From the NCBI GenBank assembly GCA_014281115.1, contig JACONQ010000011.1, positions 992,001 through 1,056,000 of the forward strand: a DNA stretch of 64,000 nucleotides. Reading direction: 5' to 3'. Below are positions 1 to 64,000 of this stretch, piece by piece. This DNA comes from Laburnicola sp. R22_1 (lineage: Eukaryota > Ascomycota > Dothideomycetes > Pleosporales > Didymosphaeriaceae). Every line of letters starts with the position of its first letter. Position 1 is the first letter of the stretch. Both the position numbers and the translations under genes were made by a program. Under the pieces are notes generated by a model. The model saw only the letters and a program-made list of their open reading frames with translations, was not told where the DNA came from and ran no database searches.

Positions 1-2385
1 AAAGAGAGTAGACCGTAGAGTACGGTTTTCGAGATTTTTGATTGCTACCTCATACGTGGCGGCAGTCCAGGAGGATACATGCTGAAGAGTAAGGTCAGTA
101 GAGCATTTGCTTGGGGGCGCAAGGCTCCTTGACGTTGCGTGCATTAGGTACCGGACGCGGATAGCTGCATGCTTGTGCAGGGTACATCCCCCAATCCTCT
201 GTAAGTAAAACAAAGGTCAGCCTTTCGAAAGCGACGTGCTACATTGTACAAGGAAAATTGCAGTGATGTACCTGAAGCCTCTGAGATTGCGGCCGATCAG
301 TCGGCACATCGTCACTATTCTCAGGTGGATATATCAGACACTCTGAAGTGTTATGCACTGTTTAAAAACAATGCTTCATCGTCGCTTAGAGAGCGTGAAC
401 ATGTCCTAATCTCTAATCCATCATGTGGCAGCTTCTGAGAGGCTGCAGGGTCATGCATGATGGCTACGACCGGGCAACTCATTGTTTGCTTGGTGTAACC
501 AAGGCTGGCGGAAGACAAGATGGCGGTAGCAGCAGCAATCGAGCCTCAGGCACTGTGCGATCTCGAAATGTGCAAATTCAGCGAGTATGCAACCTTCGTG
601 ATGACAGTAACTGTAGTGGATACACTTCTTATGGTAAGAGGACCACCACGTTCGGGACTTTGTGCTTCAAACAACCAATTTCCCTTTCTAGAACGTATGA
701 GCAGGTATCGTCATGCTCTAGACGTAGAGCGCAGCTAATGTCGGCACCTAGCAAACTTCAAACGCATTGTCTTAGAGCAGTGAAACGTTCTGGCCAGCCA
801 TAAAGACGCCTTGATCTCCAAAAAGGTGTACGGGCTATTATGGTAGCTGCACAGTGGTTTTTGGGTCAGCAATATCCCGGATAGGTTGCCGAAAGGTCGC
901 CCCAAAGCCCAGAATAAATGTAGTCTGTAGCCGCTAAGAGAGTGCTCATCCGCAGCCTAAGAAGCCATGGCCATGAAGGGAGGTTGCAGCTCGTGAGTGC
1001 TAGTGTCCCCGGGGAAGTCTTCCGCCGGGAGATTTGCAAGTACCACCCCATGTGCTCAGAGGAAAGCTACTTCCTAACAAAGGAGCCTTGAGCTTACGGA
1101 TTCAAGTATCCTCAAAACATTCGTAACCGGAGATGCGACCATTTCGAAGCGGTGACGGCTTAAGGGAGAGCAATGACCGGGTTGAGACCATCGCAAAGCC
1201 TGTTATACGGAAAAAAAGAATAACTGGTAGGTCAACAAACACTACACATGTGCAAGCTAAGCTGCATGAGACTTCTCATCCTTCGGTGGTGGCTTAAAGC
1301 AGATTATAGTGTGCCAAGCCGAGGAGCAAACGCAGTCATTCTCCGCAATCCCTGGGAAGACAGACTCACATAAACCGTTAGTATCCGATAAGGTGATAGC
1401 CACTGTTTCGCGAACTGTTTCTCAAAACGTTTTCGTGTTGTTCGTGCAAGCCAACGTCGACAAAAGCGCTAACTGATTGATGGCAGTGCAAGAGACCCAC
1501 TACCCTGGATGACAGTGCTCTATACAGTATTGGCTCGTGGGTATGAATCCGTCGTGCGGGCGCTATGTTGAACCTGGCACGAATTAGTGTCGCGCAACAA
1601 GGAGATTTTGAGGTGTTGAGGGTCCGCAGGCGCAGCATGGTGATGGTGCGACCTGTCCGCGTCCGCATCTCATGCTGTGCGCGGGCATGTCGCCGGATAT
1701 CGGTCCATATGATAAGGCGAGAGGGGCCATGAAGCTCCACTGGCTGCTCATCTTGGGCATGCGATGCAAACAACACGTCGCTGTACATGTACCCGACACC
1801 GAAAAACTGTTTGTCTAGGTTGTATGCCAACAGTGATCCATATGCAGCCATTGTTGCTTTTGCAGCGGGCTAGAGTTGTAGAGAGATGCGCGCGAGGAGA
1901 AAGCTGAATGTCTCCGTTGACTACAGCACCACCTTCCATAAGTTTCTATTCGGTGTCCGAAGGCAGCGGTGGTGCTGGCTGGATGACATGCAGCGACCAC
2001 TGCCGCGTTCCGACAACGGCCACGGGTGAATATGTCGTCAGGGGTACAAGGGCCCCAGCAATACGAGCCTGGCAAGGTGCCCTAGCATTCCTCACATATC
2101 TCTCGTCGCGTAACAAGCGAGCCCATCTTTTTCAGTCGACGTGACGACCTCTTGGTTCTCCAAGCCGCTTATGCAGGTAATTGTTTGCTACTTCGCGCCG
2201 TTTGCGTCATTCGATATCGAACAGCCCGTACTCTCCTGGAGTTGGTAGCGACAAGTCACTGGAGCATGAGAGGTTCTGGAGAACGTTGCATAGGAGTATT
2301 GACAGGAAATTGAGGACACGAAGCATCGTGGAGAAGAGTGAGACGTGCCTCCTTCCTGACACGGATGGCATTAGACCGTGTTGTG
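1..2385. other. Left edge: no supported gene
   Basis: I see no reading frame here that I can tie to a protein family. The longest frames (for example 1378-1851 on the minus strand, 157 codons) overlap other frames of similar length and end without a recognisable domain. The region may hold decayed coding or repeat sequence, but nothing shows this directly. It ends at the TA target site of element A. Confidence 0.5.
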
Positions 2386-2387
2386 TA

Positions 2388-4481
2388 CCGTGCACGGACG
2401 CGCAACGCCCGCCGAATAACATGCTCACCACTTTAAAGATGAAGTTATTAAGCCATCTACAATAGTTATTATTACAAGATTTTGTAGAGCAGTAGTAATT
2501 AGATGCTTGCGATTAATTTGTACTATCTAAATCTACCAGGAAGTGTAACGTTGCGGCCGCGGCGGGTGATAAAAGCTGGGGCAGCTGGTGCAGCCTGTAA
2601 TACCTCCTTAGCAGCTGCACCAGCACCACGTTGTTTCTGACGCTTGTTGGCTTGAGTAGAGGCTTTTGAGGCCTTGCGCTTGCCCTTTTAGGACAGTTGT
2701 ATAGCTTTTTCAGCGTTGCGAGCTGCCTTCTAGCGCTCGCGTTTAGCTGCCTTGTCAGCCTTCTCCTCCTCCCTCACCACCTTGGCTGCCTCTCTTGCCA
2801 CACGCCTCTCCTCTGCCTCCTGCTCTCGGAGTAGCTTAGCAGCAGCTTGAAGCTCCTTCCTGTTAGCCTTTGCAAGCTGCCCGTCATGCTCTTCCCTCTG
2901 CTTCACTGTCTCTCGTGCACGTGCCTCTCTGATCTTGCGCGGAGACCAGAAGACGGCACCACTGTGGTACTCCTGGCGCTGCTGCAAGTCAAGAGGTTTG
3001 CCGCGCTTCTTGTGCTTCTTCTTATCAGTAAGAGCCTCCCTTAAGCCATTGTTCTTATAGTGTAGCAGCTCGTTTTGTACTTGGAGTCCGTGGAGCGTTT
3101 GGGAGAGCGACTTTGACTCTTCTGCGGTGGTATCCTTTACTGCAGAGCGTACGAGACGCTCCATCTGGCGCCAGTCATTGTTGGTAAGCGCTAAGGACCG
3201 TCCTTCACCGTTGTTTTGCTGCTCTGAGGCATCGTCCGCGAAGCGTTTAAGTATAACCTCTGGGTCCATAGGCCATATACCAGCAGCTTCAAAGGACTTG
3301 AGGATGGTCTCTGTCTTGAAGGAGGTCTCCCACGCTCCCCAGAACAGCGGGAAGAAGTCTCCCTTCTTGACTAGTACTAGCCCTTGGCTCCTCTAGAGGT
3401 GGGTGGAGAGCTCCTTAGAGTAGGCGGTGGAGAGAGGTTTAAACATAACAATGTTGAGAGGTTGAAGCGTATAGGTAGAGTGAGGGGGAAATACAGCTAG
3501 GAGTATGCGATAGGAGTCGCAGTAGTCGATAAACTCCTTTGTGAGGTGACTGCTATAGCTGTTAAGTAAAAGGAGACGCCAGTCTCTCCCACAACGCGCT
3601 TTCTACTTCGTGCAGCGATCAAAGACCTGCTCTAGCCACGCCAAACTAACGTTGTTATTCGTCTATCTAGATGGAGATAAAGCTACAAAGACATTATGTT
3701 GCCTAGCTTTAATAGCGTTTACCTAAGCTGCCTGTAGTAAGCTGTTCGCTAACTAATAGATAAGACCTGGCGGTAGAGCCTCCCTATTAGCGCAGACGGC
3801 TGCTAAGAGGGTGATCTATTCTTAAGAACTATCTTGGAGTGACGCTTGCACCTCTTTGCGCTCCCACATCTAACAGCTAAACACTTGTTTTAAGCGTCCT
3901 GTTATACCTATTATAAAGCCCTTCTTGTCTATATTATAGGTGTGGCGCGGCTGTATGTCGTACTGCTTTATCTTCTAATGTAGCAAGTCAAAGTACAGCT
4001 TATACTTGACGTTTGAATCAGCGTTGTGGCGGAGGGAGTCAATTCCAGATGTCCATTTTGAGATGAGATAGTGGCCGTGTTGGTCAAGAAAGCGCGTTAC
4101 CCACCTCTCGCTTACGCGCTTGTTGGCTATCTAGGATGCGAAATTTTGTATCATCTCTCTCGTAGGAGGCAGCCCTCTTTTTGTAAGGTCTTTAATATAG
4201 TGTACGAGCTCTAACTCTTATTATTGGCTAAGGTTTTGTTGATCGCGTTCTTTGGCTGCCCGTAGGCGCTAACAGCCTCGGTGTCTTCGGCTTAGTGTAC
4301 TTCAGTTCACATGGAACTGGTTAGCAATTATCTAGTATAAGAACTGTTCTCCTAGTTCGAGCGCTTTAATTGCTGCAATCGCATCATCAATTGGAGCCAT
4401 AGTGGTGGAGTTATGAGGTGTTGAAGTTTGGGTTTCGTCTAGGGTTTTGGTGTTCGGCGGGCGTTGAGCGTCCGTGCACGG
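2388..4481 (-). mobile_element. Pogo/Fot-like DNA transposon A (RIP-damaged)
   Basis: A 2094-bp element flanked by TA duplications at 2386-2387 and 4482-4483. Its terminal inverted repeats begin CCGTGCACGGACGC and run into a CAACGCCCGCCGAA block at both ends. The inside is one transposase frame on the minus strand broken by many stop codons. It is the sister of element C: both keep exactly 626 codon positions from degenerate start to stop, and long stretches are nearly identical base for base. The stops are mostly TAG/TAA where C, D or B have CAG, CAA or TGG, which fits RIP rather than random decay. Not autonomous now. Confidence 0.9.
2523..4400 (-). pseudogene. Transposase of element A (CENP-B HTH + DDE_1), many stops
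   Basis: The start is the ATG at 4400 (MAPIDDAIAAIKAL, the opening of the family's helix-turn-helix) and the natural stop is TAG at 2523-2525, 626 codons apart without net frameshift. The first stop comes after about 22 residues. The largest clean piece, 2730-3269, is the C-terminal region, with a KRGKPLDLQQRQEYHSGAVF motif and a long charged helix rich in Lys, Glu, Arg and Ala. The DDE core is present but riddled with stops. In active relatives this enzyme cuts and pastes the element at TA sites; here no functional product is possible. Confidence 0.88.
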
Positions 4482-4810
4482 TAAGCCGCACGAGCCACTC
4501 ATACTCGACATGCATCGCGCATGCAATATGCAGCTACACACCTGCGTGTATTGCCGTATGGTCCCCCCACGAGAGCTATACGCGGATCATTTCGTTGTCT
4601 TCGATTTGTAATTATGCATTATCACAAGTTTGTCAGAAGTAGAGGGTACCTATGGTAAGCATTGTCTCAGAGGGGCAGCCTAACTACCACAGAGAGCGAC
4701 GAGAAAATGGGCATCTTTTATCATTGGTAGGCTCTAACGTTCCCATGTTTTCCGTCACAGTATACTGGGCATTTAGCACAGAAAAAGAACCATCGGGTGT
4801 CATTCTTGCA

Positions 4811-4873
4811 TTACAACCTGGCGAAAGTGCCCGAAGTCGGTGTTTTTCTGAAAACCTCCGGACTTGCAAGGTA
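4811..4873 (-). pseudogene. Stranded 3' end of the beta-lactamase-like gene
   Basis: Reading on the minus strand and skipping element C, the frame of the beta-lactamase-like gene (which breaks at 9170-9171, the right TA copy) resumes at the left TA copy (4872-4873). It runs 20 more codons through an open stretch to a TAA at 4811-4813. The junction codon uses the shared TA. The residues just past the join include SPEVFRK, compatible with a hydrolase C-terminus following the WRHDP before the break. The frame match across the insertion is seen directly; that these residues belonged to the ancestral protein is inference. Confidence 0.6.
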
Positions 4874-4890
4874 ACGTGTCCGTGCGCGTA

Positions 4891-6971
4891 ATGCGCGGGT
4901 TCGCGTAATGCGCACCCCAACACAAAACGCGTCAAACTTCAACACCCGATAACTCCACTAATATGGCTCTAATTGACGACGCGCTTGCTAAGATAGAGTC
5001 GCTAGGACCTAACAAACAATTCTCTTATACGAAAATAGCGAAAAAGTATGGCGTGTGGCGCTCTACTCTCACACGAAGACACAAGGCCGAAACACAATTA
5101 TACGCGTCTAAGAGTATTAACTAACAAAAGCTCACTCTATAGCAAGAGGCAGAGCTTATTAGATATATAGAGGAACTCACAGCGCGTCACTTACCACCTA
5201 TGAGAGAGATGATACGAAATTTCGCGTCAACAATGGCTAAAGAGCTAGTAAGCGAGAGCTGGGTTACGCGCTTTATCAACCAACACAGTATCCATCTAAT
5301 CTCTTAGTGGGCAGCTAGTATGGACAGCAATCGCCACCAAGCCGACTCAGGGGATAAATACAGCCTGTATTTTGATCTTCTAGGTGGCAAGATTAAGGAA
5401 TACAATATCGAGCCTCGTCACACGTACAATATGGATGAAAAGGGCTTCCTTATTGGTGTCATTGGTAGATCAAAAAGAGTGTTTAGTAGGCGAATGTGGG
5501 AGCGGAAGGAAGTCAGAGCAGCTCTTCAAGATGGCTCTCGTGAATGGATTACCATCCTAGCGTGCGTCTGCGCTGATGGATCAGCCTTGCCACCCAGCCT
5601 CATCTATCAGTCTACCAACAAGGACATACAACCAAGCTGGGTTAGCGATATTAAGGCAGGAACGCACAGCGTACACGTTAGCTCTTTACCCTCAGGCTGG
5701 ACCAACAACGATCTTGGCCTTGCCTGGCTTGAACAGGTGTTTGATCGCTATACCAAGGCCAAGGCACGGCGATCATACAGGCTACTCATTCTCGACGGCC
5801 ATGGATCACATATTACTATTGATTTTATCGAGTACTGTGATCGGAACAAGATCCTCCTGGCTATACTTCCGCCTCGTTCGACGCATACGCTTCAGCCACT
5901 TGATGTAGTGCTCTTCAAGCCTCTCTTATCAGCGTACTCAGCCGAGCTCACAACCCATCTCCAAAAGAGCCAAGGCCTAGTCCCAATCAAGAAAGGCGAC
6001 TTCTTCCCCCTTTTCTGGAAGGCGTGGACGAGCTCCTTTAAGGAGGAGATGATATTCAAGTCTTTTGAAGCAACTGGTATATCACCATTCGACCCAGAGG
6101 TTATACTCAAAAGATTCAAGAAAACAACCCAGGATGATGACCAAGGATCACGAGAGAGCTCTAAGTCAGTTCTTAGTGGTGATAACTGGCGCGAACTAGA
6201 CCGACTTGTACGAGCTACAGAGCAACAGAGTAGGAAGGACGCACAGAAGCTTAGTCGCTCACTCCACCATATCTCAGCTAAAGTTCAGCTGCTCTCCTAC
6301 GAGAATACTGGGTTAAGAGAAGCTCTTGCTACTAAAAAGAAGCGTAGTAAGAAGGGCAAGCCTCTAGATCTTCAACAACGTCAAGAGTACCATGGGGGAG
6401 CAGTCTTCTGGTCACCAAGGAAGGTTAGGGAGGCTCGCGTACGTCAGTCTATAAAAAAGCAAGAGGAGAAGGAGCAGAAGCTTCAAAAAGCTGAGACAGC
6501 TGAGTTAAGGAAGGCAGCTAAGCTCTACAAGGAGAAAATTGCAGAGGAGAAGCGTGTGGCGCGGGAGGCAGCCAAGGTAGCCAGGGAGAAGGAGAGGGCT
6601 GAGAAGGCAGCAGAGCGCGCTCGCGAAAAGGAGGCTCGTAACGCAGCAAAAGCTCTACAATCTGCCCAAAAGGGTAAGAGAAAGGCCTCGCAGCTATCTA
6701 CACAAAGCAATAAGCGTCAGAAACGTGTGGTTGACGCTGTAGCTACTAAGGAGGCCTCAGGTGCCGCATCAGCAGCTCCACCCAAGACTACGCAGCGTGG
6801 CCGCAACATCAAGCTTCCAAGTAGATACAAATAGCGCAAGTTGATCGCAGGTATCAATATAGCACTCCACTAAAAAAATCTTATAATAATAACCACAGTA
6901 TGTGGCTCTACAGCCTTGTTTTTTGTAGAGCTGTTGTGGTGTTGGGGTGCGCATTACGCGAACCCGCGCAT
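4891..6971 (+). mobile_element. Pogo/Fot-like DNA transposon B (best preserved copy), nested in C
   Basis: A 2081-bp element bordered by TA at 4889-4890 and 6972-6973. Its inverted repeats begin ATGCGCGGGTTCGCGTA and continue ATGCGCACCCCAACAC. It sits between two 17-bp terminal units of element C, so it is younger than C. Its transposase has only three in-frame stops, all in the N-terminal part, against dozens in A and C. This agrees with later arrival and less RIP. Termini and transposase identify the pogo/Fot branch of Tc1/mariner with TA target sites. Confidence 0.88.
4963..6834 (+). pseudogene. Transposase of element B; catalytic part open from 5320
   Basis: The family frame starts at ATG 4963 and ends at TAG 6832-6834, 624 codon positions, the same as element E. 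Three stops (one TAA, two TAG) lie in the first 120 codons, in the DNA-binding part; from 5320 a 504-residue frame is open. It holds the DDE_1 core: NMDEKG (first Asp), LLILDGHGSH (second Asp) and LQPLDV (third Asp). A C-terminal charged helix follows, ending in RGRNIKLPSRYK. The three catalytic Asp are intact, so a truncated enzyme without the helix-turn-helix could be made, but full transposition activity is unlikely. Confidence 0.88.
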
Positions 6972-7071
6972 TACCGTGCCCGTGCGCGTAACGACCCACG
7001 TCGCGTAACGACCCAGGAACACCAAAACACCAGACAAGCTCCAAACTTCAACGCGTCATAACTCCACCACC

Positions 7072-8949
7072 ATAGCACCAATTGACGATGCGCTCGCAGC
7101 AATCGAATCGCTTAAACCAGGAGAACAACTTATATACCGGAAAATTGCTCGCCAGTTTGGTGTACCGCACAGTACGCTGCGCCGAAGACACCAAGGCTGT
7201 CAGCGCCCACGGGAAGCTAAGCATCGCGATCAACAAGTACTCAGCCCACAATAAGAGTTAGGGCTTGTGAGCTATATTAAAGACCTTACAAAGAGAGGGC
7301 TGCCTCCTATAAGAGAGATGATACAAAATTTCGCATCTTTGACAGCTACAGAGCCCGTGAGCGACGCTTAGGTTACCCGCTTTCTTAACCAACACGGCCA
7401 CCATCTTATCTCCAAATGGACATCTGGAATTGACTCTCTCCGCCACAACGCTGATTCAAACATTAAGTATAAGCTATACTTTGACTTGCTACATCAGAAG
7501 ATAAAGCAGTACAACATACAGCCGCGCCATTCCTATAATATGGACGAGAAGGGCTTTATAATAGGTATAACAGGACGCTTAAAATAAGTGTTCAGCTGTT
7601 AGATGTGGGAGCGAAAAGAGGTGTAGGCAGCACTCTAAGATGGCTCTTGTGAATGGATCACCCTCTTAGCAGCTGTCTACGCTAATAGGAAGGCTCTGCC
7701 ACCAGGTCTTATCTATTAGTTAGCAAACAGCTCACTGCAGGCAGCTTGGGTGGACGCTATTAAAGCTAGGCAACACGACGTCTTTGTAGCTTTATCTCTA
7801 TCTAGATAGACGAATAACGACATCAGTTTAGCGTGGCTAGAGCAGGTATTTAATCGCTGCACGAAGCAGAAAGCGCGTTGTAGGAGAGACTAGCATCTTC
7901 TTATACTTAACAGCTATGGCAGTCACCTTACAAAGGAGTTTATTAACTACTACAAATCCTATCGCATACTCCTAGCCATATTTCCCCCTTACTCTACCTA
8001 TACGCTTTAACCTCTTAATATTGTTATGTTTAAACCTCTCTCCACCGCCTACTCTAAGGAGCTCTCTACCCACCTCTAGAGGAGCCAAGGGCTAGTACTA
8101 GTTAAGAAGGGGGACTTTTTCCCACTGTTCTGGAGAGCGTGGGAGTCCTTATTTAAGACAGAGACTATCCTTAAGTCCTTTAAAGCTACTAGTATATGGC
8201 CTATGGACCTAGAGGTTATACTTAAACGCTTCAAGAGAGAGAGCTCTAGGAAGCAAGATAAAGGCGAAGCAGGCCCCTCAGCGCTTAAGGAGAGCGACTG
8301 GCGTTAGATGGAGCGTCTCGTACGCTCTGCAGTAAAGGATACTACTGCAGAAGAGTTAAAGTCGCTCTCCTAAACGCTCCACGGACTCCAAGTACAAAAC
8401 GAACTGCTACACTATAAGAACAATGGCCTAAGAGAGGCTCTTACTGCTAAGAAGAAGCACAAGAAGCGCGGCAAACCTCTTGACTTGCAGCAGCGCCAGG
8501 AGTACTATAGTGGTGCCGTCTTCTAGTCTCCGCGCAAGATTAGAGAGGCACGTGCACGAGAGACAGTGAAGCAGAGGGAAGAGTATGATAGGCAGCTTGC
8601 AAAGGCTAATAGGAAGGAGCTTTAAGCTGCTGCTAAGCTACTCTAAGAGCAGGAGGCAGAGGAGAGGCGTGTGGCAAGAGAGGCAGCTAAGGTGGTGAGG
8701 GAGAAGGAGAAGGCTAACAAGGCAGCTAAACGCAAGCGCCAGAAGGCAGCTCGCAACGCTAAAAAAGCTATATAACTATCCTAAAAGGGCAAGCGCAAGG
8801 CCTTAAAAGCCTCTACTTAAGCTAACAAGTGTTAGAAACAACATAGTGCTGGTGCAGCTGCTAAGGAGGCATCACAGGCTATATTAGCTGCCCTAGCTTT
8901 CACCACCTGCCGTGGCCGCAACGTTAACCTTCCAAGTAAATTTAGATAG
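7072..8949 (+). pseudogene. Transposase of element C, start lost and many stops
   Basis: The frame corresponds codon for codon to element A: 626 positions from 7072 to the TAG at 8947-8949. The start codon is ATA instead of ATG, a G-to-A change. Stops are scattered throughout, for example TAG where D has CAG in the RQMERLVRSA segment and TAA for CAA in the SLSQTLH segment. Motifs still readable are MDEKGF and the C-terminal KRGKPLDLQQRQEY. Length conservation with pervasive nonsense points to RIP without indels. Dead gene. Confidence 0.85.
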
Positions 8950-9084
8950 TACAAATTAATCGCATGCCTTTGTTTACTACTCTACTACAAAATCTCGTAA
9001 TAATAGCTATTATAGCTGTTGCAATACCCTCATTTTTGAAGTAGTGAGCGCGTTGTTCCTGGGTCGTTACGCGACGTGGGTCGT

Positions 9085-9169
9085 TACGCGCACGGGCACG
9101 GTACGCGCACGGGCACGGTACGCGCACGGACACGGTACGCGCACGGACACGGTACGCGCACGGACACGT
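9085..9169. repeat. Five-copy 17-bp tandem array at the right end of element C
   Basis: Five head-to-tail units of 17 bp, TACGCGCACGGGCACGG or the variant with GGACACGG (the last ends in T), at 9085, 9102, 9119, 9136 and 9153. The first is shared with the inner terminal repeat. The inverted left end has only two. The array runs straight into the stop codon of the neighbouring hydrolase gene. Confidence 0.92.
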
Positions 9170-10743
9170 TACGGATCATGTCTCCAGATCAGCCCTTCTA
9201 CCTCGCCGTTGGAATTGGTCTCGAACCGAAACAGGTGCCAGTCTTTGTACATGAAACCCCACATTACCTTCTCACAAGTCTCCTCCTCTCGATTCACCGG
9301 CCAATAAAAGGTATCGCCGTCATATGGTAGCAAACGGAAACCTCTCTTTTCCCGCTGCATATTTACGTTCAAGCAGTCCTCCGAAGCGGTAACAGTCAGA
9401 ACAAAGTTGTGTATGGCATTAAAATAGTCGCCTTCGTAGGCAGGAAGAGGCTTCGTTGGCGGCACACCTGTCTTCCCTTCGGCTACGGCTTTCTTGAGTA
9501 TCTCGTAATTCTTTAACGTGATCGAACGGCCAAGCTGTGCCAATTCGACAAAGTTCACTGTGGGCTTCTGGCCCAGCAGAGTTGACAAAGCCAGCTGCGC
9601 CACGAAATCTACCGGATCCAGCAAAGGTTGCGAGTTGGCAAGGGCAACCACCGCACTCTCAGACGATGGGACAAGATACATTGCAGCGAGGTGGCCGGAG
9701 CCGGTGCCAGCATGATGGAAAATCTCAGTGCCAGTAAGCTTCGTTCCGTATGGCGGTAGTCTATGTTTCCCCAACGTGTAATAGAAGTTTGGGCTAGCAA
9801 AGCTGAGATAGCCTGGAAGCTTTGTGCGATAGAGCCCCATACAGTATGCGACAATTTCGATACCAGACCGGTGAGGAGAACCGAAACCGACTTGAGGGAC
9901 GAATATGGCTCTCGTGAGAGGGAAGATTGAACCGGGCGTAACATCAACGTCGTTTTCTTGTTGGTCCTTATAGGTGGAAAGAAGGGCTTGTAGGAAACTC
10001 ATGTAATCGTTGATGGAACACCCGTCACCAGCACCAACGCCGATGCCGGCTTCGACTAGAGTGGGCCCAAGGTCTGCTCTGCGAGCTGCTGCGCCGTTGT
10101 CGTAAGTGCAATGCGCGTGTGCTACGTTTTCATCGGAGTCCTCGGGACGATGGAAGGAACTGCGGGTCATCTTGAGGGGATGGAAGATGTTTTGCTCAAT
10201 GTACTCGCAGAGGGAAGCACCGGTTATTTCTTTTACAACATCGTCGATCAGAGCATAATTCCATTGCTAATACACGAATTGGCCAAAAGGTTTAGCCGAC
10301 GGTAAGTATGTGGCCGTCAAAGTGGTCTCGTCCGCTTTCATGAGTGTTTCGCCATGTTGGAATCCCCAAAGGTTGTTCGCTGGGGTAATTCCAGTACGGT
10401 TGGATAAAAGATCCCGCATGGTAGCCTTGAGTCCAATTTCATCTTGTCGAATGCGAAAGATGGGCAGGTACTCCCTGATTGGCATATCCCATTGGAGTCT
10501 GCCGTCATGGACAAGCTTTGCAATTGCGGTTGCCGTGATAAGTTTTGTCAGAGAGGCAACCCAGTGTATCGTGTCATCATTCGGCATTGTCAGCTCGCCA
10601 GCATTGCGTTCACCAAAATGGGCTGTGTGGATGATTTGTCCCCCATGGAGGACCCCTAAAAGCAGGGCAGGCGAACCGCTTATCTGCAGGATGTGGTTGA
10701 TTTCGGGACGGAGGGCTTCTACTTGTTGCTTGATATCGTCCAT
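9169..10743 (-). pseudogene. Serine beta-lactamase-like hydrolase, disrupted
   Basis: A fungal member of the class C beta-lactamase/transpeptidase-like serine hydrolases. From the ATG at 10743 the frame shows the S-x-x-K motif (SLTK, Ser about 64) after a conserved N-terminal sheet. After residue 158 a TAG (10267-10269) interrupts it exactly inside the Y-x-N catalytic motif: Tyr, stop, Gln, Trp, Asn, Tyr, where the family has Tyr-Ser-Asn-Trp. The same frame then runs open for 365 codons, including the HHAG segment in the place of the third motif. It ends at a TAA made of the TA target site plus the first base of element C. The gene is therefore broken twice. In intact relatives such enzymes hydrolyse esters, amides or thioesters, often in secondary metabolism; the substrate here is unknown. 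Confidence 0.8.
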
Positions 10744-11205
10744 ACTTGATGTGTATCCAGAAAGAAGGGGATGCGAAATTGATCGAACTCACTGACGGTT
10801 CACGCACAATCGATTTCTGAGCAATATGGAAAAGGTCACACTGCTGACAGTCAGTACTGAATACCTCGAACTTAGAAGGATGTCGGCAGTGTGATCTACC
10901 TTTGCAATCAGAATGATGCCGGGCTGCGTGCTGTGCCGCCTCACCGCAGTGAACTAACATTCAAGCCTTCGTCCCATTCAAAGAAATCATAGCATTCATC
11001 CACTGAAGAAACTTGTCGGCTGAGCATAACGTGTTCCGCATTAGGCGGGAATTTCGCAGCGCATTACCTCCGGATGGGCGGCACAGCTTTCCCAGCGGGG
11101 CAGCTGGGCCTCACGTCAAAACAGAAGCAATATATCTCTACAACTCTCCTCGCTGCTGACTCGCATCTCTGTGCTGTTTGTCCAACCTCAATTTTTTAAA
11201 TTGAC
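10744..11205. promoter_or_regulatory. Divergent intergenic region, hydrolase / P450
   Basis: 462 bp between the divergent start codons of the beta-lactamase-like gene and the P450. It presumably holds both promoters. I see no certain TATA box or palindromic operator. Shared control of the pair is possible but not shown. Confidence 0.4.
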
Positions 11206-13037
11206 ATGTTTTCAACCACCCAAATCTTCACCGGCGCAAGCGCTGTAACGTATCGAGACCTGGCTGCTCTCCTCTTTGCCCTGTTCGTTGGCTACGTAAG
11301 TAAACGACCAAAGTAAACAACCTGGATGTCAATTTCTCAGTATTGACTCCCATGTGCAAATCAGCTCATTTTTAGCGCGATTTACAACTTATTCTTTCAC
11401 CCTCTGGCAAAGTATCTCGGCCCATTCGCGGCCAAAATATCCAGAATACCATCTTTATACCATGCCATCAAAGGCGACAGACACGTCTGGATTTGGCAGA
11501 ACCATCATATCTACGGTAAATACCATTCCAACTACATCCAGGCTATGTTTAAGTTCTCGAAGCACACATGTGCACTAACCAACTATCTCCAGGAGACAAG
11601 ATCCGCATTGAACCAATCACAATCCTCTTCCTCACTCCCGAAGCCCACAGGGACATCTACGGCTCCAAATCCAACGTGAAACGAGCAAAATCCTATGAAA
11701 CGTGGGCCAAAAACGTCAACGAAGCCAACACCGCCTTAACCACCGACCCAACAGGCCACGCCCGCAAGCGAAAGATTTTAAACCAGGCTTTCACGGAGAA
11801 GACGGTCAAGCATGCGGCTACGTACATTGCACAGCATACTGAGAGGTGGATTGACCTCCTCGTGACTGCAGATGATGTCTCGGCCGAGCACGGCTGGAGT
11901 AAATCACGCAACATGTCGGATTGGAACGATTGGATTGTGTTCGACATCTTAGGTGATTTATGTTTTGGCCGCTCGTTCGATATCAAAGATCTGGGTGTGA
12001 ATCCCATTCGAGAGATTCCTGGATTTATTATTCGGCATGTCCGATTCTTCTATCCAGTGAGTTTGTTCCCTCCAGCCTCGGACGGTCCTGTACTTAACCG
12101 GCTTCAGATACTCCACTCTCCCTTCATGGAGTTCTTCATTTGGGCTAAGCCAAAAGGTCTGAACTACCTACTTGATCTAATCACATCCGAGGGCGTGAAG
12201 ACATACTACCAATTCGTCGACGACAGCGTATCAGCGAGGCTAAAAATAGAAGAAACCACCAAGGACGCAGAGAAGTCCAGAATGGACTTATTCCACTTCC
12301 TCTGCGCCGCGAAAGATCCCGCGTCAGGCGAGCATTACTCCGAAGACGCACTACGAGCCAAAGCCATAATGCTCGCAGTAGCGGCATCAGAAAGCGTGTC
12401 TAGTGTTCTTGCTGGATTATGGTTTTACATCACGCGCAACGATGCGGTGTATGCGAAGTTGACGGCGGAAATTCGCAGCACTTTCGCGTCCACTGATAAG
12501 ATTGTAACTGGGCCTAAACTCAGCTCTTGCGTCTATCTAAACGCTTGTATTGACGAATCGCTGCGCATAGCACCAGCTGGGCCTAGCGAGTTCGCTCGTG
12601 AGATTCTCCCTGGCGGCACCGTCATTAACGGGGAGCATTTCCCACAAGGTATAGTGGTCGGATGTGCTAACTGGGCAATGGGTCGCAGCGAGCAGGTATT
12701 TGGCGATCCGACACACTTTCGACCAGAACGGTACATACCTTCCGAGGCTACAGGTGTCACTGTGGAAGAGGTCAAGCGACTCAAGTCAAGCTATCATCCT
12801 TTTTTGACAGGTCCCACCAACTGCGTTGGCCAAAACATTGCGCTAATGGAGCTTGCGTTGATCATCGCGAGGACTGTGTTCCGGCTCGATATGCGAGCTG
12901 CACCCGGCGAGGAACTCGGGGCTGGCCACCCAAGCCTAGGCTGGGGGAGAAGAGATAAGAATCAGTACCAAATCAGTGATGCCTACATTACTGTACGCGA
13001 GGGGCCAATGGTACAATTCAAGAAACGAGCAGGTTAA
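11206..13037 (+). CDS. Cytochrome P450 monooxygenase
   Basis: Exons 11206-11295, 11365-11515 and 11593-13037 give 561 residues in phase. A further probable 51-bp in-frame intron at 12057-12107 (GTGAGT...CTTAAC...CAG) would remove 17 residues with no family counterpart and give 544. The N-terminus has a membrane anchor (about residues 17-40) followed by a Pro-rich hinge (FHPLAKYLGPF). Conserved P450 elements are the I-helix region, ExxR as ESLR, FRPERY, and the haem loop FLTGPTNCVGQ with its Cys ligand; the usual Arg before the Cys is replaced by Asn. It should be an ER-bound haem-thiolate oxygenase using a P450 reductase. It resembles the P450s of fungal detoxification and secondary metabolism; the substrate cannot be read from sequence. 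Its divergent neighbour is a dead hydrolase. Confidence 0.9.
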
Positions 13038-13347
13038 GAGCATGAGAGAGTGGAAAGATAGTTGCCCACCATTCAGTACCATACTCTCCTTCTAAGAAGG
13101 GATTAACAACGAGCAAGTCTGTCAGTCGTTACGGCACGTATTCCTCCCGATTACTACAGAAAATTGATATGCGCTCTGTTCAAGAGTAATGAAGCAAGTC
13201 ACTTTAAACCCCATTTCGATTCCGGTGTCATATCCACATTATGAGTCTTGCCTGTACCATATATGCAACCTTACAACACCGCAACAATGCCGAACCCACA
13301 CCAACCCTAGACAAGACAGGAGTGCGCCAACCCTAAAGCACGAAGTA

Positions 13348-15914
13348 CTAGTCGCCAATGCTGAGATCAGCCGTGAAATCTCTCCGGATCGTCAAATCTT
13401 CCAAGTTTTCCGCCTCGTTGATGATGAGGCCTTTTTCGTTGGCTAAGTGTAGCAGACAAATGAAACAGTATGACGTTGAAATATCTTTCATAGCTTCCTG
13501 CGGATAAACTGTCTGGAGGCCGTTCATGATCTGAGTGAACTTTAAGGAGCCATCCACCGCTTTCGATGCGACGTCATCGATCGCACCTGCAGGAGGCGGT
13601 GCTTCAATCTGGATATTGTTAGTGTACGATTGATGTTGAATAGAAAGAATATTTCGGCATACCTCTTCTATACCTATACCTTTCCACAATTCGTCCTTTA
13701 GCCGCTTCACGTCCACCTTCTTCGCTACACGCGTGTATTGCATATATTCTGGGCGGAACCTCCGGTTCTGGGTGACTAGTTGCGTGCCGAAGGCGCCTTC
13801 GACGGTACCTGCAACATCACCAGATTGGGATGGGGTAGGGTTATCCTCCGCAGAGGGTGAGAAATGATCCCGAGCGTCCGCAAAAGCTTCGGGCTCGTCA
13901 TCCATGGGCATGCCAGCCATGGGTAGACCATCATCATTGAAGAAATCACCGGGATAATTCCCTTGCACGGTGTCGTCATCGACAGGCGCTTGGTATCCGT
14001 TCTGCATCGATGCCCAATGAGCCTCGTCGACTTCGCCATTGGGAATGTCGCCATTCTTCTTCTCATATGAGTTCTTGTTACCTCGTCGGAAGTTCATGCG
14101 CGTTTTTGGTTTTAGAAAGAGTCTGAGTAATTGCTTCGAGTTGAAGTGTTTGTCGTCAGGTGCGAGATTGCGTGTCTTGGACTTCCATTGTGACCTGGGT
14201 AACGTGATACTAGAGTTCGAAGTCGCTGGAGTGTAGAGCATATCCGCCAGCGACTGGCTCATCGGCGCGGCGAAATCGATCCTGAAAGGTTCCTTCTCCT
14301 TGCGCTTCGTGGTCGTGGGAGGTTTCCCAATGTCCTTGACCCGGCGGATACGCCAATGTTCTGGGCCAGCCCAATTTTTCTTCAAGGCCTGATCGAAGTA
14401 ATTGAGGATGTTCTCTTGTTCTTGCCCTGAAGTGTGATGCATCGACAGGCCGTAAGGTCGGTCCCCTGTGTGGAGAGCGTCGTCTCCTCCACCTTCTCCG
14501 TCACCTTCGTCAGTCTCTATGGTATGGACGCGTGCTTGCGGTTCACGTGCAGCCTCTCTAGCCCACAATTCACCACCTTCGCCGAAACCGGCTTCCGGAG
14601 GCAGTTCGAAACCGCCCATATTGATATCACCGTCATCATCGAAGCCTTGTGCATTGTCCGCATCGAGGAATATACCGGAGCGGTTAAGAGCGTCTTCCTC
14701 TTCTTCCTTATCCTGGTCTTCATGTTCGTTTTCGTTTTCAGGAGCCTTGAGGACTGGCAGATCCATGGAGCCGTTAGCATCGCCCAGATCAAATGTCTTC
14801 ATGGAAGGGCAAACATCTTGTTCATCTAAGCGCGCAAGGTCGGGGAAATACTTGGCCGCCAGTCCAGAGAGGTCGATTTCAATATCTTCTGAAGGCTCGT
14901 CGGGCTCCTCGATCTCATCATTCTGCTGTTCCTCATCACCCATCGTCTCCGGTGCCGGTGTCGCTCGAGAAGACATGCTATCTCCAGTGTCGTCACTACT
15001 GTCGAATACGATCCTTCCTCTGGCATCAATGGCGAGATGATTCAAGAGCAGTCCCTTGGCCCCACCTTCGTCAAAATCGGCAGAAGCCTTCTTGAACAAC
15101 GGATCGACAGAGAGCTCGAGCTCCATCTTCTTGCTCTGCAATTGGGCAAAAGACGTCGCGAGGGTCGATTCAGCCGATCGCGCTGCACGTTTTCTCTTCT
15201 TCTTCTGGCCATCATCACCCTCTTCACCCTCCTCATCTTCCTCGCCTTCGCCTTCGCCTTCGCCGTCGGCAGCTTCCCCACGGCGTTTCTTGTTACCACT
15301 CTCTGCCAGGCCACTAAGGAGTTTCCCGGTATCTGTCGCAACGCTGTCGACTCTGCTTGTGTAGATCTTCACGCAGCCGTCCAGGGTGCAGCTCGCTTTC
15401 TGGAAGTTTACCCCATCGCCTTCTTTCAGCAAGGACATGTCGTGGAAGTAATCGATTAGCGCGAAGTTCCATGAGTTGGTCGCATTGATTTTCTGCCAGC
15501 TGTTAGTCACAAGCATACCCGCCTGGGACACGGTCTCCACCTACGTTGTCTGTTGCCATCTTCATCCACTCCTCGAAATTTGCGAGCAATGGCACTGGAC
15601 GCTTCATGGGCGTGACGGCGGTGCCGGTCACGTCGGGCATGTCATCTTCGTCTTGCGCCGGCGTGTGGGGGCTCTCCTGATGCGCGAGCGACATGCGCTT
15701 CCGATTTGGGGTCCCTGCCGCACGCATCGAGTCTCGCTGTGCCTCGCTGCGCGCATGGCGGCGGCTCGCTTTCTCTTGCTTGTCGTCGTTCAGCGGCACT
15801 CTGTATGCGCAATCAGCGGTCTGCGCACGCTATTGGGAGGCAGGGCAAGCTATACTTCATCGAAGACCTCTGCGGGGTCGCCGCAATGCTGAGTTTGGAG
15901 CTGGTGCGCGGCAT
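13348..15914 (-). CDS. BRN1: Condensin complex subunit 2 (Brn1/Barren/CAP-H kleisin)
   Basis: Three exons: 15856-15914, 15545-15800 and 13348-15492, 819 residues. The start ATG at 15914 lies in CCACCATGCCG context and begins MPRTSSKLS; the phase-2 intron 15801-15855 then leads into VPLNDDKQEKASRR. The N-terminal kleisin motif spans the second intron: FEEWMKMATDN, then KINATNSWNFALIDYFHDM, which contacts Smc2. The middle is acidic and low in complexity (nuclear-type KKKRKR at about 180). The C-terminus holds the winged-helix region ending in short sheets, which binds the Smc4 head. Brn1 bridges the Smc2-Smc4 heads and HEAT subunits in mitotic chromosome condensation. Divergent from the exchanger gene. 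The 5' exon is modelled from splice signals and phase. Confidence 0.92.
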
Positions 15915-16390
15915 GGTGGGCGTGCCTGACCGTAGATCCGACGGCGGGGAGGTGGTCGACTGTTGTTTTGGCTGACCGCGCACCCACAACATCGCCAGGG
16001 CACGTGCGCGCCGTCGCTCTTTCCCTCTTTGCCCCACCGCCACCACCGCCACCACCGCCACAGCTAAGCCACAGACACCTCACTCACCTACGGCTTCACG
16101 AAGCTTGATTCTTGGTGGTGTAAACATGTCGTTTGCGCCTTGACTACTTTGCTCCCTTGACACCCACCGTATTCTTATCCTGCGCCCATCTGCTGCTCTT
16201 GCAATCCCGCCGCGCGCAATCTCACGCAACCGCCGGTTCCAACATCGACCACGATCCTGTTTCGTCGTCCGCTCCCTCCGCTCCCTTCGCAATCGAAGCT
16301 TCGTCGCCACAGCGATCGTATCGGGAAGACTGTCGCTTAATTTCCTCTTCCTCCTCTCACCTTCCTGTATCTTCTTACAATGCGGCGACA
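15915..16390. promoter_or_regulatory. Divergent promoter region, BRN1 / exchanger
   Basis: 476 bp between the two start codons. It contains a run of CCACCGCCACC triplets near 16028-16060 and CT-rich tracts near 16340-16370, probably in the exchanger 5' leader. No clear TATA box is seen. Confidence 0.45.
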
Positions 16391-19300
16391 ATGAGCTCTA
16401 CTCTACCGCCACTGGGAATGCGCCAGCGCCCCCGTTACTCTACGCGCCCGTTTGCGCTTACAATACTGGCTGTGTCGGGATTGGCTTTGCTGGCCTGGCT
16501 GAAGAGCAGTTATGGAAACGGACCGAATAGTGGAGTCGCCCGCAGCGCTGGCTCATTGAAGAGGGGGCTTGTGGTTCAAGACGAAGAGTGTCGACTGGTA
16601 CACCAGGCGAAACACAAATGCGCATTCGTTCGTGCAAACTGTCCTGACGAGGAAGCTGGCGTCTTCTCGTACCTCTCGCTCTACTACTGCCACCTACCGC
16701 ATGCGAAACCGGTCGCCTTTGCCATCCTCGTACTATGGCTCGCCCTTCTTTTCAGCACCATCGGCATCGCTGCGAGCGACTTCTTCTGTGTCAACTTGAG
16801 CACTATCGCCAATCTGCTAGGCATGAGTGAGAGCATGGCAGGCGTCACCTTCTTGGCCTTTGGCAATGGAAGTCCTGACGTTTTCTCCACTTTCGCCGCT
16901 TTCAACACAAACTCCGCTAGTCTCGCTATTGGGGAGTTGATTGGAGCAGCGGGCTTCATCGCCGCAGTGGTGGCAGGTTCCATGGCCCTCGTACGGCCAT
17001 TCAAGGTCGCACGCAAGAGTTTTCTCAGGGACGTGGGCTTTTTCATTGTTGCTGCAACTTTCAGCATGGCTTTCATCTGGGACGGAAAGCTATGGTTATG
17101 GGAATCGTGCACCATGGTTGGCTTCTATATTTTCTACGTGGGTTTTGTCATGGTGTGGCATTGGTGGTTAGGGCGAAGGAGTGCTCGGAGACTAAGGGCT
17201 GCCGCGATGCGAAGCCATTATGTCGTTCCCGGTGGTGAGGAGGAGGAAATCGCCCAGGCATATCAGGACGAGGATGATGGACCAACGAGCGAAGACCGTC
17301 CGGGTCTAATGAGAGGCGTATCGGCTGATGATTTTGCGGCCCTTGAACGTGAGGCTCCCGAAGACTCAATAGAGGCAGATGAAAACGAGGAGATGCGGGA
17401 AAGATGGCTTGGGGAGTTGAACAACAACATGCGCGTCAGTAGGCCGCCAGTCGCAGGCCGTCGAAATACTCACACGCCTATTCGACCTAGTCTTGTTGGC
17501 GCACTCGAGTTTCGTGCTGTGTTGTCATCGTTGCAAAAGTCCAGGAATATACAATCTATGCCTATCAGTCTACGGAGGTATTCCGATGACCCAACATACA
17601 CCACCGCGCAACAGCAGGATCTTATCTCTACGACTTCTGATCCTGCGCCCCGACCACGTTACGAAGTTGAATCCGAGCCTTCTGAGCACACGCCGTTAGT
17701 GGCAAGGCCGAGTCTTGAGGTTCCAGGGCATTTACCCAACCGCATACGAGCAGTGTCCGCTAACGATATGGACAATGCCCATCTCGACCCTGAAACACTA
17801 CGCCCGGGAGTCATCCCCACCATCGACTTCGGGCCAGCATCGCCTGAGGATTCAAGGAGAGATCAAGGCACTGGCAGTCAGCCTCCTCCATCCCCAAGCA
17901 TATCGCTCTCCCCTCCAGGGTCTGCGCGATCCTCCAGAGCGGCCAGCTTGGTGCCTCCATTAGGTCAGCACCCGGCCTCTAAAAGACTGGCACCACCAAA
18001 CTGGAACGGCCCTGGGTTGTCCCAACATCCAACTACCACCTCTCCAAGTCCGCTGTCATCTCCTGTAGTGGGGCCTGCGACGCAGTCTGCATCTCGCCCA
18101 CAGCCAAAACTTATTGTACCCGGAGTATCTTCGCCCCCAGTTCCTTTCCCAGCGTACTCAGACTATCCAACCTCGGCCCATAGCTCCAGGGCTCCCAGTC
18201 TTCGTCTGCCATCACCCAGTGTCTCTACCTCATCTATGGTTCATGACTATTTCGGCGAGCATATCATTGAGAACAGCGATCGTGCGAAAGTTCCCCGTTG
18301 GTGGCCATCAAGAATTCTACCGCCACCGAACACTCTGCTGTCGACTTTGTTTCCGACCTTGACGAGCTGGAAAAATAAAAACATATGGGATAAGATGCTT
18401 GCCATTGTGGCAACACCAAGCGTATTTCTACTCACAGTGACGCTGCCAGTTGTAGAAGCGCAAAGAGACGATGATATCGAGGATCCAGTAGCCGCGAAAA
18501 GTCTCAGCCTCCCTCTAACACCTGCCAGCGGAAGTCTGAACGCGCAACAACACCGCGGCACAGCTTCGGGGCTTGAACCGGAGATCCCTTCAACCGTGAA
18601 TACAGGGGCAGGCCAGGGTTCGAAGTCAATGGGTAAGAGCCACGTCCATGGCAGATCTGGAAGCACTGTTGCAGGATCTATCAACCAGCCGCAGCGGATT
18701 ACCATCACTCCCAACACCAATGCCATACAGTCTCCGGAGCAGCTGGCGACAACATCGCCGTCTTCGGAATTAAAACCGTGGAATCGATGGCTGATAATTG
18801 TACAAACCTTTACGGCCCCGTTCTTCATCGTCTTCGTTGTCTGGGCGAATACAGACCTGGAGAATCCTCGCGCGCTCCTTCGACCTACGCTGTACTCACT
18901 GCTTGTCTCGCTATGCGGGTTGGCTTTTCTGCTCATTACAACCACACCCGATCGGCCACCGCGCTGGCGCTCTGTGCTGTGCTTTCTAGGCTTCGCCGTC
19001 AGCATTGCTTGGATCAGCTCTATTGCCAACGAAGTGGTGGGAGTGTTGAAGACGTTGGGGGTCATCTTGAACATGAGCGATGCTATTCTGGGATTAACCG
19101 TCTTTGCAGTCGGGAACTCTCTAGGAGACTTCGTCGCTGACATTACTGTGGCGCGGCTTGGGTTCCCGGTCATGGCTCTCTCGGCATGCTTCGGAGGTCC
19201 GATGCTCAATATCCTCCTCGGCATTGGCCTGAGCGGGTGCTGGATCATCCTCAAGGGCGGCCGGCATCGTCACAAAAAGCATCCAGATAGGCCCGTATCA

Positions 19301-19510
19301 TTCCGGCCGTACCACATTGAAATCAGCACCACGCTGGTCATATCCGGGGGTACCTTACTTGTCACCTTGGTTGGGCTGCTAGTAGTAGTGCCATGGAGGA
19401 GGTGGAAGATGGACAGGATGATTGGATGGGGCCTGGTGGCGCTCTGGTGCATTAGTACAATCATCAACGTGGTCGTCGAGGTGTTGGGCTACAGTAGCAA
19501 TGTCGTCTAA
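16391..19510 (+). CDS. Cation/Ca2+ exchanger, CCX/NCLX type
   Basis: 1039 residues from ATG 16391, taken because it precedes the first membrane segment; the frame is open upstream without another ATG in good context. Two Na_Ca_ex modules are present. The first carries the alpha-1 motif GNGSPDVFST (about residues 158-167). The second, near the C-terminus, carries alpha-2 GNSLGDFVADIT. GNGSPD/GNSxGD pairs mark the CCX branch (mitochondrial NCLX, yeast YDL206W). Between them is a long cytosolic loop of about 500 residues, rich in Ser/Pro and likely phosphorylated. A short N-terminal anchor and a Cys-rich luminal segment (CRLVHQAKHKCAFVRANC) are typical. It should exchange Ca2+ for monovalent cations across an internal membrane; the organelle cannot be decided here. 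Confidence 0.9.
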   Translation: MSSTLPPLGMRQRPRYSTRPFALTILAVSGLALLAWLKSSYGNGPNSGVARSAGSLKRGLVVQDEECRLVHQAKHKCAFVRANCPDEEAGVFSYLSLYYCHLPHAKPVAFAILVLWLALLFSTIGIAASDFFCVNLSTIANLLGMSESMAGVTFLAFGNGSPDVFSTFAAFNTNSASLAIGELIGAAGFIAAVVAGSMALVRPFKVARKSFLRDVGFFIVAATFSMAFIWDGKLWLWESCTMVGFYIFYVGFVMVWHWWLGRRSARRLRAAAMRSHYVVPGGEEEEIAQAYQDEDDGPTSEDRPGLMRGVSADDFAALEREAPEDSIEADENEEMRERWLGELNNNMRVSRPPVAGRRNTHTPIRPSLVGALEFRAVLSSLQKSRNIQSMPISLRRYSDDPTYTTAQQQDLISTTSDPAPRPRYEVESEPSEHTPLVARPSLEVPGHLPNRIRAVSANDMDNAHLDPETLRPGVIPTIDFGPASPEDSRRDQGTGSQPPPSPSISLSPPGSARSSRAASLVPPLGQHPASKRLAPPNWNGPGLSQHPTTTSPSPLSSPVVGPATQSASRPQPKLIVPGVSSPPVPFPAYSDYPTSAHSSRAPSLRLPSPSVSTSSMVHDYFGEHIIENSDRAKVPRWWPSRILPPPNTLLSTLFPTLTSWKNKNIWDKMLAIVATPSVFLLTVTLPVVEAQRDDDIEDPVAAKSLSLPLTPASGSLNAQQHRGTASGLEPEIPSTVNTGAGQGSKSMGKSHVHGRSGSTVAGSINQPQRITITPNTNAIQSPEQLATTSPSSELKPWNRWLIIVQTFTAPFFIVFVVWANTDLENPRALLRPTLYSLLVSLCGLAFLLITTTPDRPPRWRSVLCFLGFAVSIAWISSIANEVVGVLKTLGVILNMSDAILGLTVFAVGNSLGDFVADITVARLGFPVMALSACFGGPMLNILLGIGLSGCWIILKGGRHRHKKHPDRPVSFRPYHIEISTTLVISGGTLLVTLVGLLVVVPWRRWKMDRMIGWGLVALWCISTIINVVVEVLGYSSNVV

Positions 19511-21113
19511 AATAAGAGAGGATTTGCAGGGCGGTTTCAGACACGAATGCCCAGGCGCAATCATGTCGCACTTTTTGGATAGCCCCAATACAGCCCCATT
19601 TCCCATTGTTACTGCAGACGTTCAGCCGGTGAGAGAGGTACACCAATGCAGCAGGGCGGGCAGGCTTCGCGGCCGGAAAATATGCGCTGGGGACTGTGGT
19701 AGGCCGCGGACGTGTTGGCCTACTAGGATAGCGGCTTCACACGTGGCCCAAGGGGAATGCCCACACAAGGTCAAAATTCCATGTTGGGCTGCATGACGGA
19801 TCCTTGGGCGGCTCCGCCGCTGCAGAGACGGCATTCATGCAGCAGTTTGGGCTGAAGTGGCTGGAAGCGCGGCTCGGGTGGGGTTGGGCGAGCAATGGGA
19901 GCGCACCACGTCGGTGAATTTCGGTAGGAATGGACGGCGTCGACAGGTTTTTCGAGGCCAGAATATGACTCTTCTGTTCTGGATTCCGGTGTGCAGCAAT
20001 AAATAAGCGCAGAATCGGGCAGGTCCAGCAGTCGCTCTTGCATACTCTCCACGCCTCGTCGCCTGCACGCTTTCTGCCCAGCTCTGGACCATCTGCTCTC
20101 CGCTCCGTGCATCCAGCCCGTCTCTCGCCAGACTCCTGCTATGTCCCATTCAGCCTCGAACTTGACGCATTGTTACCTGATTCGAAGAGTTCGGCGCAGA
20201 CCGTGTACATGAACATCGCACATTCCAGCCCGCAGCACACTGTTCCACCCCTCTGCTCATCATTCCGTCGTCAACACCACGGCAACGGCCGCCCTGCACC
20301 AGCCATAAGCGTCTCCCGTAGCACATCGCCGACGCTGACCTGCCGCTGCTTGTTTGGACCGCACATCTGCACGGCGTCTGTTTGTGCGACCGCCCCACTT
20401 GCTCGTATCCAGCGACGTCCACTTGACAGCCGGCCCTCACACCCTTGAATCGCGCCTGGAATCGCCCGCCGTCGTCATACTGCCGCGCCGACCTTGACTG
20501 TGAAGTCCTTCACCGTCCCAATTCAGGCCAGCAGCCTCTCCCGCACTCTGCACCTTCGCCGCCCGACGCCGGCGCTTGGGCTCTTATCCATTGCCTCGCC
20601 CGCGACGCTGCTCCTCTCCGCCATCCATCCTCCGCAGCCCTCTGATCAGCATTGGTGAGCCTCGCTGCCACCCCAGACACATCCTCGCCACCCGTGTCTG
20701 CTCTCCGACGCGCAAAACAAACGACAAGGGAGCCAGACCAGGACCCCCTGCTGCGACGGTTTTAGCCCAGCATCGAATCACGCGCTCAGCCTTACGGCAC
20801 GCCTGCTGCCTCCTCAACACCCTCACCCCGCCCCTACTCCGAGTGCACTCTCCACGCCCTCCTCTGCCGCCTGCAGCCCTCACCATCACCATCTGCTGCT
20901 GTGCGTTGCTGGACCACCGCCTCGCTCTGTTTACAAATAGTGCGCCGCTGCTGTCAATCGCCCCGCCGACGCCAGCCGGTCAACACCCCGCCGCTCGGCG
21001 CTCAGGCATCAAGGACACAGGTCCGTCTTCCACCTCATACCGCAACGTTACCGCTCTCGACGTCCCCTCTGGCAGGACGGGCGTGAGTACGGTGACGACT
21101 GAAATCCATCCTC
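19511..21113. other. 1.6-kb gap, probable long 5' region of the next gene
   Basis: No supported gene. The second half (about 20040-21110) is C-rich with many CCGCC and CTCC tracts, like long 5' leaders of fungal regulatory genes. Overlapping frames on both strands have proline/serine/arginine-rich translations without domains. An upstream intron or short upstream frames are possible. Confidence 0.4.
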
Positions 21114-23552
21114 ATGCCGCCGTTAGTCATAGCTCTTCCTCATCAGCGCGCTGCCCAGTCCCGGCGGTCGCTTTCGCGCCGCCCTCGCCATCGAGCCCCT
21201 TCCTCTTCCTCGCGCATCTCTCGCGCTACAAGTGCCTCCACCGTTTCGATCTCCCCCTCTCGCACTATTTCGATATCTCCCTCTCGCGATCATCGAGGCG
21301 ACACTAACGTCGAGATTCAATTTAGGAGAGACATCACCATCAATCACTCCACTGGTGCTGAGCACTACAGTACCTTTACCGACGAAGAAGACGACTCGGG
21401 CGTGCAGGTCTCGTCCGGCAGCCAGGGGGAATACACCGAGTCAGACGAGGACGGATCGGACTGGGATTATATCGACGAGATCGAGCCCTCCGACTCGGCT
21501 TCGCGCCCAGCACGGGTGAAGCACCACGCTGTCGCCGCGCCCGCCCCTCCGTCTCGACCACAAGCTTCACGCCACAAGCCGGCACGACACACGCCTGTTC
21601 ACGAGGCTCCTCGTCACCGGTCCCGCAGCAGACACAACGTGGAGCACGATCCGAGGCCGCGACGCCGAAGGCCTCAGTCTACGCATTCCGAAAGTCTGGA
21701 CAGCCACGACGACTACCCCTATGGCCCTCGGCCGGGGCCCTCTCCTCATCACCCTCACGATCAGTGGGCCCACGTTCCCCAGCAAGCTCCTGCCAGTGGG
21801 TACGCGCCCAGCATGATGTCTGACCCGCGCTACAATCCCTTCCAAGCTGGACCAGGTGCGCCAGGCGTACCTCCACCTGCTCCCGACCAGCTGGTACCGT
21901 TTGGACGTCCTGATCAATACGGGTACAACAACCCGTTTGCCCCAGCAGGTGGCAACCCTTTCGCCCCACGTCATCCTGCTGGTGGTGCGCCTGGCTTCTT
22001 CGACGGTCATGCACATGGGCACGACGGCCGACGAGGCGGCCACCGCAACTCGATGCCTCCTCCGCCGTCTAACGAAATGATGCCATATGGCTACCCTCCC
22101 AATGGCTACTATCCCCCCTATGGCATGTCTCCGTACGGTGCGCCCCCTGGCATGCCTGGCATGCATCAAATGTACCCTCCATATCCACCACACACCACGC
22201 CTCCACCTCATCACTCTAAGAAGTCCACCCCGGCGCCGCGAGAAGAACCGCCTCCACCTCCTCCACCCTCAGCTCCACCCTCAGCTCCGCCCCAAGCGGT
22301 GGTCATGGCTCCTCCTCCACCCATGTTTATGCCTCCACCAGACACAGCAAAAGAGGATGGTGTGCTTAGCAAACTTGAGATGCTCCTACTCAATAAGCAA
22401 GAAATTGAAGAGAAGAAGGCCGAAGATGCGAAATTCTCTCGCCTGGAGCAACTTCTTATCGAGCAGCAACAAGCGCGCATTGAGAAGGAAGCGGCTAAAC
22501 GAAAAGCTGCCGAGGAGGCCGCTCTAGCAGCTGCCGCAGCGAAGAAAGCAGGAGATGAAGACAAGCTCGAAAAGCTCGAGAAACTGATTCTTGCACAAAA
22601 GGAGGAACAGTTGGCGCGAGAACAAGCTCTCGACGCACAGCGAGCAGCGGACAAAGCGGAAGCAGACGCAAAGGTTGCGAAGGAAGCTGCCGAGGCTGCG
22701 GCCCAGGCCGAGTCCGCTGCGAAACTGCTGGAGGCGGCGAAGGCAGCCCGAGAAGAGGCTGAGGCTAAGGCCGCAGCAGATGCAGCAGAAAAAGAAGCCG
22801 CCCACGCGAAGGCGCTCGCTGAAGCCAAAGCTGCCCAGGAAGAGTTAGAGAAGGCGAAGAAGGCTGCCGAGGAGGAGGCTGCCAAGTTGAAGCCGGGCGA
22901 TGCGCCTCCACCCCCGATCAAGTTCAAGGATGCGGTCGGTCGCAAATTCAGCTTCCCGTGGGATTTATGCAAGAGTTGGAAGGTACGTTGTGTGTGTCTG
23001 CCTGGCTATCTCAATACTAACAAGGCTTAGGGGATGGAAGAGCTGATCAAGCAGGCCTTCCTACATGTCGACGTGATCGGCCCACATGTGCAGGATGGTC
23101 ATTACGACTTAGTTGGCCCAGACGGGGAGATTATTCTGCCTCAGATATGGGAGAAGATGGTGCAGCCAGACTGGACGATTACGATGCACATGTGGCCTAT
23201 GCCCGAGCCACCACCTCCCAAAGTCGAAGAAGCCCCCCCACCACCACCGCCTATGGTTGTGCCAATGGGAAAGGCGAAGAGCAAGAACAAAAGCAAGAAG
23301 CGTGAGTCCGCTCACCATATTGTCATTCCTCCACCCCCACCTATGGTCGTTATGCCCGAGCAAGCTCCCCCTCCGCCTCCTCCCCCTGTGGTTGTTGAGG
23401 CTGCGCTGCCACCAGGGATCGTCAACGTAACACCAGGTGCAGCGTCACGTCCTCGACCGAAAAAGGCGGCTCCATCGGGTTTCATGAAATGGGCGGCTGG
23501 GGGCGGCGGCGCCGGTCGCTCGCAGTCTGTGAAAAAGACCAAAAAGCCATAG
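21114..23552 (+). CDS. Ubiquitin-like-domain (ULD_2-type) coiled-coil protein
   Basis: Exons 21114-22982 and 23031-23552 (48-bp intron with ACTAAC branch) give 796 residues. Order of parts: a Ser/Arg-rich N-terminus; an acidic patch (SDEDGSDWDYIDE) near residue 115; a Pro/Gly/Tyr-rich disordered region of about 250 residues; a long Ala/Glu/Lys helix with coiled coil at about 410-600; then from about 602 a compact domain spanning the intron (KFSFPWDLCKSWKGMEELI ... YDLVGPDGEIILP). This domain is widespread in filamentous fungi as an uncharacterised ubiquitin-like fold. A Pro-rich tail ends in a basic Gly stretch. The role is unknown; the layout suggests a scaffold. The start is uncertain. Confidence 0.8.
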
Positions 23553-25085
23553 GGGGCCCAGTTGTCCAATCGCTAATGCGAACACAGAAGATGAATGCCT
23601 TGTAATGTGAGAGCCTGCTGACAATGAACACAGTGCTCGACGTTGAGTGGGATCGAGCCGAAGATGAAAATGTGCGCATCGTTCGAAGATACAGGAGAAT
23701 CGACCGGTAGCGGTTCTCGGGCGGTCACACATTTACATTGTTCAGTCTCTGCTGGGTCCCTCGACGCGTTGAGTCTATGTTGGTTCTCAGTTTGGTTTCT
23801 TGATACGGGTTATTCTTATGTTTCGCTCCGAGGTCTGGATGTCCTCAGTGTCGTTTTGAATGTTTGCTCTTTTCATCTTCGCTTTAGCGTTTGCTTTCTC
23901 CAGTTGTATCCCTGTCTTCCCGTCTCCTCCTTCGCCGCAGGTGTTTCGGACTTTTCGTGGTCCAAATGGCCTTGGAGTCCTCTGGCATACTTATCCTTTT
24001 TCCGGGGGTCAGGTGTTGGATCATTTGCTGGGTGCATGGGTGCGCGGACCCTGGGAAAAGTTCAGATACCACTTATTGTCCTGGGCGTCTCAGTCCATTT
24101 TAAATAGTTATCCTGTCGTTGGTTTGCAGTTGGCGTTATGCGTTTGAGCGTTTGGTTCTTCTTTTCGGGGTTGAGACGAAGAGATGGTGGTGGTGTTGTT
24201 GTAAGCGATGGGACGAATAGTATGAGGGTAGGCAGGTGGGACTGGCTAATGGTTAAAGAGTTTATGGTTGTGTTGCTTAAGCGCTGGGGCTGGCACTACG
24301 GTGAGCGAGCGTTTGAGCTCTGCGGTTATGCTGGCGTTTTTAGCGTTTCGTTTAGTTTGGGGAAATATCATGCTTGTTTGTTCTATATGGTCGCTCGCGA
24401 TGCCCTGGATATGTGAGAGATGTGAGATGCGGATCTGGTATAAGAGTGAGTGACGCCGGGGTTTTGGTGCGCATGCCGGATGCCACCCGTCTTGTGTTGG
24501 ACACGCGGAAATGAGTCGCCCCACGATATATTTTGGCTTTAATGAATGTGATAGCTATCGCTTCCCAATCCGAGTTACCCAGGACAAGCAATGCACACTC
24601 GTCCCAGTTTCCCACGCAACCTGGTTTCGGTGCTGCGTTGGCGCAGGTCCTCGGGTCCACGGGTCCACGCCGCACAGGGTGGTGGATGGCCACGTGACGC
24701 ACTACGTCACAGCAAGCGCCCACCGGAGATGGTGTTGAAAGCGGCATAGCCGTTGAAAGACAGGTTGTTGGCGGCGATGAAACAAGGCTGCGGGGTGTTT
24801 GTACCTTGTTTCGAGCGCCTAGAGTTGCTGGGGTTTTGAACGTCTTATAGATGGCGTGCGTGTCTGGTATACGTTCACCCATATACCCGGGCGTTGCTAC
24901 ATATCTAAGGTACTTGCCTTTGTCGGTGCTAAAGTATACAACTTGCAAACGAGTAACCAAGAAGAACGCAACGGTATAACGCACGATCTCTACGAAACCT
25001 AAAGAACAAAAGAACCACTGTCCCGAAAAGAACCAAACACAAACACCCAACGATCCACCCACACCACTCGCACCGCACCCCAACA
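23553..25085. other. 1.5-kb gap between the ULD protein and the CAP protein
   Basis: T-rich sequence after 23650 is probably the 3' untranslated region of the upstream gene. The frames seen on either strand are short, overlap one another and show no domain. The last few hundred bases should hold the CAP gene promoter. Confidence 0.45.
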
Positions 25086-26136
25086 ATGCCCTCCGCCCTC
25101 CTCCTCCTCTTATCCTCTACCCTCTGGCACACCTCCACCTCCGTCTCCACCTCCACCTTGATACTCCGAGACGAAACCCACTCCCAAGACGCAAGCGCCT
25201 CTTACACCGACGACGACACATTCCAAGACACAGTCCTGAACGTCACGAACACGTATCGGAAACAGCATAACGCGACGGCGTTGCGGTGGGACGAGTCGTT
25301 GGCGGAGCGTGCAGAGGAGTGGAGTTCGAGGTGCGAGTTTGAGCATTCGGTGAGTTTGATTTTTCTTTTTTTTCACGCTTTTTTTGCCAACGTAATGGCC
25401 TTGAGTAGTTGGGGGATTAAATCGGTCGAGAAAGATGCACGCGTACCTCGTATAGAAAACCGGGGTGTTGCTAACTCGTACACAGGGCGGTCCAACGGGC
25501 GAGAATCTCGCCTCGGGATATGCCAACGCTTCAGCGAGCATCATCGCTTGGGGCCACGAGAGAGTCGATCATGTCTTTGAAGAGGGCGAGTTTACGTATG
25601 GTAGTTACTTCTCTTTCTTCTCGTGCGTATAGGATATGATATAGTGTAAACTAATTCGGTGCACGCACAGCGAAGAAACGGGCCACTTCTCGCAACTCGT
25701 ATGGAAAGCCACGCGCACCGTTGGATGTGGGCGGACGGAATGTAATGGCGAAGATGAGGGTGAGCCTCCAGCGTGGTACGTTTTTTCCTTCTTCTACTTC
25801 CCCTTCTTCCCGCCTTTCCCCCTTGCCATCTCTCCACCTCTACGTTGCGTCGCCGACCGACCTTCCAACCCCCTAGCTAACCCCAACAGGTTCGTAGTCT
25901 GCGAATACTACCCCCCCGGCAACGTAATCGGCAACTTCACCGCAAACGTCCAAGCACAAGTCCCCGAGGAAGACCAGCCCGACGGCCCCAGCCATCCTGA
26001 TGTCCCCGAGCAAGAGCCTGATGTCCCCGAGTGTCCGCAGGGTGGGGACTGCAGTGTGGGGGCGAGAGTCGGGGTTAGTGCGGTGGTGTGGGTGGGTGTT
26101 GGGGTTGCGGTTTTGGGGGGCTGGGGGACGTGGTAG
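25086..26136 (+). CDS. Secreted CAP/SCP domain protein (PR-1/Pry type), possibly GPI-anchored
   Basis: Four exons, 25086-25349, 25486-25595, 25671-25775 and 25890-26136, sum to 241 residues. Residues 1-21 form a signal peptide. The CAP domain follows: NTYRKQHNATALRWDESLAERAEEW, GPTGENLASGY, then FTEETGHFSQLVWK (signature His and Glu) and WFVVCEYYPPGNVIG. Cys pairs as in PR-1. The tail is Pro/Glu-rich and ends in a hydrophobic stretch without charges, which suits a GPI signal. Yeast Pry proteins of this family bind sterols and fatty acids outside the cell, and plant-associated fungi secrete them. The donor of the second intron was chosen because GTATGG, not GTAGTT, keeps the FTEETGH motif. Confidence 0.88.
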
Positions 26137-26221
26137 CGTGGTGGGTGAGCGGCGTATTCGTTGTGATGTTCATATGGGCATGGATATAGAATGTATGGTC
26201 CTTGGGGATGCATTGTGGATG

Positions 26222-26345
26222 CTGAGGTGCACTGTGGATGCTGAGGTGCACTGTGGATGTTGAGATGCACTGTGGATGCTGAGGTGCACTGTGCAGGTTG
26301 AGATGCACTGTGCATGCTGAGATGCACTGAGGATGCTGAGGTGAT
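26222..26345. repeat. 19-bp minisatellite, about six copies
   Basis: Tandem units of CTGAGGTGCACTGTGGATG with scattered substitutions (TTGAGATGC, GTGCAGG, GAGGATG). They lie between the convergent 3' ends of the CAP gene and UTP13. Six full units run from 26222 to 26335, with a partial one after. No coding role. Confidence 0.9.
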
Positions 26346-26506
26346 GCACCTATGTATACAATACACATATTCCGATTGTCTCGTGTATAGGCCATCATAT
26401 CTACAGCAACCATCACCAACCCGCACTCCACCTGTAAGCACATAAAAAACACATGCGAACCGAACTGGGGTATATTCAAGTAAGCTCATCTACGCACCCC
26501 ACCACT

Positions 26507-29318
26507 CTACTCCACCATGACCACATCGCCATTCAGTCCCAGTTGCGACGCCCCATTCGTAATAGCCCTCACATCAGCCACCTCATCCATCTCCCTCAGC
26601 GTAAAATCCAACAAGTAACTCTCATCGACCAGATCCTCAATCCTTTTATAATGTCTTTCGCTGTACGCCCTGATAGCGTCCAGGACGTCTTTCAGACTGC
26701 CCTTTGCGCCCACTTTGCCTGCAGGCTTCAAGCTTGCGAGCCGCATTGCGGGATAGCTCTTCACGACTGTCCACAGGATCTTCTGCGCGACGGGCGCAGA
26801 GCGCACGTTGGTGTTCCAGTCGCGCAGGCGCAGGAGTAGTTTGTAGAGCTGCTCGTCTGCGAGATTGGCAAGGACGCCATCGACGGCACTGAGGCCGGAC
26901 AAGCTTCCTTCATCAGGCGTCTCGGTCTCAACGACAGATTTGAAAAGCGAGAAGAGGCGGCCTGGCTGGTCCATTTGCAGCGCCAGCGTAATAGCTTCGC
27001 GGTAGTTACCAGCGTATGCAAAATTCTGCAGTTTCTGATCTAGCTCCACACGCTCTGTTTCGGCCGTAGTGGCAGCTTCGAGCGTAGCACTGGTTGTATC
27101 TTTCCAAAAGGTGATGATGCTATCTGCGCCGCCAGATATCAGTGCGCCGGTTGTGGGATGCGCGGCGAGGGCCCAGACGCGGTCGGTGTGATTATCGAGT
27201 GTGGACATGGCTTCGCCAGAAGAAGAGTCCCAGATCTTAACGAGGCCGTCCCCAGCGGCGGAGGCTACTTGCGGACCGCGTTTATCGCGCGCATCGACTG
27301 GGCGATGAGGTAGCCAGGCGAGCTTCAGAACACTGTTGGAGTGGCCTTCGAGAGTCAGGAGACAGCTGTAGTCGGAGAGACTCCATATCTTGACAGTCTT
27401 GTCCGCACTTCCTGTCGCGATCACGCCCTTACCCCCCGAGCCTGGAGCTTGGGATTCTCTTGGTTGGAATTTGACTGTCCAGACACCTCGGCGATGGCCT
27501 CTAAGAACGCCGACTGCTTCGCCGTCTGATGCGGAATAGATTTTGACTGTGCGATCCTGGGATGCTGAAGCAAACAGTGCGCCAGAAGGATCGATATCGA
27601 CAGCGTTGATGTCCTTCTCGTGGGCTTTACGAGTGTATTTTGCGCGCAGCTTTTGCTTCATATCTTTACTGGTATCCCATCGCTTTACAGTCCGATCTTG
27701 AGATCCGGTTATGATGTATGCGGGCGGATGAGACAGCGGGTTTGTATATGCTGCAGAAGACTCGGGCGGTGCAGTATGTGGCAATGCAATCGCGCCCAAC
27801 GACTCCGCATGGCCCGTGAGAACGGCAGCGCATGTATACGAGTTGTTCTCTGGATCTATCCGCCATAATCGCGCCGTGTTGTCTTTCGAACCAGTTGCTA
27901 ACCAGTGCCCTGACCAGTCGACATCGAGGGAAATGATAAGATCATCGTGCCCATTTAACAAAGCAATGTCTGCTCCAACGTATTTCTCTTCTGCTGTGGT
28001 CTCGTCCGCTGCTCTCTCCTCCAACGTCACTATGCGGACATCTTCAGAGTTAGTGTTTAGCGCAAGTAGTGACTTATCCGCCCCAATGTAAGCCAAGTCA
28101 ATTACTTCATCATGAGTACCGGACACTCTTCGGAAAAGAGGCAGAGGTTCGATAGTTTCTTCCACGAAGGGCGGTTCAACGGAATTTAGCGAATGGAAGT
28201 TCAACACCTGATCGGCATGTACTGATATTAGGTACGGTAGATCCGGATAGTGCAGAACTTCCACGATGGCATCCGTCTCGATCCCAGGCTCTTGTTCACG
28301 GGTGATTTCTTGCGAAGTCTCCGCAGACCATAGCCGAATTCGGCCATTTTCCCCGCCAGAGAAGACAACCTGCCCCCCTGCAATGAAGCCAGCGCTTTCC
28401 AGCGTTTCGAGAACAGCGATTGTGCGTTTCGGTTTCCATTTTCGGGCATCCCATAGGATCAACGTCTTATCTCTGCTCCCCGAAACTAGCGTATTTTGTT
28501 CAGACGAAAAGTCGAGCGATCGTACAACGGAGACATGCGAGTCCAGAATGGCGGCGCTCTTTCGTTTGTGGAGGTCCCATATCCGGATTTTGCCGTCTTC
28601 TGCGCCTGAAGCCAGCCTGTACTCCAAGCTAGTCTCCACTACAGATTCAGCAGGCTCCTCTTGCTGCGACTTCGTCCGCTTGCGCTTCTTGCTGCTGTCA
28701 CCTCCGTCTTCTTTTCCTGCTACCTCCACTTGAAAGAAATGGAGTGCCGAAACCACCCCACCGTGGCCGTGAAAGGTGTGGGTAGTATAGCCTGCTCGGA
28801 TATCCCATATCTTCACGATGCCGTCCGCACCACCTGTAGCAAGGAGAGTGCCAGTCTTGTCCACCGCCAGAGTGACTACGGGTGATGTATGCGGACGGAG
28901 CGAGCGCAGCAGTTCGCATTCGATCGGAGCGTCTTCGGTCTCGGAGGGAAGGAGAGAGTATATGCGCATAGACATGGACCGGGAGCATACGACGAGGTGG
29001 GAGGCCGAGGGTGTCACTGGGATTGTTAGTATGTGAAGTCGGGTTACCATCAATGTACTTGCCTGTCAATGCGGTTATCGGCTCGCCGTCCTGTTACGCT
29101 GTTCAACAAAAAGCATGGGTGCAGGAACCAGGTCGACTTACACCCTCTATCCTCGCCAGCTCCTTGCCATTGGAGACATCGGTGAGCAGCGCATCCTCTC
29201 CCAGGCAAGCGGCGAGAATGCGCCCGTCCTCGGCCAGGGCAATGCTCCCGCCTGCGTAGATGGGCTGCAGGGTGCGCTCGATATCATATGTCGTCCTGAC
29301 GGCGGTTCTTTGGGCCAT
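26507..29318 (-). CDS. UTP13: U3 snoRNP-associated WD40 protein Utp13
   Basis: Exons 29142-29318, 29063-29090 and 26507-29016 make 904 residues. The start at 29318 gives MAQRTAVRTTYDIERTLQPIYAGGS; exon 2 is a 28-nt microexon. The protein holds two WD40 propellers with many GH...WD repeats (for example SGSRDKTLILWD, TGSQDRTVKRWD, TGSADKTVKIWSL). From about residue 710 comes the helical Utp13 C-terminal domain (KLQNFAYAGNYREAITLALQMDQPGRL). Utp13 is part of the UTP-B subcomplex of the small-subunit processome that processes 18S pre-rRNA in the nucleolus. The second intron starts with GC, not GT. Length fits filamentous-fungal orthologues. Divergent from the next gene over 275 bp. Confidence 0.94.
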
Positions 29319-29593
29319 TGTCTCGCAAGGTGCTTCAGCGGCGCATCGTCCGTCAGTGGTGTCGAGTGAACTGCGAAATCTTGGCGCTGGAAATTTCACG
29401 CCGCGCAGTCTTATCGATAAGGCCCGGCGCGTTGACGTCTGAACCGCAGAGGGCCATCGCGACCACGCTCGCACTTGCCTCTGTCTCCACGCACAACAAC
29501 GGCACCGGGCCAAGTTTTCTTTTCGCCGTGGACCAGCATTGGGAGGCGACACGGCTCTTGTCCCCAAAGTAAAAGTACGGAGAGCAAGCGGCC

Positions 29594-31546
29594 ATGGGCC
29601 GTCAGGCTTACCTGGCCAAGATCGCGCTGGTAGCGCACCCCAACGCCAGCACGCCGCAGCGAGGTAGTCCCACGGCTAACAAGAGTGGCAGGGACGGTCG
29701 GCCTTCGAACCGGCCCAGACGACCAGCTCGACTTCCGAATATGCCCAGCTCGCATCCGCCCAGCAAGAGCGCGCACACGAGCACGGCCGGCGCTTGCGAG
29801 TCGCCCAGAACGACGTGCTGGCTTCCATCGGAGTGGTCAAGAGGCACCGCTCGCCGGGACAGGGCCTTCCTGGCTCATACGAGGAAGAGGTCCGCGTCTT
29901 GGAGCACGAAGATACCCTAGGCAACATACTCGCAATCTCGTCGACCTTGTCCGGAAATGTGTGCACCTGGTGGGTCGGGTCCTTGCGGGAGAGAATCCTC
30001 GTAAGTCGGCAGTGACAGGTCACCATCGTTGCTGATGATTCATGAAGACGTTCAACTATCCTAATACTCTTCCTTTCTCCCGCATCGTCGCCTCGGAGCG
30101 GACCCTGTCCGGGCAGCCACTGCTGTACAGTGGCTTTTCCTCGCGTTTCCTCTCTCACGCCCTCATCCAAGCCGTAGTCTATGGCACCCATATGCTTCGG
30201 CCTGTTGATCGCCTACTTGTAAACCATGGGAGCACGAGAGCAAAGCAGTTGCATCGACAATGGAGATCTGTCCTCGATGCTGGGTAAGTCGTCACTGTTG
30301 AGACTTTGCTATCGACTAACAAGTCAGCTTCCGGGTAGCGCTCGAGCTGCTGTTCTTTCCGTTTTCTTACCATTCGTATCTCCAACGACTTGGGCTAGTA
30401 TCTGCAAGGCCGCTATTACCTCCCCTGGAGAGTTTCATTCCATTCTCCAGCAACTCACCGTTGCTACCCTTTTCTTTCCACCATACCGCGTTAGCGTCAC
30501 CCACCGACTTCCTTGCAGCTTTGGTGACTTGTCCGTTTGTCTTCATCTGCTTGGAGCATTTCTATGAACGCTGGGTCTTGGCAGTAACCCACGAACCCAT
30601 CGAGGCTACAATCATTCATCCAAGCAACCCCACCATGCTCAACCCAGACGATATTCATAAGCACCAGACAACCACCATTCTCGGCCTGCGGAAACAACCA
30701 CCAAAATTTGTACGCGATGTCATTGCCAAGTTGCTAGGATTTATTGGTTGGGGAGATGTAAGCTCTTCTACGGAGGCACAGCCCATTCCGATCACACCGC
30801 AAAGGCTTGGACTTCGGAACGGCGACACTATTGAGGTTGGTGAGACGCACGTGAGCAACATCAACAGGTTAGAGGTTCCGGGAATACCTCGTGTTCTTCC
30901 CACAACGCCTGAAGTCGAGACGATCACAGTCCCCACTAGTGCATGGAGTGAAGTACTGTCTTCACCAACTCCTACGTCGTCTCCGCCATCGTCCCCGCCA
31001 TCGCCTACAGCTTCACAAGCTAGCCTGAATGACAACGATCCAAGAATACGAATCACGAACCGTGAAGGGATCGTAGAGATGGAGGTTCGCCTCCCCCCGC
31101 ATGTACTCTTGTCTCATACTGAAATTGCCGAATCTGGTCCGCCGACCCCTAATCAGCGCGACTCGACGTCACCCGATGTTGCGCGATTACCGGACAAGCG
31201 ACCGTTTCACCGGGTCACACAGCTCTCGTCCGAGCCGTCACAACTGATCGGTTCAATATTCAAAGCCCAGATTCTCAATTGGGTAACCGTGCCACTCAAG
31301 CTCGTTACTCTTCGACTCGTGGCTTCCCACCATCTTGCTGGTCACGAAGACCATGCTAGCTCTCATAGTGTGTTCAATGCACTTGTCTTCCCTGGTCCAC
31401 TCAATTGGGAATCCGTCGGTGTACAGTTGTCGCGCCTAGCATTATGTGGACTGCTCGAATTGGCTATCGACCTTACGCTCTGGGGTTTTCAGTATCGGAC
31501 GGTAACGTGGATGGGCACTAGGTTTTTCGACTGGGGAGCTCTGTAA
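29594..31546 (+). CDS. Fungal membrane protein of unknown function, 599 residues
   Basis: Exons 29594-29629, 29692-30000, 30048-30283 and 30328-31546 join in phase to 599 residues (introns 62, 47 and 44 bp). Start MGRQAYLAKIALGRSAFEP. Hydrophobic or amphipathic segments surround QAVVYGTHMLRPVDRLL, LRVALELLFFPFSYHSYL-like sequence and the strong helix FLAALVTCPFVFICLEHFY (about 250-270). Another pair lies at the C-terminus (LSRLALCGLLELAIDLTLWGF). The middle is Ser/Pro/Thr-rich. I recognise no enzyme motif. The layout suggests an integral membrane protein of an internal membrane. Confidence is in the gene model, not a function. Confidence 0.75.
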
Positions 31547-33570
31547 AAGACTACAAAGGCTGTGTGCATTGAGCATGTCATGTGTCCCGCATGCATTCAA
31601 TATCTTGTGGTTGCTCACCTCCTTGCAAGAGCGCCAATCTAGTGCACGGTCAGCTTCTCCGAAGTAACATGTTTTGTCGAGCAGGTGTCGGTCTACAGTA
31701 CTACCAGCTTGTCATGGACCCGAGGTTGCTCACGCACTACCTACACCCATTTCACCGGGACGATCACGTCCCTGTACGGTTAGAAACCTGTGGGTATATC
31801 CGATATCATGGACTAGGGCGCCCGGCAAGAAGACATGCTCCATGCAGTGGTAAGACACAACCGAGTTAATCCAATCAGAGGCGGAGTGCCATGGTGCTCG
31901 AGGCATGCTCTTTGCGGCGGTGCACTGTCGTCTGCTTGATTGTGGTTATCGAGCGCCACAACCGAGTCAGAGAAGCACCAACGATTTCGTAGTCTTGTGC
32001 GGGATTGGACGACCTTCCGTACGTTAGTCTCTTCAATGTGTCGAATGACTAGGTGTGCACTGGCCGCATATCAACTGTTTGAATACCGACTGCGATGTGG
32101 CACAGGTCAGGCTTCCAATCTGAGAATAACCGCATTTCCACGTTTTCAGACAGATGTGTCGGTTCATATTCTGGCTGCCTTGAAAGAGGTGAAGAGGTGA
32201 AGGGTTTTCGCCTTCTATGATGATCTACGATGGTAATGCAGCATGTAGAGCGTAGCATATCTGTACCTCAGCGTCTTCTCGCGAGGCATCACGAGGGCTT
32301 GGCACAAGGCACATACCACTGATCACCCCCCGGTCGCGCATCCTTCATCTTCGGCGACCGCAGTGTGTGTACCGGAGATGGGAGCGAACCCCAACCGTGA
32401 GGGTTGTGCGATCGCGATGGTGAGGTGTATTTGCGCTTGAGGATATCTGCTGTAGTAGCCTAGTAGGTAGCCCCAAAGTCTATCGTGGATCACTGTAGGA
32501 GCAATTAAACGCATCTCGGAGAGGCTAGCGGCGGGTAGGCCTGCATGCTCCGGTGCAAGAGTGGCTGCAGGAAACACTAGGCTAGTCCCAGATTGCGAGT
32601 TAATGCAACCTTCTCCCAGGTGATGGCACTTGATGGTGAGGATACAAGGGCGCTGTGTGTAAACGGGGGACGGACAATCTGCTACTGGCTGTGCCTTCGG
32701 GGCATCTCGAGCTTTTGACATACTGCCGGTCGCTACCGGATGAGTGGCACCATTTTAATTTTTGAGCATGGCGATCTGCAGCAGGCAAGCGTTAGCCAAC
32801 GCCTGTTCGGGTAGGTCCGCTGCTGGCTTCTGATTGAACCTCATCACCACCCCGCGCAGTAGTGAGCCCCTTTTTGAGCGTGGAGGATTTGCTTATTGCC
32901 CGACGACTGTGGTGGCTACGATTCACCACGACACTTTGAGCACATACGGCCCCTCCCACCTGCCCCCTCCGCAGTTCAAGCCTTCAAGCCCCATCCCTCG
33001 AACGACGGCAAGGCTGTCCCCAGCCAAGTCTAGGTGCACGCCCTTGCCCCCCCCCCTGCACGTCCGGGCTGCCACCGAGCACCTATGAGTGGACGCGCCC
33101 GTGCAGTGTGAACGCTCCTTTTCCCTGGCACCCCCAGGCCCGTCCTTTCCGACCGGTGGACGCTGAGGGAGTTCCAAGTTGCTTCTTCCGAGAGCTCTCG
33201 AGATCCCCATCCTTTTCTATCCCACCACGCCACGCACGTATCTGCAGCGATACGTGTAGCGACCAGTGTCAAGCGCGGTCCGTGTTGCTGCACCCACCCG
33301 CCGTCACCTCGACGCGCACCAGTCTTCGGCAGCGCGCCGGGACCCCCCCGCCCAAGTGAGACCACGACGTCCACCACTCCAGACGCCTCTGCAAAGCGCA
33401 CTCCGGCCCGCCTGCACAAGGTTTCAACCGCGTCGACGTGCCTGGCAAACGGACAGGAGAGGATATGAATGCGCCGTAGACGGGCACCTCACGCGTCCGA
33501 CACTGACGGCGCTTTCCTGCGCACAGCCCAACAATTGCGCTAGCCCTCACTACCCTCCCCAAACAGCAGC
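31547..33570. other. 2-kb gap before the kinesin gene
   Basis: No supported gene. The first kilobase has only short frames. From about 32830 the plus strand is very C-rich with runs of CCCCCC, which together with the nearby start suggests a long leader and promoter of the kinesin. I found no tRNA-like box pair. Confidence 0.4.
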
Positions 33571-36552
33571 ATGAACACGCTCCCGCGACCGTCGCGGCCC
33601 TCGATCGCACCTCCAACGGGCCCGCTGCCCTCCCTCCCCGTCGCAAAGCCTCGGGCATCCAACATCAGCCCCGCTTCGCGTTCTTCGTCAGCCTCGTTGC
33701 TTCCTGGGCGCCCCAACAGCAGGGCCGTCTCTTCCTCGGCGCTCCCCCAACGGCCGTCCCCCAAGGGCCACACAAACTCGACCTCCAGCGTCCCAACCGT
33801 AACGGCCACTGATCCGCCTGCGGGGCCATTGCCACCGGGAAAATCACTTCGAAAGACGGTCAGCATCGGTGCGTTTCCGCAGCCGCCAAAACATGCGAGC
33901 AGAATAGGAAGCCACCCGCCGAGCCCACTCTCTGCCAGCTCCACGCCAAACGACGACTCTGCGGGTCTGAAGCTCGCGCCTGGCTTCAAGCCTGCGGCCA
34001 CGCCCGCTAGAAGAGCCAGTCTGAAGAAAACGGCGCCTCGGGTCTCGAACGTCGGCGGCCGGAGTCTGCTAGCCAAGTCACAATTGTCGCCCCCAAGCCT
34101 GCTCAACGGCAGCGGCGAATCGTTGGCAGTAGAGAACGGGGGCCGTTTGAGCCTGCCCTCGCCACCACAGAGCAGGAACTCGTCCGCTCAAGGATCTTAC
34201 GCAACAAGCGTGACGACATTCGAGGACGTTGGGGACGACGAGGCCCGAAGGCATACAGGAGCAGGGGCTAACATGACGGACGACAATACCACACCAAAAG
34301 ACGGCAAGGGAAACGTCGTAGTCAGCGTGCGGGTGCGGCCTGACATTGGAGCCAAAGACAGCAAGCAAGAGCTGGAGTGGGAGATCAATAACAAGCGGTC
34401 GCTCATCGCATATAAAGGCCGAGAGGGAGGAGATTACTATTACGGTAAGTCGCATGGTTGATGCATGGATCTGGGACTGCAGCTAATTGGTCATGATGCA
34501 GACAACGTATTCGACACCCAAGACAACAATTCCCGAGTATATGATGCAGCCGCGAAGCGACTGGTTCGCCGGGTCATGGAGGGCTACCACGGGACCGTAT
34601 TTGCCTACGGCATGACCGGGACGGGTAAGACATTTTCTATGCAAGGGACTGCCACGAACCCGGGTGTCATACCATTGGCCATTACGGACATCTTCTCTTA
34701 TATTCGCGAAACACCGCATCGGGAGTTTCTCCTTCGAGTCAGCTACCTGGAAATCTACAACGAGAAGATCCATGATTTGCTGGCTGGGCCTATCGTAGCG
34801 CCAAATGGCCAACCCGCTGCCCAGGAAGAGATCAAACTGAGAGAGGATAGTAAGCGCGGAGTGTATGCGTCGCCACTCAAGGAAGAGATTGTACAGAGCC
34901 CGACTCAACTGCTGCGGGTCATCGCCCGGGGAGACAATGCACGACGAGTGGCGGGAACACAGTTCAACGCCAGGAGTTCGCGAAGTCACGCTGTCGTCCA
35001 GATTGTCGTTGAAAGCCGTGAGCGGGGTGCCGCCGGGAGCTTCAAAGATGCAAAGCGAGCGGCAATCACGCCCGGCGGTGTCCGTGTCTCTACTCTAAGT
35101 CTCATTGACTTGGCTGGGTCTGAAAAGGCTGCCGACAATAAGGAGAGGCGAACAGAGGGGTCTCATATCAACAAAAGTTTACTGACACTAGGCACTGTTA
35201 TCGCCCGGGTATCCAGCGATAAAGACAAAGCTGCATCAGACAAAGACAAGTCAAGCAAAGAGAAGCATTTGCCATATCGGGACAGTAAACTCACTCGCCT
35301 GCTGCAGCCCGCTCTTTCCGGAGACTCACTCGTCAGCATCCTGTGTACTATTCAGATTGGCGCCAGTGGTAGCATCGCTGCAGCCAACACTCATACAGGC
35401 GAGACGTTGAACACGCTAAAGTTCGCTTCACGCGCGAAGAACAACATTGTCAGTCATGCCAAGAAGGCAGAAGAGTCCTTTGGTGCTGGCGGCGATGCTG
35501 GAAGCCGGGCGCTGTTAGACCGGTACCGTGTCGAAATACAGGAGCTTAGAAAGCAACTCGAGGACCAGAGCAAGTCAAAGGAGACTCCAATTCCACCCGA
35601 CGAGCACGAAAAGGATGAAGAAGAAGAAAAGGCACGGGAGTTGGAAGATAGACAACGCCACGAGGAGCAAATGCTCGAGATGCAACTGGCTAGGACTGCG
35701 CTCAAGGAGCGTATCGAACACCTGAACAGGCTCATTCTGAGTTCAAAGTCCCTTGGTGTTAATAACGGTCGGTCGTTTTCATCGTTGAGCCTTCAACGCG
35801 GCTCGACTGTTAGCGAGTTCAGACCAGGGTCAGTGCGGTCATCGGCAAGCCATGCTACGCTCGAAGCACCGAAGCGAAGCTCTCAAACTACGGCGCCCGC
35901 CTCTCCTCTAGATGGAGACGAGGATGAAGATTCTCTTGGCGATAACGGTGATGGTACGGCAAGTCAGTCTGCACAAATACAATCGCTGCAGACGGATCTC
36001 AAGGATAAGAACCGCTACATCGCTACTCTGGAAAAACGGCTGCTTCAAGCTCGGAGATCGAGTCATTCCCGCGTGTCCATGTCGCTGTCGCAAAAAGTGG
36101 CCGGGAGCAGCGAGGACGGCGGCGTATCTGCGATAATCGCAGAAAAGGACGCGGAGATTGGCAGTCTGCGAGCGCAACTGGAGGACAAGGAGCGGATGAT
36201 TGCGGCGTTGACGTCGGCGCGTAAGAAGAACGAGGCAGCACAAGAGCTCGCAAGCGATGGTTCACCAGGAAGCAGGAGAACATCGCACCAGTGCAGCGAG
36301 ACCGGCGACGGTAGCATGCTCCCGAAAGGATCGTCGGCGTCTACAAGCCCAAAAACGTCGCAGGCCAACTCTACGAAGACGGAGCGGAACATGGAAGATG
36401 TCACGCGCATGCTGGATGAGATGATCTCGAAACAGGTCGATTCAGTGCGGTCCGACAAGAGGCGACGAAGTAGCTTGACGGGTGATGCCAGCAGTGCGAC
36501 TCGTCGAAGCAGTCTTCGTCCCGTTAACGAACTGGTGGGCGAGGCCAGCTGA
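33571..36552 (+). CDS. Kinesin motor protein, kinesin-7/Kip2 (KipA)-like
   Basis: Exons 33571-34444 and 34502-36552 (57-bp intron) give 974 residues. Residues 1 to about 245 are disordered and Ser/Pro-rich. The motor then starts with VVVSVRVRPDI. It has the P-loop GMTGTGKT near 325, switch I NARSSRSHAV, and switch II DLAGSE near 493, and ends with LKFASRAKNNI near 600. Coiled coils follow at about 615-720 and in a later block (about 800-860). A long N-terminal extension before the motor and this neck are typical of Kip2/KipA, plus-end-directed motors that carry tip factors on cytoplasmic microtubules and affect polar growth. A small insert of Lys/Asp repeats (SSDKDKAASDKDKSSKE) lies in a motor loop. 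The subfamily is an inference from layout. Confidence 0.9.
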
Positions 36553-38272
36553 TGTACGACATGAAGTGGTGGAATGCAAGGGTGTGCAAACGACTTGCCC
36601 ATGACTTGGACGACCACATCATCTCGCTACCGCAGAAGAGGAAGGAGATGAGAAGACATGAAGAGCGTCGTGGAGCGAGGCATGTAATAATGTTCAGATA
36701 TGTACGATGACAGTGGGTTGGTTTCATTGCTTTCGCAAGGGCGCAGGGCGTTGGGATCGTGTGGATACGGATACGTGTCTGGGGCCACGGGGCAGACGCG
36801 TGCCTTTTGTTCTCTTACCATTTTTACTACCTGTCTTTCCAGGTTTATTCCGGAGGCGGGCATGGGATGGTTCAGGCTTCGCTGCGGGTTTTTCTTTTCT
36901 TTTTATCTGTTGGCCGTGGGTGTGCGTACGCGGTGGGAGAGTCCGATTTGATACCCCCCGTGTTCTCGTTGGTATTATCCGTCTATCTACGACTTGCAAT
37001 TCTATCTACTTCATGCATTGCTGCTTCTATGTATGTATGTTTGTATTAGCAGCACATGCACGTTTTGAGCCTCTTATTGCGTCTCTATTGCGATCTCATC
37101 TATATTACACTGCAATGCGCATCTATCCAGGAATCGGGGCATATGTGTCATGTGAGACTCTCCAAGCCTTGGAGCACGCACTCTACATGAAGCGGAGCGA
37201 CGCCTTGGATGAGAAAAAGACGTTGCAATAAATACGTGGCATACCGTTGTCCAAGGCGAACCGCGGCAAGTTGTCATGTGAGGCGGAGCGCGCCGGGCGC
37301 ACGCCCGCCTCGGCGCCTCGGAGTCCGGCAGCGGCGCTAAAACGAGGCGCGCGATGCTGTTTCAGGTTCTGGAGGGATCCGAATGACAGACTGACAGGTG
37401 ACGGGGCGTAGCGCTTGCTTGGTGTGCGCTTATCGTGGAGAGGAATGTGATGCATGGTGGTGGCTATGTTTGGAAGGGGGTTGGGGTTGCAGACTTGCCG
37501 TTGGAGTGAAGGTGGAGGGAGGGTGGAATGAGACTTCATACGTGTGGTTTGGCCAGCGTGGATTCTGGACGGATTCTAGGGGAAATGGCATGCGAGGGTT
37601 GATCTGATCGTCGAGCCTGAAACAGCGCACCAGGCCAATCTGAGCCCGAGGAGAGAATTACGCGGACCTTCGCATGCCCCAGGCCGTGTTTTTTGGCCTT
37701 GGGCCGCGGCGCCCCGCTCCCTGCGACGCCTCATCCGCTCCTACGCCTTGAGCTTCAGAGGGTTCATGCTCGTGTCCTTCTAATTACCTCCGGTTCACCA
37801 CGCCTCTGGAAGGGAAAGTGCCCGAGGTATCCTCTTTGTCTATTTCTCCGCCGCCCTGTTCTGGCTTGAAAGCCCTCCCTGCTTCCGGGACGCTCCTTGA
37901 TGGAGATCGCTGTGCCGTTTTGTTTCGAGCCGAGCGTGGAATCATAGACGCCTTCTTTCTCATACGCCCAGAAGAGAGGTCATCTACTTGCCGGAATTTG
38001 AGGGTTGCATGGTTGCGCGGTGCGGCTCGTGAGATTTGACGCCTTCTCTGCTTGCTTTCTCCTTTGTTGTACTTGCATCAGCCTTTGCTTTCTTACGCTC
38101 CTTGAGCTGAGGTATCTCGACGATCCTCACGTCTCCCTTTGTTACCCTACGCCGGTCGACCCGAACACCTGCACGGCCAGGTAGCGTCCGACTCGACATT
38201 GACCTATAAGGGCCACGCCATTCTATTCACCAGGAGGAACATTGGCTTCTAGCGCTCAGCTAGGGTTTGAGG
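36553..38272. other. 1.7-kb gap after the kinesin gene
   Basis: Contains the 3' region of the kinesin gene and, towards 38200, the promoter of the glycosyltransferase. Frames of 60-170 codons occur on both strands but show neither domains nor consistent splice sites. Nothing I can support as a gene. Confidence 0.4.
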
Positions 38273-40174
38273 ATGCTCAACCAGGCGACGCAGAAGTTTA
38301 CCAAGATGCATGCGAGACGGAATCCGAATAACCTGCAGGTTTCGTCAACGGCCTCGTACTCGCAACTGAGCCCTTCGATAGCGTCGGCATCGTTCCTTTC
38401 CCCTACCGTCGCATCCCGAAGAGACCTTTTATCGCCATCACCGCCGCTTTCGCCGAGTCTACCGTCGCTAGTACCGAGGCATGGGAAGAAGCAGCCTTCG
38501 ACGAGTCACACAGGATTGGTGAAGCGGTTGCTTGTCGGTTGCTGCGGTGCTGCTTTACTAGTATGGCTCGTCATACGCCAGATATATGCCTATCAAGACC
38601 AATCGATGAGTTATCAGGAAGATGCTGGAGACTGGGAGATGGTGGGTGGTAATCTTCTGCCAGAAGAGCCATCGGCGGTGATAGTACAGGATCTCAAGGG
38701 CAAACCACGGTGGACCATATCGATTCCGCCAACACATGAGTTTCCCTTAAAACCGGCACAGTATCGCGATATCTGCCAACAGTCTATGGATATGTCGAAA
38801 CAATTGCGTCAAGACGCGAACAGTGGCATCGCTAAGCGGATGCTTAACTACAATCAGAAAGACAAATACTACATTGATATTCCTGAAGCGGAACAACAGG
38901 CTTTGCTGCCACAGTCAAAAGCGAAGGGCAGACCGAAGGGCTTCGTGGACGATGAGGCGATTGCGAACAAGGAGTCTGCGGATGGGCTAAAGGTATGCGA
39001 CAAGACCTTGACATATGTCATGGAGACGGAGGATGCTGGCTTCGGTAACACGTTGCTACGCCTCTGGATGTCCTACGGTTTGGCCCAGGCCGAGAACCGA
39101 ACCTTCTTTATCGACGATACCCGATGGTATGTTACACCCCTACCCTTGATGGTTAACATGCTCGCCCGTCACAATGTTCATCACTGACTGGTCAACAGGC
39201 CCTACGGCAAATACTCAACCTACTTCCTGCCCCCTCCCGCTGCAGGATGTCTCCCCCCTCCACCATCCCACATGACGCCGTGCCCACACACCGCCCGCCA
39301 CCTGGTCGTATCCGGCGCTACAGTCACCTCATCTTTTGGCCACTCCTTCACAGAAGAATGGGAAGACCCCACAAAGCAATACGTGCAACGCCAGCGCAAG
39401 ATCTTCGGCCTCCTCCGCACCGGCTACGAAGCTCTCTTCAAACTCCGCAGCGATGACGCAACCTACGTCCTCGACCGCGCCCATTCCCTCTACGACCCCG
39501 TCGCAAAAGCCGGCGGCATAAGCATCGGCATCCACATCCGCCGCGGCGACAAACACCCTTACGAGTTCCAGTACCAGAAGGATTATATCCCCTTAACTCG
39601 CTACATGGACAGCGCGCGCGACCTCTACATCGAACGCATCGAGAACGCAAACACCAAAGCCAAGCTCCAGCGCAGCCTCGAAGAAAACACCCTCTTCGCA
39701 CGGCACACGACGACCAAGCTCGTGCTCGCCTCCGACGACCCCATCGTGTACGAATCCGGAGAACTAGGCCCCAACTCGCTCCGCGCCCAAGACCGCATCG
39801 TGCTCGCGACCAAAGCCGCGCTCGAAGCCGCCCAGGGCAAGAAGAACCCCTGGATCGACGAGATTACCGGCTGGGAAGGCGGTTTCTACCGCGACGTGTT
39901 TTTCAGTCTGGGTCAATCGGCTGCTAATGCGGAAGATGCGGCGAAGCACGATGCGGATAATGTGCCGGAGGCGGCGATGAATCTGCGCGAGTTGGTGGGG
40001 AGGGCGTATCTGATGGATTTGGCGGTGGTGAGTAGGGCGGATACGGTGGTGTGTACGGTTAGTAGTATCGGGTGTAGGCTGTTGGCTGTTATGATGGGGT
40101 GGGAGAGTGCGTTTGTGAAGAAGAATTGGGTTAATGTGGATGGGGAGTTTGATTGGAAGGGTATTGTTTGGTGA
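38273..40174 (+). CDS. GT23-like (alpha-1,6-fucosyltransferase-fold) type II membrane protein
   Basis: Exons 38273-39126 and 39199-40174 (72-bp intron) give 609 residues. ATG 38273 (MLNQATQKF) is the first start in frame. A single membrane anchor lies at about 86-105 (LLVGCCGAALLVWLVIRQIY) after a basic Ser-rich tail, as in Golgi type II enzymes. The luminal part has ETEDAGFGNTLLRLWMSYGLA and, near 395, GIHIRRGDKHPYEF, the nucleotide-sugar-binding H-x-R-R motif of the Fut8/NodZ group. Near the C-terminus is DLAVVSRADTVVCTVSSIGCRLLAVMMGW, matching the region that closes the donor site. It probably transfers a sugar in the secretory pathway. Fucose is not certain in fungi. Confidence 0.75.
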
Positions 40175-41100
40175 GGGGTTGGTGGGTGGTGGCGCTTTTC
40201 TTTTGTTGAGTGTAAGAGGGAGGTGTGCGTGGATGGTGTGCGTTTTTGATGAGATAAGATACCCTAGATTGTACATTCGTTGCTACTCATGATGTTTTAT
40301 TTTTGCATGGTGCATTAGGGGCTGGCGTTGTTGGCCGTGCGTGCGTGAGGAACCTTTATCGTACAATCACACAACCCAGCCAACATACACTCAGCCTAAT
40401 TCTTCGCGGAGATATAATCGTTTCAAGGCTTATGTTATCAGGCGCGCAGTGTGCACTGAGATGCTGCATGTGTTTGGTAGTCGCGTCGGGATTTCCACGT
40501 GCGTATGCGTGTGCTGCTAGGGTCAAGTCATGTCATGCATATGCATTAATCGCGTCTTGGGATTCAAGTTAGGTAGTCTACTCGCACGCTTGCGATTGTA
40601 TCTCGTACACGCCGTATTCAGAATCACGTCCTAGGTATACAGTGGTGCGCTTGTGCTTTTTTCGAAGGTTGGAAGAGGAGTGGTGAGAGCGGTTCCGGTG
40701 CGCGCTTGGTGCTGAGTAGTATTCCTTACGCCCTATACTATACAGTAGTGCGCTTACACTGCTGTTTCGAGGCTTAGAAGAGCCCTGGAGGGGCAGGACC
40801 GGCTCGGGTGTCGCGCTCGCCGGTGAGTAGGAGTTGTTTGGTTTGATTTGGGTTGATTGTTAAGCAAGAGGGTTGGTTGGTAACGTTGGTGATGGGGATG
40901 GATGTGAGTATGCGGGCTGAGCTAGTTGCTAGTCTCTAGATGCTATGTAAGGTGGAGCGTGGGGTCGGGGGTGCAGCATGGGAGCCGCATTGGGGATGCC
41001 TACCGTCTGGTGTTGGAGTGTTCGTCGCGAAGCTGGGAATGGGTATAAACGCTGAAGTACTCAGGGGGGCTGAAGGCTACTATAGGTACTACCATGACTA
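40175..41100. other. 0.9-kb gap with an imperfect direct repeat
   Basis: No gene seen. Two related stretches of about 90-100 bp, near 40638-40722 and 40745-40830, share TACAGT(G/A)GTGCGCTT at the start, a GAAGAG/GGACCGG-like middle and GGTGAGTAG/GCTGAGTAG at the end. They look like an old local duplication. The gap ends at element E. Confidence 0.45.
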
Positions 41101-43209
41101 ATCACCAAATGCACGACCCCACCAAATGCACGGTTTTGAAAAAATCCACGTAGTTTATCAACGCTCATAACTCCACCAATATTAACGCTATGGAGGCCGC
41201 GCTGACAGCAATTGAAAGCTTGCCAGCAGGCGAAAAGCCTAATTACACCAAAATTGCCAAATTATTTGGCGTTGAGCGATCAACTTTATCGCGGCGCGCG
41301 CGCGGGATTAATAAAAGCCACATAGAGAGGGCAAATGAGCAGAAATTTCTTAACACTACACAAGAAAAAGAGCTTGTAAACTACATATATAAGCTCAACA
41401 AGAGAGGCCTGCCTCCTACAAAGCAAATGATCCAAAATTTTGCAATAGAAATAGCCAGAAAAGAGCCAGGCAAAAACTAGGTTAAGCGCTTTATTGCCCG
41501 CAACAATATTGAGCTCATATCGCGATGGACTACTGGTATCAACGCCTGTCGCCACCGCGCTAATTCTGCTACCAAATACGCCTTATACTTTAAGCTTTTA
41601 GGCGACAAAATAACCCAGTACAATATCGACAGTCGCCATATGTACAATATGGATGAAAAAGGGTTCCTTATTAGAGTGCTCACCAAGATAAAAAGAGTGT
41701 TCTCGCGGCAGCTGTATGAGCAGGGCCCTCACAAGCAAATGCTCCAGGACGGCAATAGAGAGTGGGTAACAACAATTGCCTGTATTTGCGCCAACGGCAC
41801 CTCGCTGACGCCAGCCTTAATTTATCAAGCTACTACGGGCAATATACAAGACTCATGGCTTCAAGATTTTAATCCGCAACACCACAAGGCCTTTTTTGCG
41901 AGCTCATCAAGTGGGTGGACTAACAATGAGATTGGTTTAGCGTGGCTCAAACAAGTATTTGATCGTGAGACCAAGGAGAAAGCTCGTAGGGAGTACCAAC
42001 TACTCATACTTGATAGGCATAAGTCTTATATTACCATGCAATTTATCACGTACTGCAACAATAACAAAATACTCCTTACAACCTTCCCGCCACACGCTAC
42101 CCACACTCTCCAGCCTCTTGATGTGGCGATGTTCAAGCCTCTGAGTACGGCGTATACAAGAGAGCTCTCAGAGTTTATGTACAACTGCCAGGGCCTCTTA
42201 GCAATTACCAAACGCGACTTTTATCAACTCTTCAACGCCTCCTGGCAAAGGGCCTTTCAAGAAACAATAATACTCAAAGCTTTTAAGTGTACTAGGTTGT
42301 CACCTTATAACCCAAACACTATACTCAAGAAGTTTATCGCAGAGCACAAGAGCCCTCCCTCAAGTCAGAGTAGCTCGTTAAACCTCTCTAATTCTAATTG
42401 GCGTAAAGTACGGCAAATACTAAAGGACATTGTTGCAGAGGACCACGCTAAGGAGCGTAAACAGCTGTCGCAAAGTTATCACAAGCTTGAGATCAAATAC
42501 AGGATCCTTCAACACCAATACAATAGGCTTGAGCAAGCTTTTATCAACAAAAAGAGGCGCCGTCAACGTGGCAAGCCTCTCCTACTTGATAAACCTAATA
42601 ATTGGCATAGCGGCGCCGTATTTTACTCACCTAGCAAAGTTCAGAGGGCCGGCGAGAGGCAGGAGCAAATTAAGACTGATAAAAAGCTTCAACAACAACA
42701 ACTCTCAGAGGCTCAACACCAAAGGCTTCTCAAAAAGCAGGAGAAACAAGCTCTCAAAGAGGAGAGAGCTCGCGTACGTTTGGCGGCGCGAGAACTGAAG
42801 GCGCAAGCAAAAGAGGCCAAGGCTGCTGAGCGAGCTGAAAAGCTACTCCAAAAGCAGCTCGAAAAGCAACTTAAAGGTGATATACAATTGTCTAAAAAGG
42901 GTAATTGACAGAGCCTCAACCCTTGTACACCAAAAAAACAAGCTCTTAAGAGACCTGAGGCTACTATTGTTGATCAAGAGCCCACTGGAGAGAGGGTGCC
43001 CTCACCCGCCAGAGCCACGCGCACCCGTACTGTACAGCTCCCACAGCGTTATCGCAAGTAATTTATCATTGCGCAATGGTTTTACATGCTCCTACGAGTG
43101 CTACTGCAAAAAATCTAGTAATTTTACTATATATTTGGCGTTGTATAGGTTTTGGAGTGTTGCCCTTGGTGGCAAAAACGTGCATTTGGTGGGTCCGTGC
43201 ATTTGGTGG
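41101..43209 (+). mobile_element. Pogo/Fot-like DNA transposon E
   Basis: About 2.1 kb. Each terminal repeat holds two copies of CACCAAATGCACG separated by a few bases, in inverted orientation at the two ends (41103-41132 and 43178-43209). Likely TA sites are at 41099-41100 and 43210-43211. The left terminus has drifted, so limits are good to a few bases. Element D starts only a few bases further on. Its transposase is nearly intact. Confidence 0.8.
41190..43061 (+). pseudogene. Transposase of element E, two nonsense codons
   Basis: 624 codon positions from ATG 41190 to TAA 43059-43061, the same length as element B. Only two stops interrupt it: TAG at 41478-41480, where relatives have Trp (GKNWV), and TGA at 42906-42908 near the C-terminus. 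Domains in order: a helix-turn-helix (FGVERSTLSRR), a CENP-B type binding domain, and the DDE core with YNMDEKG, LLILDRHKSY and LQPLDV. All three Asp are kept, though the second motif differs from the usual DGHGSH. A charged C-terminal helix ends RTVQLPQRYRK. Read-through or a truncated product from 41640 could keep the catalytic core. The first stop is a TGG-to-TAG change typical of RIP. Confidence 0.87.
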
Positions 43210-43216
43210 TAAAATA

Positions 43217-45334
43217 CCGTGCCGACCTGGCTCGTGCCCCGCCCGGGCTTGTGCCCCATCACCAACATGCTCACCACCACAAGGATGAGGCTATTGTAAC
43301 AGCTACAAAAGGTATTATCGCGAGATTTTTTGTTGTAGCTACTCTATAAAGGAATTCGATCACTTTGTACTATCTATACTTAGCTGGAGTTTGGATAGTG
43401 CGGCCGCGGGAGTTGAGTTTAGGTGGAGCAGCTGGTGCAGCTTCTGGGGACGCCGCGCGAGCTGCAACACTACCTTTAGGTCGTTTTGGCTTGCGCTTTG
43501 TTAGAGGTGCTTTTAAAGCTTTACGCTTGCCGGTTTGGGTAATTATAGAGGCTTGCTGGGTGTTTTAAGTCGCTTTTCTAGCTGCCTGAGCAGCTGCCTG
43601 TTCAGCCTTCATCTGATCTCGCACTTCCTTAGCCCTCTATCGAGCCACACGACGCTCCTCTTTCTCTTGCTCTCGAAGTAACTTAGCAGCAGCTTGAAGC
43701 TCCTTTCTGCTCACTTTTGCAGCCCTCTCCTGCTCCTCTTAGTGTTGTTTTTCTGCCTCACGCTCACGTGCTTTCTCAACCTTAGAGGGCGACCAAAAGG
43801 TAGCACCACCATAGTATTCCTCCTCGCGCTGCAAGTCAAGAGGCTTTCCAGCGTTCTTGCGCTTCTTCTTTGCAGTAAGCATCTCCCTCAGGCCATCGTT
43901 CTCGTGCTGCAACACCTCATTTTGAACTTGAAGCTGGTGGAGCGTTTGGGAGAGCGACTTAGACTCCTCCGCCGTGGTATCCTTCACTGCAGAGCGTACA
44001 AGGCGCTCCATCCGACGCCACTCAGTTGGTAAGAGCGCTGAGGGCAGTTGCTCACTTTCATTGCCTCGTTTGCTAAAGCGTTTGAGTATAACGTTGGCGT
44101 CCATAGGGCATATACCAGTAGCTTTAAAAGCCTTGTAGACAAGATCTGTTATAAACATAAACTGCCACGCTCTCCAGAACAGTAAGAAGAAGTCTCCTTT
44201 CTAGACAGCCAGCAACCCTTGGGTCTTGAAGAGATAGGTAGAGAGCTCAGTAGAGTAGTTGCTTGAGAGAGGTTTAAAGCAAACAACGTCAAGAGGCTAA
44301 AGCGTGTGAGTAGAATGAGGGGGAAACACGGTCAGCAGTATACGGTGAGCTTCGCAGAATTCGATAAAGTCCATTAAGAGGTGACTGCCGTGGCCGTCAA
44401 GTATAAGGAGGCGCCAGTCTCTCTGCAGCCGCGCTTTCTGCTTTGTTTTGCGGTTGAACACCTGCTCAAGCCAGGCTAAACCAACGTCATTGTTCGTCCA
44501 TCCTATTGGTGAGGAGCTCACAAACACGTCGTGATTTCCAGCTTCAATCTCGTCTACCTATGAGGCTTGTAGTGTACTGTTTACTGACGAGTATATAAGG
44601 GCTGGCGGTAAAGTACTCCCATCTGCGCAAACAGTTGCCACGAGTGTCACCCACTCTCGTGAGCCATCTTGGAGTGATGCTCGCACTCTCTTTTGCTCCC
44701 ATTAAAGCCGACTAAACACCCATTTTAAGCGTCCCGTGACGCCAATCATAAAGCCCTTTTTATCCATATTATACGTGTTATGAGGCTGAACCTTATACTA
44801 AACGATCTTGTAATGCAGCAGCTCAAAGTACAACTCGTACTTGCGATGAGCGTTAGCTTGGTAGCGTACAACGTCCATACCAGCGCTCCATTTAGAGATA
44901 AGATAGTCGTGGTTGCGGTTGATGAAGCGCGAAACCCAGTTCTTGCCAACGTGCTTTTTCAATATATTTGACGCAAAATTTTGGATCATAGCTCTTATAG
45001 GAGGTAGCCCACGAGCTGTAAGCTCTCCAATATACTTGACGAGTCCCTCCTCTTGTTGTGGGCTGAGTAGTTGCTGAGACGCGTACCCATCCTGCCGGGA
45101 GCTTGTCGCGCCCTTACACCTTCTCCCCAGCGTTGAGCGATCAACACCATGTCTTTCTGCAATATTTTTGAGCGTATCATTATCTCCAGGTTCACGCGAT
45201 TTATATTCTGCAATCGCCTCGTCAATCGGTGCCATGGTGGTTGAGTTATCGCGTGTTGAAAATGATGAGATGGACGTGTTGGTGGGGTGGCTGGGGGCAC
45301 GAGCCCGGGCGGGGCACGAGCCAGGTCGGGACGG
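43217..45334 (-). mobile_element. Pogo/Fot-like DNA transposon D (RIP-damaged)
   Basis: 2118 bp with TA at 43215-43216 and 45335-45336. The inverted ends begin CCGTGCCGACCTGGCTCGTG and its close variant, followed by a repeated CCCGGGC(T)TGTGCCCC block. The right TA is shared with the foldback element F. The transposase runs on the minus strand and is broken by several stops. Closer to A and C than to E, judging by the shared TTAEESKSLSQTLH segment. Confidence 0.87.
43370..45235 (-). pseudogene. Transposase of element D, several stops
   Basis: Start MAPIDEAIAEYKSRE at 45235, natural stop TAG at 43370-43372, 622 codon positions in one frame. The helix-turn-helix part is open to 44798 (145 residues). 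Stops then break the DDE region, for instance before PLDVV, where Gln is expected. Clean pieces at 44297-44527 (SIGWTNNDVGLAWLEQVF-like, LLILDGHGSH) and 43739-44158 confirm the family. The first catalytic motif reads MDKKGF instead of MDEKGF. Dead. Confidence 0.85.
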
Positions 45335-45336
45335 TA

Positions 45337-46031
45337 CTGTGTCCGTGCACTCAACGCCCGGATTCAGTCAACGCCCGCCTTTTACTAGGAAAATCAAAGA
45401 AAATAAGCAACTTCACAGCTATATAACTCTTTAGCTAACTTTTTCTTTTTAAAAGCTTTCTTAATTAAAGTTATAGAGAAAGACTATCTCTATAACTCTA
45501 GAATTTTGGTTTTCTAATAATAATTAATTTTAAGAAAAAGTATAAAAGTACTAAAACTTAAGTCTCTAAATTTAAAAATAAATTTTTTTAGAAGTAAAGT
45601 ATGCTGTTTAGAATATAGTTTATATTAAGTTCTTTCTAATAAAACTATTAACTAGAAAGTTATATTATCTTTTATTTTTTTAAATAAAAAAATTAGGAAA
45701 GATAATCTATCTTCTTAAGTAGTCCTTTATAAAAAAAGTCTTAATATAAACTATATTCTAAACAGCATACTTTACTTCTAAAAAAATTTATTTTTAAATT
45801 TAGAGACTTAAGTTTTAGTACTTTTATACTTTTTCTTAAAATTAATTATTATTAGAAAACCAAAATTCTAGAGTTATAGAGATAGTCTTTCTCTATAACT
45901 TTAATTAAGAAAGCTTTTAAAAAGAAAAAGTAGCTAAAGAGTTATATAGCTGTGAAGTTGCTTATTTTCTTTGATTTTCCTAGTAAAAGGCGGGCGTTGA
46001 CTGAATCCGGGCGTTGAGTGCACGGACACAG
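45337..46031. mobile_element. 695-bp palindromic foldback element F (non-autonomous)
   Basis: TA at 45335-45336 and 46032-46033. The two arms, 45337-45629 and 45740-46031 (293 and 292 bp), are reverse complements with only one single-base indel that I can find; a 110-bp AT-rich spacer separates them. The outer about 45 bp of each arm are GC-rich and carry two CAACGCCCG motifs like those of element A. The rest is extremely AT-rich. There is no coding capacity. It looks like a MITE mobilised by a pogo-type transposase. As RNA or single-stranded DNA it would form a hairpin of almost 300 bp. Confidence 0.9.
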
Positions 46032-46033
46032 TA

Positions 46034-46375
46034 TGGTAGGGTTCTTGAACCGTTCTTCTGTACGCGCGTGCTCTACATTCTCTCAACACTCGCTTAATAA
46101 GTACCGCGCTCAATTTCCAGGTATTTACACAGGCATCGTTCATCTACGTATAACGCATCTTGTTGTATGTGAATTAGGCGGCCAGATGCGGTGATGCATA
46201 CGCCCCGCTAGGATGGAGTTACGATGGATTTGGTTATCCCCTGGGGCTTCACTCGATCCTACTCGCGCGTGTACCTCAACTAATCCTCTGCCACGGACCT
46301 CTTCTCGGGTATATAAGCTCCGCATTGGAGCCTCGTGTTTTCTCTTCATCGATCAGCTTCGTCCCTTCGTTCAAG
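46034..46375 (+). promoter_or_regulatory. Promoter region of the epoxide hydrolase, with TATA box
   Basis: 342 bp between element F and the start codon. TATATAAG at 46310-46317 lies 59 bp before the ATG and is the likely TATA box. The foldback element therefore ends only about 280 bp upstream of it and could affect expression or chromatin. Confidence 0.5.
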
Positions 46376-47703
46376 ATGCTTTCCCACCGTAGCTCTCCGA
46401 TCACTTCCATGGCATGGACTTTGGCTCTCCTTTCCCTGCTCACTGCTACCGTGACTGCCCTCCCGGTGGCTGATGAAGCTCCCAAGTATGAACCGCGACC
46501 ATACACTATCAACGTGGATCCAGCCCTCATCGAAGAAGCACGCGCCAAAGCCAGCAACTTCCGCCCGACCATCGATATCGAGGGACCTGTATGGGCCGAT
46601 GGTCCCCCAGCGAAGGAGATAAACGCATTCGCGAAGTATTGGGCGGAAGAGTACGACTGGTCCGCAGTGCAAGACGGGATTAACAAAAACTTCTCCCACT
46701 ATTACACAACTGTGCCAGCTCCAGGAGGAAGCTACGATGAGGATGTCGACCTGCACTTCATCCACCAGCGTAGCGAGAGAGAAGATGCAATCCCCGTACT
46801 CTGCCTCCATGGCTGGCCGTCCACAAGTCTGGAGTTTGCGAACATCATTCCCAGTCTCGTGAAACCTGACGACGACAGCCAGCCCGCCTTCCACGTCATT
46901 GTGCCCGATTTTCCTGGCTTTGGCTTCTCGCCCGCGCCTAAAAAGGCCGGTCTCGCGTCTCCAGAACACTCGACTGTCTTCGCTACCCTCATGGAACAGC
47001 TCGGCTATGACCGCTATGTCTTGTTCAGCACTGATCTCGGCTACGTCTCGGCGTTGAGCTTCGTAGTCGACTACAAGGAGCGCATCATCAACCACGTCAC
47101 AGACTTCTACCTCCCGCAGGCCACCGCAGCCGACAAGGCCCGCTTGGCTGCTAATGAAACCACGCCCGAAGAGACTGCCTTCATTAATTCTCAGAACGCC
47201 TTCTTCGCCGACCACTCCGCCTACTCCAATGTCCACTCCCAGCTCCCCCTGTCTCTCGCGTACGCACTGAACGACAGTCCCGTCGGTTTCCTCGCATGGG
47301 TTTACCAGCTGGCCTCCACAGTCGCCGACCACACCTACACAGCGCAGGACATCATTACCGACACACTGTTGCTCTACATCCCCGGCGTGTACGGCAACAT
47401 CAGGAGCTACAAGGAGCTTTTTTCTTCAGGCCACGCCGTCAAGGAGAACTTCACCGTGCCGACGAGCATTATCCAGTTTAGCGGTGCATCGCAGTACCCG
47501 GAGATTGATAGCTTCAACTTTGCTGTAAGTCCCTTTATTATCTTGCCAGTTTGTCTTGAATTAATGGTTATGTGTAGCCGCGTGATTGGATCGAGCGCAC
47601 TGCCAATGTCACGTATTTTAAACGCCATGATAGGGGTGGTCATTTCCCGGCGGCGCATGCGCCGGATTTGGTGTTGGAGGATCTGAGGGCTATCTTTAAG
47701 TAA
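46376..47703 (+). CDS. Secreted epoxide hydrolase (alpha/beta hydrolase, EHN type)
   Basis: Exons 46376-47524 and 47578-47703 (53-bp intron) give 424 residues. ATG 46376 starts a signal peptide (MAWTLALLSLLTATVTA after a short polar head), so the enzyme is probably secreted or vacuolar. The N-terminal EHN-type lid (YTINVDPALIEEARAKASNFR) is followed by the hydrolase core: oxyanion-hole HGWP at about 145, the nucleophile Asp in STDLGY at about 220, and the general-base His in GGHF at 405, which lies in the last exon. The family opens epoxides via an alkyl-enzyme ester on this Asp. The nucleophile elbow STDLGY departs from the common GGDWG, so activity or substrate may differ. Juvenile-hormone-type and fungal detoxifying enzymes are the nearest class. 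Confidence 0.88.
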
Positions 47704-48229
47704 ATGAGGATGAGCTCGTGTTGGATGTCTTTATGCGCGGAGGTAGGGGTTGTTGTTGGGAGTTGTATGTATATAACGTAGCGAGCTTCGTGTATATAGT
47801 TCATGGCAAGTTGCATACCAATATCAGTTCGATCTTCTGCATCATCACTGTCCACTCAGACTACGTTCGCGTAGGGCTCAACTCACTTCAAGCTCTCTAG
47901 TGCCCCGTACATCTCAGCATCAGGGTACATAATCGAGTGCCTCTGTACTGAAGATCGTCGTCGTGAGAGATTCTAACCTAGGTCGAGTCCGCACAATACA
48001 CAAGGAGGGGTAAAACAGGAGGCGCTAAACCCAGTACCTAGCACACAGTGGCAGTAACAACATACACAAAATCACGATAATTTCGTCGTCAACGTTCTGC
48101 ACGGCATCATCGTCGTCGGCGAGTGCCTCTGTACAATATCTATTTCAAAGTTTTCACGACAAGTTAACATTGTTTCTTCAATGAGCAAAACAAATTCGAT
48201 CCCCAGCCCAAAATAACGACGCCGCCCCC
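47704..48229. other. 0.5-kb gap after the epoxide hydrolase
   Basis: I see no coding sequence. It should contain the 3' end of the hydrolase transcript and the sequence beyond the last codon of the ATP-grasp relic. Confidence 0.4.
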
Positions 48230-48631
48230 TCACCCCGACGCAAACACCTTCGTCGTACTAACATTAATCCGACTCCAGCGCTTGCCCTCGAAAAGAGCCT
48301 CTCAAAATCTCACAGGCCAATAAACGTGATACAGCACAAAAAATGGCACGGGATCCCATAACCCTAACCCTCCAACCCTCCGGCACCCGCAACCCCAACT
48401 CCCCAACATACTCCACAAACCGATCCTTCACATGCAACCGCTCCACCGCCTCCTCGCCAAACTGCACAGCCTGGAACCCCTCCCCCCTCGCCTGCTGCGC
48501 TATCCGGACGACAGCCCCGTCCTCCACAGCAGCAACAACGCTCGAGCAACTAATCCACAAATCTACCCTCTCCGCCGTAATCACATCGACCAGCGCCTCG
48601 ATATACGGCTCTGCATCCACTGTGTGCTAGG
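48230..48631 (-). pseudogene. Relic of a MysC-type ATP-grasp ligase, core deleted
   Basis: Two parts of one protein family lie side by side in different frames on the minus strand. From about 48620 to 48370 comes the pre-ATP-grasp segment, with YIEALVDVITAERVDLWISC, a VAAVEDG stretch and a VQF...LHVKDRFVEYVGELGLRVPE run. Directly after it, about 48358 to 48230, is the C-terminal tail, WDPVPFFVLYHVYWPVRF then KRWSRINVSTTKVF. The last part has one stop (TGA, probably from Trp). The ATP- and substrate-binding core of some 300 residues and the N-terminal anchor are missing. Cyanobacterial MysC joins glycine to 4-deoxygadusol. The match is from my knowledge of the family, not a search. The related MysB- and MysA-type genes lie 6-8 kb away. 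Confidence 0.68.
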
Positions 48632-48689
48632 TACTGGGTTTTAGTGCCTCCTGTTTTACTCCTCTCTGTGTATGGTGCGGACTCAACCT

Positions 48690-49132
48690 TAGTTAGAATC
48701 TCCACACGACGTAGATCTTCAATAGAAGAAAAGGCACCTTATTTAGGTAATCAGAAGATAGTATGAGTTTCTTCTGGCCAGGTCCACGTATCAGCGCAAG
48801 AGTTGGAATTGCCTGTCTTACTAATAGCTCGCGGTTAACAAACTGCCCTTTCCTGAGCTCTTCCTTAATTATCTTGTTCTTAATATATTCAAACGTAGGT
48901 GTCATATTTATTATATTTCCATCTAAATCGCTTTTATCTACATGATCTATTTATCTGTAGATATAATCATAAAACCCTTATGATTAGCGTCTAGCGTATG
49001 CATAAAGAAGAACGTCTGTTTAATCTTTAATATAACACAATAAGGGTCCAGTAGAAGTTTTTTAGCGTGTATCTGTTTGACCTCGTCTCTTAGGGCTTGA
49101 GCGCTCCCTCGCCTCTCTTGTGTGAGGGACAT
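48690..49132 (-). other. AT-rich stretch with fragmentary frames, possible decayed element
   Basis: Two minus-strand frames (49132-48947 and 48905-48693) have Lys/Ile/Leu-rich translations and nearly join through a third frame across 48910-48950 (HVDKSDLDGNIINM leading into MTPTFEYIKN). That suggests a single older coding sequence broken by shifts. I do not recognise the family. A GA microsatellite follows at 49320-49342. Confidence 0.35.
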
Positions 49133-49319
49133 ATATCGGTTATATGTAGGAAGCGGCAGGAGAAGTCGTCGTATGGTTGCCGCGGCTCAACATGGTGTCT
49201 AGAGACACGTAGGACTACGGCGATCCGGGAGCAGAGATAAAGATGGGGCTGGAAGGTGTAAACTGTCGCTGTAAAAGAAATATTAGGGAGGGGAGTGCCG
49301 ATCAAGAAACGAGAATATG

Positions 49320-49342
49320 AGAGAGAGAGAGAGAGAGAGAGG
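49320..49342. repeat. (GA)n microsatellite
   Basis: About eleven GA repeats, uninterrupted, just downstream of the surface-protein gene's 3' end. Confidence 0.95.
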
Positions 49343-49438
49343 AAAGAGACTTCCAATGTTCGTTGGCAACAATAAATATGAAAGTATTTAGACGAATCTT
49401 TTTCTCATTGTCGCCATCTTTCCTGATTCATTCCAAAC

Positions 49439-52315
49439 CTAGACCGCAAACATCATCAATAGGCCAAGACATACCAATTCCCACATAAACGGCACCATCG
49501 CTACTTCACCCGCGGCCGAGGTGTTCTGGGGATCTTCCGGCGTGGTCGTCCTTGGATCGTCTTTTGTCTCGGACACGGTTGAATCTGTTCGGTGGGAATC
49601 TGTACGAATGGAAGTGGTCGGTGTACTCTGGGGTGCTATCGTATCCCCCGAAGGATCACCGGATAGAGGAAATGTTTGAACCCGCTGGTCATCCACCCAA
49701 ACGACACCATTTGAATCAACGACCACTTTATGTCCATTTACAAAGATTTCGGGATCTCCTGGGCGGATGGCGTGCGTGTTGTCGACAAGAACCGTACCGT
49801 CACTTAGCACCGCGATAGAAAGGCCGGAAATGGTAGTTGATGCCTGCACGGCTGCAGTCAGGGGAAGTGTGGGTGTCTCGTCAACAACAACTACGGAAGG
49901 CCCATTTTGACTGAGCGTCTGTACGGGCTGGCCCGAGTCTGGGTCTCCTACGATGATGACGCCGGATTGATTGGGGTCTGTAAAGACTGGTTTACCGTTG
50001 ACTATACCGACTGGTTGGAGTGTTAACTCTCCGCTCACAACTACCACGCTGCTTGTGGGATCTACAGATATGGTGGTCCCAGAAATGACGATGGGATCGC
50101 TTCCTGCTGTGAGAGTTGCTGCACCGCCGGGTCTGTTAGGGTCTGAAATGATGATAGTTCCCGGGTGAGATGGGTCTGTGTTGATTATACTGTTGCCAAT
50201 AGTGCCTATTGGCGTAGGACCTGCTGATGGCCTGGTGATAGGTCGAGGCCCATTATTAGGTTCTTGTGGCGATGGTGATCTACTGGTCGCTGGATCGAGA
50301 TCGTTCGGTAGAGGATCGTTCGGTGCAGGATTGTTCAGTGCAGGATTGTTCAGTGCAGGATTGTTCGGTGCAGGATTGTTTGGTGCAGGATTGTTTGGTG
50401 CAGGATTGTTCGGTGCAGGATCGTTCGGGCGAGAAATACTTGGTCTGGGGTCATCCGGATTGGGATTGACTGATACTTCTGGGTTGTTGGGGCCTGGTCT
50501 TGATGTAGGCACCGTGATTGTAGAGGTAAACCTGGTGGTGATTGTAGGCTGCGTAATCGGAAGCACAGTAGCACTCGCCCCCGTGGTAATTGTCTGACCT
50601 GGCGTGGGGGCACTTGTTGGACGGGTTTCAGAACGCGTACTGGTGGTCAGGAAGTTCGGCACAGATCCAAGTGCTATCGGGGGGTCGGGAACGCCATCAA
50701 ATTGTGGAACGCAGCTTGCCCACTCTGGATCCTCGGCACGGACTTGTGGAGGCACGGCCAAACCTGGAACCCACCAAGACGAGACTATATTCTCACATGC
50801 ACTATTGCATCGTGGCATGCATTGGTACGCTGAGGCTGGTATGTCTCCAACCAGGTCTTCGAAGTTGAAAGGTTTCGCGGTGGCAGCGATCACCAAACCA
50901 TACGGCCTCGTGGGATTGTACTGGATACCGCAAATTGAGGACAAGTCACTCGAGGAGATCTCGACCAGGTGCTTAGAATAAGTTCCGCCAACGGGTACCT
51001 GAGTTGCACCGAGACCATTGTCGAGTGAACAGAACTTGTAAGCCGAAACCGTGTCGTATCGAACGTACGCCTTGTCGTACCAAAATGTGGTAGAATTGAT
51101 AATCGTTGAAGAGTGCGGATGAGAGAAGATCGAGACAGAGTAACTATTGAATCCAGGGCTGGTGTTTGCGCAGAGATCGCGGCTAGCGGAAGGCGGTGGG
51201 AAGTAAAGAAGTTCGACACTATTTGCCGCCACAGTGCACCGCGCTGTGGTGCATTGATCTTGGATGATGCTTCCTGACGGTCGAGTGCAATTTCCGACAG
51301 TAGGTCCAAAAGGTCTTAAAATCTGGTCCCTGTCCCATGTTAAAATTTGTCGCCCGCCTGGCGTAAGGGTAACTTCTCCGTAGAGATTAGTCCCGCCGGA
51401 GATAGTGTAGGTCCCTTCATCGGCACCATACTCCTCTCCGTGAAGTGTTAACACTGGATAAGTGCCTGGAGGAGCTGTAAGTGGAGTCTCCCTGTTATTG
51501 ACCACGACAGACGTCGGCGGTGAGGCTAACGACACCGTAAGGATATTGCTTGTACTCCATGCGCTGTTACTGCTGGCAAGAGAGGAGGCGAATAAAGACC
51601 ATGCGGCAGAGCATTCATCAGCGTTGCGAACGGAGCATGATGGGGAAGGTGGAAAGTTCTCTCCAGTCGGCTGGATATAATTTACAGTCAAATACGAGCT
51701 GACCGTCGTGATAGGGGTTGGCAGAAGCACAGTCGCATTATCGGCTTCTTCTGGAAAGTCAAAGCGAGGCAAACCATCGCAAAGAATGGAATAAGTGGCA
51801 TTCAGGGAAGGTTCGGGAACACCAGATTGGATAGTTGATGTGTAGGTGACGGTTCTGGTGACGGTCGTTCTGTGCGCTTGCGACCACGACCTTGTCATTG
51901 AGCTATATGACCAATACGCAGGCCAGCATTGTGTGGCATTGTTAAGGTCTGGTTGTTTCAGCCCTGGGAAACCTCTGGCTACTCGTGCATTTGCTCACCT
52001 GTGCCATTGAAATATGGATTGGCTGTCGTGGTGGAATTTGAAGTGGCAAGAGCCGAGATGTTTGCGACCTGCGAAGCTGAGATGCCATTTGTGATGGTGA
52101 TATTGGGAGTAGTGCTCCTTGAAAATGTCGAAGACCTATTTGCGACAAGTTCGCTACTCGTAGAAGGCGTCGTTGTGCCCCATGTTGTGTTGCCTACGCC
52201 CGGAGCCGTGCCGAACACTATGCCTGTCAGTCTCTTTCAATTATTGAAGTGGTGAGGACCTCTCACTCAACGGTCGCCCTGTGCTCAGAGCGAGCGATCG
52301 CACAAAGGACTCCAT
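49439..52315 (-). CDS. Ser/Thr/Pro-rich cell-surface protein with Pro-Asn-Asn-Pro-Ala repeats
   Basis: Modelled exons 52267-52315, 51999-52223 and 49439-51948 total 927 residues in phase. The main exon is certain; the 5' intron (43 bp) and first exon are tentative, since the second exon has no ATG and its N-terminus is not a clear signal peptide. The N-terminal half has many Asn-x-Ser/Thr sites and Cys pairs. A 15-bp repeat region (about 50300-50428) codes PNNPA units. Then come beta-rich segments with repeated PV-(V/I)-x-G-x-x-(I/V) patterns (SDPIVISGTTISVDPTS, DGTVLVDNTHAIRPGD). The last 20 residues are hydrophobic, like a GPI signal. Probably a wall or surface adhesin-like protein; no enzyme motif seen. 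Confidence 0.75.
50300..50428. repeat. 15-bp coding minisatellite (PNNPA units)
   Basis: About eight tandem copies of TTGTTCGGTGCAGGA with few changes, in frame inside the surface-protein gene. It is likely to vary in copy number between strains. Confidence 0.9.
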
Positions 52316-52568
52316 CGCAAAGATTTTCTTCAAGGAAACAACATTGAAGTCTCAATAAGAGGACTCAGGTTTTTTACCGGCCATATTACCTCCTTCACCC
52401 CGGTTCCTGGCCTTAGATGCCGAGAGGCTGTGCAGACACGTCGGGAGTAACCCCAGCTAGTGCTGACTCACTGTACAGGGAGCTTTACGCCAATCACAGC
52501 ATGTGAATCAATACTCACGATGGCTAGAAACTATACAGGGGTTACTCCTGACGTGACTACACCCTGTA

Positions 52569-54048
52569 CGGAGGTGCCTTTCAAAAGTTCTGTCTGACGC
52601 TAAAAGCGCCACCACAACGCCCAGCTCTTGGCACTAAAATACTTGAGATAGGAGCAATCTGATCTCTCTTCTGATCAACCATGGCCCCCAATACTGACGT
52701 GTATACGCGTACTCTTGTTGTTACTCTCAAATCACCATCTGTTGGCAAGTCAACCTCTCAAGTCTCAGAGCTCACTGGCATCAAACCACGCACAATTGAT
52801 CGTATCTACAGCCGAGCTATTGCTGCTGGCTTCGAGCCCAACGTTCTGCCTCTCAAGATCCTCCCACACCACGTTCAAGACGCTCCTCGCTCTGGGCGCC
52901 CATCCAAACAGACGCAGGAGGTCAAGGAGGAGGTATTACAACAAGTATGCCGCGACAGATATGGACGTGAAAAGACCTGCGCTGACGTAGCTGGTGGGCT
53001 TAGTCTGCGAGGGATAGATCTCTTAGCTACTACTGTCTGGCGAGTCTTGAGAGAGGCTGGATACCACAAGACAAAGCCAACGAGGAAGCCTGGGTTGACA
53101 CAGAAGATGAGGACTGAGAGATTAAAGTGGGCGCTTGAGCACGTTACTTGGACGCTTGAGGATTGGAAGAACGTTATATGGACAGATGAGACTTCTGTCG
53201 TTCTTGGTCATCGCCGTGGTGGATACAGAATATGGAGGAGACCTGAGGAGCGCGTAGTCAAGAGCTGTATACGTGAGAGATGGAAGGGATACTCTGAGTT
53301 CATGTTCTGGGGCTGCTTTACGTACGACAAGAAGGGTCCTTGCTATGTCTACAAGCCAGAGACTAAGGTAGAGAAGCAGATAGCTGCTCAAAGGATCAGT
53401 GAGCTGAACGCTGAGCTCGAGCCTTTAATGCGAGATGAGTGGGAGCTGAACACAGCCATAAGGAGGACAGGACTACGCAACAAGCCAGGCAAGAAACCTC
53501 AATGGAAATGGACAGCCAAGAATGGCAAGCTCGTACGCAGCTCTGGTGGAGGCATTGATTAGTGGCGATACCAGACGTGCGTTCTTATCCCTAAGCTTCT
53601 GCCCTTCGCGCAGGAGTGTATGAAGGATAGGCCACAGACTGTGGTGATAGAGGATAAGGCACCTGCGCATGCACACCACTATTAGGATACAGTGTACAGT
53701 CTGTACAAGGTCACAAAGTTGCTCTGGTGTGGCAACTCACTAGACTGCAACTGCATTAAGCCATGCTGGTTCTATATGAAGAGAGAGACTACAAAGAAGG
53801 GAGCTCCTTAATCAAGAGCAGAGGGTATTAAGGCGTGGGAGAGATGCTGGCGAGACCTCCCTCAATTAAAGATACAAGCTTGGATTAAGCGTATTATTAA
53901 ACATATCCCTAAGATTATTAAGCTTAAAGGTGGCAATGAGTACCTTGAAGGGAGAGGAGAAAAGCGAGTTAGATAGATCAGCAATATGTGGCGTTTTGGT
54001 GGCGTTGTGGCTTTCCTTGGCAGACAGAACTTTTGAAAGGCACCTCCG
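52569..54048 (+). mobile_element. Tc1/mariner transposon (RIP-damaged)
   Basis: 1480 bp with TA at 52567-52568 and 54049-54050. Inverted ends read CGGAGGTGCCTTTCAAAAGT and its complement, extending some 50 bp through TTCTGTCTG and the GGCGTTGTGG block with mismatches. It lies 254 bp upstream of the surface-protein start and about 360 bp beyond the methyltransferase 3' end. One transposase frame inside. Confidence 0.9.
52681..53976 (+). pseudogene. Tc1/mariner (DD-D) transposase, three nonsense codons
   Basis: 432 codon positions from ATG 52681 to TAG 53974-53976. Stops at 53560-53562, 53683-53685 and 53809-53811 stand where Trp, Gln and Gln are expected (for example HHY-stop-D for HHYQD), all explicable by CpA-to-TpA changes. 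N-terminal helix-turn-helix with ITGIKPRTIDRIY-like recognition helix and an AT-hook-like GRPSK; catalytic Asp in IWTDE, in VIEDKAPAH and in NSLDCNCIKPCW. The first 293 residues are an open frame. No indels. Confidence 0.88.
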
Positions 54049-54050
54049 TA

Positions 54051-54407
54051 TATTCATTGGGCATGTGACGCGCCGCGCGGTGACACCTGGATTGTTTTTT
54101 GGAGGGCTCTATACCCGGATCGTATATTGGCCCCTTCGGAGAAGGATTACATTGGCTAGAACAATTTTGCCAAGACATCTAATACTTGGCGTTGACTAGA
54201 ATGTTTTATTATTCGTCCATTCGTTTACAGATTGTAAGACTCAGCAGCACAACCAAGATTCAATAGCTATAGTACCTAAAAAAAGGGCGCGATTGAGATC
54301 CAGCCGAAGCATAACGCGATGATTGTAGGATTAAATAGGGGACTTAGAAAATACAGAGAATACCAGTTGATCGTGTACAACGCCCAATGATCAGGCTTAT
54401 AGAAAGC
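54051..54407. other. 0.36-kb gap between Tc1 element and methyltransferase 3' end
   Basis: Nothing recognisable. Presumably the 3' untranslated region of the methyltransferase. Confidence 0.4.
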
Positions 54408-55360
54408 TCACTTCTCTTCGCCGACGCACCTCGTAATCTCAACACCATCCTATCAAGACATTAGCTAAGACTCTCGTATGTGGGAGATTTACCCTACCGG
54501 TTCACCAGTAGGCTCATAGCTGTTCACCAGCTTGCTCTCATAGACCAAATTCGGGTTACCAGGACTCTTGCTCAACTTCTCCGCTCCGTACCTGTTCGCA
54601 TACTGCTTGACGGTCTTCTCCGCAATGCCCTGGGTACTATCGCCCTTGCCCTCTCCTGCGTAGTCTTTCTTCTTCTCGCCCACGCTGCTGCGCACGTACT
54701 CCAGATACCGTGGGTTGCCCGGCTTGATCACGTTGTCCGCTACAAGTACCGAGCCAGGAGTAATCAAGCCGAGTTCTTCGCAAAGCTTGAGGTCCGTCGT
54801 GTACGCGGGCTTGTAGTGGTCGAGGAACATCAGATCGATGTGCTTGAGCGAGCCAGACGAATGTAGGCGCGTGAGCTCTTCGTCACTGGATCCCACTATG
54901 ACCTTGACAATGTCGGAGAGCCCTGCGAGATCGACCAGCGACGAGATCACGGCTGCGAATTCGGGGTTGCGCTCCAGGCTGTAGTAGCGTTCCCCGCCAG
55001 CTTGTCGTACCGCGTCGGCATAGAGGATGCAAGAGTATCCAACATACCCGCCCAGCTCAACCTACGCAAAGCATCAGCAAGCAAATCGAACTTGGAATTG
55101 GTTCGATGCACCATAGTTTTTGGCTTCACCTCTGCGATCAAATCGCAAACAATGCGGCCCTTGTCTTCGCCAACGTTCATGAGGTACTTTTTCGTCCGTC
55201 CAAACTCATCAATGACCGCGAGAACATCTTTTGGAGAGCCACGGATCTTGTCCAGGTTCGGGTGCGAGTACACGAAGTGCAGAAGCTTAATTTCGCGGCC
55301 ATCGTCGAAGAACGTCTCTTCTTGCGGCGCGTATGACTTCGTTTGGTCGAAACTTCCCAT
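54408..55360 (-). CDS. SAM-dependent O-methyltransferase family 3 (COMT-like), MysB candidate
   Basis: Exons 55112-55360, 54498-55061 and 54408-54449 (introns 50 and 48 bp) give 284 residues; an in-frame ATG at 55378 would add six. Start MGSFDQTKSYAPQEETFF is the usual opening in this group. The SAM-binding motif VELGGYVGYSCILYADA begins exactly after intron 1, followed by YYSLERNPEF, the metal-site region HIDLMFLDHYK and VLVADNVIKPGNP. The last exon supplies the end of a conserved tail (YEPTGEP then DGVEITRCVG) that would be missed without intron 2. Enzymes of this fold methylate catechols. Its divergent partner is a DDGS-type cyclase, so its likely job is methylation of demethyl-4-deoxygadusol to 4-deoxygadusol. 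All motifs appear intact. Confidence 0.85.
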
Positions 55361-56769
55361 GGTCAAGCCCAAGGTCATAAAATATATCTTGCGGCTACGC
55401 GTCCAACAATTGTTACGGTCACTTCGGCGCGTAAACACTAGCGGGGTACAGCAGACTGAAGACGGAGCGCATCGGACAGAAGTCGGCCAATTCTAAGCCC
55501 ACAAAGGACCCCACTAAATGTAAAGGTCAGTCTTTACGCGCATAAATCAGAAAACCAGTCAATTGAAGTCGTGCCATCCCGCATTCGCGTATACATTTCG
55601 GAGGAGCTGTGCCTTGCTATGTTCCGTTAACGGTATTAAAGGCTTCCTTTATGATGCTGATTCCGGGCAGTTTGTCGGAAACCACCCACCGAGAATTGAT
55701 CAATTCCTGCCAATTTCCTTGTGCAATTGGCATGCGGAGTCTTGACGTGATGTCGTTGCCGTCAATGACTTTTGCGTTGTCTCGCTTACCAGAAGCGGCA
55801 TGGGTAGCGCAAAAGGAACGTACAAATGGACTAACCGTTCAAAGAAAAGGTATTGTCGTGACAACTGTCGGATCATGGACGCGTCTATCCGAAGCGGGAA
55901 CTAGGATCTTGCAGGATGTGACGTTCAAGATCGGAAGCCCTGGTGGAGGCTAAGGCGACTTGCTTGAGCCTCACAACAGGCTTCTCCATTGACACTTCAA
56001 ACGAAACCATTGGAGTTCTTGCGATGAGGGAATTCCTTACCCACTCACACGTGTGGCTTACATAGAGGACATCATCTGCAACTAGAATAAGGGCCGCAAA
56101 GTCATGAAGTTATGGCTCCGGAATCGCCCCGTAAACCCCTCAGCGCTATCTACTGTAACTTGCATCAGATCTCGCCCTATCATAGTTAGCGCTGCGAATC
56201 CCAGTTCATTCCCGTTCCTGAAAAGCACTACTCGGCTCTAACAGCAAGATTTCCGTCGAAATGGGCATATTTTCGTATATCTTGCTATTAGGCCCGCGTA
56301 CGCCTAGTGCGATCTCATTGTTCTGGATGCTGGATCAAAAATGTGCATGACCAGAGCACGATTTGCATGTGCCGAAACCAGCTAAGTAAAGATCCAGGCC
56401 CGTGGCATGCCGTACTGGATGGGTCGTTTCATCATGTTGTTCCCATATAAGCTTAGGTTAGCGGACCGCATAAGTTAGTCTTCGAGCTCCAGAGACAAGT
56501 GCGAATAACGAGTGATGAGCAAAGCGGTTCGAGTGACGTTACCAGCCGTCGCCGGCATGTCAAGCCAATAGAAGCCCCGTACTTGCCCATGAACCCGGAA
56601 GTCGACTGGAAGCGTCTATTGGAAGCAATCCTTTATATAGGGTGACGGCCGATACGTATCCTGCAGCAGATATCAACTATCCCACTCGAGATTTCCTGTC
56701 TCATAATCTATAAAAGGTTAGGTCGACTATAAACAGATATGAATGAATGAACTGTCTCATATCGTCTTA
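55361..56769. promoter_or_regulatory. 1.4-kb divergent region between methyltransferase and cyclase
   Basis: No supported gene. TATAAAAG at 56709-56716 lies 54 bp before the cyclase start and is a good TATA box. The distance is long for a divergent pair; a frame at 55609-55953 (114 codons) has no recognised domain. Light- or stress-responsive sites were not identified with any certainty. Confidence 0.45.
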
Positions 56770-58428
56770 ATGTCGGACCTCAAGGCTTCCGTTGTCGAAA
56801 CGCAGAACGGCTTCCACGTGGAAGGATACGAAAAGAGTACGTAAACCCATGCATGGTATACCTGCGCCGGTCCCATTGAACTATGCATCATTGGTGACTT
56901 CTTTACTGACTTGTGCCCTTGTGACTAGTCGAATACGACTTCACCTTCCTCGATGGCGTGTTCAATCCGGAGAACAAGCAGCTTGCCGACTGCTACCAGC
57001 GTTGGGGCCGCGCTCCTGCGGTCATGGACTTGAACATCTTCAACTTGTATGGTGAACAGATGCAGAAGTACTTCGACCATCACAAGCATGAGTTGAAGAT
57101 CCACAAGACCATGATTGGAGAGAAGGCCAAGTCCATGGACACGTTGCTTAGCATCATGGACTCTATGACGGATTTTGGCATCATCCGGAAGGGGCCGGTT
57201 TTGGCCGTTGTACGTAGTTCAACCTGTTCTCCCGTTGGGTTCTGCTGATAGACTCGAAGGGAGGAGGACTCGTCACTGACGTCGCAGGGTAAAGCCATAC
57301 CATTGGTCCATCGCCTAAGAACATATCTAAGGCACTCTGACCTACCAGTCTTCCAGATCAATGTGCTAACGTCCGTTCATAGGTTTGCTTGTGCCGCATA
57401 CCGAAGGAACACAGACTTCATCCGGATCCCGACAACGGTTATTGGCCTAATCGATGCCAGTGTCAGCATCAAGGTTGCCGTGAACTACGGCAACTACAAG
57501 AACCGTCTTGGAGCGTACCACGCTCCTATGCATACCTTCCTCGATTTCACATTCCTTCGTACCTTGCTTGAGTCGCAGGTACGAAATGGCTTCGCTGAGT
57601 TGATCAAGATTTCCAGCTGTTTCCACCTGCGAACGTTTGAACTACTCGATGAGTTCTGCGAGCGATGGATCCAGACCAAATTTGGTCGCGCTGGGGATGA
57701 TTCCGGCGAAGTGCGAAAGGCGGCGGATGAGATTAACCGTTCTGGCATTTACGAGATGTTGAAGCTTGAAACTCCCAACCTACACGAGATCGGCTTGGAT
57801 AGTGTCATCGCTTACGGACACACATGGAGCCTACTGCACGAGGTTAGTACTTCCTCAACGTCGTCAACGATTGCTCACATTGATGCAGCTTACCCCTCCT
57901 GTGCCACTTCACCACGGTCATGCCATTTCGATCGACATGGCGTACTCTGCAACACTCGCCAATGGCCGCTAGCTGTTGAGTGATGAAGAGCATCGTCGCC
58001 TGCTCAACCTGTTCTCGCGTGCCGGTCTATCAATGGACCATGAACTCTTCAATGAGGAGATCCTCGGAAAGGCCACGCAAGCCATCCTGAAGACCCGAGA
58101 TGGTAAGCTGCGAGCGGCTGTACCCAACCCACTCGGAAGTTGCGTCTTCCTCAACGACGTTACCGCGGATGAAATGAATGCTGCGCTACGGCGACACAAA
58201 GAAATTATGAAGGGATATCCCCGCAATGGCGAGGGTATCGACGCTTTTGTAGATGCGAGCGACACCGGCTACACTATGAACGCTGTGCCTGTCGAGAAGA
58301 CGATGAATGGTACCACCAAGGCCAATGGTATCAAGACCAATGGCGCCCTCGACAAGGTTGCCAATGGAATGCCCAGCTCCCTGCAGGAGGTTATGGCGAA
58401 TGGGTATGAGAACGGAGATCGCAACTAA
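56770..58428 (+). pseudogene. Sugar-phosphate cyclase, 2-demethyl-4-deoxygadusol synthase (MysA/DDGS) type, one in-frame stop
   Basis: Exons 56770-56836, 56929-57209, 57260-57288, 57383-57842 and 57889-58428 sum to 459 codons. The protein is a dehydroquinate-synthase-fold cyclase that acts on sedoheptulose 7-phosphate with NAD+ and a metal. It shows VEGYEKIEYDF at the start, the NAD loop GGGLVTDVAGFACAAYRR built across a 29-nt exon, IPTTVIGLIDASVSIKVAVN, RLGAYHAP, AELIKIS, the metal His in AYGHTW and in HHGHAISID, then KTRDGKLRAAVPNPLG. A single TAG at 57970-57972 follows SATLANGR and is followed in frame by LLSDEEHRRLL and 150 more good codons. The stop would remove the C-terminal domain. 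It may be a real null allele or a sequence error. The tail after about residue 420 is low in complexity. Divergent from the MysB-type methyltransferase. Confidence 0.85.
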
Positions 58429-59387
58429 AGGGGTTGCATGTGAGAAGGGATACATAGGGAGGAGTTGCGTAATGATACCGCACTAGAACGGTTGGCTTGG
58501 CACAAAAGCAGGAAGGAAGGCGCCGCGCCTCTAACATCTGCACCTGTTTTCCCTGTTCACACGGAGGCTCATTCTTCCTATATGAGCAGAATAGACGAAT
58601 GCAACCATTCTCAATGCTGCACAACATTGATTGTCTACAAGATGCGTGTGATGGGGGAATCAATATGTTCTCCGTAAAATCGACACCGACGTCCCATCGC
58701 CATCATTTAAGTTGACCCACGAGACACCAGCTTCCTACAGGAGTATTTTTTCTCCGGAGCCTCGCCACCGAGAGGTGACTGGCAACCAAAAGCAAAAAAG
58801 GTGCTGATGGTCGTGGCTGGCTCCGTTGACTTTTTGATAAGGGAGAGAAGCTGGGTGCGGGTGCGGCAAAGATTTTATATTCCCTAGCGCGACGCTAGTA
58901 AATAGGTCACGTGATTACTTCGAACCCGTGGAGCCGGGGACTATCACCCTCGAGATGTCACCTAGGCAAAGAATTTTAGGATGGTTCTTTGTGATATCTC
59001 CGAAGAAACATACACCAGCACAAATACCTTAGGATACCCAACTAATACACGAGCGACCTTGGGACCTCGGGCAGAAGAACTACTGTGACCATGCATTTAT
59101 CTAGGTATATATCCAGATAGTAGCGGATGGAAAGATCAACGTACACATGTCATCACGCGCTTGATCCAGAGTTCATGGAATTCCATTAGTCGACTGAGCC
59201 TATACAGGCCTTTGCAGGGTGCACATGGGTCATTATCCCAATGTCTGTTGCAAACAGTCACCCCATGACGCTGCCATAAGGGTCACTAACCCTAGGCTGC
59301 CGGAAGTGATACCGGCAGATAATGTTTTACGCGCATGGCTAGATCACCCAAGCGCCGGTATGCAGCTCGCTCAATGCAACTGCAATC
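58429..59387. other. 0.96-kb gap between cyclase and PRE1
   Basis: Both flanking genes end here (convergent). I see only short frames and no repeats. Confidence 0.45.
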
Positions 59388-60193
59388 TCAAGGCACATCC
59401 ACCTTCACGTCGTCCTCGTAGTCCAAGACCTTCACGCCGTCCTTGGTTATCATCTTCACGATAACTCCTTTGAAGTCGATCGGCAGACGTCGCTTCAGCT
59501 CCTCCGTACACATCCTCAGGATCTTCATTCCCTGATCGAAATCGATGTCGGGGTGGTGATGCTTGTCCAAGATGGAGAGACAGTAGTACCTAATCGATAT
59601 GGTCAGCCAAAATCAAATCGACGAAGAGTAAATGCTCTTAAAATAACTCCGATCATTGTAAAGAATTCTGAGAACGTACTGGGCGTATCCGTGCGCGGCG
59701 TATGGGACCGGGGCCAAACTGGCTAGGTAGTCGATCCAGTATAGCGTGGGCTTGTCCGCAATGTTGTCGTATCCTCCGAGCAGCAGGTTCACGGTATAGG
59801 GTCTCCTGGAGCGCAGCGCTCGCGCAAGCTCTCCCCTAACGAAGTTTGCCGTGGCGGATGGTGCCAGCTCCATGCCGTTGCGCATCGAGTACAGCTGGAT
59901 GTTCGCTTGGATGTATTCCGCAAATTGCACTGGCCTCATTGTCAGGATAGATTCCCGCAAAGCCCTATAAGGGTGTCATATGTACCGGTATCGCCAGCCT
60001 CTCCCGAGAATGCCATCAGCGTGTGCGGGTTGAGTTCTCGCGTCTTGTCATCGGAGGCTTTGAGGACGGTGGCGCCTCGCATGGCGGCTTTCGATGCGAC
60101 AATGAGGGTGTAGTCCTTGCCCGTAATTCCTAGAAGTACCTCCCTAGAGCTTTGTAAGTCCCAGCTTGAAGGGCAAGCTGCTAGTCCTTACAT
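59388..60193 (-). CDS. PRE1: 20S proteasome subunit beta type-2/beta-4 (Pre1, PSMB2)
   Basis: Exons 60192-60193, 59986-60143, 59680-59929 and 59388-59589 give 203 residues, close to yeast Pre1 (198). The start codon is split: AT ends exon 1, and the G begins exon 2 after a 48-bp intron (GTAAGG...CTCTAG). The protein then reads [21 protein letters not shown]. Further motifs: [44 protein letters not shown] across intron 2, LLLGGYDN, and [20 protein letters not shown] across intron 3. It is a non-catalytic beta-ring subunit of the 20S core particle, lacking the N-terminal Thr. Divergent from enolase over about 1 kb. Confidence 0.93.
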
Positions 60194-62694
<2,501 letters not shown>

Positions 62695-63527
62695 TCGTGG
62701 ATGTTACTACCTACCGGTACATGGGCAACACAAAGCGATATGCTGTTCGGAGACAGACTGTAGTCGAAAAGGGCGAAAAACTTGTAGAGTCACGAACGTA
62801 GACACGAATATATGCCTAGTGAGGTAACGGAACGGAACTCCAAATCGAGAAGTCGGCCTGTGATTTCCACTCGATGCTCCTATAGAGTATGTGTGTTTTT
62901 GCTGACACTCGGCTGAGATACTATGATGGTCCCATGCCTTCAGATGCATTTTATGCAATCTTTTGGGATCGTTATGAGGTACGGCCCGCTCACTTGTACA
63001 CGCGTTCTCTCCATTGCAGGGTAAGACGTGTCTCGAATGTTTCACGATGGAATCACCGGAATGCTATAAACTTTGAAACATAACAATTACATGGACAGAC
63101 AAGAGGCTCGAAGATGACTGGCTGCCCTAAGTCCTAGGGAAGGGTTGTGTTAACGGGCTCAGTATTCGCATCTACCTTAGAGTTCCACCTGTGTTGCGTT
63201 ATATGCTCTGCATGTCTTCGGGCAACTAGTAGTTCAAAGTGTTTTATAACACTAGATATCGTGGGTGCGCTCCTACTGGACTGATCAGTCCTACTGTCTT
63301 ATGGTCTGATACTAAGATATTCCTTCCATGTCTCTCCACGGTTCTTTATCACATACCACGCTGCTCTCGGGCAACAAATATGTAGGCTGCAGGCGTTGCG
63401 TGTGATTAAAAAAGAGAGGGACGCCTCCACAGCACATGTTAGTCTCTTCGCAACCCCCCTTCTGTTTGCATTCATCTTCATAGCCGGTCTGCAGCTTATA
63501 ACACACGCCCAACATGACTTTCTAAGA
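62695..63527. other. 0.8-kb gap after enolase
   Basis: Enolase 3' region and promoter of the next gene. Nothing else recognised. Confidence 0.45.
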
Positions 63528-64000
63528 ATGGGCATTTCGAAACATCTCGTTCTGCTATTGTTGGCTTCGGTTACTACCCAGCAGTCCCTGTCAAAGACTG
63601 TGGATCGACTTGTTGTGAGCGATGCATCTGGACCAGCATACCTTGTCGACCACTACCCCGTGGAAAAGTATGGAAGTACAACACTCTGCTCGAAAATGCC
63701 GATTTCTGTCTCTCCGGAACCGTATCCGACGACAACTACGACATATTCTCCTTCACTTGTTGATAGTACGAGCTACTCTTCGGAAACGGGTATGCTATAC
63801 ACTACAAGTGCAACTTAAACTCTCGTCGAAACTACTCAGACCACCGTGGAGTCAAGTACGCTAAATTCATGCACTTGTATCGAGCGGGCCACAACGGGAG
63901 AGGCTCACAGTGAATCGTCTACCGAGATCACCATCCAGAAAAACAATTCCCTGGCTTCACTCTCCTCGAACGCATCTTATCATGATCATATTCTCATGGT
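63528..64000 (+). pseudogene. Secreted Ser/Thr-rich protein, one in-frame stop, runs off the window
   Basis: ATG 63528 starts a signal peptide (MGISKHLVLLLLASVTTQQ) followed by a Ser/Thr/Tyr-rich chain with PTTTTTYSPS. A TAA at 63816-63818 ends the 96-residue frame. The same frame then stays open to the edge of the window (182 bp) with the same composition (TLVETTQTTVESSTLNSC). The stop therefore looks like a point mutation, for example CAA to TAA, in a longer wall or surface protein, unless an intron removes it; I saw no good donor just before it. No domain recognised. The 3' end lies outside. Confidence 0.55.

What the first reader, a model, noticed from the sequence alone, without database searches (positions are those of the whole stretch)
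48230..58428. Decaying mycosporine (MysA-MysB-MysC) cluster split by a transposon
A DDGS-type cyclase and a family-3 O-methyltransferase lie divergently at 54.4-58.4 kb, and pieces of a MysC-type ATP-grasp ligase lie 6 kb away. Seen: the motifs named in the features, the stop in the cyclase and the missing ligase core. Known: MysA, MysB and MysC turn sedoheptulose 7-phosphate into 4-deoxygadusol and mycosporine-glycine in cyanobacteria, and homologues occur in fungi. Inferred: the three genes were once one cluster, now separated by a surface-protein gene and a Tc1 element. The damage pattern (ligase core deleted, cyclase nonsense, methyltransferase intact) suggests loss of the end product first, or a lineage that gave up UV-screen synthesis.
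Basis: partly seen in the sequence, partly recalled or inferred. Interest (0 to 1): 0.9.

Follow-up and report, generated by a model that had tools for sequence, protein, structure and literature searches.

The report
Broken sunscreen gene cluster in fungus
In a genome that matches a root-dwelling fungus, the three genes whose relatives make a UV sunscreen (mycosporine) are damaged: the first has a stop codon inside it, the last is reduced to two scraps, and only the middle one is intact, so this fungus has likely lost the sunscreen.

Summary
[quoted passage not shown] Spliced correctly, the cyclase has five exons and one real in-frame stop (codon 307 of 458). The OMT is intact. The ligase keeps two scraps (83 and 42 codons); its start and about 246 core codons are gone. 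Relatives confirm the cluster: ligase and cyclase sit on contigs of identical length in 14 of 17 paired species, and ligase and OMT share a gene model in 10 of 120. Searches found no other intact copy in the genome. By tree the cyclase is DDGS, not DHQS or EEVS. The largest contig's length identifies the host as Laburnicola rhizohalophila R22-1, a dark septate root endophyte. Corrections: the Tc1 is young and breaks no gene; MITE copies flank the ligase scraps; a SINE-like piece lies just before the cyclase start. Which gene died first is open: the damage points to the ligase, substitution patterns do not decide. Decayed clusters are a known kind of thing; many sequenced isolates make this one testable.

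The parts
56770..58428 (+). DDGS (MysA-type) cyclase gene, five exons, 458 codons with one in-frame stop
   Evidence: Exon model gives one frame with GT..AG introns; 86% identical to Paraphaeosphaeria minitans P0001 over full length; tree
57970..57972 (+). in-frame TAG, codon 307
   Evidence: 0 of the 120 listed relatives have a stop or gap at this column
54489..55360 (-). O-methyltransferase gene (OMT), two exons (intron 55111-55062), 273 aa, intact
   Evidence: Methyltransf_3 and Methyltransf_24 over cut-off; 87% to the OMT half of Karstenula P0131, 83% to Bimuria P0138
55361..56769 (.). 1409-bp divergent intergenic region between OMT and cyclase
48369..48617 (-). ligase scrap 1: 83 codons matching P0124 residues 76-158
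   Evidence: tblastn 64-70% in the 83-residue alignments, best E 1e-31
48230..48355 (-). ligase scrap 2: 42 codons at the 3' end of the gene, including an inner TGA (48304-48302) and the final stop
47945..48120 (.). complete copy of an abundant palindromic MITE of about 180 bp, with a direct repeat of 12 bp or slightly more on both sides (target-site duplication, read by eye)
48617..48724 (.). truncated copy (108 of about 180 bp) of the same MITE, joined directly to ligase scrap 1
49439..51994 (-). 851-codon open frame between OMT and the ligase scraps; no Pfam match; no second copy found
52567..54050 (.). Tc1-type transposon with terminal inverted repeats and TA at both ends
   Evidence: HTH_Tnp_Tc3_2; 20 more copies at 95-99%; ends
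56696..56761 (+). 5'-truncated SINE-like insert between 10-bp direct repeats, the second of which ends 8 bp before the cyclase ATG
   Evidence: 54-bp match in all 13 copies fetched (85-98%) and the 10-bp repeats
54224..54325 (+). second fragment of the same SINE-like family, 3' of OMT

Best explanation
This is a decayed fungal mycosporine cluster: a DDGS cyclase gene with an in-frame stop, an intact O-methyltransferase gene and a ligase gene reduced to two scraps, so the fungus likely makes no mycosporine and probably no 4-deoxygadusol. The layout (cyclase on one strand; OMT, then ligase, on the other) is that of the working cluster in the yeast Phaffia, where cyclase and OMT make 4-deoxygadusol and the ligase adds glutaminol (shown in Phaffia, PMC10057719; inferred here from homology). 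Here the ligase lost its start (the break runs into a truncated MITE) and about 246 core codons. The cyclase has changes at conserved sites that look unconstrained, and then a stop that may be recent, since the 54 conserved sites behind it are still unchanged. The inferred cause is relaxed selection in a root endophyte that lives away from light. Shown: the gene states, the cluster in relatives, and that searches found no other copy. Inferred: loss of function, the cause, and the order ligase first, cyclase second.
For: Gene models and stop. DDGS identity: 86% full-length to a fungal DDGS relative; best PDB hit 5tpr 461 bits, against 222 for 4p53 and about 104 or fewer for the other DHQS-type entries; the 5tpr sequence is 98% identical to a Nostoc cyclase that lies beside mysB and mysC; the tree places the window cyclase with P. 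minitans (98/81) and Bimuria (100/98) inside DDGS. Ligase: the scraps match P0121-P0125 and the wider family, which aligns with synteny-checked bacterial MysC. Cluster in relatives: contigs of identical length in 14 of 17 species paired by hand, locus tags two apart in three of these, OMT-ligase joined gene models in 10 of the 120 listed. No second copy found. Relaxed cyclase: 9 of 256 conserved columns changed (second highest of 121; median of the others 1). Host: the largest contig, 4,903,573 bp, and the count of 26 contigs equal Table 1 of PMC7936028, a root endophyte; Nanopore assembly polished twice with Illumina reads.
Against: Relative-rate tests on the cyclase are mixed: chi2 9.0 against Lophiostoma but 3.27 and 1.47 against the two nearest relatives. 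The cyclase's overall branch is ordinary (0.11 against 0.09). That all 9 changed sites lie before the stop (202 columns) and none of 54 after it would happen by chance about one time in eight (my arithmetic), so the recency of the stop is only a hint. The ligase scraps' differences are mostly conservative, which fits recent rather than ancient decay, and their place in the family tree is unresolved (p-AU 0.29), so descent from this cluster's own ligase is likely but not proven. Stop readthrough or RNA editing is not excluded.
Confidence: 0.85

Rival explanations
1. The cyclase is still made: its stop is read through or edited in the RNA, and with the intact OMT it yields 4-deoxygadusol as the end product, only the ligase step being lost.
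For: The frame continues for 151 open codons after the stop and all 54 conserved sites there are unchanged. A Phaffia strain without the ligase makes 4-deoxygadusol (PMC10057719). OMT changes are conservative.
Against: Nine conserved sites before the stop are altered, two of them (R266S, P276L) in the stretch that the Phaffia paper uses to tell Ddgs from Dhqs. None of the 120 listed relatives has a stop there. I know of no such editing in this fungal class (recalled).
Confidence: 0.08
2. The ligase scraps are not the cluster's own ligase but a transposon-carried or displaced fragment of another MysC-type gene that landed nearby. (This overlaps with the main reading: the cluster would still be broken.)
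For: MITE copies flank the scraps; the best trees place them near Periconia, not in the host's family; they lie 5.9 kb from OMT with an open frame of another kind between.
Against: The left MITE has its own target duplication, so the two copies look like separate insertions and not the ends of one element; the right one is truncated. The scraps were found once in the genome. Strand and order match the cluster in Phaffia and the joined gene models of relatives. Membership of the family clade is not rejected (p-AU 0.29).
Confidence: 0.1
3. The stop is a sequencing or assembly error and the cyclase is intact.
For: It is the only lesion in the frame.
Against: No frameshift is needed and the stretch is not a homopolymer; the published assembly was polished twice with Illumina reads; there are independent signs of relaxed constraint. 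Reads were not available here.
Confidence: 0.04

Closest known systems
MYC cluster of Phaffia rhodozyma (DDGS, OMT, ATPG; PMC10057719)
   Same: Same three kinds of gene, cyclase divergent from OMT, ligase after OMT on the same strand; 1568-bp divergent region there, 1409 bp here
   Different: Here the ligase is reduced to two scraps, the cyclase has a stop, and 5.9 kb with a Tc1 and another open frame lie between OMT and the scraps
Cyanobacterial mysA-mysB-mysC (for example L045, Nostoc)
   Same: Cyclase and ligase are homologous
   Different: The fungal OMT is only 23% identical to Nostoc MysB (36 bits) and closer to catechol O-methyltransferases (151 bits to 5zy5); gene orientation differs
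P. rhodozyma strains without mycosporines (PMC10057719, section 2.6)
   Same: Natural loss of the trait
   Different: There the whole cluster is absent; here it is caught part-way
Bimuria novae-zelandiae cyclase P0002 and OMT-ligase model P0138
   Same: Nearest genome relative in the authors' species tree (PMC7936028); same genes
   Different: Frames open, but the ligase deviates at 8 of 173 conserved columns (median of the family 1), including the arginine of the CNPR stretch, and cyclase and ligase lie on contigs of different length

Membership tests
DDGS (MysA-type sugar phosphate cyclase) | Groups with DDGS rather than EEVS or DHQS | tested here: met
   Tree, (outgroup branches are long); PDB ranking
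DDGS (MysA-type sugar phosphate cyclase) | DHQ_synthase and DHQS_C domains over cut-off | tested here: met
   (read-through frame, X at the stop)
DDGS (MysA-type sugar phosphate cyclase) | Complete open reading frame | tested here: not met
   TAG at codon 307 of 458; hence most likely a DDGS pseudogene, not a working DDGS
DDGS (MysA-type sugar phosphate cyclase) | Makes desmethyl-4-deoxygadusol from sedoheptulose 7-phosphate | not testable with these tools
   Needs enzyme assay or LC-MS
Fungal cluster OMT | Orthologous to the OMT next to the ligase in relatives | tested here: met
   74-87% identical to the OMT half of 10 joined gene models
Cyanobacterial MysB | Clear sequence membership of MysB | tested here: not met
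   23% over 157 residues, 36 bits; closer to COMT
MysC-type ATP-grasp ligase | Sequence match to the family | tested here: met
   family aligned to bacterial MysC. Directly against Nostoc MysC the scrap gives only E 0.13
MysC-type ATP-grasp ligase | ATP-grasp core present | tested here: not met
   P0124 residues 159-404 have no close counterpart in the window or genome; one distant frame matches 205-335 at 23%
Fungal mycosporine cluster | DDGS, OMT and ligase linked, in this order and orientation | tested here: met
   Window layout; relatives; the ligase is 5.9 kb from OMT with another frame between
Fungal mycosporine cluster | Produces mycosporine | not testable with these tools
   No chemistry available

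The most novel reading that the evidence does not exclude
The pathway was dismantled from its end: after the ligase was lost, the fungus lived for a time on 4-deoxygadusol as its final product, then lost the cyclase as well, and the orphan methyltransferase is still kept under selection for another substrate.
Probability: 0.15. Interest if true: 0.6.

Novelty: new member of a known kind. Interest (0 to 1): 0.42.

Why it matters
It catches the loss of a widespread fungal UV screen part-way, in a species for which 47 genomes were analysed and reads of 114 further isolates deposited (PMC11245560, passages), and which carries a melanin gene island with a sign of positive selection (PMC8629976, passages). 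That makes it possible to ask directly in which order the genes of a linear pathway die, and whether a root fungus trades mycosporine for melanin.

Tried and rejected
Considered and rejected: (1) That the reported cyclase stop was a misread intron: two of the raw-frame stops are intronic, but the TAG at 57970 is exonic. Of the in-frame splice alternatives with a GT donor that would remove it, only longer versions of intron 4 (seven acceptors) use a donor like the real ones; the shortest would also remove 27 residues with the HGH stretch (that the other donors are poor is my judgement). (2) That the ligase scraps sit inside one transposon with the two MITE arms as its ends: the left MITE has its own target duplication and the right one is truncated. 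(3) That another frame in the genome (C3:661668-663134, L116:3669-5135) is the missing MysC: distant matches only (E 0.17 and 2.6e-5), no Pfam match. (4) Dating the losses by substitutions: the scraps change at 10 of 68 conserved sites against 11 of 315 in the cyclase (Fisher p 0.001) and 11 of 178 in OMT (p 0.04), but the scraps' changes are conservative, so age and prior divergence cannot be separated.

Led nowhere: a viral-contig scan for a fungal cyclase; NCBIfam gave no model over its cut-off; literature searches showed no published decayed fungal mycosporine cluster in the listings that I saw. PMC4426668 was seen in passages and not used.
Full report
What is there. The window is C3:992001-1056000 of a 63.9-Mb, 26-contig genome. 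Its largest contig seen, C1, is 4,903,573 bp, exactly the largest scaffold of Laburnicola rhizohalophila R22-1 (26 scaffolds, 64,007,018 bp; PMC7936028, abstract, Methods and Results read); the genome held here is 75 kb shorter. That fungus is a dark septate endophyte from roots of the halophyte Suaeda salsa, family Didymosphaeriaceae. The naming of the host is my inference from these numbers. The nearest protein relatives (Paraphaeosphaeria, Bimuria) agree with the family.

The cyclase. With introns of 92, 50, 94 and 46 nt the gene at 56770-58428 reads as 458 codons with one in-frame TAG, codon 307. Two further stops in the raw frame fall in the 50-nt intron. The protein is 86% identical to P. 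minitans P0001 over its full length (3301 hits, the best 120 listed; these 120 are 'the relatives' below). Among solved structures the best match is 5tpr (461 bits), then 4p53 (222), then DHQS-type entries (about 104 or fewer). The PDB calls 5tpr '3-dehydroquinate synthase' and 4p53 'Cyclase'; that they are Anabaena DDGS and a valiolone synthase (EEVS) is recalled, but the 5tpr sequence is 98% identical to a Nostoc cyclase that lies beside a methyltransferase and a MysC-type ligase. A tree of 30 rows places the window cyclase inside the fungal DDGS clade, with cyanobacterial and actinobacterial mysA next, and EEVS and DHQS outside (the outgroup branches are long). In that tree P. minitans is nearer than Bimuria (98/81), while the authors' species tree has Bimuria nearest; I cannot explain this. 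The genome has one other DHQ_synthase match, on C23, whose frames I take to be the AROM protein.

Relaxed constraint. Of 256 columns at least 95% conserved in the relatives, 9 are changed (L52P, V99M, E111G, V115A, N137D, P188L, R266S, P276L, R287H). The median relative has 1, the next highest 5, except P0113 with 17. R266S and P276L fall in the stretch by which the Phaffia authors tell Ddgs from Dhqs. All nine lie among the 202 conserved columns before the stop, none among the 54 after it; chance alone gives that about one time in eight (my arithmetic), so it only hints that the stop is recent. Relative-rate tests are mixed (chi2 9.0 against Lophiostoma, 3.27 against P. minitans, 1.47 against Bimuria), and the total branch length is ordinary. 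The 11 changes special to this branch have mean BLOSUM62 -1.0, within what is expected without constraint (-0.38, sd 0.48).

The methyltransferase. 273 aa, one 50-nt intron, no stop, Methyltransf_3 and Methyltransf_24. It is 87% and 83% identical to the OMT halves of the joined OMT-ligase gene models of Karstenula and Bimuria, and 74-87% over all ten such models (six of the ten sequences viewed). I read these as gene models that run two tandem neighbours together. It deviates at 7 of 152 columns invariant in the others (the ten themselves: 1 to 5, and 11 in P0217). Relative-rate counts are 10 to 3 against Karstenula (chi2 3.77) and 8 to 7 against Bimuria. Its 11 branch changes are conservative (mean 0.73; 1.6% of 5000 unconstrained simulations reach that). 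It is far from Nostoc MysB (23%, 36 bits) and nearer to catechol O-methyltransferase (151 bits), so 'MysB' fits by role only.

The ligase. Scrap 1 (83 codons) and scrap 2 (42 codons, with an inner TGA and the final stop) match residues 76-158 and 405-444 of P0124 from Paraconiothyrium; about 246 residues between them and everything before are missing. The family (1276 hits, 120 listed) aligns at about 30% with MysC from synteny-checked Nostoc and Williamsia clusters. In 14 of 17 species that I paired by hand between the lists the ligase and the cyclase are on contigs of the same length; the three misses are Bimuria, P. nodorum and P. minitans, the last two with locus tags from different assemblies. 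Locus tags lie two apart in Neocucurbitaria sp. VM-36, N. cava and Boeremia exigua. No other copy of the scraps was found in the genome, and searches with Nostoc MysC and with P0124 found only the scraps and one distant frame. The scraps are 66-70% identical to six Didymosphaeriaceae ligases, which are 76-92% identical to one another over the same columns. Their place in the tree is unresolved: nearest Periconia with weak support, family membership not rejected.

Mobile elements. A complete MITE with a target duplication of about 12 bp (read by eye) lies 109 bp behind scrap 2, and a truncated copy of the same family abuts scrap 1; 40 of 1186 candidate places were scored. A Tc1 element (52567-54050) has 20 further copies at 95-99%, 40 of 82 candidates scored, so it is young; it lies 438 bp behind OMT and breaks no gene that I found. 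A 5'-truncated SINE-like piece with 10-bp direct repeats ends 8 bp before the cyclase ATG, and another fragment lies behind OMT. The paper reports 43% repeats in this genome.

How it works, or worked. In Phaffia, DDGS and OMT make 4-deoxygadusol and the ligase adds glutaminol; deletion of the ligase leaves 4-deoxygadusol, deletion of the cyclase abolishes mycosporines (PMC10057719: abstract, Introduction and sections 2.1, 2.2 and 2.6 read, others in passages). By that logic R22-1 likely makes neither product. The order of loss is inferred: structural damage puts the ligase first, the perhaps recent stop puts the cyclase later, but the conservative nature of the scraps' differences (mean BLOSUM 0.21 against -0.49, sd 0.31, without constraint) means that most of their divergence may predate the loss.

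Context. The species carries a melanin gene island with a sign of positive selection (PMC8629976, passages). A term search finds neither mycosporine nor gadusol in the main text of that paper or of PMC11245560; the Methods and Results of PMC7936028 do not mention them. No published account of this decay was seen in the listings; the library is open-access papers only.

Verdict. A real, well-supported decayed cluster; ordinary in kind, useful in its timing and host.

Noticed in passing
P0138 and P0002 (Bimuria novae-zelandiae): The ligase of the authors' nearest genome relative has an open frame but deviates at 8 of 173 conserved columns (family median 1), including the arginine of the CNPR stretch; its cyclase has the third most BLOSUM-negative changes of 121. 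The same pathway may be relaxing there too.
   Followed up: partly
45335-46033: A nested palindrome: arms of 206 nt (98%) and 119 nt (96%), probably another MITE or a nested pair, beside an epoxide hydrolase-like frame.
   Followed up: no
47945-48120 and copies genome-wide: A palindromic MITE of about 180 bp with target duplications of about 12 bp, with 1186 candidate places in the genome, 40 of them scored.
   Followed up: partly
L116:3669-5135 (C3:661668-663134): A 488-aa open frame weakly similar to MysC-type ligases, without a Pfam match; possibly a far ATP-grasp-like relative.
   Followed up: partly
54489-55360: This fungal cluster OMT looks COMT-like rather than MysB-like, as if fungi and cyanobacteria used different methyltransferase families for the same step.
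   Followed up: partly
43739-45367 (-): Transposase-like frames left of the locus; judged by eye only.
   Followed up: no
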